A stretch of DNA of 64,000 nucleotides from Rhodococcus sp. RD6.2 (GTDB lineage Bacteria > Actinomycetota > Actinomycetes > Mycobacteriales > Mycobacteriaceae), in NCBI RefSeq assembly GCF_001040705.1, contig NZ_CVQP01000011.1, positions 124,248-188,247 on the forward strand, read 5' to 3'. The position numbers and the translations under genes were made by a program. The notes under the pieces are model-generated. The model was given only the letters and a program-made list of their open reading frames with translations. It was not told the DNA's origin and did no database searches. Position 1 is the first letter of the stretch; each line of letters starts with the position of its first letter. Below, piece by piece: positions 1-64,000 of this stretch.

Positions 1-489
1 CCAGGCCTTCGTGGTGAACGGCGACAGCGACGGTCCGTCACTGAACCCGGCCGATCCCGAGGAACCGGGCGGACTCGCCGAACCCGTGCCGTCCCCGGTG
101 CCCGGCAGGAAGGCGCAGCAGAACGGGACCGGCCAGGACCCCAGATAGGTCCAGTTGATCCGGTCGCTGCTGCGGGCGAAGCCGATGTTCGCCCCGTCCA
201 CCGTCGTGTAGGTGACGTAGTAGTACCCGTCGGTGTGCCGGAAGATGCTCGGGTCACGCACCAGTCCCGACGGGGGCCGATACGCCGACAGTCGGAGTGG
301 TTGGAATTCCGTACCGTCTGCCGACTCGTACACGTCCATGTCGCGGTCGCTGGTGTTGCTGAACGCCACCATCGTGTAGCGCCGGTCCGGTGGTGCGGCG
401 CCACTGCTGCCCGGTGCCGCGACCAGCAGGCTCGCAGCCGTGAGCAACACCATCGACATGACGGACAGGCCCTTGCGTGTGGCTGGCAT
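1..489 (-). CDS. Secreted GH43-like five-bladed propeller protein, N-terminal part only
   Basis: The reading frame starts at an ATG at 489 on the minus strand and runs without a stop off the left edge, giving 163 residues. The first ~31 residues form a signal peptide: MPATRKG, then a hydrophobic stretch and an Ala/Ser/Gly-rich cleavage region. The mature part contains VRDPSIFRHTDGYYYVTYT, the blade signature of glycoside hydrolase family 43 and related arabinanase/xylosidase propellers, in which the Asp of RDP is a candidate catalytic residue. A second blade motif (GFARSSDRINW) follows. The likely role is extracellular glycan binding or hydrolysis, but the substrate cannot be read from this fragment and the other catalytic residues lie outside the window. 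It is divergent from sepIVA. Confidence 0.75.
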   Translation of the reverse strand, partial: MPATRKGLSVMSMVLLTAASLLVAAPGSSGAAPPDRRYTMVAFSNTSDRDMDVYESADGTEFQPLRLSAYRPPSGLVRDPSIFRHTDGYYYVTYTTVDGANIGFARSSDRINWTYLGSWPVPFCCAFLPGTGDGTGSASPPGSSGSAGFSDGPSLSPFTTKAW

Positions 490-664
490 CACACCTGCAG
501 TATCGGTGACGACGGACGCATCGGGCGTGACATCGGCCACGGGTGTGGCGGATCGTTACCCCGGACCTCGACACATCTGCGCGCCGGTGGGCGTGGCGTC
601 ACGCCCCACTCGCAGGCTGCGGCACTATTGACAGGTAAGTGGATGTCGATGATTGGGGTGTGGC

Positions 665-1429
665 GTGTATCGCGTATTCGAGGCACTCGACGAGCTTGTC
701 GCGATCGTGGAAGAGGCCCGCGGCGTGCCGATGACCGCGGGCTGCGTCGTCCCCCGCGGTGACGTGCTCGAACTGCTCGACGACGTACGGGACGCCATCC
801 CCGGCGAGTTGGACGACGCCCAGGACGTGCTCGACCACCGCGACAAACTGGTCGGTGACGCCCGCACCCACGCGGAGAAGATGGTCTCCGGCGCGACCGC
901 CGAAGCCGACGAGACCCTGTCGAGTGCCAGGCACGATGCCGACCGGATCCTCGCCGACGCGAAGGACAAGGCCGACCGCATGGTCGCGGAGGCGCAGGCG
1001 CACGCCGAACAACTCGTCGCCGACGCGCAGGACGAGGCCGAGCGGACCGTCGAGGACGGGCGTCGGGAGTACCAGGACGTGACGGGTCGAGCTGCCGCGG
1101 AAGCGGATCGGATGGTCGAAGCCGGACGCGCGGCGCAGGAACGGTCGATCGCAGAGGGGCAGGCCGAACAGGATCGCCTGGTGTCGCAGGCGGAGGTCGT
1201 GCAGGCCGCACACGCCGAGTCGGCACGGGTGATCGACGCGGCACACGCCGAGTCGGATCGACTGCGCGGCGACTGCGACCTCTACGTCGACAACAAGCTC
1301 GCCGAGTTCGAGGAGTTCCTCACCGGCACGATCCGGTCGGTGGGACGCGGACGGCAGCAGTTGCGCACCGGGTCCGGCGTGCCCACCTACGACGAACCGG
1401 ACGAGCGCCGGACAGAACGCCGTCGCTGA
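665..1429 (+). CDS. sepIVA: SepIVA, DivIVA-domain septum/elongation regulator
   Basis: This 254-residue cytoplasmic protein opens with YRVFEALDELVAIVEEARG and GDVLELLDD, then becomes a long Ala/Glu/Asp/Arg-rich coiled coil with repeated A-E-A-D heptads. It ends in DNKLAEFEEFL and SVGRGRQQLRT. Both ends closely match mycobacterial SepIVA (Rv2927c), an essential DivIVA-fold protein that acts in septation and polar envelope synthesis. I place the start at the GTG at 665 because the mycobacterial protein begins at the equivalent MYRVFEALDEL; a TTG at 653 would add four residues. The position just upstream of yceD-rpmF-rnc-mutM is the same as in M. tuberculosis, although here the ATPase/PPK2 pair separates them. 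The identity is by resemblance; the function is inferred from the mycobacterial work. Confidence 0.93.
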   Translation: MYRVFEALDELVAIVEEARGVPMTAGCVVPRGDVLELLDDVRDAIPGELDDAQDVLDHRDKLVGDARTHAEKMVSGATAEADETLSSARHDADRILADAKDKADRMVAEAQAHAEQLVADAQDEAERTVEDGRREYQDVTGRAAAEADRMVEAGRAAQERSIAEGQAEQDRLVSQAEVVQAAHAESARVIDAAHAESDRLRGDCDLYVDNKLAEFEEFLTGTIRSVGRGRQQLRTGSGVPTYDEPDERRTERRR

Positions 1430-1465
1430 CGACGATGCCTCCGCTCCGGGCCCCCGTCCGGTGGT

Positions 1466-4246
1466 TCAGGCTCCGCGGGCGCGGGTGGGTGTGACCGCCT
1501 CCGCCGCCGACAGTGCGCCGGGCGCCGACGCGCGGCGGCGTCGGCGGATCGCCTTCTCCGCCTCGACGACGACAGGAACGATCAGCGCCCACCCCAGGCA
1601 TACGAGCCACTGACGACCGGTCAGTGACGTCGTCATCAGCAGGTCCTGGAGGAATCCCAGTTCGACCGCGAGGACCGTCACCACGACCGGCACCGTCAGG
1701 ATCTTCAGCGCACCCAGCACGGGGGCGGTGATCCCGGAATCCGGATCGCGCCGCATGACCAGGCCGGCCATGATCGACGCGAGTGACATCACGACGAACG
1801 CCATCGTCATCGGCACGTTCGCCTCGGTGGTACTCAACTGGCCGGGGGCGAGCAGCAGCACGGCCAGTGTCACGGCGAACTGCAGTACTCCGTACGCCAT
1901 CCACTGCGTGAACGCCGCCCGGTTCGCGATCGGCAGCTTGGGATCCCGGGGTGGTTTGGCCATCAGGTTCGGTGCGGGTGGGTCGAGCATCACCACGATC
2001 ACCGGGAACAGCGTGATGAAGAAGTGCTGGAAGAGCACCATCAGGGGGGTCAGCGCGACTCCGTCGTTGATGTCGAAGATGCTCGCTGCGAGAAAGAGCA
2101 GGACCAGCGAGAACAGTTTCGACATCTGGTACCGGATGTACGAGACGACCTTGTCGTAGATGCCGCGCCCCAACCGGATGGCGGTGATCAGCGTCCCGAA
2201 GTTGTCGTCGGTGAGGATCATCTTGCCCGCCTGCTTGGTGACCTCACTTCCGGAGCCCATCGCGACGCCGATGTCGGCCTTCTTGAGGGCGGCGGCGTCG
2301 TTGACGGCGTCACCCGTCATCGCGACGACCGCGCCGCCGCGCTGCATGAGGTCCGCCAGTCGCAGTTTGTCCTGCGGTGTGACGCGTCCGAACACGTGAA
2401 GGTCCGGAAGCCGTTGCACCAGTTCCTCGTCGCTCATTGCCTGCAGTTCGGTTCCGCCGATGGCTCCGGGACCGAGGCCGAGTTCGGCGCCGATCGCCGA
2501 GGCGGTGATCGCGTGGTCGCCGGTGATCATGCGGACGTCGATCCCGGCTTCGTGGGCGGTGCGCACCGCCTCGACTGCCTCCGGTCGGAGCGGGTCGATG
2601 ATGCCGACCATGCCGATGAAGGTGAGGTCGTTCACGAACGACATCGGATCGGCGGCGACCGCCGCCTCCTGCCCGTCAACGTCGCGGGCGGCGAACGCGA
2701 GCACCCGCAGGCCCTTCTCCGACATCGATCGGTTCGCCGCGTCGATCTCGGCGCGGACGGTGTCGAGGGGTACGGACCGCCTGCCGGGCAGGAAGGCATG
2801 GGTGCACCGATCGAGGACCACGTCCGGGCCGCCCTTGACGACACCGACGAATCGGGTGTCGCCCTCGGCCTCCAGGTGGTGGTAGGTCGCCATGAACTTG
2901 TACGCCGAGTCGAACGGGACCTCCGCGACGCGGGGGTACTTCCTGCGGGTCAGCGGCGCGTCGACGCCCATCTTCGCGGCCAGCACGACCAGTGCGGCCT
3001 CGGTCGGATCACCGACCACCGCGCCCGCATCGGACACTGTCGCATCGCTGTCCAGGCACAGTCCGTACGCCAGCATGGTGAAGTCGGGGACCGGCTCGCC
3101 CGCGGCTTGGGTGATCGCGCCCTTCTTGTCGTAGCCCTCGCCGTCGACGGCGTACCAACGGGTGTGGAAGTACAGGGACCGCACCGTCATCTGGTTCATC
3201 GTGAGGGTGCCGGTCTTGTCGGAGTTGATGGCGCTCGTCGCTCCGAGGGTTTCCACGTCGGTGAGGTTCTTGACGACAGCCTTCGCGTCGGCGAGCTGAC
3301 GTGCCCCGTACGCGAGCATCGCCTGTACGAAGGTCGGCAGGCCAGTCGGGATGGCGGAGATGCCCATCGAGATGCCGAGGAGCAGAACGGTCGAGACGGA
3401 CTGGCCGCGGACGACACCGATGACGACGATGATCGCCACCGCCACCCAGGCGACCACGCCGAGAACCTTGGTGAGCGAGTCCAGTTCGCGCTGCAGTGGT
3501 GACTTGCTCGGTGCGACGGCGGACAGCATCGACGCGATCCGGCCCATCTCCGTGTGCATACCGGTCTCGGTGACCACGATGGTCGCGGTGCCGCGGGTGA
3601 CCGAGGTGTTCTGGAACACCATGTTGCTGCGGTCGCCGAGCGGCACGTCGGCGTCGGGCAGGGTCGCGGGATCCTTGGCGATCGGCGCACTCTCGCCGGT
3701 GAGCGCCGCCTCTTGGGTCTCGAGGGTTGCGGACCGGAGCAGTCTGCCGTCCGCGGGAACGATGTCGCCCGCTTCGAGTTCGACGACGTCCCCCGGGACG
3801 AGGGACGTCGCATCGAGTTGGATCAGCGTGCCGTCGCGGATCACGCGCGCCTGTGGTGTCTGCATCCGCGCGAGCGCGTCGACGCTGGCGCGAGCCTTGA
3901 GTTCCTGCTGGGTGCCGAGCACGACGTTGAGCAGGACGAGCGCGGCGACGACGATCGCGGTCGGCACCTCGCCGATCGCGACGCTGACGGCGGCCACGGC
4001 CACCAGCATCAGATTCATCGGGTCGCGCAGCTGTCGAAGTGCGGTCGACCACATCGACGGCGAGGGTTCGGCGGCGATCTCGTTGACGCCGTAGCGACGA
4101 GTGCGGTCCGTCGCGTCGGCTGCGGTCAGTCCCGCGTCCGCGTCCGACGTCAGGGCCGACACCACGGCGTCGGCGTCCTGTGCGTGCCACGGCGGGGGAG
4201 CCTCGGCGTCGGCGGATGCCGACGGAGTGTGGTCGGTGATGGACAT
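1466..4246 (-). CDS. P2-like cation-translocating P-type ATPase with atypical M4/M6
   Basis: This 926-residue integral membrane pump has the actuator motif TGES (residues 183-186), the phosphorylation motif DKTGTLT with Asp343, and a hinge motif TGDAVND. About ten membrane segments are arranged as in type II ATPases (SERCA/PMA-like). Two features are unusual. The M4 motif reads IPTGLPT where Ca2+ pumps have PEGLP, so the ion-liganding Glu is replaced by Thr. M6 reads FFITLFPVIVVMLDPP and lacks the usual N-x-x-x-D ligand pair. The transported ion therefore cannot be assumed to be Ca2+. The ATG at 4246 is preceded by AGGAG. The gene lies 60 bases downstream of ppk2 on the same strand and is probably co-transcribed. 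Physiological substrate unknown. Confidence 0.9.
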   Translation of the reverse strand: MSITDHTPSASADAEAPPPWHAQDADAVVSALTSDADAGLTAADATDRTRRYGVNEIAAEPSPSMWSTALRQLRDPMNLMLVAVAAVSVAIGEVPTAIVVAALVLLNVVLGTQQELKARASVDALARMQTPQARVIRDGTLIQLDATSLVPGDVVELEAGDIVPADGRLLRSATLETQEAALTGESAPIAKDPATLPDADVPLGDRSNMVFQNTSVTRGTATIVVTETGMHTEMGRIASMLSAVAPSKSPLQRELDSLTKVLGVVAWVAVAIIVVIGVVRGQSVSTVLLLGISMGISAIPTGLPTFVQAMLAYGARQLADAKAVVKNLTDVETLGATSAINSDKTGTLTMNQMTVRSLYFHTRWYAVDGEGYDKKGAITQAAGEPVPDFTMLAYGLCLDSDATVSDAGAVVGDPTEAALVVLAAKMGVDAPLTRRKYPRVAEVPFDSAYKFMATYHHLEAEGDTRFVGVVKGGPDVVLDRCTHAFLPGRRSVPLDTVRAEIDAANRSMSEKGLRVLAFAARDVDGQEAAVAADPMSFVNDLTFIGMVGIIDPLRPEAVEAVRTAHEAGIDVRMITGDHAITASAIGAELGLGPGAIGGTELQAMSDEELVQRLPDLHVFGRVTPQDKLRLADLMQRGGAVVAMTGDAVNDAAALKKADIGVAMGSGSEVTKQAGKMILTDDNFGTLITAIRLGRGIYDKVVSYIRYQMSKLFSLVLLFLAASIFDINDGVALTPLMVLFQHFFITLFPVIVVMLDPPAPNLMAKPPRDPKLPIANRAAFTQWMAYGVLQFAVTLAVLLLAPGQLSTTEANVPMTMAFVVMSLASIMAGLVMRRDPDSGITAPVLGALKILTVPVVVTVLAVELGFLQDLLMTTSLTGRQWLVCLGWALIVPVVVEAEKAIRRRRRASAPGALSAAEAVTPTRARGA

Positions 4247-4306
4247 GATCTGGTGCTCCTCGGACGGGATCAGCGAGGCGGATCGGGTCGCCCCGCGGCG
4301 GGCAGA

Positions 4307-5176
4307 TCAGAACGGGGTGGGAATCCACCGCAGTGGTTGCCGAGGAGGTTCGTAGTCGCCGGCGGGTTGACGCTTCGGCAACGTGACCTTGCGATGTTTC
4401 AGCGGTTCGTACGGCACCTGGTCGAGGAGGTGACTGATGATGTTCAGCCGTCCGCGCTTCTTGTCGTCGGTGTCGACGAGGTACCACGGCGCCCATCCGG
4501 TGTCGGTCATCCGGAACATGTCGTCACGGGCGCGGGAGTAGTCGTACCACCGGCTGTACGACTCGAGGTCGAGGTCGGAAAGCTTCCACACCTTGCGGGG
4601 ATCGTCGATCCGGCTCTGCAACCGCAGCGTTTGCTGTTCCTCGCTGACCTCGAGCCAATACTTGAGCAGAATCACGCCCGATTCGACGATGGCGCGTTCG
4701 ACCGCGGGTGTCGCCTCGAGGAACCGCAGCGACTGGTCCTCGGTGCAGAAACCCATCACTCGCTCGACGCCGGCGCGGTTGTACCAACTGCGATCGAAGA
4801 TGACGACCTCTCCCGCTGCAGGCAGGTGCGGGATGTACCGCTGGATGTACATCTGCGACTTCTCGCGCTCGGTCGGTGCGGGAAGGGCGACGACCCGGAA
4901 GACCCGCGGGCTCACGCGTTCGGTGATCGCCTTGATGACTCCGCCCTTGCCTGCCGTGTCCCGGCCCTCGAACAGGATGCAGACCTTGGCCCCCGAGGTC
5001 TTGACCCATTCCTGCATCGCCACGAGCTCGGCATCGAGCGGCTCGAGGAGGTGGCGGTACTCCTTGTACGTGAGCTTCTCGGGTGGCGGCGCCGAGCCAG
5101 GGCCGACCAGTTCGACTTCGTGCTTCTCGTCGCCATGCTTATCGCCGTTGTGCTTCTTGCCACCGCGCTTGCTCAC
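4307..5176 (-). CDS. ppk2: Polyphosphate kinase 2 (PPK2)
   Basis: This 289-residue cytoplasmic enzyme belongs to the P-loop PPK2 family, which transfers phosphate between polyphosphate and nucleotides. The Walker A loop is EGRDTAGKGG (residues ~70-79), the Walker B-like segment is FDRSWYNRAGVERVMGF, and the C-terminal lid region is rich in Arg, Trp and Tyr (SRWYDYSRARDDMF). The first ~30 residues are a Lys/His/Asp-rich, probably disordered extension. I chose the GTG at 5176 (VSKRGGKKH), which has a GGGATGG element just upstream, rather than an in-frame start 126 bases earlier that would add an Arg-rich leader with no family resemblance. It is likely the first gene of a two-gene operon with the P-type ATPase, and is divergent from yceD. 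Whether it prefers GDP or ADP cannot be told from sequence. Confidence 0.93.
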   Translation of the reverse strand: MSKRGGKKHNGDKHGDEKHEVELVGPGSAPPPEKLTYKEYRHLLEPLDAELVAMQEWVKTSGAKVCILFEGRDTAGKGGVIKAITERVSPRVFRVVALPAPTEREKSQMYIQRYIPHLPAAGEVVIFDRSWYNRAGVERVMGFCTEDQSLRFLEATPAVERAIVESGVILLKYWLEVSEEQQTLRLQSRIDDPRKVWKLSDLDLESYSRWYDYSRARDDMFRMTDTGWAPWYLVDTDDKKRGRLNIISHLLDQVPYEPLKHRKVTLPKRQPAGDYEPPRQPLRWIPTPF

Positions 5177-5346
5177 GGGACCATCCCCTCGACGTCGACT
5201 GCGGTCATCTTCCTCCGAGATTCGCTGCTGCGCTGACCGAGCGTCTGCGCGACCCGGTTTCCGATGCGATGGGCCATCGCGTACCCTGGTGTGGTTGCCC
5301 AATCCGGGGCGGCCGGTTTTGTCGTTCCGTATAGAAAGAGTGTCGA

Positions 5347-5991
5347 GTGTCCTCCCACAGCTCCGCTACGCCCCGTCTGCACGAGGGCGGCTTCGTGCTG
5401 GACACCCGCAAGCTCGGCCGCAGGCCCGGATCGATGATCACGGTCACTCGGACGGTGCCGACGCCGACGCGTATCGGCCTCGACCTGATCGCCGTTCCCG
5501 TCGGCGCCGACGTCGAGCTGGATCTCCGCCTCGAATCCGTTTCGGAGGGCGTGCTGGTCACCGGTACCGTTCACGCCGACACGACAGGGGAGTGCTCGCG
5601 CTGCCTCGAACCGTTCGACGGCACCCTCGATCTCTACCTCACCGAACTGTTCGCATACCCGAACAGCGTCACCGAGGAGACCACCGAGGAGGACGAGATC
5701 TACCGGATCGTCGACGACTTGATCGACCTGGAGCCGGTCATCGTCGACGCCGCCGGACTTGAACTTCCGCTGCAGCCGCTGTGCAGCGAAGACTGCCAGG
5801 GACTGTGCCCCGAATGTGGCATTCGCCTGGCGATTGCAGAATCTGGGCATGGGCATGAGATACTTGATCCTCGCTGGGCTGCCCTCGCGGGGAAGTTGGC
5901 CGATGCCGAAGGTGTCGCTGACGTCAACAGTGTCGAAGCCGATGCCGAGCCCAGCACGAATCTTGTGAACACCGAAGCCGAGGAGAAGTAG
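5347..5991 (+). CDS. YceD/DUF177 family protein
   Basis: This 214-residue cytoplasmic protein matches the DUF177/YceD family, which is linked in bacteria and plastids to large-subunit rRNA accumulation. It carries two Cys pairs, CSRC in the middle and [12 protein letters not shown] in the C-terminal half, which probably form a small metal-binding site. An acidic tail (TEEDE and AEEK) is also present. It sits two bases before rpmF and upstream of rnc, the usual arrangement in bacteria, which supports a role in ribosome biogenesis. The GTG start at 5347 follows a weak AAAGAG element. Possible -10 hexamers TACCCT at 5282-5287 and TATAGA nearer the start would provide the promoter. The molecular function remains uncharacterised. 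Confidence 0.93.
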
Positions 5992-5993
5992 AA

Positions 5994-6176
5994 GTGGCTG
6001 TCCCCAAGCGCAGAATGTCGCGATCCAACACCCGGTCGCGTCGCAGCCAGTGGAAGACCACTGCGCCCACCCTCGTGACCTGCCCGAACCGCGGCTGCGG
6101 CGAGAAGACCCTGCCGCACATCGCGTGCCCGTCCTGCGGCACCTACAAGGGTCGTCAGGTCACTGCTGCGGTCTAG
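5994..6176 (+). CDS. rpmF: 50S ribosomal protein L32
   Basis: This 60-residue basic protein starts [20 protein letters not shown] and carries a four-Cys zinc ribbon (CPNRGCG and CPSCG), so it is the zinc-containing (C+) form of L32. Actinobacteria often also carry a zinc-free paralogue, but none lies in this window. The GTG at 5994 lies two bases after the yceD stop, and the downstream rnc start is five bases after the rpmF stop, so the three genes form a tight ribosome-biogenesis operon. In M. tuberculosis the equivalent slot between Rv2926c and rnc holds no L32 as far as I recall, so gene content differs slightly here. Confidence 0.97.
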
Positions 6177-6181
6177 TCGCA

Positions 6182-6970
6182 GTGACGAGCAGTACGAGCC
6201 CAACGGCTCCCGCCGGCGGCGAGGAGGGCAAGCATGCTTCCCTCCTCGCCGCTCTTGGCGTTGATCTGGACGAATCGCTCCTGACCTTGGCTCTGACCCA
6301 CCGCTCGTATGCGTACGAGAACGGTGGTCTGCCGACGAACGAGCGACTGGAGTTCCTCGGTGACTCGGTCCTCGGACTTTCCGTCACCGAACGGCTTTAC
6401 ACCGCGCATCCCGACAAGTCGGAAGGCGAGTTGGCGAAGATCCGCGCGAGTGTCGTGAACATGCACGCTCTGGCGGAGGTCGCTCGCGGTCTCGGCGAGG
6501 GTGGGCTGGGTGTACACCTCCTCCTCGGCAAGGGTGAGGAGATGACCGGCGGCAGGAACAAGCCGAGCATCCTCGCCGACGGCATGGAATCCCTCCTCGG
6601 CGCGGTGCACCTTCAGCACGGCATCGACACCGCTCGGTCCGTCGTGCTCGCGCTGTTCGCCGACCTGCTCGAACGGGGCCCCCGACTCGGTGCCGGTCTG
6701 GACTGGAAGACGAGCCTGCAGGAACTGACCGCGGAGCGCGGCGCCGGTGTGCCCGCGTACGAGATCAGTTCCACCGGCCCCGATCACGACAAGGAATTCA
6801 CCGCGACGGTTCTCGTCGCGGGTGTCCCGTTCGGTGTCGGCGTCGGCCGGACGAAGAAGGAAGCCGAGCAGAAGGCCGCCAGCACCGCGTGGCAGGCACT
6901 GACGGACGGGCAGTCCGACTCGGATTCCGGTTCGACCGCCGTCGCGTCGACGGACGGGTCCGGCGAGTAG
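6182..6970 (+). CDS. rnc: Ribonuclease III
   Basis: This 262-residue enzyme cleaves double-stranded RNA, including the stems that flank 16S and 23S rRNA in the precursor. The nuclease domain carries the signature [12 protein letters not shown] with catalytic Glu57 and Asp61, and a second acidic cluster around [11 protein letters not shown] double-stranded-RNA-binding domain follows at about residues 175-245, ending in [14 protein letters not shown] short Ser/Asp-rich tail closes the protein. I set the start at the GTG at 6182, five bases after rpmF; longer versions would overlap rpmF entirely. It is part of the yceD-rpmF-rnc-mutM operon. Confidence 0.97.
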
Positions 6971-6976
6971 TCTACT

Positions 6977-7840
6977 GTGCCCGAACTTCCCGAGGTCGAG
7001 GTCGTGCGTCGCGGGTTGACCACGCATGTGGTCGGTTCCCGGGTGGACGCGGTCGAAGTGCTGCACCCACGTGCAGTCCGTCGGCACCTCGCAGGCGGAT
7101 CCGACCTGATCTCGCGACTGACCGGGCTGTCCGTCACCGCCGCGCAGCGGCGCGGAAAGTATCTGTGGCTCGAGGTCGATCCCGGTGACCTCGCGGTCGT
7201 CGTGCACCTGGGCATGAGCGGTCAGATGCTCGTGCAGTCGCCTGACGTCGCGCGGGAGAAGCACCTGCGTATCCGAGCCGAACTCGACAGTGGCAACGAA
7301 TTGCGGTTCGTCGATCAGCGCACCTTCGGTGGGTGGGCACTGGCGCCACTCGTCGACGTCGACGGGACGGTCGTCCCGGAACCGGTCGCGCACATCGCCC
7401 GCGACCCACTCGACCCGCTCTTCGACCCCGATGCTGCGGTCGCGGCGATCCGCCGCAAGCAGTCCGAGATCAAACGGGTGCTCCTTGACCAGACCGTGCT
7501 CTCCGGGGTCGGCAACATCTACGCCGACGAAGCCCTGTGGCGCAGCCGCATCCACGGCAATCGCCCCGCCGACCGGCTGACGCGGCCCCAGGTCCGGTTG
7601 CTGCTCGAATCCGTGACCGAAGTGATGGCCGAAGCGCTCGCGCAGGGTGGCACCTCGTTCGACGCCCTCTATGTCAACGTCAACGGCGAATCCGGCTACT
7701 TCGACCGCTCACTGTCCGCGTACGGCCGCGAGGACGAGCCCTGCTCGCGCTGCGGTGCCCCGATCCGGCGCGAGAAGTTCATGAACCGCTCGTCGTACAG
7801 TTGCCCGCGCTGCCAGCCGCGGCCTCGATCGATCCGCTGA
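6977..7840 (+). CDS. mutM: Formamidopyrimidine-DNA glycosylase
   Basis: This 287-residue base-excision repair enzyme removes 8-oxoguanine and formamidopyrimidines. After removal of the initiator Met the protein begins PELPEVE, giving the catalytic N-terminal Pro and the following Glu. The helix-two-turn-helix core contains [13 protein letters not shown], and a C-terminal zinc finger has CSRCG and CPRCQ Cys pairs. Length and all elements fit an active enzyme. The start is a GTG at 6977, six bases after rnc. Its last 62 bases are overlapped by the convergent MocR-type regulator, so the zinc-finger codons are shared with the regulator's C-terminus on the other strand. Confidence 0.97.
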
Positions 7841-9260
7841 CGACGTCCGCGATCACCTGCGCCGCCTCGTCGGCGCGGGATTCCGGGAGTCGGGCGTAGC
7901 CGCACAGGAGTCCGCGTGGACCCGAGTCGGTCGCGCGGTAGGCGGCGAGGGGACGCACGGTGAAGCCGCGCTCGCGGATCGCATCCGCAACGGCGGCGTC
8001 GTCGCATTGGTCGGGAAGTGGCAGTGCCACATGCAGTCCGGCTTCGACACCGAGTGGTGTCACGTCGGGTAGTCGCGCGGCCAGCGCGTCGATGAATGCC
8101 TCGCGCCGTGCCGAGTAGGTGCGTGACGCGCGTGCGAGATGGCGGGTGAGGGAGCCCGATTCGACGAACCGTGCGAACGCGTCCGCCGTGATGGCGCAGA
8201 CGGATTCGCCGGTCGCTGTGAGTGCGTCGTGTGCGCGGGGGAGCAGAGGCGCCGGCGGAATCAGCCACGCCAACCGCAGCGACGGGGTGATGACCTTCGA
8301 TGCGGTCCCGAGATAGGCGACGCGGTCGCGTCCGCCGTCGATCGCGCGCAGCGCTGGCAGTGATGCGACGCCGTACCGGAATTCGCCGTCGTAGTCGTCT
8401 TCGATGATCCACCGCCCCGTCGATGCCGCCGACGCCACCAGATCGGCGCGGCGGGCCACCGACATCCGCGAGCCCAGCGGGAACTGGTGTGCCGGAGTGC
8501 AGTACACCGCGACGTCGTCGAGGTGCAGCGCCGCCGGATCGAGGCCGTCCACGCCCACGGCAACCGGTCGGATCCGGGCACCCGACTGCAGTAGTGCGAG
8601 GCGTGCCTTCGTGTACCCGGGGTCCTCGAATGCGACCTGCCTGCCGTCGAGGTCGGCAGCCGCGGCCATGACGCGAAGCCCCGCGGCCACTCCCGGCACC
8701 ACGAGGATCTCCTCGGGTTCCGCCGCGACTCCCCGGGTCCGTCGCAGGTGTTCGGCGAGCGCCTGGCGGAGCCTGCGGTGCGTGTGCGGTCCCGGAACGA
8801 ATCCCGGAATCGGCGCCGATGCCGCCGCCCGCCACGCGGAACGCCAGTCCCGCGCTGCAACGAGCCCGGTGTCCGGGTAGCCGGGCGACAGGTCGAAATC
8901 CGACTCGGCGTGGCCGGGATCGGTCGTTGGTGTCGTCGCGGCGGGTGCGGTGACGTGCGGAGTGACCCCGGCGCGGGCCGCGGCAACGGCGCCGGGCGCG
9001 ACACGGGTGCCGGATCCCGTTCGGGTGTCGACGAATCCGGCCGCGGACAGCTCGTCGTACGCGTCGACCACGGCGGCGCGGGAGACGCCGAGGTCGGCGG
9101 CGAGTGCGCGGCTCGGCGGCAGCAGGTCGCCCGGACCGAGCGCTCCCGAGCGCAGGGCCGCGACGATCGCACCGGCGATGCGACGACGAAGCGGCTCGGC
9201 GGTCTCGTCGAGGGTCAGGTGGAGTGTCGAAACGGAAGCGGTGCGTGCCACGCCCGCCAC
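7779..9260 (-). CDS. MocR/PdxR-type GntR regulator with aminotransferase-like domain
   Basis: This 493-residue chimeric regulator has an N-terminal winged helix of the GntR family ([14 protein letters not shown], then [18 protein letters not shown], residues ~22-80). A fold-type-I PLP-dependent aminotransferase domain fills the rest. The Lys of GTASKVITP is the candidate Schiff-base residue, and EDDYDGEF is the conserved PLP-domain motif. Such proteins sense PLP or an aldimine and control vitamin B6 or amino-acid genes. It is divergent from an FMN split-barrel (pyridoxamine-phosphate-oxidase-like) gene with three related direct repeats in between, which suggests that gene is its target. The GTG at 9260 is the most upstream start; a GTG at 9251 is an alternative. 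The 3' end overlaps mutM. Confidence 0.9.
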
Positions 9261-9267
9261 GATACCG

Positions 9268-9312
9268 GTCTGAAACTTTTGTCAGAAGTGGACCTTTCTA
9301 CCAGTCCGAAAT
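9268..9312. promoter_or_regulatory. Candidate MocR operator: three direct repeats
   Basis: Between the divergent MocR gene and the PNPOx-like gene lie three same-orientation 9-base elements: GTCTGAAAC at 9268, GTCAGAAGT at 9281 and GTCCGAAAT at 9304 (pattern GTCNGAAnN). MocR regulators are known to bind direct repeats. The middle copy runs into GAAGTGGACC, which also recalls the motif I remember for corynebacterial PdxR. The assignment is inference from position and repetition. Confidence 0.4.
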
Positions 9313-9330
9313 GACGGCAGGGTGGACGAC

Positions 9331-10020
9331 ATGAGCAACCGACCCGAGCTGTCCCGCATCCACCGACTCCCCGAACGGTCCCGCGCCGACCGCGCCGACC
9401 TCGACGCGGTGCTGGACGCGTCCGCGATCGGCACCCTGGCGACCGTTGTCGACGGAGAGCCGTGGGCGGTCCCCATGCTGTACGCCCGCATCGGCGATCG
9501 GATCCTGCTCCACGGGTCGACCGGAGCAGGGGCACTGAGGCACATCGCGGCGGGCGCACCGGCGACGCTGTGCGTGAGTATTCTCGACGGAATCGTCCTG
9601 GCCGACAACCTGTTCAACTCCTCCGCCAACTACCGGTCCGCGGTCGTTCGAGGTCACCTGACGACGATCGACCGCGCCGAGGCCGACGCCGCGCTCACCG
9701 AACTGTCCGACGCCCTGATCCCCGGCCGCAGCGCTGAGGTCCGGCCGTCGACTCCGAAGGAACTCGCCGCGACACTGACGATCGCGCTGCCGATCGTCGA
9801 GGGGCAGTGGACGGTCAAGGTGCGGGACGCGCCCCCGAGCGAGGGCGACGCGAACCCGCGCGTCTGGGCGGGCGTGGTGCCGATCCGGGAGGTCGCGGGC
9901 GCACCGGAACGGGCGCCCTGGGTCGACGCGGACGTGCCGCAACCCCCGTCCGTCACGCGGCTGCGCAGCGACCGTCAAGATCGCGTCAACGGCCCAGTTC
10001 ACGCCGTCAGCGAGTCGTAA
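9331..10020 (+). CDS. Pyridoxamine 5'-phosphate oxidase family (FMN split-barrel) protein
   Basis: This protein of about 229 residues has an N-terminal split-barrel domain (residues ~20-130) with motifs typical of the Nim/PNPOx-like flavin-binding group: IGTLATVVDGEPWAVPMLY, ILLHGSTGAGALRHI and NYRSAVVRG. A C-terminal segment with VWAGVVPI follows. Enzymes of this group bind FMN or F420 or haem; the substrate is unknown here. The ATG at 9331 lies behind GGCAGGG; a GTG at 9322 would sit inside that ribosome-binding site. The divergent MocR regulator suggests a link to B6 or amine metabolism. The last ~30 residues are Pro/Arg-rich and look unstructured. An 11-bp hairpin lies beyond the stop. 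Confidence 0.82.
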   Translation: MSNRPELSRIHRLPERSRADRADLDAVLDASAIGTLATVVDGEPWAVPMLYARIGDRILLHGSTGAGALRHIAAGAPATLCVSILDGIVLADNLFNSSANYRSAVVRGHLTTIDRAEADAALTELSDALIPGRSAEVRPSTPKELAATLTIALPIVEGQWTVKVRDAPPSEGDANPRVWAGVVPIREVAGAPERAPWVDADVPQPPSVTRLRSDRQDRVNGPVHAVSES

Positions 10021-10078
10021 AGGGCGCCCATTTCGCCGAATTTCGGGAGCACTCTGCACTGTGGCCCGGAAGAGGGCC

Positions 10079-10103
10079 GGTCCCGCCGAGAGTCGGCGGG
10101 ACC
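10079..10103 (+). terminator. Hairpin between PNPOx-like gene and kdp operon
   Basis: GGTCCCGCCGA at 10079-10089 pairs perfectly with 10093-10103 across a GAG loop (11-bp stem). There is no T-run. It could terminate the upstream gene or, since it lies 25 bases before the kdp micropeptide start, be part of the kdp leader. Confidence 0.5.
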
Positions 10104-10128
10104 CGTGCGGTGTGAAAAGGAATGCGTG

Positions 10129-10221
10129 ATGGCTGATCTGGCCTACGTGACGGCGATCATCGGGACGTTCGCCTGCTGTGCGGCGGTCCTGCGGGCGCTG
10201 CAGACGAAGGCGGTCCGATGA
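10129..10221 (+). CDS. 30-residue membrane micropeptide at the head of the kdp operon
   Basis: This small gene starts at the ATG at 10129, behind a strong AAAGGAA ribosome-binding site, and encodes 30 residues. One hydrophobic segment (YVTAIIGTFACCAAVLRAL) is followed by a short basic tail (KAVR). Its stop overlaps the kdpF start by four bases (ATGA), so it is translationally coupled to kdpF. It is not KdpF itself, which follows with the expected DPERF ending. I recall similar unnamed tiny proteins next to actinobacterial kdpF, but no function is known to me. Candidate roles are stabilising the KdpFABC complex or acting as a leader peptide. Two adjacent Cys residues lie in the membrane segment. 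Confidence 0.7.
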   Translation: MADLAYVTAIIGTFACCAAVLRALQTKAVR

Positions 10222-10316
10222 CGGCGAGCGGCGTCCTGAGCGTGGTGTTGATCGCGCTCGCGGCTGCCCTGGTGATCTACCTGCTCGTTGCGCTCGTCGA
10301 CCCCGAAAGGTTCTAG
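10218..10316 (+). CDS. kdpF: KdpF, small subunit of K+-transporting ATPase
   Basis: This is a 32-residue single-span membrane peptide. A hydrophobic helix (VVLIALAAALVIYLLVALV) ends in the family hallmark DPERF. KdpF stabilises the KdpABC complex in the membrane. The ATG at 10218 overlaps the micropeptide stop, and kdpA starts three bases after the kdpF stop. Confidence 0.93.
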   Translation: MTASGVLSVVLIALAAALVIYLLVALVDPERF

Positions 10317-10319
10317 TCA

Positions 10320-12020
10320 ATGAATCCCGCGCTCGCAGCGGGACTACAGGTGGCACTCGTCGTTGCGGTGCTTGCGATCCTGTACGTCCCCGTCGGCGAC
10401 TACATGGCCAAGGTGTATTCCACCGACACCGATCTCCGGTCCCGGGACCTGCGGGTCGAGACGGTCCTGTACCGCCTCTGCCGCATCAATTCCCGCACCG
10501 AGCAGACCTGGTACGGCTACGCAGGCTCGCTCCTCGGCTTCTCTGCCGCCAGTGTGCTGTTCCTCTACTTCCTCCAGCGTGTCCAAGGTGTCCTTCCCCT
10601 GAACGGCGGGCTGTCCGGGGTGAGCCCGGCGGTCGCGTTCAACACAGCGGTGTCCTTCGTCACGAACACCAACTGGCAGTCGTATGCGCCCGAGACGACG
10701 ATGAGCAACCTCACCCAACCGCTCGGGCTCGCGGTGCAGAACTTCGTGTCTGCCGCAGTCGGCATGGCCGTCGCGGTCGCGCTGATCCGCGGCTTCGTCC
10801 GGGTCTCCCGTGGCGGTGAGATCGGCAACTTCTGGGTGGACCTGACCCGCGGCGCGTTGCGCATCCTGCTGCCGCTCTCCTTCGTCATCGCTCTGGTCCT
10901 CATGAGTCAGGGCGTGATCCAGTCGTTCCGGACCGGTTTCGACTCCACCGGACTCGACGGCAATGTCGTCACCAACGCGCTCGCGCCGGTCGCCTCCCAG
11001 GAAGCGATCAAGGAACTCGGGACCAACGGTGGCGGGATCCTCGCCGCCAACTCTGCGCACCCGTTCGAGAACCCCACCCCGATCACCAACATCGTCGAGA
11101 TCCTCGCGATCCTGCTGATCCCGGTGTGCCTGACCCGGACGTTCGGAACGATGGTCGGGCAGCACAGGCAGGGACTGACCCTGCTCGCCGTGATGAGCGT
11201 GCTGTTCAGCGGACAACTCGCGGTGGTGCTGGCCGCCGAGTCAGGGACGCGCGGCGTGGCCGCCACCGCTGCGGGCGCCATGATGGAAGGCAAGGAGACT
11301 CGGTTCGGCATCCCGGGTAGCGCCCTGTTCGCGGTCGCCACCACCGGAACCTCCACCGGCGCCGTCAACTCCGCCCACGACAGCATGTCGCCGCTCGGCG
11401 GCGGCGCAGTGCTACTGAACATGCTGCTCGGCGAGATCGCGCCCGGCGGTGTCGGTACCGGCCTCTACGGCATCCTCGTTCTCGCGATCATCGCGGTGTT
11501 CGTAGGCGGCCTCCTCGTCGGCCGCACACCGGAGTACCTCGGCAAGAAGCTCGGGCGACGTGAGATCACGATGGCGGCGCTGTCGGTGCTGGTGATGCCC
11601 GCGCTGGTGCTGATCGGCACGTCCATCACCGTGATCCTGTCGACTACCACCGGTTTCCAGGGCAACAGCGGCGATCCCGGCACCCCCGGATCGATCCACG
11701 GTTTCACCGAGGTGCTGTACGCCTACGCGTCGGCGTCGAACAACAACGGCAGCGCCTTCGGCGGCCTCACCGTCACCAGCGACTGGTTCCAGACCTCGCT
11801 CGGCGTCTGCATGCTGCTCGGCCGGTTCCTGCCGATCATCTTCGTGCTCGCACTGGCCGGCTCTCTGGCATCACAGCGCAAGACGGCGCCCACCGCGGGC
11901 ACCCTCCCCACCGCGGGGCCGATGTTCGCCGGGTTGCTCACCGGCACCGTCGTTCTCGTCGCGGCACTGACATTCTTCCCGGCCCTCGCACTGGGCCCGA
12001 TCGCAGAGGCAATGCAATGA
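10320..12020 (+). CDS. kdpA: KdpA, K+-binding channel-like subunit
   Basis: This 566-residue integral membrane subunit selects and passes K+ in the KdpFABC complex. About ten membrane helices surround four pore-loop repeats that can be recognised in order: [48 protein letters not shown] and [13 protein letters not shown]. The intact Gly-containing loops argue for a functional selectivity filter. Length matches the E. coli subunit (557). The start is an ATG at 10320, and the stop overlaps the kdpB ATG by four bases. Confidence 0.98.
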
Positions 12021-14128
12021 GTGTGGACACCCGAGAGCGCGTGGCGGCGGATACCACTTCCAGCGCGGGACACGGCCCGACACCGGTCAAGGCCGGCATC
12101 TTCAACCCGCGCCAGATGTGGACTTCGCTTCCTGGCGCATTCCGAAAGCTCGATCCTCGCCACCTCGCCCGCAACCCGGTGATGTTCGTGGTGTTCGTCG
12201 GGTCGGTGGTCACCACAGTGCTCGCACTGGTCGACCCCTCGGTGTTCGCGTGGGTTGTCGCAGCTTGGCTGTGGTTCACGGTGTTGTTCGCGAACCTGGC
12301 CGAGGCGGTCGCGGAGGGACGCGGCAAGGCCCAGGCGGCGAGCCTGCGGAAGGTCAAGCAGGACACCACCGCCCACCGGATCACCTCAAGTGGTGCGGTC
12401 GAATCCGTGCCCGGCACCGAACTGAAGGTCGGTGACCGGGTGGTGGTGAAGGCGGGCGAGGTCATCCCCGGGGACGGCGACGTCGTCGAGGGCATCGCGA
12501 CCGTCGACGAGTCGGCAATCACCGGCGAGTCCGCGCCGGTGGTACGCGAGTCCGGGGGCGATCGCTGCGCGGTCACCGGTGGCACCGTGGTGCTGTCCGA
12601 CCGGATCGTCGTCCAGATCTCCACGGCACCCGGACATTCCTTCGTGGACCGGATGATTGCGCTCGTCGAAGGCGCGTCGAGACAGAAGACGCCCAACGAG
12701 ATCGCGCTCAACATCCTCCTCGCCTCGCTGACCGTGGTGTTCCTGCTCGCAGTGGTCGCGATCGGACCGATGGGCCTCTATGCGGGAAGCGAGCAGGATC
12801 CGATCAAGTTGATCGCCCTGCTGGTATGCCTGATTCCCACCACCATCGGCGCCCTGCTGTCGGCGATCGGCATCGCGGGCATGGACCGGCTCGTCCAGCG
12901 GAACGTCCTCGCCATGTCCGGTCGTGCGGTGGAGGCCGCCGGTGACATCGGCACGCTGCTGATGGACAAGACCGGCACGATCACCTACGGCAACCGTCGG
13001 GCCACCGCACTGCATCCGGCGCCGGGTGTCGGTGCGGCGGAACTCGCTGCCGCCGCACGACTCTCGAGCCTCGCCGACGGAACCCCGGAGGGACGCAGCA
13101 TCGTCGACCTGTGTGTCGCGGAGTTCGGGCTGGCTGCCGATCCGTCGGAGGGCGAGAAGGCCGCGGAGTTCGTCCCGTTCACCGCACAGACTCGGATGAG
13201 CGGTCTGGACCTGGGCGAGCAAGGTGGTTCGAGCAGGCAGATCCGCAAGGGAGCCAGTGATGCGGTACTCGGCTGGGTGCGAGCCCAGGGCGGCGCGGCT
13301 GCACCGGCGGTGACCGACACGGTGAACGAGATCGCGCAGTCCGGTGGAACCCCGCTGGTCGTGGCGGTAGCCGAGGGTGCATCCGTCCGGGTGCTCGGTG
13401 TCATCCAACTCGCCGATGTGGTCAAGCCCGGTATCGCCGAACGTTTCGCGGAGCTGCGTGCGATGGGTATCCGGACCGTGATGATCACGGGCGACAATCC
13501 GCTGACCGCGAAGGCGATCGCGGAGGAGGCCGGCGTCGACGACTTCATGGCCGAGGCCACCCCCGAGGACAAGCTCGCGCTGATCCGCAAGGAACAGGCG
13601 GGCGGCCGGCTGGTCGCCATGACCGGCGACGGTACGAACGACGCGCCCGCGCTCGCACAGGCCGATGTGGGCGTGGCGATGAACACTGGGACCTCGGCGG
13701 CGAAGGAAGCCGGGAACATGGTGGACCTGGACTCCGATCCCACCAAGCTGATCGAGGTCGTCGAGATCGGCAAGCAGTTGCTGATCACCCGTGGCGCGTT
13801 GACGACGTTCTCGCTGGCGAACGACCTCGCGAAGTACTTTGCGATCCTGCCCGCGCTGTTCAGCGGCATCTACCCGCAGTTGGACGCACTGAACATCATG
13901 CGGCTGGCCACGCCGCAGTCGGCGATCGTGTCGGCGGTGGTGTTCAACGCCCTGGTGATTGTCGCTCTGATCCCGCTGGCGCTCAAAGGTGTTCGGTATC
14001 GACCTTCCACAGCGTCCCAGCTGTTGGGTCGGAACCTGATGATCTACGGTCTCGGCGGCGTCGTGACCCCATTCGTCGGGATCTGGCTGATCGATCTCGT
14101 CGTACGTCTCATTCCCGGAATTGGGTGA
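12017..14128 (+). CDS. kdpB: KdpB, catalytic P-type ATPase subunit
   Basis: This 703-residue ATPase subunit energises K+ uptake. The actuator motif TGES is at residues 169-172; its Ser is the position that in E. coli KdpB can be phosphorylated as an inhibitory switch. The phosphorylation motif DKTGTIT is centred on Asp317, and the hinge motif [12 protein letters not shown] follows. Membrane segments match the reduced seven-helix plan of KdpB. Translation is coupled to kdpA by an ATGA overlap. All catalytic residues are present, so the pump should be active. Confidence 0.98.
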
Positions 14129-14135
14129 CTTGGAC

Positions 14136-14780
14136 ATGCGTTTCACAATTGGAATGTTGCGGCAGGTGTGGGCGGGCTTCCTGGTGCTCCTGGCGCTGAC
14201 CGCGGTGGTGGGTGTGCTCTATCCGGCTGTCGTCTGGGGTGTCGGCCGGCTCGGGTCCGACTCCGCCGAGGGCTCGCCCGTCCGCGATACGCAGGGATGT
14301 GTGGTCGGCAGCGCCTGGATCGGAGTCGACCCCCAGGTTCCCGAAGGCGAGCCCGATCCGTACTTCCACGCCAGGGTCACGGGTTCGGTGGCGGACGAGG
14401 ATCCGTTCGCGCCGGGAGATCCCGCCACCGCACTGCCCACCAACCAGGGCCCGAGCAGCGAGATCCTCGCCACCTTCGTCGAGGCACGGCGCGCCGCGAT
14501 CGCGGAACGGGAAGGTGTGCGACCCGACCAGGTGCCCGTGGACGCGCTGACCGGGTCCGGTTCCGGCGTCGATCCGCACATCAGCCCCGCGTACGCGGAC
14601 CTGCAGGTGCGACGGGTGGCGGAGGTCAACGGGCTGAGTGAGACACGGGTCCGGGAGCTCGTCGCCGACCACACGGATGGCCGCCAGCTGGGATTCCTCG
14701 GCGAGGAACGCGTCAACGTGCTGGAGCTGAACGTGGCGCTCGGGCTGACGGCACCGGAGTGCAGCACCGTTGGTGGATGA
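14136..14780 (+). CDS. kdpC: KdpC, K+-transporting ATPase subunit C
   Basis: This 214-residue subunit has a single N-terminal membrane helix (FLVLLALTAVVGVLYPAVV) and a soluble extracytoplasmic domain with the KdpC signatures PYFHARV, TNQGPSS, DPHISPAYA and NVLELNVAL. KdpC stabilises the complex. I use the ATG at 14136, seven bases after kdpB, because the family starts immediately before the membrane helix; a TTG at 14121 would overlap kdpB. The 3' end overlaps kdpD by 11 bases. Confidence 0.97.
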   Translation: MRFTIGMLRQVWAGFLVLLALTAVVGVLYPAVVWGVGRLGSDSAEGSPVRDTQGCVVGSAWIGVDPQVPEGEPDPYFHARVTGSVADEDPFAPGDPATALPTNQGPSSEILATFVEARRAAIAEREGVRPDQVPVDALTGSGSGVDPHISPAYADLQVRRVAEVNGLSETRVRELVADHTDGRQLGFLGEERVNVLELNVALGLTAPECSTVGG

Positions 14781-17334
14781 TGACGGTGTGAGTGGCGACG
14801 ACACAACCGGTGCCCGCGGCGAGCTGCGCATCTATCTCGGTGCCGCGCCGGGCGTCGGCAAGACGTACGCGATGCTCGGTGAGGCGCACCGGCGCCGTGA
14901 GCGCGGCACGGATGTGGTCGCGGCCGTGGTGGAGACCCACGGCCGCGCCCGTACCGCCGAGCAGGTCGGCGATCTCGAGGTGATCGCCCCGAAGGTGATC
15001 GAGTATCGCGGTACCCGGATGCCGGAGCTGGACGTCGACGCGGTTCTGCGTCGGCGTCCGGCCCTCGTCCTGGTCGACGAACTCGCCCACACCAACACGC
15101 CGGGCAGCCGCAACGCGAAGCGCTGGCAGGACGTCGCGGAGGTGCTGGACGCGGGCATCGATGTCCTGACCACGCTCAACGTCCAGCATCTCGAATCGTT
15201 GGGCGACGTGGTGCAGCGGATAACCGGGGTGGTGCAGCAGGAGACCGTGCCCGACGAGGTGGTGCGCGGCGCCACCCAGGTCGAACTGGTGGACATCACC
15301 CCGGAGGCGCTGCGGCGCAGGCTCTCCCACGGCAACGTGTATTCCGCGGACAAGGTGGACGCGGCACTGAGCAACTACTTTCGGCGTGGAAATCTCACCG
15401 CGCTGCGGGAACTCGCTCTGCTCTGGGTCGCCGACCAGGTGGACGCCGCGCTGGCGAAGTACCGCGCGGAGAACGCCATCACCGACACCTGGGAGGCCCG
15501 CGAGCGGGTCGTCGTCGCCGTCACCGGTGGGCCGGAGTCCGCGACGTTGATCCGCCGAGCGAGCCGGATCGCGTCGAAGGCGAGCGCGGAACTGATGGTG
15601 GTGCACGTCGTTCGTGGCGACGGGCTGGCCGGGGTGTCGGCGTCGGAGATGGGCAAGGTTCGCACTCTCGCGGCAGCCATCGGCGCCACCCTGCACAGCG
15701 TCGTAGGCGACGACGTCCCCGCCACCCTGCTCGACTTCGCTCGTTCCGCGAACGCCACGCAGTTGGTGCTCGGCACTTCACGGCGTTCGCGGTGGGCGCG
15801 GATCTTCGACGAGGGCATCGGTGCCACGGTGGTGCAGCGCTCCGGAGGCATCGACGTGCACATGGTCACCCACGAGGCGACCGCCGTGTCCCGGCGATGG
15901 CTGCCGTCCGGCTCGCGGCCCCGCCGTGCGCTGTCGTGGGTGGCGGCGCTGGTCGTGCCGTCGCTCGCCGCGTTGCTGATGGGTGCGGTCAACGCACGGT
16001 ACGACGTCGGCGGGGAGAACGCGCTGTTCTTCATCGTCGTGCTGCTGGTCGCGCTGCTCGGCGGTGTCGCGCCCGCGGCGCTGTCGGCGCTGATCTCCGG
16101 ACTGCTGCTCAACTACTACTTCACGCCACCGCTGCGCAGTTTCACGATCGCCCAACCCGACAACTTCATCACCACGGTGGTTCTGCTGGTGATCGCGGTC
16201 GCGGTCGCGGTGCTCGTGGACGAAGCGGCGAAACGAACGCGGGAGGCGCGGCGCGCGTCCCAGGAGGCGGAACTGCTCGCGCTGTTCGCGGGGTCGGTGT
16301 TGCGTGGTGCCGACCTGCCGGCGTTGCTGGACAAGGTTCGGGAGACCTACGGTCAGCGGGCGGTCAGCGTCCTGCACAGGGACGGGGGAGTCGTCGATGC
16401 GGTCGGGGACGATCCGCCCCGTGACCGCGACGACGCCGACACGGTGTGCGACGCGGGTGACGGCGAATACACTCTCGCGCTGCGCGGACCCGACGTTGCG
16501 GCACGGGATCGTCGGGTGCTGACTGCCGTCGCCAACCAGGCGGTCGGCCTCATCCGGCAGGAACAACTCGCCGCCGAGGCGGGCGAGGCCCGGGCTCTCG
16601 CCGAAGCGGACCGGCTACGCCGTGCGCTGCTGTCCGCGGTCAGTCACGACCTGCGCACGCCGCTGGCCGCGGTCAAGGCGGCGGTGTCGAGTCTGCGCAG
16701 CGACGACATCGAGTTCTCACCGGAGGACACCGCGGAACTGCTTGCCACCGTGGACGAGTCGACCGACCAGCTGACGAGCCTGGTCGGGAACCTCCTCGAC
16801 TCGTCGCGTCTGGCGGCCGGGGTGGTGCGGCCCGAGCTGCGCCCGGTGTACCTGGACGAGGTGGTGCATCGCGCGCTCCTCGGCGTCGGGGTCGGCACCG
16901 CCACGGGATCGGCGCGGACGGTACGGGAACGGGTGCGCGTCGACGTCGGCGAGTGCGTCGTCCGTGCGGACAGCGGCCTGCTCGAGCGGGTCGTCGCGAA
17001 CCTCGTCGACAACGCTCTGCGGTACGCACCCGACGGCGTCGTACGGGTCGCGGCCGGTGCCGCGGGTGACCGGGTCCTGCTCACCGTCGCCGACACCGGA
17101 CCCGGGATCGCCCGCGGCGCCCAGGAGCAGATCTTCGATTCCTTCCAGCGGCTCGGTGACCGCGACACCACCACCGGTGTCGGACTTGGTCTGTCGGTGG
17201 CGCGCGGCTTCGTGGAGGCGATGGGTGGGACCGTCACCGCGACGGATACGCCCGGTGGTGGCCTGACAATGGTGGTGGACCTCGCGGGCGCAGGCCCCGG
17301 GGGCGAGGACGAGAGCGACGAGGTGGGTGCGTGA
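14770..17334 (+). CDS. kdpD: KdpD, K+/turgor-responsive sensor histidine kinase
   Basis: This 854-residue membrane kinase has an N-terminal KdpD domain with Walker A GAAPGVGKT (residues 24-32) and Walker B VLVDELAHTN, then a universal-stress-protein-like domain. A four-helix membrane block follows (around residues 390-495), then a linker, the phosphoacceptor His626 in SHDLRTPL, and a HATPase domain with DNALRYAPDG and DTGPGIA. In E. coli KdpD senses low K+ and phosphorylates KdpE, and the USP-like domain binds regulators. The GTG at 14770 overlaps kdpC; GTG at 14788 is an alternative. It lies in the same transcription unit as the structural genes, giving positive autoregulation through KdpE. 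Confidence 0.96.
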   Translation: MVDDDGVSGDDTTGARGELRIYLGAAPGVGKTYAMLGEAHRRRERGTDVVAAVVETHGRARTAEQVGDLEVIAPKVIEYRGTRMPELDVDAVLRRRPALVLVDELAHTNTPGSRNAKRWQDVAEVLDAGIDVLTTLNVQHLESLGDVVQRITGVVQQETVPDEVVRGATQVELVDITPEALRRRLSHGNVYSADKVDAALSNYFRRGNLTALRELALLWVADQVDAALAKYRAENAITDTWEARERVVVAVTGGPESATLIRRASRIASKASAELMVVHVVRGDGLAGVSASEMGKVRTLAAAIGATLHSVVGDDVPATLLDFARSANATQLVLGTSRRSRWARIFDEGIGATVVQRSGGIDVHMVTHEATAVSRRWLPSGSRPRRALSWVAALVVPSLAALLMGAVNARYDVGGENALFFIVVLLVALLGGVAPAALSALISGLLLNYYFTPPLRSFTIAQPDNFITTVVLLVIAVAVAVLVDEAAKRTREARRASQEAELLALFAGSVLRGADLPALLDKVRETYGQRAVSVLHRDGGVVDAVGDDPPRDRDDADTVCDAGDGEYTLALRGPDVAARDRRVLTAVANQAVGLIRQEQLAAEAGEARALAEADRLRRALLSAVSHDLRTPLAAVKAAVSSLRSDDIEFSPEDTAELLATVDESTDQLTSLVGNLLDSSRLAAGVVRPELRPVYLDEVVHRALLGVGVGTATGSARTVRERVRVDVGECVVRADSGLLERVVANLVDNALRYAPDGVVRVAAGAAGDRVLLTVADTGPGIARGAQEQIFDSFQRLGDRDTTTGVGLGLSVARGFVEAMGGTVTATDTPGGGLTMVVDLAGAGPGGEDESDEVGA

Positions 17335-18011
17335 CACGGGTGCTGGTGGTTGACGACGAACCGCAGATCCTGCGCGCGCTGCGGATCAATCTCAGTGTGC
17401 GCGGCTACGAGGTCGTCACCGCCGCGGACGGGGCGTCCGCGCTGCGGGCGGCGGCCGAACGGCCACCCGAGGTGATCGTCCTCGACCTCGGACTGCCCGA
17501 CATGGACGGCATCGAAGTCCTTGCCGGGCTCCGGGGTTGGTGCGCGGCGCCGGTTATCGTGCTGTCTGCCAGGACCGACTCCGCCGACAAGGTCGCCGCG
17601 CTCGACGCCGGCGCGGACGACTACGTCACCAAGCCGTTCGGCATGGACGAGTTCCTGGCCCGGCTCCGGGCCGCGGTGCGTCGCGGCGAGTCCGTCGCCG
17701 CCACGGCGGACCCGGTGGTCGTCACCGACTCGTTCACCGTCGACCTCTCCGCCAAGACGGTGACCAGGGGCGAGGCCGAGGTGCACTTGACACCGACCGA
17801 GTGGGGGATGCTCGAGATGCTCGTCCGCAACAAGGGCAAGCTCGTCGGGCAGAAGGAACTGCTGCGCGAGGTGTGGGGGCCCGCGTACTCCACCGAAACG
17901 CACTACCTGCGGGTGTATCTCGCGCAGCTGCGTCGCAAGCTCGAGGACGATCCGTCGCATCCACGTCACCTGATCACCGAGGCGGGGATGGGGTACCGGT
18001 TCCAGGTGTGA
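17331..18011 (+). CDS. kdpE: KdpE, OmpR-family response regulator
   Basis: This 226-residue transcription factor is the partner of KdpD. The receiver domain has the acidic pair DDE, the phosphoacceptor Asp52 in VLDLGLPDMDG, and the conserved Lys of VTKPFG. A C-terminal OmpR/PhoB winged helix follows (HLTPTEWGMLEML to ITEAGMGYRFQV). The GTG at 17331 overlaps the kdpD stop by four bases, so the two are translationally coupled. It should activate the kdp promoter upstream of the micropeptide/kdpF; I do not recognise its operator. Confidence 0.97.
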   Translation: MTRVLVVDDEPQILRALRINLSVRGYEVVTAADGASALRAAAERPPEVIVLDLGLPDMDGIEVLAGLRGWCAAPVIVLSARTDSADKVAALDAGADDYVTKPFGMDEFLARLRAAVRRGESVAATADPVVVTDSFTVDLSAKTVTRGEAEVHLTPTEWGMLEMLVRNKGKLVGQKELLREVWGPAYSTETHYLRVYLAQLRRKLEDDPSHPRHLITEAGMGYRFQV

Positions 18012-18059
18012 GGACGGGTCGGGGAGGCCGCGGTGGGAGTGGGTGGCAGGATGGACCGC

Positions 18060-18503
18060 ATGGCTGATCAGACCCCCGACACCACCCCGGCCGCGACAGA
18101 GCTGTGGGTCGAGCGCACCGGCACCCGTCGCTACACCGGCCGCAGTTCGCGCGGCGCCGAGGTGCTGATCGGATCGGAGTCGGTCGAGGGTGTGTTCACG
18201 CCCGGTGAGCTGCTGAAGATCGCGCTCGCCGCGTGCAGTGGCATGAGTTCCGACGTGCCGCTCTCGCGGCGCCTCGGCGACAACTACGACGCCACGGTCC
18301 GCGTCTCGGGAGCCGCCGATCGTGAGAGCGAGGTCTACCCTCTCCTCGAGGAAGTCCTCGAGGTGGATCTGAGCGAACTGGATGCCGACGCGCAGCAACG
18401 ACTGATCACCGTCGTCGAGAAGTCCATCGACAAGGTGTGCACGGTCGGACGTACCCTCAAAAACGGCACTGTCATTCGACTTTCGATCGAGACCGATTCG
18501 TGA
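18060..18503 (+). CDS. OsmC family peroxiredoxin-like protein
   Basis: This 147-residue cytoplasmic protein has the two Cys residues of the OsmC/YhfA fold: Cys59 in ALAACSGMSS and Cys127 in DKVCTVGRTL. Such proteins reduce organic hydroperoxides using dithiols. It corresponds by position to Rv2923c, between mutM and acyP-smc in M. tuberculosis; here the MocR and kdp genes have been added between. I use the ATG at 18060 because GGCAGG at 18045-18050 is 9 bases upstream of it but directly abuts the alternative ATG at 18051. Confidence 0.92.
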   Translation: MADQTPDTTPAATELWVERTGTRRYTGRSSRGAEVLIGSESVEGVFTPGELLKIALAACSGMSSDVPLSRRLGDNYDATVRVSGAADRESEVYPLLEEVLEVDLSELDADAQQRLITVVEKSIDKVCTVGRTLKNGTVIRLSIETDS

Positions 18504-18516
18504 TCTGATAGGCGCC

Positions 18517-19758
18517 ATGACTCTGTCCCGCGTTGCGATCGCCGGCGCGGTGGTGCTCGGCGTGATCGCCGGTGCGCCACTCGCGGCTGCACAGCCTGTT
18601 TCGGTCACGCCCCTGAACAGCCCGCCGAAGACACCGGTTCAGCCGACGCCGCTGCCAACCGTTACGGAGCAGCCCACGGCTACCCCCTCCGCCGACCTGC
18701 CCGGGCTCGTGCAGCCCGCACCGGTCGCCGATCCCGTGCCGGCAACCGGCACTACGTCGACGGCTGCCGCGACGACCACCCCGGCGTCGACCACGACTGC
18801 CGCACCGGCGCCCGCCTCGACTGCCCCTTCTGCTGCCACACCGGCATCGACTTCCACTGCTGCACCGGCTTCGACCACGACTGCTGCGCCTGCATCGACC
18901 GCCGCAGCTGCACCCGCGGCTCCGCAGGCCTGCGCGCCCTGGACCGTCAGCACCGTTGCGAGCGGTTTCGGCGTCCTGGAGAACCTCGCGTTCGACGGCG
19001 ACGGCACGCTGTTGCTCTCGGAGACCGTCCCCTTCGGGGACGGCGCGATCCGCACGCTGACCCCGGCGGGTGAGAAGGGCACGCTCGTGTCCGATGTCGC
19101 GTCGCCCGGCGGCATCATCGTCGACGGCGACCGGGTGCTGTTCACCACCGGCAACAACGTGATGGCGGGCCTGTGGGGGAGCACCAACGGCACCGTCGAG
19201 TCGGTCGACCGTGACGGGGAGAACCGGACGACGATCACCGAGGGCCTCACCATGCCCAACGGTCTCGCGAAGCTCGACAACGGTGACCTCCTGGTCACGC
19301 ACGCGTTCGGCGACGAGCCCGGACTGAGCCGCATCCCGGCGCTGCATCCGTCGGCACCGACGAAGGTGCGCACCGACATCGGTTCCGCCAACGGACTCTT
19401 CAGCACGGCCACCCAGGTCTACGTCGGCAACACCGTGGAGCGGTCCACCGAGGTGCACGTCCTCGACCCCGCCGACCTGACCGCTGAAGGCACCACCCTC
19501 ACCCTGCCCGGAAGCGGCGCCACGAACGCGGGCGACGACTTGGTCGTCGACTCCGACGGACGCGTGTACATGGCACTGAACGGAGCGGGCAAGGTCGTCC
19601 GCGTCGACCCGGCCACCGGCGACAGCTGCGAGCTCGCAACCGATCTTCCCCTCACGTCGTCGGTTCGATTCGGTTCCGGCACCGGCTGGGACGCGACGTC
19701 GCTGTACACGACGAGCTTCGACGGCAGCGTGCACCGGCTGACGCCGCCGACGAACTGA
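18517..19758 (+). CDS. Secreted SMP-30/gluconolactonase-like beta-propeller protein with Thr/Ala-rich linker
   Basis: This 413-residue protein has an N-terminal signal peptide (residues 1-26, ending in AAAQP). A low-complexity linker of about 110 residues is rich in Pro, Thr, Ala and Ser (repeats of the type ASTTTAAP). A six-bladed propeller domain follows, with SMP-30/gluconolactonase/LRE-like motifs (NGLAKLDNGDLLVTHAFG, GDDLVVDSDGRVYMALNGAG). The linker is a likely O-mannosylation and wall-spanning segment, as in other actinobacterial exported proteins. Two Cys residues flank the propeller. The substrate is unknown; lactone hydrolysis is only the general family activity. It starts 13 bases after osmC and is followed closely by acyP. 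Confidence 0.8.
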   Translation: MTLSRVAIAGAVVLGVIAGAPLAAAQPVSVTPLNSPPKTPVQPTPLPTVTEQPTATPSADLPGLVQPAPVADPVPATGTTSTAAATTTPASTTTAAPAPASTAPSAATPASTSTAAPASTTTAAPASTAAAAPAAPQACAPWTVSTVASGFGVLENLAFDGDGTLLLSETVPFGDGAIRTLTPAGEKGTLVSDVASPGGIIVDGDRVLFTTGNNVMAGLWGSTNGTVESVDRDGENRTTITEGLTMPNGLAKLDNGDLLVTHAFGDEPGLSRIPALHPSAPTKVRTDIGSANGLFSTATQVYVGNTVERSTEVHVLDPADLTAEGTTLTLPGSGATNAGDDLVVDSDGRVYMALNGAGKVVRVDPATGDSCELATDLPLTSSVRFGSGTGWDATSLYTTSFDGSVHRLTPPTN

Positions 19759-19768
19759 GGTTCCGCGC

Positions 19769-20047
19769 GTGACCGATCGGGTCCGTCTCACCGCCTGGGT
19801 GCACGGCAGCGTGCAGGGGGTGGGTTTTCGCTGGTGGACTCGTTCGCGCGCACTGGAACTCGGTCTCGTCGGACATGCCACCAACCGGCCCGACGGACGC
19901 GTGCTCGTGATCGCCGAAGGCCCGCGCCCCGACTGTGAACGGCTGCTCGACCTCCTGAGGTCCGGTACGACGCCGGGCGTCGTCGACCTAGTGGTCGAGA
20001 GCTGGTCGGGCGCGGTGGGCGGGCTGGTCGGGTTCGTCGAGCGTTGA
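19769..20047 (+). CDS. acyP: Acylphosphatase
   Basis: This 92-residue cytoplasmic enzyme hydrolyses acyl phosphates. The signature GSVQGVGFRWW places the catalytic Arg at position 21, and the catalytic Asn is residue 39 in ATNRPDGRV. Both key residues are present. The start is a GTG at 19769. In M. tuberculosis acyP is directly next to smc; here the yjf-like cluster, a permease and a VOC protein separate the two. Confidence 0.95.
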   Translation: MTDRVRLTAWVHGSVQGVGFRWWTRSRALELGLVGHATNRPDGRVLVIAEGPRPDCERLLDLLRSGTTPGVVDLVVESWSGAVGGLVGFVER

Positions 20048-20066
20048 CACTCTCTTTCGCGAACCT

Positions 20067-20121
20067 CCACTCGGGGCGAGTGGGGGTGGATGGTGCCGCG
20101 CGGCACGCGGTGACCTAGGGT
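20067..20121 (+). promoter_or_regulatory. Promoter region of the yjf-like cluster with operator-like palindrome
   Basis: Three elements lie in order. A 7-bp hairpin (CCACTCG/CGAGTGG, 20067-20083) may terminate acyP. A perfect 14-base palindrome GTGCCGCGCGGCAC spans 20093-20106. A TAGGGT hexamer spans 20116-20121 with the TANNNT pattern of an actinobacterial -10 box. The palindrome covers roughly the spacer and -35 area, a position where a repressor would block transcription. This is inference from layout. Confidence 0.4.
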
Positions 20122-20156
20122 CTGGTCCGATGTCGACACAGGAGGGGGTGGGTTCG

Positions 20157-20747
20157 ATGGGGCCCGAGGAACAGCACCCAGGTGCCGAAGGTGGGAACGA
20201 CGCGGGCGGCGACGACTCCGGTTCGGGTGCACAGCAGCCCGGTCGGATCCGCCGCCAGGAGCCCGGCGTGACCACGCCGCGCCCGCCCACTGTCGGCGAG
20301 GCCCGCGCCCGTGACAAGGCCCGCAAGGCCCGCGCGGAGCAGGCCCTCCTCGAGGCCGAACAGGCAGCCAAGGAAGAGGCGAAGCGCAAGACGCGGCGCA
20401 GGGCGATGATCGGAACCGTCGCCGTCGTCGGCGTGGTCGGGCTCGTCGCACTCGGCTACACCGTGCTGTCCTCGGACGAGGTGCGTGCGACCTGCATCGA
20501 CCCGGAAACCGAGGTCGTGGTCGACGACTCGTACTGCTCCAGTGGATCTCCCAGCGGCGGCGGCATGTTCATCTACGCCGGCTCGTCGTACCGCTACTAC
20601 TACGGCGGCAACGCCGGTGCGGTCGGCACCAAGGTCTCGGGCGGCACCATCGTCACCCCCAAGGGCGCCACCATCACCACGAAGTCGGGCACCACGATTC
20701 AGCGCGGCGGCTTCGGCAGCAAGTTCTCCGGAAGCACGGGTTCCTGA
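20157..20747 (+). CDS. Single-span membrane protein with Gly/Ser/Tyr-rich extracytoplasmic tail
   Basis: This 196-residue protein of unknown function has a disordered N-terminus, a charged Ala/Lys/Glu/Arg coiled-coil stretch (residues ~45-82) and one membrane helix (83-104). The tail holds Cys113 and Cys127 followed by a Gly/Ser/Tyr-rich low-complexity region (SSYRYYYGG, then SGGT and GFGSKFSGSTGS). The ATG at 20157 has a strong AGGAGGGGG ribosome-binding site eight bases upstream; an ATG at 20130 would have almost no leader. The next gene begins one base after the stop and encodes an ATP-grasp amidoligase. In enterobacteria the equivalent slot is held by YjfM/YgiB, small proteins suspected to be partners or substrates of YjfC/YgiC. 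That role here is inference. Confidence 0.75.
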   Translation: MGPEEQHPGAEGGNDAGGDDSGSGAQQPGRIRRQEPGVTTPRPPTVGEARARDKARKARAEQALLEAEQAAKEEAKRKTRRRAMIGTVAVVGVVGLVALGYTVLSSDEVRATCIDPETEVVVDDSYCSSGSPSGGGMFIYAGSSYRYYYGGNAGAVGTKVSGGTIVTPKGATITTKSGTTIQRGGFGSKFSGSTGS

Positions 20748-20748
20748 C

Positions 20749-21915
20749 ATGCGGAGAATTCGACAGCAGCCCCGGCCGGGTTGGCAGCAGACGGTGGCGA
20801 GCCAGGGCATGGTCTTCGGGACCCCGGCGCGCATGGCGGACGGCAGCGACCGGCCCTACTGGGACGAGTCCGTTCACTACGAGTTCGACATGGACGAGAT
20901 CCTCGCGCTCGAAGCCGATGTCGAGTTGCTGCACTCGATGTGCCTGAACGCGGTGGAGCACGTCGTCCTCACCGAGCGCTACCGCGACTTCGGGTTGCCG
21001 GAGTGGACGTGGGAGCCGATCGCGCGGTCGTGGCAGCGGGGCGATCCGCACGTCTACGGCCGTTTCGACCTGCGTTACGACGCGCGGCGGCCCGCGAAGC
21101 TGCTCGAGTACAACGCCGACACACCCACCACCCTGCTCGAGGCGTCGATCCTGCAGTGGCACTGGTTGACCGACACCCATCCCGGTGACGACCAGTGGAA
21201 CTCGCTGCACGAGAAGCTCGTCGAACGCTGGGCGCACATCCGCTCGCAGCTGCCCGGCAGCGAGCTGCACCTGTCGTGGTCGAGCGCCGACCTCAGCGGC
21301 GAGGACAACGTCACCGTCGCCTACATGCAGGAATGCGCTGCCGAGGCGGGATTCGACACTGTTGCCCTGGCGATCGAGGAGATCGGATTCGACGCCGATC
21401 TGCACCGGTTCGTGGATCTCGAGGAAGCTCCCATCTCGTCGCTGTTCAAGCTGTACCCGTGGGAGTGGATCCTCGACGACGACTTCGGTAGGCGCGCACT
21501 GGAACTGCTCCCCGAGACGCTCTGGATCGAACCGCTGTGGAAGGCGATCCTGAGCAACAAGGCGATTCTCGCGGTGCTGTGGGAGATGTATCCCGGCCAC
21601 CCGAACCTGCTCCCCGCGTACATCGACGACCCGCACGAGCTGACCGAGTACGTGCGCAAACCGAAGCTCGGACGCGAGGGGGCGAACGTCTCGATCGTCG
21701 GCGCGGGCATGGACACCGCGACCGGTGGCATCTACGGCGAGGAGGGGTTCGTGTACCAACTCCTCGACCCGCTCCCCGAATTCGACGGCATGCGACCCGC
21801 GCTCGGTGCGTGGATCGTCGGTGACGAGGCGGCGGGCCTCGGTATCCGGGAAACCGCAGGGCTGGTCACCGACAACGGCGCCGCCTTCGTTCCGCACCGT
21901 ATTCCCCAGTCCTGA
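20749..21915 (+). CDS. Glutathionylspermidine synthase-like ATP-grasp protein (YgiC/YjfC family)
   Basis: This 388-residue protein matches the C-terminal ATP-grasp amidoligase of bifunctional glutathionylspermidine synthase and the stand-alone E. coli YgiC and YjfC proteins (about 386 residues). Visible motifs include GWQQTVASQGM near the start, LEYNADTPTTLLEAS, the nucleotide-binding LGREGANVSIV region, and GAWIVGDEAAGLGIRE near the end. The amidase half of the bifunctional enzyme is absent. Actinobacteria of this group make neither glutathione nor typically glutathionylspermidine, so the acceptor is probably something else, possibly a protein or peptide amine. Flanked by the tailed membrane protein and by DUF350, it forms a conserved-looking three-gene unit. 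The activity is unproven even in E. coli as far as I know. Confidence 0.88.
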   Translation: MRRIRQQPRPGWQQTVASQGMVFGTPARMADGSDRPYWDESVHYEFDMDEILALEADVELLHSMCLNAVEHVVLTERYRDFGLPEWTWEPIARSWQRGDPHVYGRFDLRYDARRPAKLLEYNADTPTTLLEASILQWHWLTDTHPGDDQWNSLHEKLVERWAHIRSQLPGSELHLSWSSADLSGEDNVTVAYMQECAAEAGFDTVALAIEEIGFDADLHRFVDLEEAPISSLFKLYPWEWILDDDFGRRALELLPETLWIEPLWKAILSNKAILAVLWEMYPGHPNLLPAYIDDPHELTEYVRKPKLGREGANVSIVGAGMDTATGGIYGEEGFVYQLLDPLPEFDGMRPALGAWIVGDEAAGLGIRETAGLVTDNGAAFVPHRIPQS

Positions 21916-21955
21916 CGGCCAGTCCCCATCGTTTCGAACGAACGGAGCAACACCC

Positions 21956-22411
21956 ATGACGACTGAGGTCGTAGCCCTCGCCAGCGACTACTGGTCCACC
22001 CTCGGTCGGGGAGTGTCCGCGATCGTGCTGTACGCGATCCTCGGCCTCGCGCTGATGGTCCTCGGTTTCTTCGCGATCGACTGGACCACTCCCGGCAAGC
22101 TGCGGGCACTTGTGCGGGCCGGGAAGCCGAACGCCGCGGTCGTCACGGCGTCCGGCATGGTCAGCATGGCCCTGATTGTGGTGCTGGCGATCTACGCGTC
22201 GTCCGGCCGCCTCGTCGAAGGCCTGATCTACAGCGCCGTCTACGGTCTCGTCGGCATTGCCGCGCAGGTGATCTCGGTGCGTCTGATCGAACTGGTCACC
22301 GCCATCGACATCGGCGAAGTCCTGTCCCGCGACAAGTTCACCCCCGACGTTCTCGTCGTCGCCGCCGCGCACCTCGCACTCGGACTGGTCGTCGCGGTAG
22401 CGATCCTGTAA
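21956..22411 (+). CDS. DUF350 (YjfL-like) membrane protein
   Basis: This 151-residue integral membrane protein has four predicted helices in two internally similar pairs, typical of the DUF350/UPF0719 family. Examples are AIVLYAILGLALMVLGFFAIDW and AAVVTASGMVSMALIVVLAIY, with corresponding helices in the second half. The function of the family is unknown. In enterobacteria YjfL lies with YjfC and YjfM, as DUF350 lies here with the ATP-grasp and tailed membrane protein genes. The ATG at 21956 has CGGAG upstream. The final codons form the left arm of a perfect bidirectional terminator hairpin, an unusually compact gene end. Confidence 0.88.
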   Translation: MTTEVVALASDYWSTLGRGVSAIVLYAILGLALMVLGFFAIDWTTPGKLRALVRAGKPNAAVVTASGMVSMALIVVLAIYASSGRLVEGLIYSAVYGLVGIAAQVISVRLIELVTAIDIGEVLSRDKFTPDVLVVAAAHLALGLVVAVAIL

Positions 22412-22431
22412 TCCGGGATCGCTACCGCGAC
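22391..22431. terminator. Bidirectional terminator overlapping two convergent stop codons
   Basis: GTCGCGGTAGCGATCC at 22391-22406 pairs perfectly with 22416-22431 (16-bp stem, nine-base loop TGTAATCCG). The arms are the last codons of the DUF350 gene (stop TAA at 22409-22411) and of the convergent permease (stop TAG at 22422-22424). There is no long T-run, as is common in high-GC actinobacteria. Confidence 0.8.
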
Positions 22432-24005
22432 CCCACGACCTCCTGGATCGTGTCGGCGTCGGGGAGTCCGCGCGGGACGGTGTCGCCGTCGAAGAACGCG
22501 GGCTCCCGGCGCTGCCACCACCACATCAGCGGAAGGCCGGCGAGCATCGATCCGACGCCGAGCAGGAACACGCCGCCCACCTGCCAGTGCGGTGCGAACG
22601 GCAGCGTCCAGTACGTCTCGCCGTAGTCCGCGGCGAACGACGTCACCGCGGTCCACCCGGCCGCGAACAGCAGCATCACGCCGCCGACCGCGGGCAGGAT
22701 CACGCGCAGCCACAACGCCCGCGCACCCTGACGCACCGAGTCACGGAACAGCCAGGCGCACGCGACACCGGTCATGCCGTAGTAGAACCCGACGGCGATT
22801 CCGATCGCGGCGACCGAGTCGTAGATCAGGTCGCCCGCGGCGATGAAGTTGAACGCGATGTACAGCGCCGCCGACACCCCGCCCATCGCGAGCGTCGACA
22901 CCGTCGGGGTGAGGTATCGGGGGTGCACCGTCGCGAACGACGCGGGCAGCGCCTTGAACACGCCCATCGACAGGGTCGTGCGGGCGGTCGGCAGGATGGT
23001 GGTCTGCGTCGACGCGACCGCCGACGTGAGGATCATCAGCAGCAGGACGTGCACGAGCAGCACGCCGATCGGGCCCTCTCCGAACACGGCAGTGCCGAGC
23101 GCGGCGAAGAAGTCGTCGAAGTGTTCCGGATTCGCCAGGCCGGAGCCCTCCTCGCTGACACCGGCGAACGACTGCGCCGCCACGGTCACCAGGACGTACA
23201 GCGACACGAGGACGATGGTCGAGATCACCGCGGACTTGCCCGGGGTACGGCGCGAATCCACGGTTTCCTCGTTGACGGAGACCACGGAGTCCCAGCCCCA
23301 GTAGATGAAGACCATCAGCAGGATCGCGTTGACGAAGGTCGAGAACGAACCGATCTCGAACGGGTTGAACCAACTCCACTCCGGCGTCAACGCCGCGTCA
23401 CCCGCCCGGCCCAACCACACCCGCACCAACGCGACCACCGCGAACACCACCAGTGCCACGAATTCGACGGTGAGCAGAACCGACTGGATCCGCGCGGACA
23501 GTTCGATACCGCGGAAGCAGAGCCACGTCATCATCACCATGAACGCGACGCCGAGCGTCAGGACGGCGATGTGCGTCGGATCGTGGCCGATTCCGTCGGC
23601 ACCGAACAGCAGGAACGTGTACTGGCCTGCGACCTGCGCCATGCTCGCCATCACCAGGACGTCCGCGACCACGATCGCCCAGCCGCTCATCCAGCCCCAC
23701 GCAGGTCCGAACGCTCGGGCCGCCCAGACGAAGGTCGTTCCGCAGTCCGGGTCGACCCGATTGAGTTGCTGATAGCCGAAGGCGGCGAACAGGATCGGGA
23801 TGAATGCCAGCAGTGCGATCACCGGTGCCTGCAGGCCGACCGCTGCCACCACCAGGCCGAGGGTCGCGGCGATGCTGTACGCCGGGCCCGCCGACGCGAC
23901 ACCGATCACGACACTCGAGGTCAGGGTCAGCGCTCCCGACCTCAGTCCTTTCTCGGGGACGCCGGTCGCCGTACGTTCTGCGGTCGTCGCCGCCTCATCG
24001 ATCAC
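22422..24005 (-). CDS. APC-superfamily amino acid permease
   Basis: This transporter of about 527 residues has twelve predicted membrane helices. The N-terminal APC hallmark is present (LTLTSSVVIGVASAGPAYSIAATLG), as are TFVWAARAFGPAWGWMSGW and NEETVDSRRTPGKSAVIS, which resemble the GABA/polyamine/choline-type permeases of actinobacteria. The substrate is not determinable; amino acids or amines are likely. The GTG at 24005 (VIDEAATT) is my preferred start; a GTG at 24071 would add a Trp/Arg-rich leader. It is convergent with the DUF350 gene and divergent from the VOC gene. A polyamine substrate would be interesting given the neighbouring ATP-grasp gene, but nothing in the sequence shows it. 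Confidence 0.88.
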   Translation of the reverse strand: MIDEAATTAERTATGVPEKGLRSGALTLTSSVVIGVASAGPAYSIAATLGLVVAAVGLQAPVIALLAFIPILFAAFGYQQLNRVDPDCGTTFVWAARAFGPAWGWMSGWAIVVADVLVMASMAQVAGQYTFLLFGADGIGHDPTHIAVLTLGVAFMVMMTWLCFRGIELSARIQSVLLTVEFVALVVFAVVALVRVWLGRAGDAALTPEWSWFNPFEIGSFSTFVNAILLMVFIYWGWDSVVSVNEETVDSRRTPGKSAVISTIVLVSLYVLVTVAAQSFAGVSEEGSGLANPEHFDDFFAALGTAVFGEGPIGVLLVHVLLLMILTSAVASTQTTILPTARTTLSMGVFKALPASFATVHPRYLTPTVSTLAMGGVSAALYIAFNFIAAGDLIYDSVAAIGIAVGFYYGMTGVACAWLFRDSVRQGARALWLRVILPAVGGVMLLFAAGWTAVTSFAADYGETYWTLPFAPHWQVGGVFLLGVGSMLAGLPLMWWWQRREPAFFDGDTVPRGLPDADTIQEVVGSR

Positions 24006-24136
24006 CGGCGGGATGATAGTCGGTCGCGACTGGCGGTCTCGCCACGGTTGGAGGAGGCTGAGACCGTCCACCGGCTGCCGTCACGGCCCGGAGCAGCCAT
24101 GTCGCAATCCTTCGAGTCGCGATCGAGGAGCAGGCT

Positions 24137-24916
24137 ATGACCACCGTCACCGCGAACCAACCGCTCGGCACCCCCACCTGGATAGACCTGGGCATCCCCG
24201 ACCTGGAGCTGGCGATGTCGTTCTACGGATCGGTGTTCGGTTGGGAGTTCGACGTCGGACCCGAAGAGTTCGGCCGCTACACGATGTGTCTGCTCCGTGG
24301 AAAGAAGGTGGCGGCGCTGATGCCCGTCGATGCGGAGACGTCGACGGCGTACTGGTGGAACGTCTATCTCGCCACCGACGACGTCGACGACACCACCGCC
24401 AAGTGCCGCGCACTCGGCGCCGAACCGCTCGCCGAGCCGATGCAGATCGCCGACCAGGGGTCGATGTCGATCCTGCGCGACCCGTCCGGTGCCCAGTTCG
24501 GGCTGTGGCAGGGCGCCGCCCACGTCGGCTGCGAACTGGTCAACGAACCCGGTGCCCTGCTGCGCAACGACCTCGTCACGACCGATCCCGTCGCCGCCCG
24601 CAGCTTCTACTCGACCGTCTTCGGGTTCACCCTCGACGGCAACGACGAGTTGCCGGGTGTCGACTTCACCTTCCTGCGCAGGCCGGACGGCCACGAGGTG
24701 GGGGGCATCATCGGTGACCCGCAGGTCGCCGCGTCCTCGTGGGGAACGCTGTTCCAGGTCGAGGACGCCGACCGCGCCGTCGCCGCGGCTCGCGGAGCCG
24801 GCGGCACCGCGGAGGACGCCACGAACATGAAGTACGGGCGGACCGCGGAGATCACCGACCCGTTCGGCGCGACGTTCACGGTCGGCGCGCCGCTGCCGGG
24901 GGTTCAGGAGGCGTAG
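24137..24916 (+). CDS. VOC (glyoxalase/bleomycin-resistance fold) protein, two-domain
   Basis: This 259-residue cytoplasmic protein is made of two tandem vicinal-oxygen-chelate modules (residues ~10-125 and ~140-250). Each has the pattern of a paired beta-alpha-beta-beta-beta unit: PDLELAMSFYGSVFGWEF, and later DPVAARSFYSTVFGFTL. The layout resembles mycobacterial CFP32-type proteins. Metal ligands are not conserved clearly enough for me to assign an enzymatic reaction. The ATG at 24137 follows a GAGGAG element. It lies just upstream of smc but is probably a separate unit, since smc has its own -10 element. Confidence 0.88.
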   Translation: MTTVTANQPLGTPTWIDLGIPDLELAMSFYGSVFGWEFDVGPEEFGRYTMCLLRGKKVAALMPVDAETSTAYWWNVYLATDDVDDTTAKCRALGAEPLAEPMQIADQGSMSILRDPSGAQFGLWQGAAHVGCELVNEPGALLRNDLVTTDPVAARSFYSTVFGFTLDGNDELPGVDFTFLRRPDGHEVGGIIGDPQVAASSWGTLFQVEDADRAVAAARGAGGTAEDATNMKYGRTAEITDPFGATFTVGAPLPGVQEA

Positions 24917-24955
24917 CGCGCGACCGCAATCGCGGGATCCGTCGGTGCGGTGCCG

Positions 24956-24961
24956 TAATCT
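24956..24961 (+). promoter_or_regulatory. Candidate leaderless -10 element of smc
   Basis: TAATCT lies eight bases before the smc GTG at 24970, and no Shine-Dalgarno sequence is visible. This spacing fits a leaderless actinobacterial transcript starting at or within two bases of the start codon. Confidence 0.45.
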
Positions 24962-24969
24962 AAGCCGCT

Positions 24970-27900
24970 GTGCACCTCAAGAGTCTGACGCTGAAGGGAT
25001 TCAAGTCCTTTGCCTCCGCGACGACTCTGCGGTTCGAACCCGGCATCACCTGCGTCGTCGGGCCCAACGGGTCCGGGAAGTCGAACATCCTCGACGCGCT
25101 GACCTGGGTGATGGGTGAGCAGGGCGCGAAGGCGCTGCGCGGCGGCAAGATGGAGGACGTCATCTTCGCCGGCACCGCGGGCCGCGCCGCGCTGGGGCGT
25201 GCCGAGGTCACCCTGACGATCGACAACACCGACGGCGCCCTGCCGATCGAGTACTCCGAGGTGTCGATCACGCGTCGCATGTTCCGCGACGGTGCGGGCG
25301 AGTACGAGATCAACGGGACGTCGTGCCGGCTGATGGACGTGCAGGAGCTGCTGTCCGATTCGGGCATCGGCCGCGAGATGCACGTCATCGTGGGGCAGGG
25401 CAGGCTGTCCGCCATTCTCGAGTCCCGGCCGGAGGACCGCCGGGCGTTCATCGAGGAGGCCGCGGGCGTTCTCAAGCACCGCAAACGCAAGGAAAAGGCC
25501 GTCCGCAAGCTCGATTCGATGCAGGCGAACCTGGCGCGGCTGACGGACCTGACGACGGAACTGCGCCGCCAGCTGAAGCCGTTGGGCCGGCAGGCCGAGG
25601 TGGCGCGCCGCGCCGCGACCGTGCAGGCCGACCTGCGTGACGCCCGGCTGCGGCTCGCCGCCGACGATCTGGTGACGAAGCGGACCGAGCTCGCGACCCA
25701 GACCGAGAACGAAGCCGTCATCCGGGCCCAACAGGAACACGTGCAGGCCGAACTCGAGGCGGCCTCCGCGGAACTGGGCGCCCACGAGCAGGCCCTCGCC
25801 CGGCTGACACCGGGAGCCGAAGCGGCGGGGCAGACGTGGTTCCGGCTCTCCGCACTGGCCGAGCGGGTCGGTGCGACGGTGCGGATCGCCACCGAACGTG
25901 CGCGGCACCTCGACAGCGATCCGGTCGGTCAGCGGGGACAGGACCCCGACCAGCTCGAGGCCCAGGCCGACCGCGTCGCCGCCGAGGAACTGGAACTGCA
26001 GGAGGCCGTGGAGATCGCGCGCGCGACCCTCGACGCCGCCAAGGAAACGCTCACCGACTACGAGGAGGCCGCGTCCGCGGCGGAGCGCGCCCACCTCGCC
26101 GCGGTCCGGGCCGTCGCCGACCGCCGCGAGGGGCTCGCGCGCCTGTCCGGGCAGGTCGACACGCTGCGCACCCGCGCAGACTCCGTGGACGCCGAGGTGG
26201 CTCGGCTGACCCTCGCAATCGACGACGCCCGCGCGCGGGGCGATGCCGCACAGGCCGAGTTCGAGTCGGTGCAGGAGCGGATCGACGAACTCGACGCGGG
26301 CGAACTGGGTCTCGACTCCCACCACGAACGGTCCGTCGTCGCACTCGACGCCGCCAAGGCCCGGGTCACCGAACTGCAGGACGCGGAGCGGGCAGCAGGT
26401 CAGGAGGTCGCGTCGCTGCGGGCCCGCATCGACGCTCTCGCCATCGGACTGCAGCAGAAGGACGGTGCGGCGTGGTTGCTCGAGCACCGCTCCGAGGATG
26501 GACTCGCAGGGTCCCTCGCCGCCCGGCTGAGTGTCACCGCGGGATACGAGGCGGCCATCGCCGCCGCGCTCGGACCGGCGGCCGAGGCCGTCGCGGCCGA
26601 GTCCCTCGCCGACGCCCGGGCCGCGGTCTCCGCGTTGGGGCAGGCCGACGCCGGACGGGCCGCGGTCGTCGTGTCGGGTGCACCGGTTGCGGAACCGCCG
26701 AGCGGGTACACCCTGCCGTCGGGTGCACGTCCTGCGCTCGACGTCATCACCTTCCCCGACTCCATGCGGGGCGCACTGGTCGCGCTGCTCGGCACGATCG
26801 CCGTCGTCGACGATCTCGATGTTGCGGCGGAAATCGTTGCGGCGCAACCGCAGTGGCGTGCCGTGACGCGAACCGGCGACCTCGCGGGCAACGGCTGGGT
26901 GATCGGCGGGTCCGACCGCAAACCGTCGACACTCGAGGTGCAATCCGCGATCGAGCAGTCCACGGTCGCGCTCGCCGACGCGGAACGACGGTCCGAAGAC
27001 CTCACTGCAGCGCTGTCCGGGGCACTCGCCGAACGCGAGGACCGTGCGGAGACGGCCGAGCACGCCCTCGCCGCCCTGCACGAATCGGACGCGGCGATGT
27101 CCGCGATCTACGAGCAGCTCGGCCGTCTCGGGCAGGTCGCGCGGGCGGCGCACGCCGAATCCGACCGGCTCGCCGCGCAACGCACCGCCGCGGAAACCGG
27201 TCGTGAGGAGTCGATCACCGCGCTGCGTGAACTCGAGGAGCGCCTTTCCCTCGCGCAGAACGAGCAATCCGGTGTCGCGACCGACTCCGGAACCGACAGC
27301 GCCGAACGCGAAGCCGCCGCGGCGGCCCTCGCCGAAGCGCGCGCCGTCGAGGTGGAGTCGCGGCTGACCCTGCGCACCGCGGAGGAACGTGCCGACTCGG
27401 TGCGTGGCAAGGCCGACTCGCTGCGCCGCGCCGCTCACGCCGAGCGGGAGGCCCGCGCCCGCGCCGAACGCGCACTCGCCGCCCGCAAGAACGCCGCCGC
27501 GGTCGCCGCCGCCGTCGCGGAATCGGGTGCGAAGGTCGCCGCGCACCTCGACACCGTCGTCGCCGCGGCACTCGCGCATCGCGACGAACTGACCCGGCAC
27601 CGCACCGAACGCACCCAGCAGGTCGAGACGGTCAAGGAACGGGTCCGCCAGTACACCGGGCAGCTCGCGTCGCTGACCGATGCCGTGCACCGCGACGAGG
27701 TCGCCCGCGCCCAGGCCGCGACCCGCATCGAGCAGCTCGAGGCCGTGATCTTGGAGCAGCACGGCATGGCCCTCGACGACTTGATCGCCGAGTACGGGCC
27801 GGATGTCCCGTTGCCGCCGTCCGAACTCGAGCTCGCCGAGTACGAGCAGGCACGCGAGCGCGGCGACACCGTCGTCGCGCCCACCGCCATGCTCTACGAC

Positions 27901-28584
27901 CGGGCCACCCAGGAGCGCCGCGCCAAGCGGGCGGAGAAGGATCTCGCGACACTGGGCAAGGTCAATCCCCTTGCACTCGAGGAGTTCGCGGCGCTGGAGG
28001 AGCGATACAACTTCCTCTCCACCCAGCTCGAGGACGTCAAGAACGCTCGGAAGGACCTGCTCGGTGTCGTCGCCGACGTCGACGCTCGCATTCTGCAGGT
28101 GTTCACGGAGGCGTGGCTGGACGTCGAACGCGAGTTCGTCGGGGTGTTCTCGAAGCTGTTCCCCGGCGGCGAGGGTCGGCTCGTGCTCACGGACCCGTCC
28201 GACATGCTCACCACCGGCATCGAGGTGGAGGCGCGCCCGCCGGGCAAGAAGGTCAAGCGGCTGTCGCTGCTGTCGGGCGGCGAGAAGTCGCTGACCGCCG
28301 TCGCGATGCTGGTCGCGATCTTCCGGGCCAGGCCATCGCCGTTCTACGTCATGGACGAGGTCGAAGCGGCGCTCGACGACACCAACCTGCGCCGGCTCAT
28401 CGGACTGTTCGAGCAGCTGCGCGAGAAGTCGCAGCTGATCGTCATCACGCACCAGAAGCCGACGATGGAGATCGCCGATGCACTGTACGGCGTGAGCATG
28501 CGCGGTGACGGCATCACGCAGGTGATCTCGCAGCGGCTGCGCGGCCACACCCTCGCGCCCGAGCCCGCCCCTGCTCAGCCCTGA
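24970..28584 (+). CDS. smc: SMC chromosome segregation ATPase
   Basis: This 1204-residue protein has the five-part SMC plan. The N-terminal head has Walker A GPNGSGKS (residues 31-38). A first coiled coil leads to a hinge near residues 510-650 ([15 protein letters not shown] to [12 protein letters not shown]), followed by a second coiled coil. The C-terminal head has the ABC signature [11 protein letters not shown] (about residue 1100) and Walker [13 protein letters not shown]. It compacts and resolves sister chromosomes together with ScpA and ScpB, which lie outside the window. The start is a GTG at 24970 on a likely leaderless mRNA. In M. tuberculosis ftsY follows directly; here a nine-kilobase accessory island intervenes, with a perfect palindrome just after the smc stop. 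Confidence 0.98.
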
Positions 28585-28611
28585 CCGCGGCGGCGAACCT
28601 CCCTGCGCTCC

Positions 28612-28659
28612 ACCGAATGTGGCGTTCAGTCACGTGAATGACTGAACGCCACATTCGGT
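28612..28659. repeat. Perfect 21-bp inverted repeat (terminator-like palindrome) after smc
   Basis: The arms 28612-28632 and 28639-28659 are exact reverse complements around the loop CGTGAA; the core reads GAATGTGGCGTTCAGTC. The long perfect stem suits a terminator for smc and for the convergent SDR gene. I recall similar GCGTTCA-containing palindromes scattered between genes in Rhodococcus, so it may be one copy of a dispersed REP-like element. It marks the left boundary of the island between smc and ftsY. Confidence 0.8.
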
Positions 28660-28680
28660 CGAGAAAGTGGGCTGACCGGG

Positions 28681-29457
28681 TTATCCGAGCTTGCGCAGGT
28701 CGGGGTAGTTGGTCAGCTCCCAGCCTCCGTCGACGACCAGGCTCGCGCCGGTGATGTAGCTGGCGTCGTCGCTCGCGAGGTAGAGGCACGGCCCGGCGAT
28801 CTCTTCGGGTGTTGCCGGCCGCGCCGCCGGGATGCGCTCGAGGAACATCTCCTTCGCCGGTTCGTAGGCCATGACCGGGGCGACGAGCGGGGTGTCGACG
28901 AGGCCGGGCAGGACCGCGTTGACGCGGATGCCGTCGGGTGCCAACTCGACCGCGGCGGTCTTGCTGAACATCACCACGCCCGCCTTGCCCGTGGAATAGG
29001 GGCTGCCCGCGGGCATCGGGACGACGGCGTTGAGGGACGACACGTTCACGATGGCGCCGCCGCGGCCGGACGCGCGGATGTGCCGGGCCTCGTGCTTGGT
29101 GCACAGGAACACGCCCTTCTGCACCAGATCGACCGTGAAGTCCCAGTCGGCCTCGTCGAGGTCGACGATCGCCCCGACCCGTGACGCACCCGCGACGTTG
29201 AACGCCAGGTCGATTCGACCGAACCGTTCCGCCGCGGCGGCGACGGCCGCCTCGACCTCCGCCTCCACGGTCACATCGGCCGGGGTGGGCAGGAAGGCGT
29301 CGCCGTACTCGCCCGCCATGCGGTCGAGGGCGTCCTTCGCGACGTCGAGTCCCGCAACGGTCGCGCCCTCGGCGAGCAGTCGAGCGGTGATCGCCTCACC
29401 GATGCCCGACGCGGCGCCGGTGACCACTGCGGTCTTACCCGCAAACCGATCGCTCAT
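28681..29457 (-). CDS. Short-chain dehydrogenase/reductase
   Basis: This 258-residue classical SDR has the cofactor motif TGAASGIG (residues ~14-21). NVAG replaces the usual NNAG. The catalytic Ser and the YSTGK motif lie in NVSSLNAVVPMPAGSPYSTGK. An Asp after the second strand (GLDVAKD) favours NAD over NADP. It should oxidise an alcohol or reduce a ketone. It is the last gene of the six-gene minus-strand operon and probably handles an intermediate of the pathway started by the flavin monooxygenase. The ATG at 29457 is preceded by ACGGAG. The substrate is unknown. Confidence 0.92.
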   Translation of the reverse strand: MSDRFAGKTAVVTGAASGIGEAITARLLAEGATVAGLDVAKDALDRMAGEYGDAFLPTPADVTVEAEVEAAVAAAAERFGRIDLAFNVAGASRVGAIVDLDEADWDFTVDLVQKGVFLCTKHEARHIRASGRGGAIVNVSSLNAVVPMPAGSPYSTGKAGVVMFSKTAAVELAPDGIRVNAVLPGLVDTPLVAPVMAYEPAKEMFLERIPAARPATPEEIAGPCLYLASDDASYITGASLVVDGGWELTNYPDLRKLG

Positions 29458-29508
29458 GTGTGAATCTCCGTTCCCGGTTGGGTTGTCGTTGTGGTGCAGA
29501 GGTGTTCG

Positions 29509-31257
29509 CTACGTGGTGCTGGAGCGGAGGAACTCACCGGTCCGACGCCTCCCGAGGACGGGCGCGGCCTCGCCGTCACCGAACACGTACTCGCCGCCCA
29601 CGAACACCGCCGTCACCGTCGCGTCGTTGCGGTTGACCATGCGGGACAGGTTGTCGAATTCGGCGATCGGGTTCTCCGAGTACGTCTCGAGCGATTCGTC
29701 GAGTCGGTCGGGGTCGATCACGACCAGGTCGGCGCGGTCACCCTCGCGCAGGTGCCCGGCGTCGAGGCCGTACCAGTCGGCGAGTTCCCCGGTGAGGCGG
29801 TGCACCGCGTGTTCCACGGTGACGAACGGCTGACCGGCGCGTTGCGCATCGCGGACACGGCGCAGGAATCGCAGTCCGTAGTTGTAGAACGCCATGTTCC
29901 GCAGGTGGGCGCCCGCGTCGGAGAAGCCGAGCTGCACACCGGGATCCGCGGCGAGCGTGTTCAACACCTCGGGCCGGTGGTTCGAGATCGTGGTCCGCCA
30001 GCGCACCTTGGAGCCGTACTCGACGACGAGGTCGAGGAACGCGTCGACGGGATGGACGCCGCCGCGGTCGACCCCGACCTGACCGAACGTCTTGCCGATC
30101 ACCGACTCGTCGGGGCACTCTACGATCTCGGCGTCGAAGAAGTCGCGATGCCACACGCGCGGCCCGTACTTCTTGTCGTAGTCCTTGCGGAACCGCCTGC
30201 GATACCCCTCGTCGGCGAGCAGTGCGCGCTGCTCGTCGATCTGATTGGACAGGTGCAGTGCCGCCGCACCGGACCCGAACTCCTCGAACACGGGCAGGTC
30301 GATGCCGTCCGAGTACACCTCGAACGGCACCGGCAGGTGCTGCCATCGGAAGTCGCCGCCGAGCCGGTTGATCACCTTCGCCATCACCGGGAAGATGTGC
30401 ACCACCGCGGGAATGGCCTTGACGTCGGCCGCGGAGAGCAGGCTGACCTTCAGGCGAGGCCGCCCGATCCCGAGGCTGCTCAGCGCCATCGAGAACATGC
30501 TCTGTGGGCGCGCCACGTCCGGTCCGCCCTGCAGTGCCCGGCCGCGGCGCCGCAGGATCGCGTTGAGCCTGCGGCGTTCCTTGCGGCCCGCGTAGGTCGA
30601 CGGGAGCGTGCGCGAGCGGCAGACCTCGCCGTCGAGTTTGTCGAACAGCAACTGCTGCGACGACATTCCGACGAAGCCGGCGTCGAGTGCCTCGGTGAGC
30701 TGGGCCTCCATCGTCGCGAGCTCGGACTCGGTCGGACGGACCTCCTTGCGGGTCGCCCTGTCCAGACCCATGAGCGCCGACCGGATGTCGGAGTGCCCGA
30801 TGAACGCCGCGACGTTCGGGCCGAGTGGCCGGTCTTCGAGCGCCGTGACGTACTCGCGCGCCGACGTCCAGGTCTTGGCGCTCTCGAGCGCGTCGACGAC
30901 GTGCCTGCGGGGGATGGCCTCGACCCGGCCGAACAGGTCGCCCGCGTCGGACGGACCGACGTGCACCGTGGAGAGTGAACACGATCCGACGAACACCGTC
31001 GTCACACCGTGTCGCACCGACTCGGTCAGCTCCGGGCGGAGCAGAACCTCGACGTCGTAGTGGGTGTGGATGTCGAGGAAGCCCGGCATCACCCACTTTC
31101 CGGCCGCGTCGACCACCCGGGGGCAGTCGGTGGCGTCGAGTGGCGCAGCCGAGACCGACACCACCCGGCCGCCTCGGATGCCGAGGTTACGTACCTCGGG
31201 TCGAGCTCCGGTTCCGTCGAACCAGAGTCCGTTCTCGACGATCGCGTCGTACGTCAT
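29509..31257 (-). CDS. N-acyl-D-amino-acid deacylase-like amidohydrolase
   Basis: This 582-residue metal-dependent hydrolase belongs to the amidohydrolase superfamily, D-aminoacylase branch. The N-terminal beta domain is followed by the metal-binding HTHYD (residue ~65), then SVRHGVTTVFVGSCSLS. Later motifs are ISNHRPEVLN, FSDAGAHLRN and the C-terminal GDRADLVVID. The overall length exceeds D-aminoacylase (about 480-495) because of an insert around residues 215-330. The exact amide or cyclic substrate is unknown. Its place between the acyl-CoA ligase and SDR suggests it hydrolyses a pathway intermediate or an amide-linked substrate rather than a D-amino acid. The ATG at 31257 follows GGGAAG. 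Confidence 0.88.
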   Translation of the reverse strand: MTYDAIVENGLWFDGTGARPEVRNLGIRGGRVVSVSAAPLDATDCPRVVDAAGKWVMPGFLDIHTHYDVEVLLRPELTESVRHGVTTVFVGSCSLSTVHVGPSDAGDLFGRVEAIPRRHVVDALESAKTWTSAREYVTALEDRPLGPNVAAFIGHSDIRSALMGLDRATRKEVRPTESELATMEAQLTEALDAGFVGMSSQQLLFDKLDGEVCRSRTLPSTYAGRKERRRLNAILRRRGRALQGGPDVARPQSMFSMALSSLGIGRPRLKVSLLSAADVKAIPAVVHIFPVMAKVINRLGGDFRWQHLPVPFEVYSDGIDLPVFEEFGSGAAALHLSNQIDEQRALLADEGYRRRFRKDYDKKYGPRVWHRDFFDAEIVECPDESVIGKTFGQVGVDRGGVHPVDAFLDLVVEYGSKVRWRTTISNHRPEVLNTLAADPGVQLGFSDAGAHLRNMAFYNYGLRFLRRVRDAQRAGQPFVTVEHAVHRLTGELADWYGLDAGHLREGDRADLVVIDPDRLDESLETYSENPIAEFDNLSRMVNRNDATVTAVFVGGEYVFGDGEAAPVLGRRRTGEFLRSSTT

Positions 31258-31304
31258 TGGAAGATCACTTCCCTTTCAGCGCAGTGTGTTCGGGCTCGAG
31301 GCGG

Positions 31305-32966
31305 TCAAACGACGATCAGGGTACGGATCGCCTTCCCAGTGGCGTTGCGGGGTAGCGGTTCGTCGGTGAGCCGCCACCGGGTCGGGACCTTGAAGTAGGC
31401 GAGGCGGTCCGCGGTGAACGCCTGCAGATCGGCCTCGGTCACGGAGTGTCCCGGCCGGGTCACGACCAGTGCCGTGACCTCCTGTCCGAGGTCGGGGTGC
31501 TCGGCGCCGACGACGGCGCACTCGGCCACCGCCGGATGCTCGTCGAGACACTGCTCGATCTCGACCGGGTAGACGTTCTCCCCGCCGCGCAGGATCAGGT
31601 CGGAGCGGCGGCCGGTCAGGCGAACCATGCCGTTCTCGATCACCCCGAAATCGCCCGTCCGCAGCCACCGGTCGGCGGTGATGGCGGCGGCCGTGGCGGC
31701 CTCGTCGTTCCAGTAGCCGAGCATCACGTACGGGCTGCGGACGCAGATCTCGCCCTCGATGCCGTCGGCCACCGGATGTCCGAGCGGGTCACGGATTTCC
31801 GCCGTGACTCCGATGATCGGCTTGCCGAGCGTCCCGGGGTGCGCCTGCAGATCGAGCGGACTCGCGACCGACACCGCGGTGCTGCACTCGGTGAGCCCGT
31901 AGCTGTCCACCAGCGCATTCGCCGCGAAGGGGAGCTTGTCCCGGAGGCGCTGCTGGAATGCGGGCGACGACGGCGCGGAGGCGAGGGCGAACGAGGTCAG
32001 CGACGACAGGTCGTAGCGCGAGAGGTCCTCGTGCTCGAGCAATCGGTTCGCCATCGTGGGCACCGCACCCCAGTTGGTCACGCGTTCGCGTTCGATCAGC
32101 CCCAGCGCCCGATCGGCATCGAACGAGCCCTGGTAGATCACCACCGCGCCGCCGGTCGCCAGCCGCGGGACCACGAGGTTGTGCAGGCTGGCGATGTGGA
32201 ACAGCGGCGAGGTCAGCAGGTACCGCAGGTTGCTCGGCGCCGTCGAGTTCGGGTCGCCACCGGTGAACGCCGCGAGCAGCGCGTCGCTGTAGCGGTGGTA
32301 GTCGATGACCGCGAGCAGGTTGCGGTGCGAGTGCACGGCGCCCTTCGGTCGGCCACTGGTGCCGCTCGTGTAGAGGATCACCGCGGGATCGTCCTCGGCC
32401 ACAGACACATCCGGGCGTTCGGCGCCGGCGTGCTCCGCGATGAGACGGGGGAGGTCGTCCTCCATCGTCAGCACCGGGATGTCGACGTCGAGGCCGTCCA
32501 GCAGCGCGGCGCGCTTGGCGTCGACGATCAGGACCGCGGGCCGGGTGTGCGTGAGTCCGTACTCGATCTCGCGCGGCACCCACCAGGCGTTGAAGCCGAC
32601 GGCGATCGCGCCGAGGGCCTGCGCGGCCCAGAACGAGACCACCCACTCGGGGGTGTTGGCGGCCAGGATGCCGATCCGGTCGCCCGGCTCGACGCCGTAC
32701 TTCTCGCGCAGTGCCGTCGCGAGGGCGTAGGCGGCCGCGCCGTGTTCGGCGTAGCTCAGCCGACGGTCCTCGGTGACCAGGTAGTCGCGGTCACCGTAGG
32801 CGAGGGAGGCCGCGAGGACGTCGCCGAGCGAGCGGTCCCGGGTCTTCATCACCGGGATCTCGGCGCCGAGCACCGTCTCGGGCACGAGCTCGAATCGCTT
32901 GCCGGGCCCGGTGAGTCCGGCCGTCACGGTCGCGATGTAGGCCTGGAGGTCAAAGGAATCTGTCAC
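31305..32966 (-). CDS. AMP-forming acyl-CoA synthetase
   Basis: This 553-residue adenylate-forming enzyme has the phosphate loop [12 protein letters not shown], the A5 motif DSYGLTECS, the A7/A8 region [19 protein letters not shown] and the catalytic C-terminal Lys in [11 protein letters not shown]. It activates a carboxylic acid to its CoA thioester. The operon context (monooxygenase, esterase, alcohol dehydrogenase) suggests it activates the acid released after Baeyer-Villiger-type cleavage, as FadD13 is placed in the mymA operon of M. tuberculosis. The start is a GTG at 32966 preceded by GAGAGGAA. Chain-length preference is not readable. Confidence 0.94.
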
Positions 32967-32993
32967 GGTCGTTCCTCTCGATCGTGGTGGTGG

Positions 32994-34034
32994 TCAGGGG
33001 ACGAGGACCGCGCGACCGCGGATCTGCCCGGACTCGAGACGGTCCAGAGCGGTCCGGGCGTCGGCGAGGTCGAACCGTTCCACTTCGACGGTGAGCCGCC
33101 CCGAATTCGCCAGTGCGATCGAGTCGACGAGGTCGCTCCTGGTGCCGCCGTACGACTTCCGGACGGACGCGCCCCACGGCCAGCCCGGGCCGCCGGCCGG
33201 TTCGGCCGTCACACCGGGGACTCCGCCGCCGAGGCCGATCATTCGGTAGGCGCCGTTCGGTGCCACGGACGCCACCGACATCTGCGCGGTCGCGTCGATC
33301 CCGACGAAGTCGAACACCGCGTCGGCTCCGCGTCCGTCGGTGAGGTCGAGGATCTGCTTGGCTGTGTCGGAACCGGATTCGATCGTGATCTCGGCGCCGC
33401 ATCGCTTCGCGAGGTCCAGCTGCGTCTCGCCGACGTCGACCGCGACGATCCGGGTGGCACTGAGCGCGCCGAGGATCTGCACGGCGACGTGTCCGAGCCC
33501 GCCGACACCGATCACAACGGCGGTCGAGCCGGGATGCAGATGCTCCCTGGCTCCCCGGATCGCGTGATAGCTGGTGAGGGCGGCATCGGCCATCGGTGCC
33601 GCCTGGAGGAAGTCCAGGTCGCCGATGGGAACGAACGAGCGTGCCGGGACCCGGACGTACTCGGCCATACCGCCGTCCGGGCCGAGCCCGGGGCACGGCG
33701 GCATCGCCGTCCGGCCCGCGGCCAGGCAGACGTTCTCGTTGCCCGCGATGCACTCCCGGCAGACACCGCACGACCAGCACAGGTACACGATCCCGCGCTC
33801 GCCGACCACGCGCCCGTCGACCTCGGAGCCCATGGCCTCGACGGTGCCGGCGATCTCGTGGCCGAGGGTGAGCGGTTCCTCGCGCATCTTGTACGGGAAG
33901 TGCAGCAGGTGCAGATCCGAATGGCAGATCCCGGCCGCGCCGACCCGGATCAGCAGGTCGGACGGGCCGATTTCCGGCACCGGGACCTCGCGGACCTCGA
34001 GGACGCCGGGGTCGGTCAGTTGCAGTGCCCGCAT
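32994..34034 (-). CDS. Zinc-dependent alcohol dehydrogenase (MDR family)
   Basis: This 346-residue oxidoreductase has a catalytic zinc site with Cys37 (GICHSD) and His59-Glu60 (GHE). A structural zinc lobe carries four Cys in CWSCGVCRECIAGNENVC, and a Rossmann motif GVGGLGHVAVQIL follows. It oxidises an alcohol to an aldehyde or ketone with NAD(P). The ATG at 34034 overlaps the stop of the upstream esterase-like gene by one base (TGATG), showing translational coupling. In the pathway it would act on the alcohol freed by ester hydrolysis. Resembles mycobacterial AdhD of the mymA operon in role; closeness of homology is not tested. Confidence 0.93.
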   Translation of the reverse strand: MRALQLTDPGVLEVREVPVPEIGPSDLLIRVGAAGICHSDLHLLHFPYKMREEPLTLGHEIAGTVEAMGSEVDGRVVGERGIVYLCWSCGVCRECIAGNENVCLAAGRTAMPPCPGLGPDGGMAEYVRVPARSFVPIGDLDFLQAAPMADAALTSYHAIRGAREHLHPGSTAVVIGVGGLGHVAVQILGALSATRIVAVDVGETQLDLAKRCGAEITIESGSDTAKQILDLTDGRGADAVFDFVGIDATAQMSVASVAPNGAYRMIGLGGGVPGVTAEPAGGPGWPWGASVRKSYGGTRSDLVDSIALANSGRLTVEVERFDLADARTALDRLESGQIRGRAVLVP

Positions 34035-35173
34035 CACGCCACCGCCCCGAAGGCCGCGCCGAGGTAGGCGTCCGCGCGGTCGGATCCGATCAACCCCGGT
34101 GCCATCCTGTTCATCGCGTACGCGAAGGTGATGCCGCGGTCGAGGTCGTTGACGACGAACGATCCGCCCACGCCAGCCCACCAGCAGACCCGGCCGTCGG
34201 GGACGGCGGGCGCCGTTTGCGCGTGCGGCAGCCCGTACCCGATGCCGAACCGCAGGGGGGTCAGGATCCCGAGGTCGATACCGTCGGCCTGCTGCCGGAA
34301 GATGGCGTCGACGGTGTCCGGTGACAGCCAGGTCTTGCCGTCGAGCACGCCGCCACCGGAGACGATCGACTGCAGCCGCGCAATGGAACGTGCGTTGCCG
34401 TGACCGTTGACCGCCCCGATCTCGGCCTGCCGCCACTCCGGGTCGGAGGTGCGTTCGTAGTCGAGCAGGGGACAGGTCAGCGTCTTGACCAGGATGCTGT
34501 CCTGGTCGAGGGTTGCCATGTCGAACTCGACGGCGGGCGGCGGGACCAGCGGTGCGATGCGGGCGAAATACTCCGGGCCGGTACCGATGTGGAAGTCGGC
34601 TCCGAGGGGGCCCGCCAACTCGTCGGCGAAGAACCGGCCGAGCGTCCGGCCGTCGATGCGCCGGATCACCTCACCGACCAGGTGGCCGTAGTTGAGTGCG
34701 TGGTAGCCCGACGCGGTGCCCGGCTCCCACCAGGGCGCCTGCGATGCCAGCCGCGCGACGGCGGAGTCGTGGTCGTAGATGTCGGCGAGTTCCATGGGAC
34801 GCTCCCAGCCGGAGACACCCGACGTGTGCGAGAGCAGGTGCCGGATCTCGATGTCCGCCTTGCCGTTCGCTGCGAACTCCGGCCAGTAGTGGGCCACCTT
34901 CTCGTCCAGGTCCAGCAGCCCGCGGTCCACCAGGAGTAGCGCGCTGAGCGCGGTCATCGTCTTGGTGATGGAGAAGACGTTGACGATGGTGTCCTCGGTC
35001 CACGGTGTGGTCCGGTCCTGGTCGGTGTGCCCGCCCCAGATGTCGACGACGGGTTCGCCGTCGACGGTCACGCAGATGGATGCGCCGAGTTCCTCACCGG
35101 ACTCGAGCTGCTTCTCCAGCGCATCGCGAACCGGTTCGAAGCCGTCCGCGCAGAATCCCTCTGTCGTTGCCAT
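34034..35173 (-). CDS. Serine hydrolase of the beta-lactamase/class VIII esterase fold
   Basis: This 379-residue cytoplasmic hydrolase has the SxxK motif SITK (Ser68, Lys71) and a Tyr motif in SGYHALNYG, the hallmarks of class C beta-lactamase-like esterases (EstB-type). A C-terminal WAGVGGSF segment takes the place of the KTG box. No signal peptide is visible, so cleavage of an intracellular ester or lactone is more likely than a role in peptidoglycan or antibiotic resistance. It directly follows the flavin monooxygenase and would hydrolyse its ester product. The ATG at 35173 is 11 bases after the monooxygenase stop. Confidence 0.9.
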   Translation of the reverse strand: MATTEGFCADGFEPVRDALEKQLESGEELGASICVTVDGEPVVDIWGGHTDQDRTTPWTEDTIVNVFSITKTMTALSALLLVDRGLLDLDEKVAHYWPEFAANGKADIEIRHLLSHTSGVSGWERPMELADIYDHDSAVARLASQAPWWEPGTASGYHALNYGHLVGEVIRRIDGRTLGRFFADELAGPLGADFHIGTGPEYFARIAPLVPPPAVEFDMATLDQDSILVKTLTCPLLDYERTSDPEWRQAEIGAVNGHGNARSIARLQSIVSGGGVLDGKTWLSPDTVDAIFRQQADGIDLGILTPLRFGIGYGLPHAQTAPAVPDGRVCWWAGVGGSFVVNDLDRGITFAYAMNRMAPGLIGSDRADAYLGAAFGAVA

Positions 35174-35184
35174 GTGTCGGTTCC

Positions 35185-36552
35185 TCACACCTTCTGCAGC
35201 GCACGGGCCGGGACGGGCAGTGTGTATCCCGCGGCCTGGGCCCGCTTGCCGCCGTCGACGATTTCCTTCTTCAGATTCCGCACGTACGGATCGAACTCGC
35301 ACTGGATGGTGTGGCGCGGGGAGTCGTAGTAGGGGCCGAGGTAGTACTTCTCGTCGGCGGCGAGGACGGATTGCATCTCGGTCGGTGAGGGCGGCAGGTA
35401 CTTGCCCGCCAGGTAGGCGGCGACGAGCTTGCTCTGCTGCTCGGCGAAGTTCACCAGTGTCGGCATCGGCTGCGCGAGGCCCATGAAGAAGAGGTTGTCG
35501 ATGCCCGGCTTCATCATGCGCTTGAACAGCGGGAAGCGGTTCTTGGCGTCGGGCAGGAGGTTCGGATCAGTGAAGAAAGGGAAGCTGATGTGGTAGCCGG
35601 TGGCGCAGACGATGACGTCGACGTCCTCGGTGCTTCCGTCGGCGAAGCGCACCTGCTTGCCTTCCAGCGCGGTGATTGCGGGCTTGAACGCGATGTCACC
35701 GGAACCGGCCTTGCCGAGGAACTCGCCGCTCGCGGACGGGTGCGCCTCGAAGGGCTGATGGTCGGGCTTGGGCAGGCCGTAACCCTCCATGGGGCCGAGG
35801 TTCTTGTTGAGGAAGCGTCGCTTGAGAGCGAGGCCGATCGGGCGGGGAATCCACGCGGGCATCGTCATCTTGTCGCCCGCCACGCCCTTCAGGTACTTGG
35901 GCAGCACCCAGACGCCGCGGCGCGCCGAGACCGTCAGCTTCTTGGCGAGAAACCGCTGCGAGAGTTCGGACGCGATGTCGAGGCCGGAGTTGCCCATTCC
36001 CACCACCACGACGTTCTTGCCGCGCATGTCGATCGGGTCGAACGGGTCGTTGTACTCGTGGCTGTGGATCAGGGTGCCGTCGAACTGTCCGGGGTAGTCC
36101 GGGGTGTTCGGGTCCCAGTGGTGCCCATTGCACACGATCAGAGCGTCGTAGGCGCGCGTCTCGCCCGTTGACAGGGTGATCGTCCACAGTCCGTCCGGGC
36201 CGCGTTCGGCATGGTCCACGGAGGTGTTGAAGGTGATCTTGTCCCGCAGGCCGAAATGCGCGACGTAGTCCTTGAAGTACTGGAACAGCAGCGAGTGGTG
36301 CGGGAAGTCGGGCCACTCGGCGGGAACCGGGAAGTCCTCGAACGCCAGCCGCCACTTCGAGGTGTCGATGTGCAGGCTCTGGTAGCAGGCCGACATGCCG
36401 TTCGGGTTCTTGTAGTACCAGTTGCCGCCGACCTCGTCGGATGCCTCGAAGCAGTCGAACGGGACGCCGTGGTCCTGCAACCGTTTGGCGGTGGTGATCC
36501 CGGATGGGCCTGCGCCGATGATGCAGACCTTCGGCGGTGTCGTGGTGTCCAT
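35185..36552 (-). CDS. Flavin-containing / Baeyer-Villiger-type monooxygenase
   Basis: This 455-residue class B flavoprotein monooxygenase has a FAD-binding GAGPSG (residues 13-18), the FMO/BVMO fingerprint region FDGTLIHSHEYNDP, an NADPH-binding GMGNSG, and ATGYHISFPFF. It inserts oxygen into ketones (giving esters) or oxidises heteroatoms using NADPH and O2. It is the first gene of the six-gene operon and is divergent from a TetR regulator. M. tuberculosis MymA (Rv3083) heads a similar operon. The ATG at 36552 has AAGGA about ten bases upstream; an in-frame upstream start would read through the promoter and was rejected. The substrate is unknown. Confidence 0.93.
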   Translation of the reverse strand: MDTTTPPKVCIIGAGPSGITTAKRLQDHGVPFDCFEASDEVGGNWYYKNPNGMSACYQSLHIDTSKWRLAFEDFPVPAEWPDFPHHSLLFQYFKDYVAHFGLRDKITFNTSVDHAERGPDGLWTITLSTGETRAYDALIVCNGHHWDPNTPDYPGQFDGTLIHSHEYNDPFDPIDMRGKNVVVVGMGNSGLDIASELSQRFLAKKLTVSARRGVWVLPKYLKGVAGDKMTMPAWIPRPIGLALKRRFLNKNLGPMEGYGLPKPDHQPFEAHPSASGEFLGKAGSGDIAFKPAITALEGKQVRFADGSTEDVDVIVCATGYHISFPFFTDPNLLPDAKNRFPLFKRMMKPGIDNLFFMGLAQPMPTLVNFAEQQSKLVAAYLAGKYLPPSPTEMQSVLAADEKYYLGPYYDSPRHTIQCEFDPYVRNLKKEIVDGGKRAQAAGYTLPVPARALQKV

Positions 36553-36643
36553 GGTGTTCGTCCTTCTGCGCGTGGTGGTGGCCGTGCTCCGGTCGGCGGC
36601 GATGGGCGGGCCGAATGAGCAGCCGCAAATGTGACCTAGGCCA

Positions 36644-36671
36644 TACCTTAGCGTTCGCTGACGCACTGTCA
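36644..36671 (-). promoter_or_regulatory. Candidate promoter of the monooxygenase operon
   Basis: On the minus strand TTGACA (36671-36666) is followed after 16 bases by TAAGGT (36649-36644), a near-consensus -35/-10 pair. It lies about 90 bases before the monooxygenase ATG. Nearby on the plus strand TCAAGTGAAAATC (from 36668) and TCTTGTGAAAGTC (from 36687) form an imperfect direct repeat that could bind the divergent TetR protein. Confidence 0.5.
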
Positions 36672-36739
36672 AGTGAAAATCGGGACGTCTTGTGAAAGTC
36701 GTTGCGCTCAGTGAATGGGCAGAAGGTAGCCTTGGGCGC

Positions 36740-37375
36740 ATGGTGGACACGGCAGACAAGCCCCGGCAGCGACGGGGCACACTGCGGGACGAGCAGAAGC
36801 GGGCCACGCGGGCGCGCCTCGTCGAGTCCGCGCGCACCCTGTTCAGCGACCGGGGATACGCCGCCGTCACCGTCGACGACATCGCCACCGACGTCGGCTG
36901 CAGCAGGGCGACGTTCTATCTGCACTTTCCGTCGAAGGTGGACGTGCTGAAGGCGCTCAGCAACGAGGACATGGCGCTGAGCACGCTGGCGGTGTATCAG
37001 GACCTGGATCGGGTTCTCGAGACCGGCTCACGCGCCGAGTTCACCGACTGGGTCACCCGGGCCATCGACTGGTTCCAGCAGCACCGCGAGATGCTTTCGG
37101 CCTGGGACCAGGCGACCGTCCTCGAGCCGGACATGCAGGCCATCGCCCGCGAGGGCATGCTCGCGCTCCCCAACGTGATGACGAACTACCTCGAACGCTG
37201 GCCAGAAGGCCGCCGCGACGAGGCCCGTCTGCGCATCGAACTGCTGAGCACCCAGCTCGAACGGTTCTTCACCCGCTGGGCGATGCAGGGCACCATCGAC
37301 GCGTCCGCCGAACTGGCGGCCGAAGTGCTCACCGACATCTGGTTTCCGGCGCTCGCCGCCCCGGCCGCGGACTGA
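36740..37375 (+). CDS. TetR family transcriptional regulator
   Basis: This 211-residue one-component regulator has an N-terminal helix-turn-helix (residues ~20-66) of the classical TetR form: RLVESARTLFSDRGYAAV, then VDDIATDVGCSRATFYLHFPSK. A helical ligand-binding domain follows. It is divergent from the flavin monooxygenase operon, which it probably represses. An inducing ketone or acid would be the likely ligand. I set the start at the ATG at 36740, which gives the usual short N-terminal extension; a GTG at 36692 would add 16 residues overlapping the promoter. The mymA operon of M. tuberculosis uses the AraC-type VirS instead. Confidence 0.92.
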   Translation: MVDTADKPRQRRGTLRDEQKRATRARLVESARTLFSDRGYAAVTVDDIATDVGCSRATFYLHFPSKVDVLKALSNEDMALSTLAVYQDLDRVLETGSRAEFTDWVTRAIDWFQQHREMLSAWDQATVLEPDMQAIAREGMLALPNVMTNYLERWPEGRRDEARLRIELLSTQLERFFTRWAMQGTIDASAELAAEVLTDIWFPALAAPAAD

Positions 37376-37427
37376 TCGCCTGCGCACCGTGTCGCACCGC
37401 TCGCCCGTCGCCTGAGAGGATGGGCCG

Positions 37428-38882
37428 GTGACTACCGGAGCTTGGATCGCAATCGCCGCCGTACTGGCCGTCCTCATCGTCGCGCTCGTCGCGGGCACGG
37501 TGCTGTACCGGAAGCGGCAGGTCAGCCTGACGCCGAAATCCGAGCAGCCCGAGGCTATCGGCGAGGCGAAGGACCGATCGGGTGGCTACAAGTCGGCGGG
37601 CGGATTCAGTTTCAGTCAGGGTGCGACGGACACCGCGCCACCGAAGCCGCGACCGGAACCGGTGACGCCGAAGGTTGTCGAGAAGCCGATCGCAGAGAAG
37701 CCGCCGGTCGAGGAGCCGCCGGTCGTCGAAGAGTCGGCCGCGGCGGTTCCCGAGGTCACGGCGCCGCCGGTAGTCGAACCCGAGGTTGCGGAGCCCGAGG
37801 TCGTAGCGCCCGAGGTCGTGGCGCCCGAGGTCGTCGAACCGGAGAAGCCCGAGCCGGTCGTCGCCGAGCCGGAGAAGCCCGAGCCGGTCGTCGCCGAGCC
37901 GGAACCGGAAGCAGCTCCCGAGCCCGAGCCGGTTGTCGAAGCTCCTGCCATCGAGGAGATCGCCCCCACCGCGGGCCGCCTGGACCGGCTCCGCGGCCGG
38001 CTGTCGCGCTCGCAGAACGCGGTCGGCAAGTCGCTGCTCGGTCTGCTCGGCGGCGGTGACCTCGACGACGACTCCTGGGAGGAGATCGAGGACACGCTGA
38101 TCATCGCGGACCTGGGAAGTGCGGTCACCGAGGAAGTGGTCGGCAAGATGCGCGCCGAGGTGGCGGCGGGCGGCGTCAAGACGGAGGCGCAGGCGCGGGA
38201 GATGCTGCGCCGCGTGCTGATCGAGGCGTTGCACCCGGAGATGGATCGGTCGATCCGGGCGTTGCCGCACGGCTCGACGCCGGGCGTCCTGCTCGTCGTC
38301 GGCGTCAACGGCACCGGCAAGACCACCAGCACGGGCAAGCTCGCGCGCGTGCTCGTCGCGGACGGTCGCCGCGTGCTGCTCGGGGCCGCGGACACGTTCC
38401 GCGCGGCGGCGGCGGACCAGTTGCAGACATGGGCGGAGCGCGTCGGGGCCGAGGTCGTGCGGGGCGCCGAGGGCGCCGATCCGGCGGCGATCGCGTTCGA
38501 TTCGGTGTCCAAGGGCATCGAGACCGGCGTCGACGTCGTCATCGTCGACACGGCAGGACGTCTGCACACCAAGACGGGTCTGATGGACGAGTTGGGCAAG
38601 GTGAAGCGGGTCGTCGAGAAGCGGGCCAAGGTCGACGAGGTTCTGCTGGTGCTCGACTCCACGATCGGCCAGAACGGACTCGTGCAGGCGCGGGTGTTCG
38701 CGGAGGTCGTCGACATCACCGGAGTGGTGCTCACGAAGCTCGACGGCACCGCGAAGGGCGGCATCGTCTTCCAGGTGCAGCACGAGCTCGGTGTGCCCGT
38801 GAAACTGGTGGGTCTCGGTGAGGGTGCCGACGACTTGGCGCCCTTCGAGCCGGACGCTTTCGTCGACGCGCTGCTCGGCTGA
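37428..38882 (+). CDS. ftsY: FtsY, signal recognition particle receptor
   Basis: This 484-residue SRP receptor GTPase has an N-terminal membrane anchor ([21 protein letters not shown]). A long acidic Pro/Glu/Val-rich linker (residues ~50-185) follows, including a perfect 10-residue tandem duplication, and then the NG domain. GTP-binding motifs are GVNGTGKTT (about residue 291), [15 protein letters not shown] and [10 protein letters not shown]. It docks SRP-ribosome complexes at the Sec translocon. A true N-terminal membrane helix is typical of actinobacterial FtsY, whereas the E. coli protein binds peripherally. The start is a GTG at 37428 with GAGAGGA upstream. Normally adjacent to smc; here separated by the accessory island. 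Confidence 0.97.
37839..37898 (+). repeat. 30-bp perfect tandem duplication inside ftsY linker
   Basis: Two identical 30-base units (37839-37868, 37869-37898) encode two copies of [10 protein letters not shown] in the acidic linker of FtsY. Upstream, shorter GAGGTCGTNGCGCCC repeats encode PEVVA units. The exact DNA identity suggests a recent slippage event, so linker length may vary among strains. Confidence 0.85.
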
Positions 38883-38901
38883 TCGGGCCTTCGGCAGGAG
38901 T

Positions 38902-38926
38902 GGTGCCCGTGGACATCACGGGCACC
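38902..38926 (+). terminator. Hairpin terminator after ftsY
   Basis: GGTGCCCGTG (38902-38911) pairs exactly with 38917-38926 across the loop GACAT, 19 bases after the ftsY stop. There is no T-run, as usual at this GC content. Confidence 0.6.
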
Positions 38927-38948
38927 GCACCACACCGGTTCCATTTCC

Positions 38949-38964
38949 GAAACCTGAAAGCAAC
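38949..38964 (+). promoter_or_regulatory. Candidate GlnR-binding site upstream of amtB
   Basis: GAAAC-n6-GCAAC fits the a-site/b-site spacing of the actinobacterial GlnR box (GTnAC-n6-GnAAC), with a weaker GTTCC half six bases further upstream. It lies about 127 bases before amtB, in the long upstream region of the ammonium transport operon. GlnR is known to activate amtB-glnK-glnD under nitrogen limitation in related bacteria. An 8-bp hairpin (38983-38990 with 38998-39005) lies between the site and the gene. Confidence 0.45.
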
Positions 38965-39090
38965 AGAGTTCCAGGATTCGTTCACTCGGGCGAAACACCC
39001 GAGTGTCACAAGTGAAACACCGGATTAGCACTCTTCTTCTCGAGTCGTAAAGCCGCGAGCACGCGGGGCGACCGAAGGAGGAGGAGCAAG

Positions 39091-43332
<4,242 letters not shown>

Positions 43333-43361
43333 CGGCTACGCTGGGATGCAGTGTCCGTAAG

Positions 43362-43451
43362 ACTGCCACGCTCAGTCTTCGCGTGGTCCAGACGCCGCGC
43401 TCAGGCTTTCGCGTGGTTCCGACCGCCACGTGAGGTGTAGCGCGGTCCCGA
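43362..43451 (+). repeat. Three degenerate ~30-bp tandem repeats in the ffh leader
   Basis: Units at 43362, 43392 and 43422 share the pattern ACnGCCnCGCTCAG, then CTTTCGCGTGG and TCCGA; the third is the most diverged. A TACGCT hexamer at 43337-43342 could be the ffh -10 box, which would place the repeats in the 5' untranslated region. A related motif, CACTGAGCTTTCGCGT, occurs after rplS. Confidence 0.6.
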
Positions 43452-43469
43452 CAGCCAGGAGCCCGATCG

Positions 43470-45056
43470 GTGTTCGAATCCCTTTCCGACAGGTTGACAG
43501 GTGCCCTCAAGGACCTGCGAGGCAAGGGCCGGTTGTCCGGCGCCGACATCGACGCCACCTGCCGCGAGATCCGGCTGGCTCTGCTCGAAGCCGATGTGGC
43601 TCTGCCCGTCGTCCGCTCCTTCATCGCGAAGATCAAGGAGCGGGCGAAGGGGGCGGAGGTTTCGGGTGCGCTGAACCCGGCGCAGCAGGTCGTCAAGATC
43701 GTCAACGAGGAACTCGTCGGCATCCTCGGTGGGGAGACCCGGCGGCTGCAGTTCGCGAAGACGCCGCCGACCGTCATCATGCTGGCGGGTCTGCAGGGCT
43801 CGGGTAAGACCACCCTGGCGGGCAAGCTCGCGAAGTGGCTGACCGCTCAGGGCCACACCCCGCTTCTGGTCGCCTGCGACCTGCAGCGTCCGGGTGCGGT
43901 GAGCCAGCTCCAGATCGTCGGTGAGCGGGCGGGCGCCGCCGTGTTCGCCCCGCATCCCGGCACGTCGATCGGCGGCGGGGACAACGCACTCGGCGTGTCC
44001 GCCGCCGACCCGGTCGACGTCGCGCGGCGCGGTGTCGAGGAGGCGCGCGCCAAGCACCACGACGTCGTGATCGTCGACACCGCCGGTCGTCTCGGTATCG
44101 ACGAGGAGCTCATGGCGCAGGCCGCGGGCATCCGCGACGCCGTTCAGCCCGACGAGGTGCTGTTCGTCCTCGACGCGATGACCGGTCAGGACGCCGTCCA
44201 CACCGCCGAGTCGTTCCAGTCGGGTGTCGGGTTCACCGGTGTGGTCCTGACCAAACTGGACGGCGACGCCCGCGGCGGTGCCGCACTCAGCGTGCGGGAG
44301 ATCACCGGCAAGCCGATCATGTTCGCGTCCACGGGTGAGAAGCTCGAGGACTTCGACGTCTTCCATCCGGACCGGATGTCGAGCCGGATCCTCGGCATGG
44401 GCGACGTGCTCACCCTCATCGAGCAGGCCGAGCAGGTCTTCGACGCGGAGCAGGCCGAGGCCGCCGCGATGAAGATCGGCTCCGGGGAACTGACGCTCGA
44501 GGACTTCCTCGAGCAGATGATGGCCGTGCGCAAGATGGGCCCGATCGGCAATCTGCTCGGGATGCTGCCCGGCGCAGGCCAGATGAAGGACGCGCTCGCT
44601 CAGGTCGACGACAAGCAACTCGACCGGATTCAGGCGATCATCCGCGGCATGACGCCTGCGGAGCGTGCCAACCCGAAGATCATCAACGCGTCGCGTCGTC
44701 TGCGCATCGCGAACGGCTCGGGTGTAAAGGTCTCCGACGTCAACCAGCTCGTCGACCGGTTCTTCGAGGCCCGCAAGATGATGACGGCGATGGCCGGTCG
44801 GATGGGTATGCCCGGCGCGCGGGGTTCCCAGCGGTCGCAACGCGGCAAGAAGGGCAAGAAGGGGAAGAAGGGCGGCAAGGGCCCGACGCAGCCGAAGATC
44901 AGGGGCGGATTCCCCGGGATGCCGGGCGGGATGCCCGGCGGATTCCCGGGCCTGCCCGCGGGCATGGACCTGTCGAAGATGCCGAAGGGCCTCGACGAGT
45001 TGCCGCCCGGCCTCGAGGGCTTCGACCTGTCCCAGCTCAAGCTCCCGAAGAAGTAG
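43470..45056 (+). CDS. ffh: Signal recognition particle protein Ffh
   Basis: This 528-residue GTPase is the protein core of SRP. The N domain starts FESLSDRLTGALKDLRGKG. The G domain has GLQGSGKTTLAGKLA (about residue 107), DTAGRLGIDE and TKLDGDARGG. The C-terminal Met-rich M domain (LGMLPGAGQMKDAL, later MMTAMAGRMGM) binds signal peptides and 4.5S RNA. The last ~60 residues are Lys- then Gly/Pro/Met-rich, an actinobacterial extension. The start is a GTG at 43470 with AGGAG upstream. It works with FtsY encoded 5 kb upstream. Confidence 0.97.
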   Translation: MFESLSDRLTGALKDLRGKGRLSGADIDATCREIRLALLEADVALPVVRSFIAKIKERAKGAEVSGALNPAQQVVKIVNEELVGILGGETRRLQFAKTPPTVIMLAGLQGSGKTTLAGKLAKWLTAQGHTPLLVACDLQRPGAVSQLQIVGERAGAAVFAPHPGTSIGGGDNALGVSAADPVDVARRGVEEARAKHHDVVIVDTAGRLGIDEELMAQAAGIRDAVQPDEVLFVLDAMTGQDAVHTAESFQSGVGFTGVVLTKLDGDARGGAALSVREITGKPIMFASTGEKLEDFDVFHPDRMSSRILGMGDVLTLIEQAEQVFDAEQAEAAAMKIGSGELTLEDFLEQMMAVRKMGPIGNLLGMLPGAGQMKDALAQVDDKQLDRIQAIIRGMTPAERANPKIINASRRLRIANGSGVKVSDVNQLVDRFFEARKMMTAMAGRMGMPGARGSQRSQRGKKGKKGKKGGKGPTQPKIRGGFPGMPGGMPGGFPGLPAGMDLSKMPKGLDELPPGLEGFDLSQLKLPKK

Positions 45057-45059
45057 ACC

Positions 45060-46154
45060 GTGGCGTTTCGGCTGGCCGGGCGGGGGCTGCCCGACGAGCA
45101 GGCCGTCGAGTTGTGGGTTGGTGACGACGGACTGATCTCGTCGGAGCCCGTGCCCGGCGCGCAGACGCTGACCGAGACCGCGTGGGTCCTGCCCGGACTG
45201 GTCGACGCGCACTGCCACGTCGGGATCCGGTTCGGCGGTGGTCACGAGGATGAGGCCGGGCTGACCGCGCAGGCCGAAACGGAACGCGACTGCGGTGTCC
45301 TGCTGCTGCGTGACGCCGGTTCGCCGGTGGACACCCGGCACCTCGACGACCGCGCCGACCTGCCGAAGATCATCCGCGCGGGCAGGCACATCGCGCTGCC
45401 CAAGCGGTACATCCGCGGCCTGCCGGTGGACCTGGAGGACGAGTCGCAGCTGCCGGCCGCCGTCCGAGAGCAGGCGCTCGCAGGCGACGGCTGGGTGAAG
45501 ATCATCGGCGACTGGATCGACCGGGACGCCGGTGACCTCCGGCCGCTGTGGAGTGACGCCGTGCTGAAGGAGGCGATGGCCGCGGCGCACGAGGTCGGTG
45601 CCCGGGTCACCGCCCACGTCTTCGGCGAGGACGCGCTGCCGGGTCTGATCGGTTCCGGCATCGACTGCATCGAGCACGGCACCGGACTGACCGACTCGAC
45701 GATCGAGATGATGGTCGAACACGGCACGGCGCTCGTACCGACGCTGATCAACATCGCGACCTTCCCCGAGATCGCCGATTCCGCGGACCGGTTCCCGGTG
45801 TATGCGGCGCACATGCGCGACCTACACGCACGGGTCGGGGACACCATCGGCGCCGCCCACGACGCAGGCATCCCGATCTACGCGGGCACCGATGCCGGCG
45901 GATCGATCCGGCACGGACGGCTCGCCTACGAGGTCGCGGCGCTGTCCGCGGCCGGTCTCGGCCCGACGGCGGCCCTCGGCGCCGCCTGCTGGGATGCCCG
46001 TCCGTGGCTCGGCCATCCCGGACTCGAAGCCGGTGCGCCCGCGGATCTCGTTGTCTACGAGCAGGATCCGCGCACGGGTCCGGAGGTGCTCGCGACCCCT
46101 GACCTGGTGGTGTTGCGGGGGCAGATCGTGACGAGGCGCGGCCGGTTCGCGTAG
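45060..46154 (+). CDS. Amidohydrolase family protein
   Basis: This 364-residue metal-dependent hydrolase has an imidazolonepropionase/prolidase-like TIM barrel. Visible metal-binding elements are GLVDAHCHVG (residue ~45), then TAHVFG, IEHGTGL and GTDAGGSIRHG, followed by a C-terminal GAPADLVVYEQD. It corresponds in position to Rv2915c directly after ffh in M. tuberculosis. The substrate is unknown. The GTG at 45060 lies three bases after the ffh stop, so it is probably co-transcribed, although a functional link to SRP is unlikely. Confidence 0.9.
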   Translation: MAFRLAGRGLPDEQAVELWVGDDGLISSEPVPGAQTLTETAWVLPGLVDAHCHVGIRFGGGHEDEAGLTAQAETERDCGVLLLRDAGSPVDTRHLDDRADLPKIIRAGRHIALPKRYIRGLPVDLEDESQLPAAVREQALAGDGWVKIIGDWIDRDAGDLRPLWSDAVLKEAMAAAHEVGARVTAHVFGEDALPGLIGSGIDCIEHGTGLTDSTIEMMVEHGTALVPTLINIATFPEIADSADRFPVYAAHMRDLHARVGDTIGAAHDAGIPIYAGTDAGGSIRHGRLAYEVAALSAAGLGPTAALGAACWDARPWLGHPGLEAGAPADLVVYEQDPRTGPEVLATPDLVVLRGQIVTRRGRFA

Positions 46155-46170
46155 GGATCGCCGGTTCCCG

Positions 46171-46926
46171 CTACACGACGGAGTCGAGTGCGGTGATGAT
46201 CGCGGCGACGTCGGTGCTCTCGGCGGCACGAATGTGACGGACGATGCTCGCGACAGGCTCCGGCTGGTCGGCGACCACCCGGCCGACGAGCTTCGCCTTG
46301 CCGTCGATCAGCTCCACGGCCGGAGCCACGAACGTCGACGGTGTCACCGAGAGCAGCGTGGCGATCCGCCACGCGTCGTCGCGGGCGGCCTCGACGCTGA
46401 AACGCAGCGCCAGTTCGGGGGCGTCGTCCGCCAGTTCGGTCAGCTCACCGATGCGAGGCGAGAACTGTTCGATCACGGCACGGACCCGTGGAATCAGCGA
46501 TGCCAGGATCTCGTTCAGGTGATCGAAGTCGGCATGGAACCCGCTCAGTGCGGAACCGCGGAACTTCGTGCCGGTGACGACGCCGAGGTCGAGGTTCACA
46601 TGGGCGTTGATGCCGAGCAGCAGGTTCTGCAGGATGATCAGCTTCCCGGTGCGGACCCGGTCGAATGCGAACTGCCAGCTGCGGGTTGGCGTGCCACCCG
46701 AGGTGTAGGTCTCGTAGGCGGCGAAGTAGCGGTTCGCGAAGGACGCGTCGAAACCCGACATCCGCGGTCCGTCGTCGAAGGACCCGGCGACGATTCCGTT
46801 CTTCACCTCCAGCGTGACCTGGCGGTACAGGGCCGCGAAGTACCCGAGCGGATCCCGCCTCGAAGTGGTGTCGGCGATGATTCCGGTCAGGATCGACAGC
46901 ACGTCGCCGATGGTGGTGGCCTTCAC
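46171..46926 (-). CDS. DUF5995 family protein
   Basis: This 251-residue soluble protein of unknown function has features that match the DUF5995 family: RRDPLGYFAALYRQVT, FANRYFAAYETY and LLGINAHVNLDLG. The His/Asn/Asp pattern in the last of these suggests a buried polar or metal site. No signal peptide or membrane helix is visible. I use the GTG at 46926 because it has a perfect AGGAGG element just upstream; longer forms add a Pro/Gly-rich leader. It is convergent with the amidohydrolase gene, with only 16 bases between the stops, and is transcribed away from the upstream membrane/glycan-binding pair. Confidence 0.82.
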   Translation of the reverse strand: MKATTIGDVLSILTGIIADTTSRRDPLGYFAALYRQVTLEVKNGIVAGSFDDGPRMSGFDASFANRYFAAYETYTSGGTPTRSWQFAFDRVRTGKLIILQNLLLGINAHVNLDLGVVTGTKFRGSALSGFHADFDHLNEILASLIPRVRAVIEQFSPRIGELTELADDAPELALRFSVEAARDDAWRIATLLSVTPSTFVAPAVELIDGKAKLVGRVVADQPEPVASIVRHIRAAESTDVAAIITALDSVV

Positions 46927-46993
46927 GCTGCCTCCTGGGGTGGGCCCACCGTCCGTGCAGCCTACGCCCGCAGGCGGGGCGCGGCGGGGCAAC

Positions 46994-47770
46994 TCAGCGA
47001 ACGCAGCCGTCGCCGGCCAGTGCGGTGAACCGGACCTCGCTGATCGAGGTCACGTCGTTGAACGGCGCCGACGTCTGGCCCGCCCGGTTGGTGACGGGCT
47101 GGCCGTCGACGGTGTCGAGAACGGTCAGGGTCGCGGTACGGGCGGGGTGGTCGACGGGCATCGTCTGGATTCCGCGGCGCGGTTCGAGTTGCTGTTCGAC
47201 GGTGGTGCCGTCGTCGAAAGTCCACTTGACCCTGGTGACCTTGCGGTTCTGCGCGAAGCGGTCGGAGCCGTCGGGGTCGGTCTTGTCGTGGCCGGGGTCG
47301 ATGCCGACGGTCGCGAGGGCGACGGTGCACGGGAAGCTGACGGCGAGGGTCTGGCCGCGGGTCCCGGTGCAGCGCCACGCGGAACTGACGTCGCCGTCGA
47401 TCGCGTTGGGTGCTTCGTAGGCGTGGCTGCGTCCGGTGGAGTCGATCGCGGGCGGGACCGGTGTGCAGGTCGGCAGCACGGCGGTGGGGGTGACGGCGAC
47501 GGTTTCGCCGGTCGCGCCCATGTCACCTCCGAGGTCGCCGCTTCCGGCGCCACCCCCGAACTCCCCGCCGTCTTCCTCGGTCGCGGGTGCCGCGCTCCCC
47601 GCGACCGAGGAGTCATCGCTGAGCGCCCGGTTGAGCAGGTAGCCGCCGCCCGCGAGCACGACGAGGACGGCCGCGATCGAGGTGAGCACGACGAGCCAGC
47701 CGCGTCCCGACAGGGGAGCCTGAGGAGGCTCGGCCGGATCGGTGGGCGAGGGCGGGGTGTTGACGGTCAT
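46994..47770 (-). CDS. Membrane-anchored protein with NADase-type glycan-binding (discoidin-like) domain
   Basis: This 258-residue protein has a short Pro-rich cytoplasmic start and one membrane helix (GWLVVLTSIAAVLVVLAGGGYLL). A Gly/Glu/Asp-rich linker leads to an extracytoplasmic beta-sandwich with the pattern EAPNAIDGDVSSAWRC. Such domains, found fused to actinobacterial NADases and stand-alone, are thought to bind glycans. Three Cys in the outer domain may form disulfides. The ATG at 47770 overlaps the stop of the upstream membrane protein gene by four bases (ATGA), so the pair forms an operon. The likely site of action is the outer face of the membrane or the wall; the ligand is unknown. 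Confidence 0.82.
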   Translation of the reverse strand: MTVNTPPSPTDPAEPPQAPLSGRGWLVVLTSIAAVLVVLAGGGYLLNRALSDDSSVAGSAAPATEEDGGEFGGGAGSGDLGGDMGATGETVAVTPTAVLPTCTPVPPAIDSTGRSHAYEAPNAIDGDVSSAWRCTGTRGQTLAVSFPCTVALATVGIDPGHDKTDPDGSDRFAQNRKVTRVKWTFDDGTTVEQQLEPRRGIQTMPVDHPARTATLTVLDTVDGQPVTNRAGQTSAPFNDVTSISEVRFTALAGDGCVR

Positions 47771-48291
47771 GCGGTCTCCGCCTTCGTCGGCTGGTCGGTC
47801 GGCGCCGGTTCCGGCGGGAGAAACGGCTCGTGAACCGGTTCCGGGGTGCGGCGCGCCTGCACGAGTCCGATGTCGTAGGCGAGGGCCGCGAACGCGACGA
47901 CGGCCTGCGCCGTGGCCAGCGCCAGGAGCGTGATGCCCGCCCACCCGAGGCCGACGACCACGGATTCGGCCTCGTCCGCTGCACTGCCGATCAGGTCCGC
48001 AGGCGTGTCGACGCTGCTGACGACGATCAGCAGGAAGACGGCGAGCAGTACTCCCATGGTGGCGGCGGCGGTCGCGATCGTGTGCAGGACGGGCGTGGCT
48101 CCGCGGAGACGGGAGAGGCGGGGGAGGGTCGACAGCCCGGCTACCAGCCCGGCGAACAGCAGCGCCGCGACGACGGTCATCCCTTGCGGCAGGGCGTAGC
48201 CGCTGACGCTGACGACTCCTGCGGACGTGTGTGCCGTCAGGTAGGGGCCGAGCCCGACGAACAGCGCGGCCAGCCCTAGCAGCAGGACCAC
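47767..48291 (-). CDS. Four-helix membrane protein, apparently 5'-frameshifted
   Basis: The intact frame gives 174 residues with four predicted membrane helices ([69 protein letters not shown]) and a Pro-rich tail. The start annotated here, GTG at 48291, falls inside the first helix, which is not natural. Upstream, another frame starts at a TTG at 48433 with AAGGGGG before it and encodes a Pro/Ser/Thr-rich cytoplasmic head ending [10 protein letters not shown]. Shifting one base at a G7 run (48328-48334) joins the two into one plausible protein of about 222 residues. It is probably one gene spanning 47767-48433, disrupted by a mutation, phase variation or sequencing error. Confidence 0.7.
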
Positions 48292-48327
48292 GACGGCCAG
48301 CGCGATTCCTCGGCCCCGCTCGGGTGC

Positions 48328-48334
48328 GGGGGGG
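48328..48334 (-). other. G7 homopolymer at the apparent frameshift
   Basis: Seven G on the plus strand (C7 in the coding sense) lie where the frames of the Pro-rich head (48433 to about 48335) and of the membrane domain part. With six bases the product would read through as [17 protein letters not shown], a natural head-to-helix junction. Confidence 0.65.
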
Positions 48335-48447
48335 ACCGTCGGCGAAGCTGGGGAACGGCACGGGTGTTGTCGCCGGTGGCGGGGGCGGTGTCGATGTCGG
48401 TACTGGTTGCGATGGCGGTGTCGAGGACGACAACGTCGAACCCCCTT

Positions 48448-48489
48448 TGAGTCGTCGAGCTTGTGTCGTCGAGCCTGAGTCGTCGAGCC
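48448..48489 (+). repeat. Three 14-bp tandem repeats upstream of rpsP
   Basis: TGAGTCGTCGAGCT, TGTGTCGTCGAGCC and TGAGTCGTCGAGCC follow each other without a gap at 48448, 48462 and 48476. They differ at two positions only. They lie between the divergent membrane-protein gene and the rpsP promoter and may be a protein-binding array or a slippage product. Confidence 0.75.
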
Positions 48490-48595
48490 GCGGTCGACCG
48501 GATTCTAGGCAGTCCGAGGACGTGCCGGTGCGCTATCGGGGTGCGGGCGAGTCGTGCGGCGGGCCGGCCGGGGCGATTGGCTCCCGAAGGTCCCC

Positions 48596-48607
48596 GTCTG
48601 GCAGAAT
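48596..48607 (+). promoter_or_regulatory. Candidate rpsP promoter (-10 region)
   Basis: GTCTGGCAGAAT carries a -10-like CAGAAT at 48602-48607. The same block, GTCTGGCACAAT, lies upstream of rplS at 56052-56063. The predicted rpsP leader is about 120 bases. Confidence 0.5.
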
Positions 48608-48734
48608 GGACCGCTGTTCGCCCGTCTCCGGTTCCGTACCGCGCGGCGGTCACGACATCCCCTTCAACGCAAAACCGGGTGCGCACGCCTTGCGCATCGC
48701 TGAATTGCGCCGTGACCATACGAAAGGCTCCACC

Positions 48735-49202
48735 ATGGCTGTCAAGATCAAGCTCACCCGCCTCGGCAAGATCCGCAACCCCCAGTACCGCATCATCGTC
48801 GCGGACTCTCGCACCCGTCGTGACGGCCGTGCGATCGAGACCATCGGCAAGTACCACCCGAAGGAAGAGCCGTCGCTGATCGAGATCGACTCGGAGCGCG
48901 CGCAGTACTGGCTGGGTGTCGGCGCCAAGCCCACCGAGCCGGTCGAGGCTCTGCTGAAGATCACCGGTGACTGGCAGAAGTTCAAGGGCCTGCCGGGCGC
49001 CGAGGGCACCCTCAAGACCAAGGAAGCGAAGCCGTCGAAGCTGGAGCTGTTCCAGGCTGCGCTCGCCGCCGCTGAGAACGAGCCGGTCGCCGAGGCCATC
49101 ACCCCGAAGAAGAAGGCCGCCAAGAAGGACGCCGACGAGGCTTCCGAGGCGCCTGCCGCCGAGGCCGAGGCCGCTGCGGATTCCGAGGCTGCTGACAAGT
49201 GA
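48735..49202 (+). CDS. rpsP: 30S ribosomal protein S16
   Basis: This 155-residue protein begins with the S16 core ([30 protein letters not shown], split here into its two halves [12 protein letters not shown] and [17 protein letters not shown]). An extension of about 70 residues rich in Lys, then Ala and Glu, follows ([15 protein letters not shown]), as in many actinobacteria, whereas the E. coli protein has 82 residues. The start is an ATG at 48735. It heads the operon rpsP-KH-rimM-trmD, with the next GTG overlapping its stop by four bases. Confidence 0.98.
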
Positions 49203-49441
49203 GTGCCGTTGTCGCCGACGCCGTCGAACACCTCGTTCGCGGCATCGTCGCCAATCCCGACGACGTCCGGGTCGAACTGATCACCGGCCGTCGCGGGCGC
49301 ACCGTCGAGGTGCACGTCAATCCTGACGACCTCGGCAAGGTGATCGGCCGTGGTGGCCGCACCGCAACTGCTCTGCGGACCCTCGTCGCCGGCATCGGCG
49401 GCAAGGGCATCCGCGTCGACGTGATCGACACCGATCAGTAA
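49199..49441 (+). CDS. khpA: KH-domain RNA-binding protein (KhpA/YlqC)
   Basis: This 80-residue protein is a single type II KH domain with the RNA-contacting loop GRGG in [17 protein letters not shown]. KhpA proteins bind RNA, usually with KhpB/Jag, and influence cell division and ribosome-associated processes. The GTG at 49199 overlaps the rpsP stop, and rimM follows four bases after its stop. It corresponds to Rv2908c. Confidence 0.95.
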
Positions 49442-49445
49442 TTCG

Positions 49446-49973
49446 GTGGAACTCGTTGTCGGCCGTGTGGCCAAGTCGCACGGCATCAGGGGCGAACTCG
49501 CCGTCGAGATCCGCACCGACACCCCGGAGCTCCGCTTCGCCGTCGGTGCGGTTCTGCGCGGCCGTAAGCCTCGTGATCGGAAACTGACCGATTACACGGT
49601 GGAAGCCGCCCGGGAGCACTCCGGGCGGCTTCTGCTGCGTCTGAAAGGCGTCGACGACCGCACCGCGGCCGACGCGATGCGCGGCATGCTCTTCGTGGTC
49701 GACAGCGCGGACCTGCCGCCGTCCGATGATCCGGACGCCTACTACGACCACGAACTCGAGGGCCTGCAGGTGCGGCTCGCGGACGGCACCGTCGTCGGCA
49801 CCGTGAACGAGGTGCTGCACTCCGCGGCCGGGGAACTGCTCTCGGTGCGCCCCGAAGGCGCGGAGAAGGGCGAGATCCTCATTCCGTTCGTGACGGCGAT
49901 CGTCCCGGTCGTCGCGGTTGCCGACGGATATGTCGAGATCGATCCGCCCGAAGGATTGCTGGACCCGGAGTAG
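49446..49973 (+). CDS. rimM: Ribosome maturation factor RimM
   Basis: This 175-residue factor for 30S assembly acts on the 16S rRNA head near S19. An N-terminal RimM domain ([20 protein letters not shown], residues 1-80) and a C-terminal PRC barrel ([16 protein letters not shown] to [20 protein letters not shown]) are both complete, ending in DPPEGLLD. The start is a GTG at 49446. It is part of the rpsP operon and lies immediately before trmD. Confidence 0.97.
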
Positions 49974-49975
49974 CC

Positions 49976-50665
49976 GTGCGCCTCGACGTCATCACCATCT
50001 TCCCCGAGTATCTCGAACCGTTGCGAACTGCGTTGCTGGGCAAGGCAATCGACAAGGGTCTCGTGTTCGTCGGCGTGCACAACCTGCGGGACTGGACGCA
50101 CGACGTGCACAAGGCCGTCGACGACTCCCCGTACGGCGGTGGTCCCGGCATGGTCATGAAGCCGACGATCTGGGGTGACGCACTCGATGCGGTCTGCCCC
50201 GACGACGCGCTCCTCGTCGTTCCCACCCCCGCCGGAGTTCCCTTCACGCAGGCGACAGCTCAGCGGTGGTCACGGGAGAAGCACCTGGTCTTCGCGTGCG
50301 GCCGCTACGAGGGCATCGACCAGCGGGTGTTCGACGACGCCGCCCGCCGCGTGCGGGTCGAGGAGGTGAGCATCGGCGACTACGTCCTCATCGGGGGCGA
50401 GGCAGCGGTGCTCGTCATGGCGGAGGCCGTGGTGCGCCTGATGCCGGGAGTTCTCGGCAATCAGCAGTCTCACGAGGAGGATTCGTTCTCGGACGGGCTA
50501 CTCGAAGGCCCGAGTTACACACGGCCCGTCTCCTGGCGCGGACTCGACGTTCCCGAGGTTCTGCTGTCGGGTAACCACGCGAGAATCGAGCAGTGGCGGC
50601 GTGAGCAGTCGCTGGAGCGGACCGCGCAGCGTCGACCCGATCTGCTGCCCGACGACCAGTCCTGA
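49976..50665 (+). CDS. trmD: tRNA (guanine-N1-)-methyltransferase
   Basis: This 229-residue SPOUT-family enzyme makes m1G37 in tRNAs, which prevents frameshifting. The knot motifs [16 protein letters not shown] and [13 protein letters not shown] are intact, as is the N-terminal [12 protein letters not shown]. The start is a GTG at 49976, two bases after rimM. It ends the rpsP operon; seven bases after its stop lies the stop of the convergent lppW-like gene. Confidence 0.97.
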
Positions 50666-50672
50666 CCGTGCG

Positions 50673-51758
50673 TCAGCCGATTCGTCCCTCCGGGAACAGG
50701 ATTCGCACGACGTCGGTGATCGTCTCCCGCGCGTGCGCGGCGCTGGCGTCCTCGACGGCCGCGTCGAGCGAGGTGTCGGGAAGTGCAGAGACCACCTGAT
50801 TCAGGCCGTCGCTGCCGGTGCCGTAGTCGACGTCCTCGTGGGACACCACGACCAGGACGTACCGTGACTGCGGACCGATCACGGCGGTGGACAGGTGTAC
50901 CCACCGGCCCGCGGTGCAGCACATCCAACCCTGTTTGACCGCCACGTCCCCCGACTCGTAGACGAGCGCATCGGGGATGCCGAAGCGCTGGTCGTAGCCG
51001 TCGGCGGCGGTGGGGGTGGCGGCGCGCAGATGCGAGAGGACCGTCTCGGACGCCTCGTTGCTCAGGCCGCCGGTGCCGTCCAGGAGTCCCGCGTAGTACT
51101 CGACCAGGTCGTCGGGGGTGGTCATGGTGTTCCACCAGTTTCCGTCCCACGGCGCGGTGGTGGCATGCAGTCCGTAGCGCGCGACGACGGCGTCGACGAT
51201 CGCATCCCCGCCGTAGGCGAACCACAGCGCGTTCGCGGCGGCGTCGTCGGAACGTTCGAGCATCCGGGCGATCAGTTCGAGGTCGTCGGCGGACGGTGTC
51301 GGATTCTCGTGGAGGACCGCATCTGCGATGAAGAGCTTTGCCACGGATGCCGTTTCGACGGCGGTGCTGCCGTCGGCGACGACGTGGTCGCCGGTGGAGC
51401 GGTCGAGTAGTGACACGGCGACGTCGGCTCCGCGCCCCGCCGCAGCTGCGCGTGCGGCGGCGACCCGGTCGGTCATGTCGGAGGGCAGCGGGCCCGATGG
51501 CGCGACTGCACGTGTCCAGCCTCCGGGTATCGGCGGCAGCTGTCCGGCGGACGGGACCACGGATACCGGGATCGGCGGTACCGCATGCCTGGTCGGCAGA
51601 TCGGACCATTGCTCGGACCGGTAGCTGTCGGTGTCGTCGACGGAGACGTCGTCGGCCGAAACCGCATCGCCGGATCGCGTCGGGAGAGCACAGCCGAGCG
51701 CTGCGATCGTCGTCCCGATCGCGACGGCCAACGCCGCAACGCACCGACGCCTGTTCAC
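50673..51758 (-). CDS. lppW: LppW-like lipoprotein with serine-hydrolase (beta-lactamase-like) fold
   Basis: This 361-residue exported protein has an N-terminal signal (NRRRCVAALAVAIGTTIAALGC) with a probable lipobox Cys23. A disordered Pro/Ser/Asp segment follows, then a class A beta-lactamase-like domain with SxxK (SVAK), SDDAAANAL and KQGWMCC. Such mycobacterial proteins are thought to modify the wall or be catalytically degenerate. Its place and reversed orientation between trmD and rplS match Rv2905 (lppW), which supports the name. The start is a GTG at 51758 behind GGCAGG. It is divergent from tex. Confidence 0.85.
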   Translation of the reverse strand: MNRRRCVAALAVAIGTTIAALGCALPTRSGDAVSADDVSVDDTDSYRSEQWSDLPTRHAVPPIPVSVVPSAGQLPPIPGGWTRAVAPSGPLPSDMTDRVAAARAAAAGRGADVAVSLLDRSTGDHVVADGSTAVETASVAKLFIADAVLHENPTPSADDLELIARMLERSDDAAANALWFAYGGDAIVDAVVARYGLHATTAPWDGNWWNTMTTPDDLVEYYAGLLDGTGGLSNEASETVLSHLRAATPTAADGYDQRFGIPDALVYESGDVAVKQGWMCCTAGRWVHLSTAVIGPQSRYVLVVVSHEDVDYGTGSDGLNQVVSALPDTSLDAAVEDASAAHARETITDVVRILFPEGRIG

Positions 51759-51803
51759 CCTGCCGCCCTCGTGTCCGTTCTCTTCTACCCGAAATGCTAG
51801 CTG

Positions 51804-51809
51804 TAGGGT
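51804..51809 (+). promoter_or_regulatory. Candidate leaderless -10 element of tex
   Basis: TAGGGT lies eight bases upstream of the GTG at 51818, the same spacing as at smc. This supports the short start over the ATG at 51794. Confidence 0.45.
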
Positions 51810-51817
51810 CGATCGCC

Positions 51818-54181
<2,364 letters not shown>

Positions 54182-54189
54182 CCAACACG

Positions 54190-54225
54190 CGCAGGGCGCC
54201 GCCGTGAGAAACGCGGCGCCCTGCG
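54190..54225 (+). terminator. Hairpin terminator after tex
   Basis: CGCAGGGCGCCGC at 54190-54202 pairs perfectly with 54213-54225 across a ten-base loop, eight bases after the tex stop. Confidence 0.7.
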
Positions 54226-54240
54226 TGGGATGCTGGGCCG

Positions 54241-55191
54241 GTGGCAAACGCGGTCGATCCGAAGAACATGTCGTGGATCCCCGGTGGCACCTTCTGGATG
54301 GGCTCGGACGACTTCTACCCCGAGGAACGTCCGGTGCACCAGGTGCACGTCGACGGCTTCTGGATGGACACCCATCCGGTGACGGTGGCGGAGTTCCGAC
54401 GGTTCGTGAAGGACACCGGACACGTCACCGTCGCGGAGACCGCACCCGATCCGGCCGACTATCCCGACGCCCATCCCGCCGACCTGGTCCCGGGTTCGCT
54501 GGTGTTCACGCCGCCTCCGGGACCGGTTCCGCTGGACGACTTCCGGCGCTGGTGGTCGTGGGTACCGGGTGCGAACTGGCGGCACCCGGAGGGGCCGAGC
54601 AGCAATGTCGGTGGGCGCGAACGGCATCCGGTCACGCACGTCGCGTATGGGGACGCCCTCGCATATGCGCAGTGGGCGGGCAAGGAGTTGCCCACCGAGG
54701 CCGAGTGGGAGTTCGCGGCCCGTGGGGGTCTCGACCGCGTTACGTACGTGTGGGGTGACGAGTTCGCGCCGGGCGGTCGGCACCAGGCCAACACCTGGCA
54801 GGGCGAGTTCCCGTGGCAGAACCTCACCGAGGACGGGTTTCCCGGGACGTCGCCGGTCGGGTCGTTCCGGCCGAACGGCTACGGACTGCTCGACATGGCG
54901 GGCAACGTGTGGCAGTGGACCACGGACTTCCACAGCGCCGACCACAGTGCGTCGGGGCGGAACGTGGCCCCCGCGAGTCCGTGCTGCATTCCCCGTAACC
55001 CCAGGGTCGAGGCGGCGGTCCGGCGCGACGGGGAGACGTACCCGCGGCGGGTGATCAAGGGCGGCTCGCACCTGTGCGCACCGAACTACTGCCTGCGGTA
55101 CCGGCCGTCGGCGCGGCAGGGTGACACCGAGGAGACCGCGACCTGCCACATCGGGTTCCGCTGCATTACCAGGGCGTCGGGACCACGCTGA
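54241..55191 (+). CDS. Formylglycine-generating enzyme family protein
   Basis: This 316-residue oxidase of the SUMF1/FGE family converts a Cys in sulfatases to formylglycine using copper and O2. Family motifs are present from the N-terminus (SWIPGGTFWMGSDDFYPEERP) through ELPTEAEWEFAARGG and GLLDMAGNVWQW to the active site GGSHLCAPNYCLRYRPSAR. The copper-binding Cys pair lies at residues 279 and 284, so it is a true FGE rather than a degenerate EgtB-like or kinase-associated relative. No sulfatase is present in the window. The start is a GTG at 54241. Its stop overlaps the next gene's ATG by one base. Confidence 0.93.
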   Translation: MANAVDPKNMSWIPGGTFWMGSDDFYPEERPVHQVHVDGFWMDTHPVTVAEFRRFVKDTGHVTVAETAPDPADYPDAHPADLVPGSLVFTPPPGPVPLDDFRRWWSWVPGANWRHPEGPSSNVGGRERHPVTHVAYGDALAYAQWAGKELPTEAEWEFAARGGLDRVTYVWGDEFAPGGRHQANTWQGEFPWQNLTEDGFPGTSPVGSFRPNGYGLLDMAGNVWQWTTDFHSADHSASGRNVAPASPCCIPRNPRVEAAVRRDGETYPRRVIKGGSHLCAPNYCLRYRPSARQGDTEETATCHIGFRCITRASGPR

Positions 55192-56024
55192 TGCGGCACT
55201 GGTTCGAGCACCAGATCGTGGAGACCGGGCGGCTGCCGCTGCTGTTCTTCCTGCTCGGATTCATCGGCGGATTCGTCTTCATCCGGCTGAGCGTGCGGAT
55301 GATCCGTGCGCAGGTGAAATGGTGGCCCGGCAACATCACGCCCGGCGGACAGCACGTGCACCACGTGGTCTTCGGCGTCGTCGCGATGCTCGTGTCCGGC
55401 GTCGCGCTGATCGCAATCTACGAGGACGGCACCCAGGTGTCGGGAGCCGTGTTGGCCGCGCTGTTCGGGATAGGTGCCGCGCTCGTGCTCGACGAGTTCG
55501 CCCTGATCTTCTACCTCAAGGACGTGTACTGGTCCGAGCAAGGCCGCGCGTCCGTCGATGCGGTGTTCGCCGCGGTCGCCGTCACCGGGTTGCTGCTGCT
55601 CGGCGCGCGGCCGGATTCGATCGTCAATCCCTCCGACTTCCGGGACAACCCGAACCCGTGGGTGCGGCTGGCACTGGTCGTGTCGGCGCTGATCAGCCTC
55701 GCGATCGCCGGCGTGGTGATCGCGAAGGGGAAGATCTGGACTGCACTGTTCGGCCTGTTCATCTCGCCGATGCTCCTCGTCGGGGCCATCCGGTTGAGCA
55801 GGCCCGGGGCGCCCTGGGCGCGCTGGCGTTACCAGGACAAGCCGAAGAGGATGGCCCGTGCGGTGGAGCGGGAGAAGCGCTATCGAAGGCCGCTGATCAG
55901 GGCGAAGATCTACGTCCAGGACCTCGTCGCGGGCAAGCCCAGCGTCGAGCACGCGGTGACGGCGACCGAGGCCGAACTGGAACGCACCGTGCGGCCCGCG
56001 CCCGCGCCGACCCACCACGGGTGA
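55191..56024 (+). CDS. Multi-span membrane protein, translationally coupled to FGE
   Basis: This 277-residue integral membrane protein has about six helices (PLLFFLLGFIGGFVFIRL; VVFGVVAMLVSGVALIAIY; AVLAALFGIGAALVLDEFALIFYL; and further ones to residue ~205). A basic cytoplasmic tail follows. A HVHHVVFG motif before the second helix, and an Asp-Glu pair inside the third, could form a metal or proton site. I do not recognise a named family. The ATG at 55191 shares one base with the FGE stop (TGATG), so the two are produced together. It might help FGE or an exported sulfatase, but that is speculation from context. Confidence 0.75.
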   Translation: MRHWFEHQIVETGRLPLLFFLLGFIGGFVFIRLSVRMIRAQVKWWPGNITPGGQHVHHVVFGVVAMLVSGVALIAIYEDGTQVSGAVLAALFGIGAALVLDEFALIFYLKDVYWSEQGRASVDAVFAAVAVTGLLLLGARPDSIVNPSDFRDNPNPWVRLALVVSALISLAIAGVVIAKGKIWTALFGLFISPMLLVGAIRLSRPGAPWARWRYQDKPKRMARAVEREKRYRRPLIRAKIYVQDLVAGKPSVEHAVTATEAELERTVRPAPAPTHHG

Positions 56025-56051
56025 CCCGCCCGATTTCCCGTCGTACCTGCT

Positions 56052-56063
56052 GTCTGGCACAAT
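56052..56063 (+). promoter_or_regulatory. Candidate rplS promoter (-10 region)
   Basis: GTCTGGCACAAT holds a -10-like CACAAT at 56058-56063 and differs from the rpsP element (48596-48607) at a single base. It lies about 115 bases before the rplS ATG. Confidence 0.55.
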
Positions 56064-56066
56064 TGT

Positions 56067-56140
56067 GGGGTTGCCTGCACAGGCGCACCCCTTAATCGGA
56101 GTACGAACCAGCCGAGTGCCGTGAGAACGGTGCCGCTCGG
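56067..56140 (+). promoter_or_regulatory. Structured 5' leader of rplS
   Basis: Two hairpins are visible. GGGG (56067-56070) and GCCTG (56073-56077) pair with CAGGC (56080-56084) and CCCC (56088-56091). CCGAG (56112-56116) and CCGT (56119-56122) pair with ACGG (56127-56130) and CTCGG (56136-56140) around a GAGA tetraloop of the GNRA type. It may be an autoregulatory ribosomal-protein leader; this is inference. Confidence 0.45.
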
Positions 56141-56177
56141 GTCCTCTGCTCATGCGAAGAAACGCAAGGATGAATCA

Positions 56178-56519
56178 ATGAACACACTGGACTTCCTGGA
56201 CGCCCAGTCTCTCCGTAACGACATCCCGGACTTCCGCCCCGGCGACACCGTCAACGTGCACGTCAAGGTCATCGAGGGCTCCAAGGAGCGCGTGCAGGTC
56301 TTCAAGGGCGTCGTGATCCGGCGCCAGGGCGGCGGCATCCGCGAGACCTTCACGGTCCGCAAGGTGTCCTTCGGCGTCGGCGTCGAGCGCACCTTCCCGG
56401 TGCACAGCCCCAACATCGCCCAGCTCGAGGTGCTGACCCGCGGTGACGTGCGTCGCGCCAAGCTGTACTACCTGCGCGACCTCCGTGGCAAGGCCGCGAA
56501 GATCAAGGAAAAGCGCTGA
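56178..56519 (+). CDS. rplS: 50S ribosomal protein L19
   Basis: This 113-residue protein sits at the 30S-50S interface. The family signatures are complete: [27 protein letters not shown] is recognisable in two parts ([25 protein letters not shown]), and [21 protein letters not shown] ends the protein. The start is the ATG at 56178 behind AAGGA; an overlapping ATG at 56170 stops after three codons. It is monocistronic here, with its own promoter and a strong terminator before lepB. Confidence 0.98.
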
Positions 56520-56572
56520 GCTTTCGGCTCACCTGTGCGCTGAGCTTTCAGCCCGTGTCGCACTGAGCTTTC
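56513..56572 (+). repeat. Three GCGCTGAGCTTTC repeats at the end of rplS
   Basis: Copies at 56513, 56537 and 56560 (the last is GCACTGAGCTTTC) are spaced 24 and 23 bases apart. The TGA stop of rplS lies inside the first copy. The element resembles the repeats in the ffh leader. Confidence 0.7.
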
Positions 56573-56584
56573 GCGTAAGTCGGA

Positions 56585-56617
56585 TTAGCCCGGCCCAGAA
56601 TTTCTGGGCCGGGCTAA
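56585..56617 (+). terminator. Strong hairpin between rplS and lepB
   Basis: TTAGCCCGGCCCAGAA at 56585-56600 is the exact reverse complement of 56602-56617 around a single T; a realistic fold has a 13-bp stem and a seven-base loop. It is the most convincing terminator in the window. Confidence 0.8.
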
Positions 56618-56620
56618 CCT
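56615..56620 (+). promoter_or_regulatory. Candidate leaderless -10 element of lepB
   Basis: TAACCT lies six bases before the lepB GTG and overlaps the last three bases of the terminator stem. No Shine-Dalgarno sequence fits in the ten bases between hairpin and start, which supports leaderless initiation. Confidence 0.4.
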
Positions 56621-56626
56621 GTTTCG

Positions 56627-57412
56627 GTGGCAGATACCCCGCAGGAATCGACGGCGCCCAACTTTGGCGCGAACGGCCCCGACAGTGCGTCGGAGAGGCC
56701 GAAGAAGAAGTCCCGCTCCTTCTGGCGGGAGCTCCCCATTCTGATCGGTGTGGCGCTGCTGTTGAGCTTCGTGCTGCAGACGTTCATCGCTCGGGTGTAT
56801 CTGATCCCGTCGGAGTCGATGGAGCCGACACTGCACGGATGCGCCGGTTGCACGGGCGACCGGATCCTGGTGGAGAAGATCGGCTACCACTTCGGTGATC
56901 CGGAACCGGGTGACGTGGTGGTGTTCAAGGGCCCGGATTCGTGGAACGCCCAGTGGACCTCGACCCGGTCGTCGAATGTCGTGGTTCGCGGGATCCAGGA
57001 GGTCGGTTCTCTGGTCGGCCTGGTGCCGCCGGACGAGAACGATCTCGTCAAGCGGGTCATCGCGACGGGCGGCCAGACCGTCGAGTGCTGTGACGACCAG
57101 GGGCGGGTTCTGGTGGACGGCAAGCCTCTCGACGAGCCGTACGTGGTGACCGACTTCCCGTTCGTCCCCGGGCGCCAGACGTGCGATACCCCCGTCCGGT
57201 CGGGCCGCTGCTTCGGCCCGTACACCGTTCCCGAAGGCAATCTGTGGGTGATGGGTGACAATCGGAGCAATTCGGCCGATTCCCGGTACCACGTCGCCGA
57301 CGAGTTGGGTGGAACGGTGCCGATCGACAATGTGATCGGCAAGGCCGTCGCCATCGTGTTGCCGCCGTCGCGGTGGGGGATGATCGACTCGCCCAATCCG
57401 CAGTCCAACTGA
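56627..57412 (+). CDS. lepB: Signal peptidase I
   Basis: This 261-residue membrane protease removes signal peptides from exported proteins. A Lys/Arg-rich cytoplasmic start and one membrane helix (LPILIGVALLLSFVLQTFI) precede the catalytic Ser64 in PSESMEPTL and the general base Lys141 in DLVKRVIATGG. Box E is complete (GDNRSNSADSRYH). An insert between boxes B and C contains CAGCTG and more Cys residues, typical of actinobacterial enzymes. The start is a GTG at 56627, probably leaderless. Rv2903c is the positional counterpart. Confidence 0.97.
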   Translation: MADTPQESTAPNFGANGPDSASERPKKKSRSFWRELPILIGVALLLSFVLQTFIARVYLIPSESMEPTLHGCAGCTGDRILVEKIGYHFGDPEPGDVVVFKGPDSWNAQWTSTRSSNVVVRGIQEVGSLVGLVPPDENDLVKRVIATGGQTVECCDDQGRVLVDGKPLDEPYVVTDFPFVPGRQTCDTPVRSGRCFGPYTVPEGNLWVMGDNRSNSADSRYHVADELGGTVPIDNVIGKAVAIVLPPSRWGMIDSPNPQSN

Positions 57413-57460
57413 CCGGCCGCAATACTGGAGAAGTGACGCAAGCGAAGTGAATCGACCGAC

Positions 57461-58153
57461 GTGACCAGGTGGCCGCCCCGCACCGTGATCCGCAGAGCCT
57501 CCGGTCTGCGGACGATGGAATCCGCCCTCATCCGCACGGGACTCGGTCCCGTCGCCGGAGTCGACGAGGCGGGTCGCGGTGCGTGCGCGGGCCCACTGGT
57601 CGTCGCCGCGTGCGTGCTCGGGCCGAAGCCGCATCGAGCGCTCGAAGGTCTGGACGACTCGAAGAAGCTGACCGAGCGGACGCGTGAGGAACTGTTCCCG
57701 GTGATCCAGCGGCTCGCGGCAGCCTGGTGCATCATCGAGATCCCCGCAGCCGAGGTCGACTCGCTCGGCGTGCACGTCGCGAACATCGAGGGCATGCGAC
57801 GGGCGGTGGCGGGGCTGCACCTGTCGCCGGGTTACGTTCTGACGGACGGGTTCCGGGTGCCGGGTCTCGCCGCGCCGTCGCTGCCGGTGATCGGCGGAGA
57901 CGCGTCCGCGGCGTGTATCGCCGCGGCGAGTGTGCTGGCAAAGGTCTCCCGCGACCGGACGATGGTCGCGATGGACGATGCCATCCCCGGATACGGGTTC
58001 GCCGGCCACAAGGGCTACAGCACCGCAGCGCACACCGAGGCCCTCGGGCTGCTCGGTCCGAGCCACGAACACCGCATGTCGTACGCGAACGTACGGTCCG
58101 CGATGGGTGGTGCGGCGGGTGCGATGTACACCGCGGCGGTCGGTGCGGGATGA
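57461..58153 (+). CDS. rnhB: Ribonuclease HII
   Basis: This 230-residue enzyme removes ribonucleotides from DNA and RNA from RNA-DNA hybrids. The first acidic motif [13 protein letters not shown] has Asp35 and Glu36. It is followed by [24 protein letters not shown] and the substrate-recognition/last acidic region [22 protein letters not shown] (given here as [13 protein letters not shown]). All catalytic acids are present. I keep the GTG at 57461; the ATG at 57515 would shorten an unusual Arg-rich start. It lies between lepB and the DUF2469 gene as in M. tuberculosis. Confidence 0.96.
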
Positions 58154-58217
58154 TGGGACGTCGACACCCGACACCGGGTTTCCCGGGCAGGCGATACGCA
58201 GGAGGACGACCCAACCG

Positions 58218-58541
58218 ATGAGTGCCGAAGATCTCGAGAAGTACGAAACGGAGATGGAGCTCTCGCTCTACCGTGAGTACAAGGACATCGTCGGCCAGTT
58301 CGCGTACGTCGTGGAAACCGAGCGCCGCTTCTACCTCGCGAACTCCGTCGAACTGGTCCCACACAACGCGGACGGAGAGATCTACTTCGAGGTGCGCATG
58401 GCCGACGCGTGGGTGTGGGACATGTACCGGCCCGCGCGGTTCGTCAAGCACGTCCGGGTGATCACGTTCAAGGACGTGAACATCGAGGAACTCGAGAAGT
58501 CCGATCTGCGTCTGCCCGAGAACGGCCCGTTCGGGGGCTGA
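58218..58541 (+). CDS. DUF2469 family protein
   Basis: This 107-residue acidic cytoplasmic protein is highly conserved in actinobacteria, next to rnhB (Rv2901c in M. tuberculosis). Hallmarks are MSAEDLEKYETEMELSLYRE at the start and DMYRPARFVKHVRVITFKD. The function is unknown. The ATG at 58218 follows AGGAGG by a slightly long 12-base spacing. It ends in ENGPFGG. Confidence 0.93.
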   Translation: MSAEDLEKYETEMELSLYREYKDIVGQFAYVVETERRFYLANSVELVPHNADGEIYFEVRMADAWVWDMYRPARFVKHVRVITFKDVNIEELEKSDLRLPENGPFGG

Positions 58542-58550
58542 TCCAGGGCC

Positions 58551-59063
58551 CTAGGCCAGCCGGACGCCGCCGTCGACGAAGGTCGTGCGCAGTAGGAACG
58601 CCGCCTCGTCGCCGACGACTCCCTCGACCAGTGCGAGGTAGCGGTCCACGAACTCCGGTCCGTGTGGGGCCACGTCGGATCCGTCCGGTTCGAGGTGGTG
58701 CGCGAGTTCGTGCAGGATCACCAGTTCGCGCAGCGCCCAGCGGGTACCTGCGCCCGACGTCGGGACGGCGAGGGTGGCGGTGTCGGGTTCGTAGTGCGCC
58801 GCGGTGGTCCCGGCGCGGTAGCGGACGGTGATCGGTGTCGCGGAGCGAGCCCAGCTGGCTCGCACCCAGTTCAGGGCGAGGACGCGGTCGCAGTAGTTCT
58901 GCACCGAGTCGACCGACGCGAATCGGCGTTCGACCGGCAGCGTGAGCCGGGAGCCGAACAGTTCGACCTGGCGGCCGGTGCCGGCGTCGGCGCGGTCGAA
59001 GACGCGTCGCACCAGCGCCTCCGCGTCGTACACCAGGGACCGCTGGGTGTCGCGGACCGTCAC
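58551..59063 (-). CDS. Putative zinc metallohydrolase (TIGR04338-like)
   Basis: This 170-residue protein has a zinc-binding HELAHHL motif in the second half (LRELVILHELAHHL) and GPEFVDRYLALVEGVVG downstream. It resembles the small actinobacterial metallohydrolase family that I know as TIGR04338. No signal peptide is visible. The GTG at 59063 overlaps the stop of the upstream DUF2786 gene by four bases (GTGA), so the pair is translationally coupled. A longer form starting at 59186 would read the DUF2786 region in the wrong frame. Substrate unknown; protease or peptidase activity is possible. Confidence 0.85.
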   Translation of the reverse strand: MTVRDTQRSLVYDAEALVRRVFDRADAGTGRQVELFGSRLTLPVERRFASVDSVQNYCDRVLALNWVRASWARSATPITVRYRAGTTAAHYEPDTATLAVPTSGAGTRWALRELVILHELAHHLEPDGSDVAPHGPEFVDRYLALVEGVVGDEAAFLLRTTFVDGGVRLA

Positions 59064-59809
59064 GCGAGCCGCTTCCTGGCCCCGGGAAGTTCGGTCGATC
59101 TGCCGATCCGGGCGTCGCGTCCCGCTCGGTCGCCTGCCCGCCGCGCCTTGTCGGACCGTGCGACACCGGACTGCGGGCCCCGCCACGTACCCCGCGCCTG
59201 CGACGTCTGCGAGTAGAAGTCGCGGAGCTCGATCTGCTTGTCACGCAACACGAGTGCCGTTCCGGTTGCCTCGTCCGGGTCGGCGCCGACCGCGGTCGCC
59301 TCGACGTCGCGTTTCGTCTCCGCGAGCCGCTGCCCGATCCGCGCAGCGAACGCCAGCTGGAAGTTGAGCCGAGCGGTGACCCCAGCGACGGGACGATGCG
59401 CGCCGGAGCGTAGATAGGCGTCCGAGGCCCGCACCATCTGCATCAGCAGCGACGAGTACAGCGCCTCGCAGGTGTCGAGGTCGGAGTCGAACCCGTACGC
59501 GAACACGCGGGTCGAATTGCTCGCGACGTCGCATTTCACGTCGTTGGCAGCGGCAATCGCGACGAACAACTGCACAAACGTGCGCAGCCCCTTGCGACCG
59601 GGTTCGCCGATCGCGATGGCCCGCTGCACCGGCGTCTGACGACGTTCCCGCGTCGCGGTGTGGGCGCGAGCCACCGCCAGATCGATCGCGGTGACGGTGG
59701 CGAGGCGCTGCGCGGCCTCCATGAACGCCTCGGCCTCGTGCGGGTTGTCCGTCGACTCGGCCTGACGGAGCAGCCCACCGATCCGGACCAGCATCTTCTC
59801 CGAACTCAC
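59060..59809 (-). CDS. DUF2786 domain protein
   Basis: This 249-residue protein has the DUF2786 helical domain at the start (SSEKMLVRIGGLLRQAESTDNPHEAEAFMEAAQRLA, recognisable by the spacing KMLVRIGGLLRQAEST and NPHEAEAFMEAAQ). A middle region with GRKGLRTFVQLFVAIAAAND follows, then a basic C-terminal tail rich in Arg, Gly and Ala. The family is found in bacteria and phages, and its function is unknown. I use the GTG at 59809 because TACCCT seven bases upstream fits a leaderless promoter; a GTG at 59833 is the alternative. It forms a two-gene operon with the HExxH protein. Confidence 0.82.
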   Translation of the reverse strand: MSSEKMLVRIGGLLRQAESTDNPHEAEAFMEAAQRLATVTAIDLAVARAHTATRERRQTPVQRAIAIGEPGRKGLRTFVQLFVAIAAANDVKCDVASNSTRVFAYGFDSDLDTCEALYSSLLMQMVRASDAYLRSGAHRPVAGVTARLNFQLAFAARIGQRLAETKRDVEATAVGADPDEATGTALVLRDKQIELRDFYSQTSQARGTWRGPQSGVARSDKARRAGDRAGRDARIGRSTELPGARKRLA

Positions 59810-59816
59810 CCGGCCC

Positions 59817-59822
59817 AGGGTA
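59817..59822 (-). promoter_or_regulatory. Candidate leaderless -10 element of the DUF2786 gene
   Basis: On the minus strand TACCCT is followed after seven bases by the GTG at 59809. The pattern TANNNT plus 6-8 bases plus start codon recurs at smc, tex and lepB. Confidence 0.4.
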
Positions 59823-59857
59823 GCGGCTCCCACCGACCGCCCACGGCTCGCTTGTCG

Positions 59858-60496
59858 TCAGGCGCGAAGGTAGGCGAGCACCGCGAGCACCCGCCGGTGA
59901 CCCGCATCCGACGCAGACAGCCCCAGCTTGGCGAAAATGTTGCCGATGTGCTTGCTCACCGCGGTGTCACTGACCACCAGCCGCGCGGCGATCGACGCGT
60001 TGTCCAGGCCTTCTGCCATCAGACCCAGGACCTCGGACTCGCGTGGAGTGAGGGACCGGATCGGGTCGTCGGCGCGGCGCCGGCTCATCAGCTGCGAGAT
60101 CACCTCGGGGTCCATCACCGTCCCGCCTTCGGCGACGCGGCGCAGCGCGTCGGTGAACTCGGCCACCCGGCCGACGCGTTCCTTGAGGAGATACCCGAGA
60201 CCGCTCGCGCCGTCGGCGAGCAGTCCGCTGGCGTAGCGGTCCTCGACGTACGCCGAGAGCACCAGAACCGGGAATCCCGGACGGCGCCGCCGCGCCTCGG
60301 CCGCCGCCTGCAGTCCCTCGTTGGTGAACGTCGGTGGCATCCGGACGTCGAGCACCGCCGCGTCCACCGAGTCGAGAACATCGAGGAACGAGTCGGGATT
60401 GTCCACCGCGGCAACGACGTCGAACCCTTCGCTGCGCAGCAACAGGGCCAGGCCCTCCCGCAGCAGTGCATCGTCCTCCGCGATCGCTATCCGCAC
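59858..60496 (-). CDS. NarL/LuxR-type response regulator
   Basis: This 212-residue regulator has a receiver domain with the acidic pair at residues 8-9 (AEDD), the phosphoacceptor Asp50 (AVLDVRMPP) and the conserved Lys in YLLKERVG. A C-terminal LuxR helix-turn-helix follows (LTPRESEVLGLMAEGLDNASIAARL). The GTG at 60496 overlaps the histidine kinase stop by ten bases, so the two are a cognate pair. The divergent ABC transporter is the likely target. Confidence 0.95.
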   Translation of the reverse strand: MRIAIAEDDALLREGLALLLRSEGFDVVAAVDNPDSFLDVLDSVDAAVLDVRMPPTFTNEGLQAAAEARRRRPGFPVLVLSAYVEDRYASGLLADGASGLGYLLKERVGRVAEFTDALRRVAEGGTVMDPEVISQLMSRRRADDPIRSLTPRESEVLGLMAEGLDNASIAARLVVSDTAVSKHIGNIFAKLGLSASDAGHRRVLAVLAYLRA

Positions 60497-61746
60497 GGCA
60501 ACTCCACTCTCAACGTCGTCGGTCCACCGACCGGGCTGTTCAGGTTCACAGTTCCTTCGAAGGCCCGGGCCCGTCGCCGGATGCCGACAAGTCCGCCGCC
60601 GTCCCGTTCCCGCGCGCCGCCGTCGCCGTCGTCGACGACCTCGATCGTGAGGACCTGCCCGGCGCCCGCCACCGCGGTGCGTGCGGTGACCGCGACTCGC
60701 GCCGCGCCACTGTGCTTGACCACGTTGGTCAGCGCCTCCGCGACCACGAAGTATGCCGCGGACTCCACTGCTGCCGGCACGCGCGCGAGCCCGTCGGCGT
60801 CGAGTACGCATGGCACCGCGCACCGTCCGGCCAGCGCCGACAGCGCGCCGTCGAGGCCCAGTTCGTCGAGGATCGGCGGATAGATGTCGTGCACCACGGT
60901 CCGCAGGCTGGCGAGGGCATCGGCGGCGGCCTCCTGCGCCCGCGCCAACTGCGGCAACGCCTGATCGGGGTTCGTGGTGAGGGAACGTTCGGCGAGCCCG
61001 AGCATCATCACCACGCCGACGAGCCGGTTCTGGGCGCCGTCGTGCAGATCCCGTTCGATGCGCCGCAGTTCTGCGGCGTGGGCGTCGAGCGCGGCGGCGC
61101 GGCTCTCGGTCAGCGCGCTCACCCGCGCCGCCAACTCCGCTTCCCGGGCGGGTGCCAGGAGCCTGCGGGCGAGCCCGGCCACGCCGCGAGCCATCGCCGG
61201 GACCAGCCACAGTGCCAGCGTCGCATAGAGCGCGGCGACCACCGGCATCGCCGCGGCGGTCCACCAGGAGGTCACCGGGAACGGGTTGCTCACCGGTTCG
61301 CCGGGCGGCATTGCGGACCAATAGGCCGGGACGAGCAGCGAATTCACCACCGCGAGTGGCAGACCCACCGCCAGGACGCCCGCGATGGGTGCGAGGAGCG
61401 CGTGCAGCAGCACCCACCAGGCGTCCCGCCGGGTCGACGATGCAGTCAGCAGCCGCCGCGCGTCGGTGAACGTCGGGTCCGCCGGGATCATCGGATAGCT
61501 CTGGGACACCGACTCACCGAGGAACCGGCCGGTGCGGGTCCTCGCCAGCCCCGCCCACCATCGCAGCATCCGCACCGCAAGGGGTGCGACCAGCCATCCC
61601 GGACCGATCACGATGAACACGACCAGCAGCACGCCGACGGGCAGCAGCGCCAGGGAGACGAATCCGGCCACCCCTTCGACGACCAGGAAAAGGGTCGCCC
61701 GCCACCACCTGCGCAGGATCCCGATCGTCGACATGGATCCCAGCAT
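60487..61746 (-). CDS. NarL-type (DesK/LiaS-like) sensor histidine kinase
   Basis: This 419-residue membrane kinase has four to five hydrophobic segments in the first ~170 residues (for example FLVVEGVAGFVSLALLPVGVLLVVF and VLLHALLAPIAGVLAVGLPLA). The dimerisation/phosphoacceptor motif is RIERDLHDGAQNRLVG, and a HATPase domain with AEALTNVVKHSGAA and DDGDGG follows. No large extracellular domain is evident, so it probably senses the membrane or the associated transporter, as in LiaS and BceS-type systems. The ATG at 61746 is used; ATG at 61734 is equally possible. Coupled to the response regulator. Confidence 0.94.
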   Translation of the reverse strand: MLGSMSTIGILRRWWRATLFLVVEGVAGFVSLALLPVGVLLVVFIVIGPGWLVAPLAVRMLRWWAGLARTRTGRFLGESVSQSYPMIPADPTFTDARRLLTASSTRRDAWWVLLHALLAPIAGVLAVGLPLAVVNSLLVPAYWSAMPPGEPVSNPFPVTSWWTAAAMPVVAALYATLALWLVPAMARGVAGLARRLLAPAREAELAARVSALTESRAAALDAHAAELRRIERDLHDGAQNRLVGVVMMLGLAERSLTTNPDQALPQLARAQEAAADALASLRTVVHDIYPPILDELGLDGALSALAGRCAVPCVLDADGLARVPAAVESAAYFVVAEALTNVVKHSGAARVAVTARTAVAGAGQVLTIEVVDDGDGGARERDGGGLVGIRRRARAFEGTVNLNSPVGGPTTLRVELPCG

Positions 61747-61831
61747 GCCGTATCGGACCGGGTCGGTCGGTACAGCCAGCTACACCATCGATCGGGTACC
61801 TCGGTGGATCGGAATCGCGTATCGGCGTCAA

Positions 61832-61837
61832 TAGCGT
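61832..61837 (+). promoter_or_regulatory. Candidate -10 element of the ABC transporter
   Basis: TAGCGT ends eight bases before the ATG at 61846, and no strong Shine-Dalgarno sequence is visible, which suggests another leaderless start. Confidence 0.35.
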
Positions 61838-61845
61838 TGGCAGCC

Positions 61846-62610
61846 ATGCAGACATCAGCAGTGACCGAAGTCCGGGTCCCGCCCGGTACCGCACTCCGGC
61901 TCGACTCGGTGACCAAGACGTACGGCTCCGGCGCGGCGGCCGTCACCGCCCTGCGCGGTGTGAACCTGCACCTGACGCGGGGCTCCTTCACCGCGGTGAT
62001 GGGGCCGTCCGGCTCCGGGAAGAGCACCTTCCTGCACTGCGCGGCAGGCCTCGACCGCCCCACGAGCGGGTCGGTGTGGCTCGGAGGCACCGACATCTCC
62101 CGGCTGAAGCCGAAGGCGCTCACGCGGTTCCGCCGCGACCACGTCGGCTTCGTCTTCCAGGCTTACAACCTGCTCCCCGCACTGACCGTCGAGCAGAACG
62201 TCACCCTGCCGCTGCTGCTCGCCGGCCGGTCCGCCGACCCCGCCTGGTTGGCCTTCGTGGTGGATGCCGTCGGCCTGACCGACCTCCGCGGGCGCAGGCC
62301 CGCGGAGATGTCCGGCGGCCAGCAGCAGCGGGTCGCGATCGCCCGCGCCCTCGTCACCCGGCCCGACGCGGTCTTCGCGGACGAACCGACCGGAGCCCTC
62401 GACTCGAGGACCGGCCGCCAGGTGCTCGACCTGCTGCGAAGGACCGCAACGGACCTCGACCAGACCGTGGTCATGGTCACCCACGATCCGGTCGCCGCCG
62501 CGCACGCCGACCGGGTGGTGTTCCTTGCGGACGGTGCCTTCGTCGGTCACCTGGACCGGCCGACGCCGCAGCAGGTCGCCGACCACATGACGCACCTCGG
62601 GGAGTGGTGA
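61846..62610 (+). CDS. ABC transporter ATP-binding protein (MacB/LolD type)
   Basis: This 254-residue ATPase subunit has Walker A GPSGSGKST, the Q-loop VFQAYNLLPALTVEQNV, the signature MSGGQQQRVAIARAL, Walker B VFADEPTGALD and the H-loop His in VTHDP. The ALDSRTG segment is typical of the MacB/LolD/BceA group, whose partners are FtsX-like permeases, and such a permease follows two bases later. The likely role is exporting or extracting amphiphilic molecules, or removing cell-wall-active peptides. Its divergence from a NarL-type two-component system suggests stress-induced expression. Confidence 0.95.
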   Translation: MQTSAVTEVRVPPGTALRLDSVTKTYGSGAAAVTALRGVNLHLTRGSFTAVMGPSGSGKSTFLHCAAGLDRPTSGSVWLGGTDISRLKPKALTRFRRDHVGFVFQAYNLLPALTVEQNVTLPLLLAGRSADPAWLAFVVDAVGLTDLRGRRPAEMSGGQQQRVAIARALVTRPDAVFADEPTGALDSRTGRQVLDLLRRTATDLDQTVVMVTHDPVAAAHADRVVFLADGAFVGHLDRPTPQQVADHMTHLGEW

Positions 62611-62612
62611 CG

Positions 62613-64000
62613 ATGAGGGCACTCGCCCGGGCCGGTGTTCGCGAGCACCGCGGTGGCTTCGTCGGCATGTTCGTCGCGGTCCTCTGCGCCGCGATGCTCG
62701 TCACCGGACTGGGGGTGCTGATCGAGTCCGGCATCCGCGGCGGCGTGCCGCCGCAGCGCTACACCGGCGCCGATGTGGTCGTCGGCGCACCACAGAGCCT
62801 CGACATCCGGGAGGACATCGATCCTGCGTTGCCCGAACGGGTGACTCTGCCCGCCGGTGTCGTCGACGAACTCGCCGCGCTGCCCGGTGTCGGGCGGACG
62901 GTGCCCGACACGACCGTCCCGCTCTCGTGGGCGGGACGTCCGGTGCAGGCGCACGGCTGGTCCGCCGCGGCGATCACCCCGTACGACATCCGTCAGGGCC
63001 GGCCGCCCGAGAGCCCCGACGAGGTGGTCGTCGACGACCACCAGCCCGCCGGCGTCGGGGACCGGATCCCACTGGCGCACGGCGGCATCGGCGGCGACTA
63101 CACCGTCGTCGGCGTCGCCTCCGCGCACAGCGGCGACACCCCGGATCGCGCGGCGCACGTCTTCGTCACCGACGCGCGCGCCGCGGAGCTGTCCGCGCAC
63201 CCGGGCACCGTCGACGCGGTCGCCGTCACCGCCGCGGAAGGCACCTCGGTCGGCGATCTGGTCGACGAGATCCACCGGGCCGCGCCCGAACTCGACGTCC
63301 GCACCGGCGCCGCCCGCGGTGACGTGGAGTTCCTCGACTCCGGGGCCGCGCGCAGCGAACTCGTCATGATCGGAACCTCCTTCGCGGGCACCGCCGTGAT
63401 GATCGCGATGTTCGTCGTGGCCACCACCCTTTCGCTGATGATCGCCGGGCGCCGACGCGAATTCGCACTGCTGCGCGGAATCGGCGCGACCTCCCGGCAG
63501 ATCCACCGGCTCGTCGGCCACGAGGTACTGCTGGTCGGCGCTGTCGCGGCCGCCCTGGGCACGGTGCCCGGGTACCTGCTCGCCGGGCTGCTGCGGTCCC
63601 GGTTCGCCGCCGTCGGGATGCTGCCCACCGACTTCGGCCTGGCGTACAGCCCGCTTCCTGCGGTCGCCGCGATCGTCCTGAGCGTGCTGACCGCCCGCGT
63701 CGCGGCCGCCGTCGCCGCGCGCCGTCCCGCCCGGCTCGATCCGGTGGACTCGCTGCGGGAGGCGGCGGCCACCCCCGCCACGCTCGGTCGCGGTCGGGTG
63801 ATCACCGGGCTCGTCCTCGGCGCTCTCGGCCTCGGCACGTCGATGCTGCCGGCGGTCGTACCCGGCCCGGCGGCCGTCGCGGGCGCCGCGAGTTCGGCTG
63901 TGCTGCTGATGGTCGCCGTCGGACTGCTGGGGCCGCGACTGGTCGCGGTCGCGGTGACCGTGATCGGCAGACCGTTGCGCTGGTCGGGTCGGCCCGCGCT
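62613..64000 (+). CDS. FtsX-like ABC transporter permease, N-terminal part
   Basis: The gene starts at the ATG at 62613, two bases after the ATPase gene, and runs off the right edge (about 462 codons seen). One N-terminal helix (GMFVAVLCAAMLVTGLGVLIESG) is followed by a MacB-type extracellular domain of ~220 residues. Three helices of an FtsX domain come next: TAVMIAMFVVATTLSLMIAG with the hallmark RRREFALLRGIGAT, then EVLLVGAVAAALGTVPGYLL, and LPAVAAIVLSVLTARVAAAVAARRPARLDPV. A further hydrophobic stretch begins before the edge, so the full protein probably has the ten-helix duplicated arrangement of actinobacterial permeases. The substrate is not known. Confidence 0.93.
   Translation, partial: MRALARAGVREHRGGFVGMFVAVLCAAMLVTGLGVLIESGIRGGVPPQRYTGADVVVGAPQSLDIREDIDPALPERVTLPAGVVDELAALPGVGRTVPDTTVPLSWAGRPVQAHGWSAAAITPYDIRQGRPPESPDEVVVDDHQPAGVGDRIPLAHGGIGGDYTVVGVASAHSGDTPDRAAHVFVTDARAAELSAHPGTVDAVAVTAAEGTSVGDLVDEIHRAAPELDVRTGAARGDVEFLDSGAARSELVMIGTSFAGTAVMIAMFVVATTLSLMIAGRRREFALLRGIGATSRQIHRLVGHEVLLVGAVAAALGTVPGYLLAGLLRSRFAAVGMLPTDFGLAYSPLPAVAAIVLSVLTARVAAAVAARRPARLDPVDSLREAAATPATLGRGRVITGLVLGALGLGTSMLPAVVPGPAAVAGAASSAVLLMVAVGLLGPRLVAVAVTVIGRPLRWSGRPA

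Follow-up and report, generated by a model that had tools for sequence, protein, structure and literature searches.

The three genes studied here lie in a window of 64,000 nucleotides, the whole stretch of Rhodococcus sp. RD6.2 DNA that was analyzed, and all are read from the plus strand (Table 1). Genes A and B are separated by 1 nt, and genes B and C by 40 nt. The true start of gene A may be 20130 instead of 20157, as the ATG at 20130 aligns without gaps with the start of the gene A homologue in Rhodococcus spelaei. Comparison with the same species gave a dN of 0.21 and a dS of 0.73 for gene A (dN/dS about 0.29), 0.068 and 0.79 for gene B (about 0.09), and 0.078 and 0.90 for gene C (about 0.09). 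By these values all three genes look coding and under purifying selection. A sequence-only reading of this DNA had described the genes as one cluster, and their families, contiguity and coding constraint are confirmed. Its interpretation is supported in part and sharpened: the proposed substrate gained a defined site, while a promoter palindrome and the constancy of DUF350 did not hold.

Table 1. Features of the locus, with positions in the window.
Feature	Position	Strand	Description
Gene A	20130 (or 20157)..20747	+	Membrane protein; conserved N-terminal segment, one predicted TM span, two-Cys/YYYGG ectodomain, tail TIQRGGFGSKFSGSTGS
Gene A C-terminal tail TIQRGGFGSKFSGSTGS	20694..20744	+	Conserved; proposed ligase substrate
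Gene B	20749..21915	+	388 aa; ATP-grasp ligase of YgiC/YjfC type, without amidase domain
Gene C	21956..22411	+	151 aa; DUF350 (YjfL-like) membrane protein
16-bp perfect hairpin	22391..22431		Ends of gene C and of the convergent permease gene; probable terminator

An APC permease gene at 22422-24017 is convergent to the three genes. The hairpin found where gene C meets it has arms at 22391-22406 and 22416-22431 and a folding energy of -39.4 kcal/mol (z -7.65), lacks a T run, and is probably a terminator; a simple terminator scan gave no hit and an Rfam scan returned nothing. Upstream of gene A, the 14-base palindrome at 20093-20106, which had been read as part of a promoter region, is present at chance level. 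The window holds 9 palindromes of this length, compared with a mean of 10.75 in shuffled sequences, and this one is absent from 169/169 related loci. It is therefore ascribed to chance and rejected as a regulatory site. A scan for sigma-70-type promoters gave no match; a single promoter shared by the three genes would be conjectural.

Gene B matches PF03738 as a full-length stand-alone domain (E 4.7e-151), with no other Pfam match in its 388 residues, and so no N-terminal amidase domain. The closest solved protein is E. coli YgiC (7uk8, E 1.5e-91, residues 1-384). E. coli YjfC (7uk6) is matched at E 3e-78, trypanothione synthetase at E 2.4e-38 and GspSA at E 1.2e-30, and the score against the NCBIfam GspSA equivalog is 131.8 bits, with a cut-off of 882. 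The Pfam match and the nearest structures thus uphold the earlier assignment to a YgiC/YjfC-like enzyme that lacks the amidase half. Across 21 ligases including YgiC and YjfC, R105, D107, E120, N122, D124, T125 and P126 are invariant, as are K271, K304, E310, G311, R367 and E368, and gene B carries the NADTP signature. The R, D, E and N among these invariant positions correspond to residues that serve catalysis and metal binding in GspSA. In RefSeq both E. coli enzymes carry the name peptide--spermidine ligase, and one article calls them peptidylpolyamine synthetases, citing Pederick 2023 (PMC12568646). Gene B would accordingly be named a ligase of the YgiC/YjfC type by homology, and a spermidine-to-peptide activity would be carried over from the E. 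coli annotation.

Gene A encodes a single-span membrane protein with two Cys and a Gly/Ser tail, as had been read from its translation. The N-terminal segment is basic and contains a conserved stretch, QEPGVTxPRPPTVxEARARDKAR, in which Q34, R42 and E48 are invariant in 35 aligned sequences (alignment A4; the window and 34 of 41 listed relatives). The single predicted span follows KRKTRRR, and the ectodomain holds the two Cys and SYRYYYGG before the tail begins. PF06693 (DUF1190) gave no match to gene A at E 0.1, with the E. coli controls YgiB and YjfM matched at 2.9e-55 and 2.9e-17. Six other actinobacterial tail proteins were also without a DUF1190 match, five searched as the last 95 residues and one as the last 137. 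Gene A does carry the feature that we propose here for the YgiB/YjfM kind, namely an RGG[FY]G motif close to a C-terminus that ends in a small residue, in a protein encoded beside the ligase.

A PF03738 ligase is present in 90/394 genomes of the class, and in 90/90 of these the ligase gene is adjoined by a gene for a tail protein, defined as one that ends in G, S or A and has a GGFG-type motif within its 60 C-terminal residues. These 90 loci are the window and L033-L121, with the tail ORFs of three (L046, L079, L092) set by hand. The tail gene is directly upstream in 82 loci, upstream with a DUF350 gene between in 7 (L080-L086) and downstream in 1 (L079). That homologues of the three genes might rarely be adjacent, a possibility raised with the earlier reading, is thus contradicted for genes A and B (90/90), with DUF350 detected in just 45/90. 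The strict motif RGG[FYLMI]G occurs in 68/90 class tails, and the remaining 22/90 have variants such as RGGAG, KGGFG, TGGFG, RAGFG, RKGIG and RGGFF. Among 10,051 ORFs of at least 60 residues from 92 loci, 74 have the strict motif in their last 45 residues. Of these 74, 72 lie 5' of the ligase (68 class loci and both E. coli loci), in a zone that holds 543 ORFs and was defined after the data had been seen.

The pairing extends to co-occurrence across genomes. A tail profile (A2), built from the 95 C-terminal residues of gene A and of 24 of 86 listed tails of its relatives, matched 47/394 genomes at E 0.01, and 47/47 of these have the ligase, compared with 0/304 matches in genomes without it; the test is one-way, as the profile missed 43/90 ligase genomes and the search scored just 13 candidates per genome. 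In genus g2, ligase and tail are both found in six genomes and neither in at least 14 listed genomes. A further 80 named loci, the best 80 of 575, have the tail in 80/80 (79 by the rule; L132 by eye, ending in Thr), but they are closely related to the class sample and therefore not independent. In the wider phylum the ligase was found in 7/149 genomes, and the one outside the class (G513) has an adjoining tail protein. Loci of Rhodococcus, Nocardia and Tsukamurella have an acylphosphatase gene immediately 5' of the unit, and some of them also have smc on its downstream side; mycobacterial loci have neither at the unit, which shows that the unit has moved. What is new here is that the ligase is steadily partnered by the tail protein, and in particular by its C-terminus.

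Two loci deviate from the usual arrangement. At L090 (G301:C1:3552143-3553305, family f21) the ligase is split into two overlapping pieces, with the tail gene upstream. In genome G315 there is an additional gene for a tail protein, on the minus strand (L238:5619-5993), the product of which has a single predicted span and ends in VIQRGGFGRSGGGGGG. The ligase motif was not found in the 11 kb of this locus, and the adjoining ORF is J-domain-like by eye. The extra gene may represent a mobile element that carries the substrate only; a search for this tail-only copy in phages gave no match.

The extreme C-terminus of the tail is constrained even though its distance from the motif varies. After identical last-20 stretches were removed from the 90 class tails, 80 distinct tails remained. 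The penultimate residue is Gly in 72/80 (background 0.36) and the final residue is G, S or A in 80/80; in 18 tails of other lineages the penultimate residue is Gly in 14/18 (background 0.26) and the last is G or S in 18/18 (background 0.52), with p-values that are nominal binomial ones, as the tails are Gly/Ser-rich and the sequences related and uncorrected for phylogeny. By a simple rule, the anchors of the 90 class tail proteins are lipobox-like in 61, TM in 27 and left unassigned in 2. The tail is thus constant while body and anchor vary. The tail proteins of L053 and L056 have Tyr where similar relatives have the lipobox Cys (ALSGYSSEPDRRC).

The same tail is found outside actinobacteria. 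In E. coli, YgiB contains TVTRGGFG and ends in SRSMGG, and YjfM ends in TVSRGGYGRSSSARGHWGG. We picked 19 further loci for variety, 12 of 60 plasmid matches listed (165 records) and 7 of 30 phage matches listed (132 records), and 17/19 have a tail partner, or 16/18 outside actinobacteria. Two of these 16 tails, in Virgibacillus (L227) and Trichormus (L228), are weak. A lipobox-type pattern is present in the first 45 residues of 15/16 of the non-actinobacterial tail proteins. Plasmid loci with a tail include those of Rhizobium, Pseudomonas, Azospirillum, Sulfitobacter, Asticcacaulis, Acinetobacter and Deinococcus, and phages with both tail and ligase are vB_OspM_OC, Motura, Phosso, 44RR2.8t and LAh_6, with one gene between the two in OC and two in 44RR2.8t. 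The locus filed as Acinetobacter phage MD-2021a (L235, CAKLQH020000026.1) has guanine deaminase and hpt as neighbors and looks like a bacterial chromosome; true phages with a tail are therefore 5/6 of those fetched. DUF1190 matches the tail proteins of OC, Phosso and 44RR2.8t, scores below cut-off in Motura and MD-2021a, and gave no match in the Deinococcus and Acinetobacter tail proteins. No visible tail gene lies beside the ligase in L220, from a Photobacterium plasmid, or in L233, from phage DSS3_VP1, where the locus ends at the end of the record.

We lean toward a reading, which we hold to be somewhat probable, in which ligase B caps the C-terminal carboxylate of the gene A tail with an amine. 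The tail C-terminus is proposed as the substrate because of its pairing with the ligase, its small last residues and its fixed motif. The directly supported part consists of the families, the adjacency, the co-occurrence and the tail constraint. Adjacency, phylogenetic profile and the constrained C-terminus also back the earlier suggestion that the tailed protein is a peptide substrate, which we still infer. GspSA-type enzymes join a C-terminal Gly carboxylate to a polyamine, and if gene B works like glutathionylspermidine synthetase, the carboxylate should come from the tail and be attacked by the amine. Gene B would activate this carboxylate as an acyl phosphate, and joining of the activated tail to the amine would produce a membrane-anchored protein with a C-terminal amide, probably of a polyamine-type cation. 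Recruitment of the ligase may depend on the RGGFG motif, on the conserved segment at the N-terminus of gene A or on both, and the terminal Gly-[Gly/Ser] would be the site of modification. Like the reaction, its timing and the amine, the purpose is a matter of conjecture, and could for example be envelope stabilization.

The main difficulty is topology, as the tail is predicted to be outside and the ATP-dependent enzyme inside. With a ligase of predicted cytosolic location, the tail would have to be modified before its translocation or during export. The extracytoplasmic prediction for the tail also fits the main rival, in which the tail protein docks the ligase at the membrane or regulates it, and the ligase acts on another peptide, such as a small diffusible one or a precursor of the wall peptide. 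Such a role agrees with the conservation of the predicted cytosolic segment of gene A (Q34, R42, E48) and with the two loci that have a ligase and no visible tail (L220, L233). However, the lipoprotein versions keep the tail and yet, judged by anchor type, would be without the cytosolic segment. Docking also needs no particular end, whereas in actinobacteria as in other lineages the final two positions are more constrained than tail composition would predict. We consider it unlikely that the tail protein serves as a dock for a different substrate.

Gene C matches PF03994 (DUF350) above the cut-off (E 4.1e-23, 82.4 bits compared with 26), in agreement with the earlier family assignment. DUF350 was detected in 45/90 class loci, 38 after the ligase and 7 between tail and ligase, a count that is a lower bound because the DUF350 model, built from actinobacterial sequences, scored E. 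coli YjfL at 0.012 with a limit of 0.001. In family f21 it was detected in 0/33 loci. DUF350 is thus unsupported as an obligate part, and under the capping reading it would be an auxiliary membrane partner that is dispensable. When 6,993 ORFs, taken from up to 169 loci, were grouped by greedy clustering, a DUF350 cluster (63 loci) and tail-protein clusters emerged. No conserved protease neighbor was noticed, with most of the top 25 ORF clusters unannotated, and this bears on a further alternative, in which gene A is a precursor and the tail is modified and then cleaved to release a small secreted peptide-amine. A low-complexity tail after a short conserved region would suit a precursor, and other systems are known in which ribosomal peptides are modified by ATP-grasp enzymes (PMC8939145). 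The anchor and the two-Cys part are, however, conserved too, and we regard cleavage to a free peptide as distinctly improbable.

Four polyamine-synthesis families (AdoMet_dc, Spermine_synth, nspC and OKR_DC_1) were searched for in the nearly complete Rhodococcus sp. RD6.2 genome without a match, and each of them was matched in some of the control genomes. Self-made spermidine is therefore doubtful in this strain. The same absence weighs against gene B making a small thiol-polyamine resembling glutathionylspermidine. The Pfam family name would suggest such a product, as would the PF03738 domain and conserved residues shared with GspSA and trypanothione synthetase, but gene B is closest to YgiC/YjfC and not to GspSA, whose amidase domain it lacks and from which it differs in that the proposed substrate is a protein. 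Its motif is NADTPT, compared with NADSAS in trypanothione synthetase, and a small-molecule enzyme would leave the tail unexplained. We judge a thiol-polyamine product to be highly improbable. AdoMet_dc was rejected as a companion of the ligase, being weakly associated with it (9/90 ligase genomes and 9/304 others, nominal p 0.009).

In Achromobacter phage Motura (L230:1803-4628), genes for an annotated homospermidine synthase with saccharopine-dehydrogenase domains, the tail lipoprotein and the ligase are directly consecutive, which fits a polyamine as the amine. An APC permease beside the ligase could possibly serve amine uptake. In Pseudarthrobacter such a gene (L236:4679-6163) lies directly 3' of the ligase. 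As a specific partner the permease was rejected, since that of the window matches general transporter families only, far below their cut-offs, and relatives of it are near the ligase in 8/169 loci.

The locus shares with E. coli YgiBC and YjfMC the ligase family, a tail protein adjoining the ligase and an RGG[FY]G tail that terminates in Gly-Gly, and DUF350 is also present at the yjf locus. RefSeq gives the E. coli neighborhoods as ygiB-ygiC and yjfI-yjfJ-yjfK-yjfL-yjfM-yjfC, in which the ligases adjoin DUF1190 proteins. The gene order is A-B-C here and yjfL-yjfM-yjfC in E. coli. YgiB and YjfM are DUF1190 proteins, whereas gene A is without this match and TM-anchored by prediction, and AdoMet_dc and Spermine_synth both match in E. 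coli and were not found in Rhodococcus sp. RD6.2. The Rhodococcus genes are therefore of the YgiBC/YjfMC kind, but with a TM anchor, without a DUF1190 match and with four polyamine-synthesis families not found.

The parallel to E. coli-type clusters drawn earlier agrees with published work, as operons in which the ATP-grasp ligase is joined by DUF350 and DUF1190, and by PspA or polyamine genes, have already been reported (PMC11237479). Those with PspA and CesT resemble the present locus in the ATP-grasp enzyme, DUF350 and a small anchored protein, and differ from it in that neither a PspA nor a CesT domain was found among the five neighbors scanned here. Section 19 of that article mentions neither a shared C-terminal motif nor a TM-anchored actinobacterial tail protein. 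Our literature search, which covered sources other than Iyer 2009 and Pederick 2023, returned no paper that links the tail to the ligase and none that names a natural peptide substrate of YgiC or YjfC; those two works may already propose DUF1190 proteins as the substrate.

A broader version of the capping proposal is possible but doubtful. It would make C-terminal amine capping of envelope-anchored proteins a general modification in bacteria and phages, with a portable RGGFG...G-[GS] tail on lipoprotein or TM anchors and, in this Rhodococcus, an amine other than self-made spermidine. Collectively, the joint occurrence of tail and ligase across several phyla and phages provides a specific substrate candidate and a specific residue for these enzymes. 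If the proposal is true, bacteria would make envelope proteins with amines bonded covalently to their ends.
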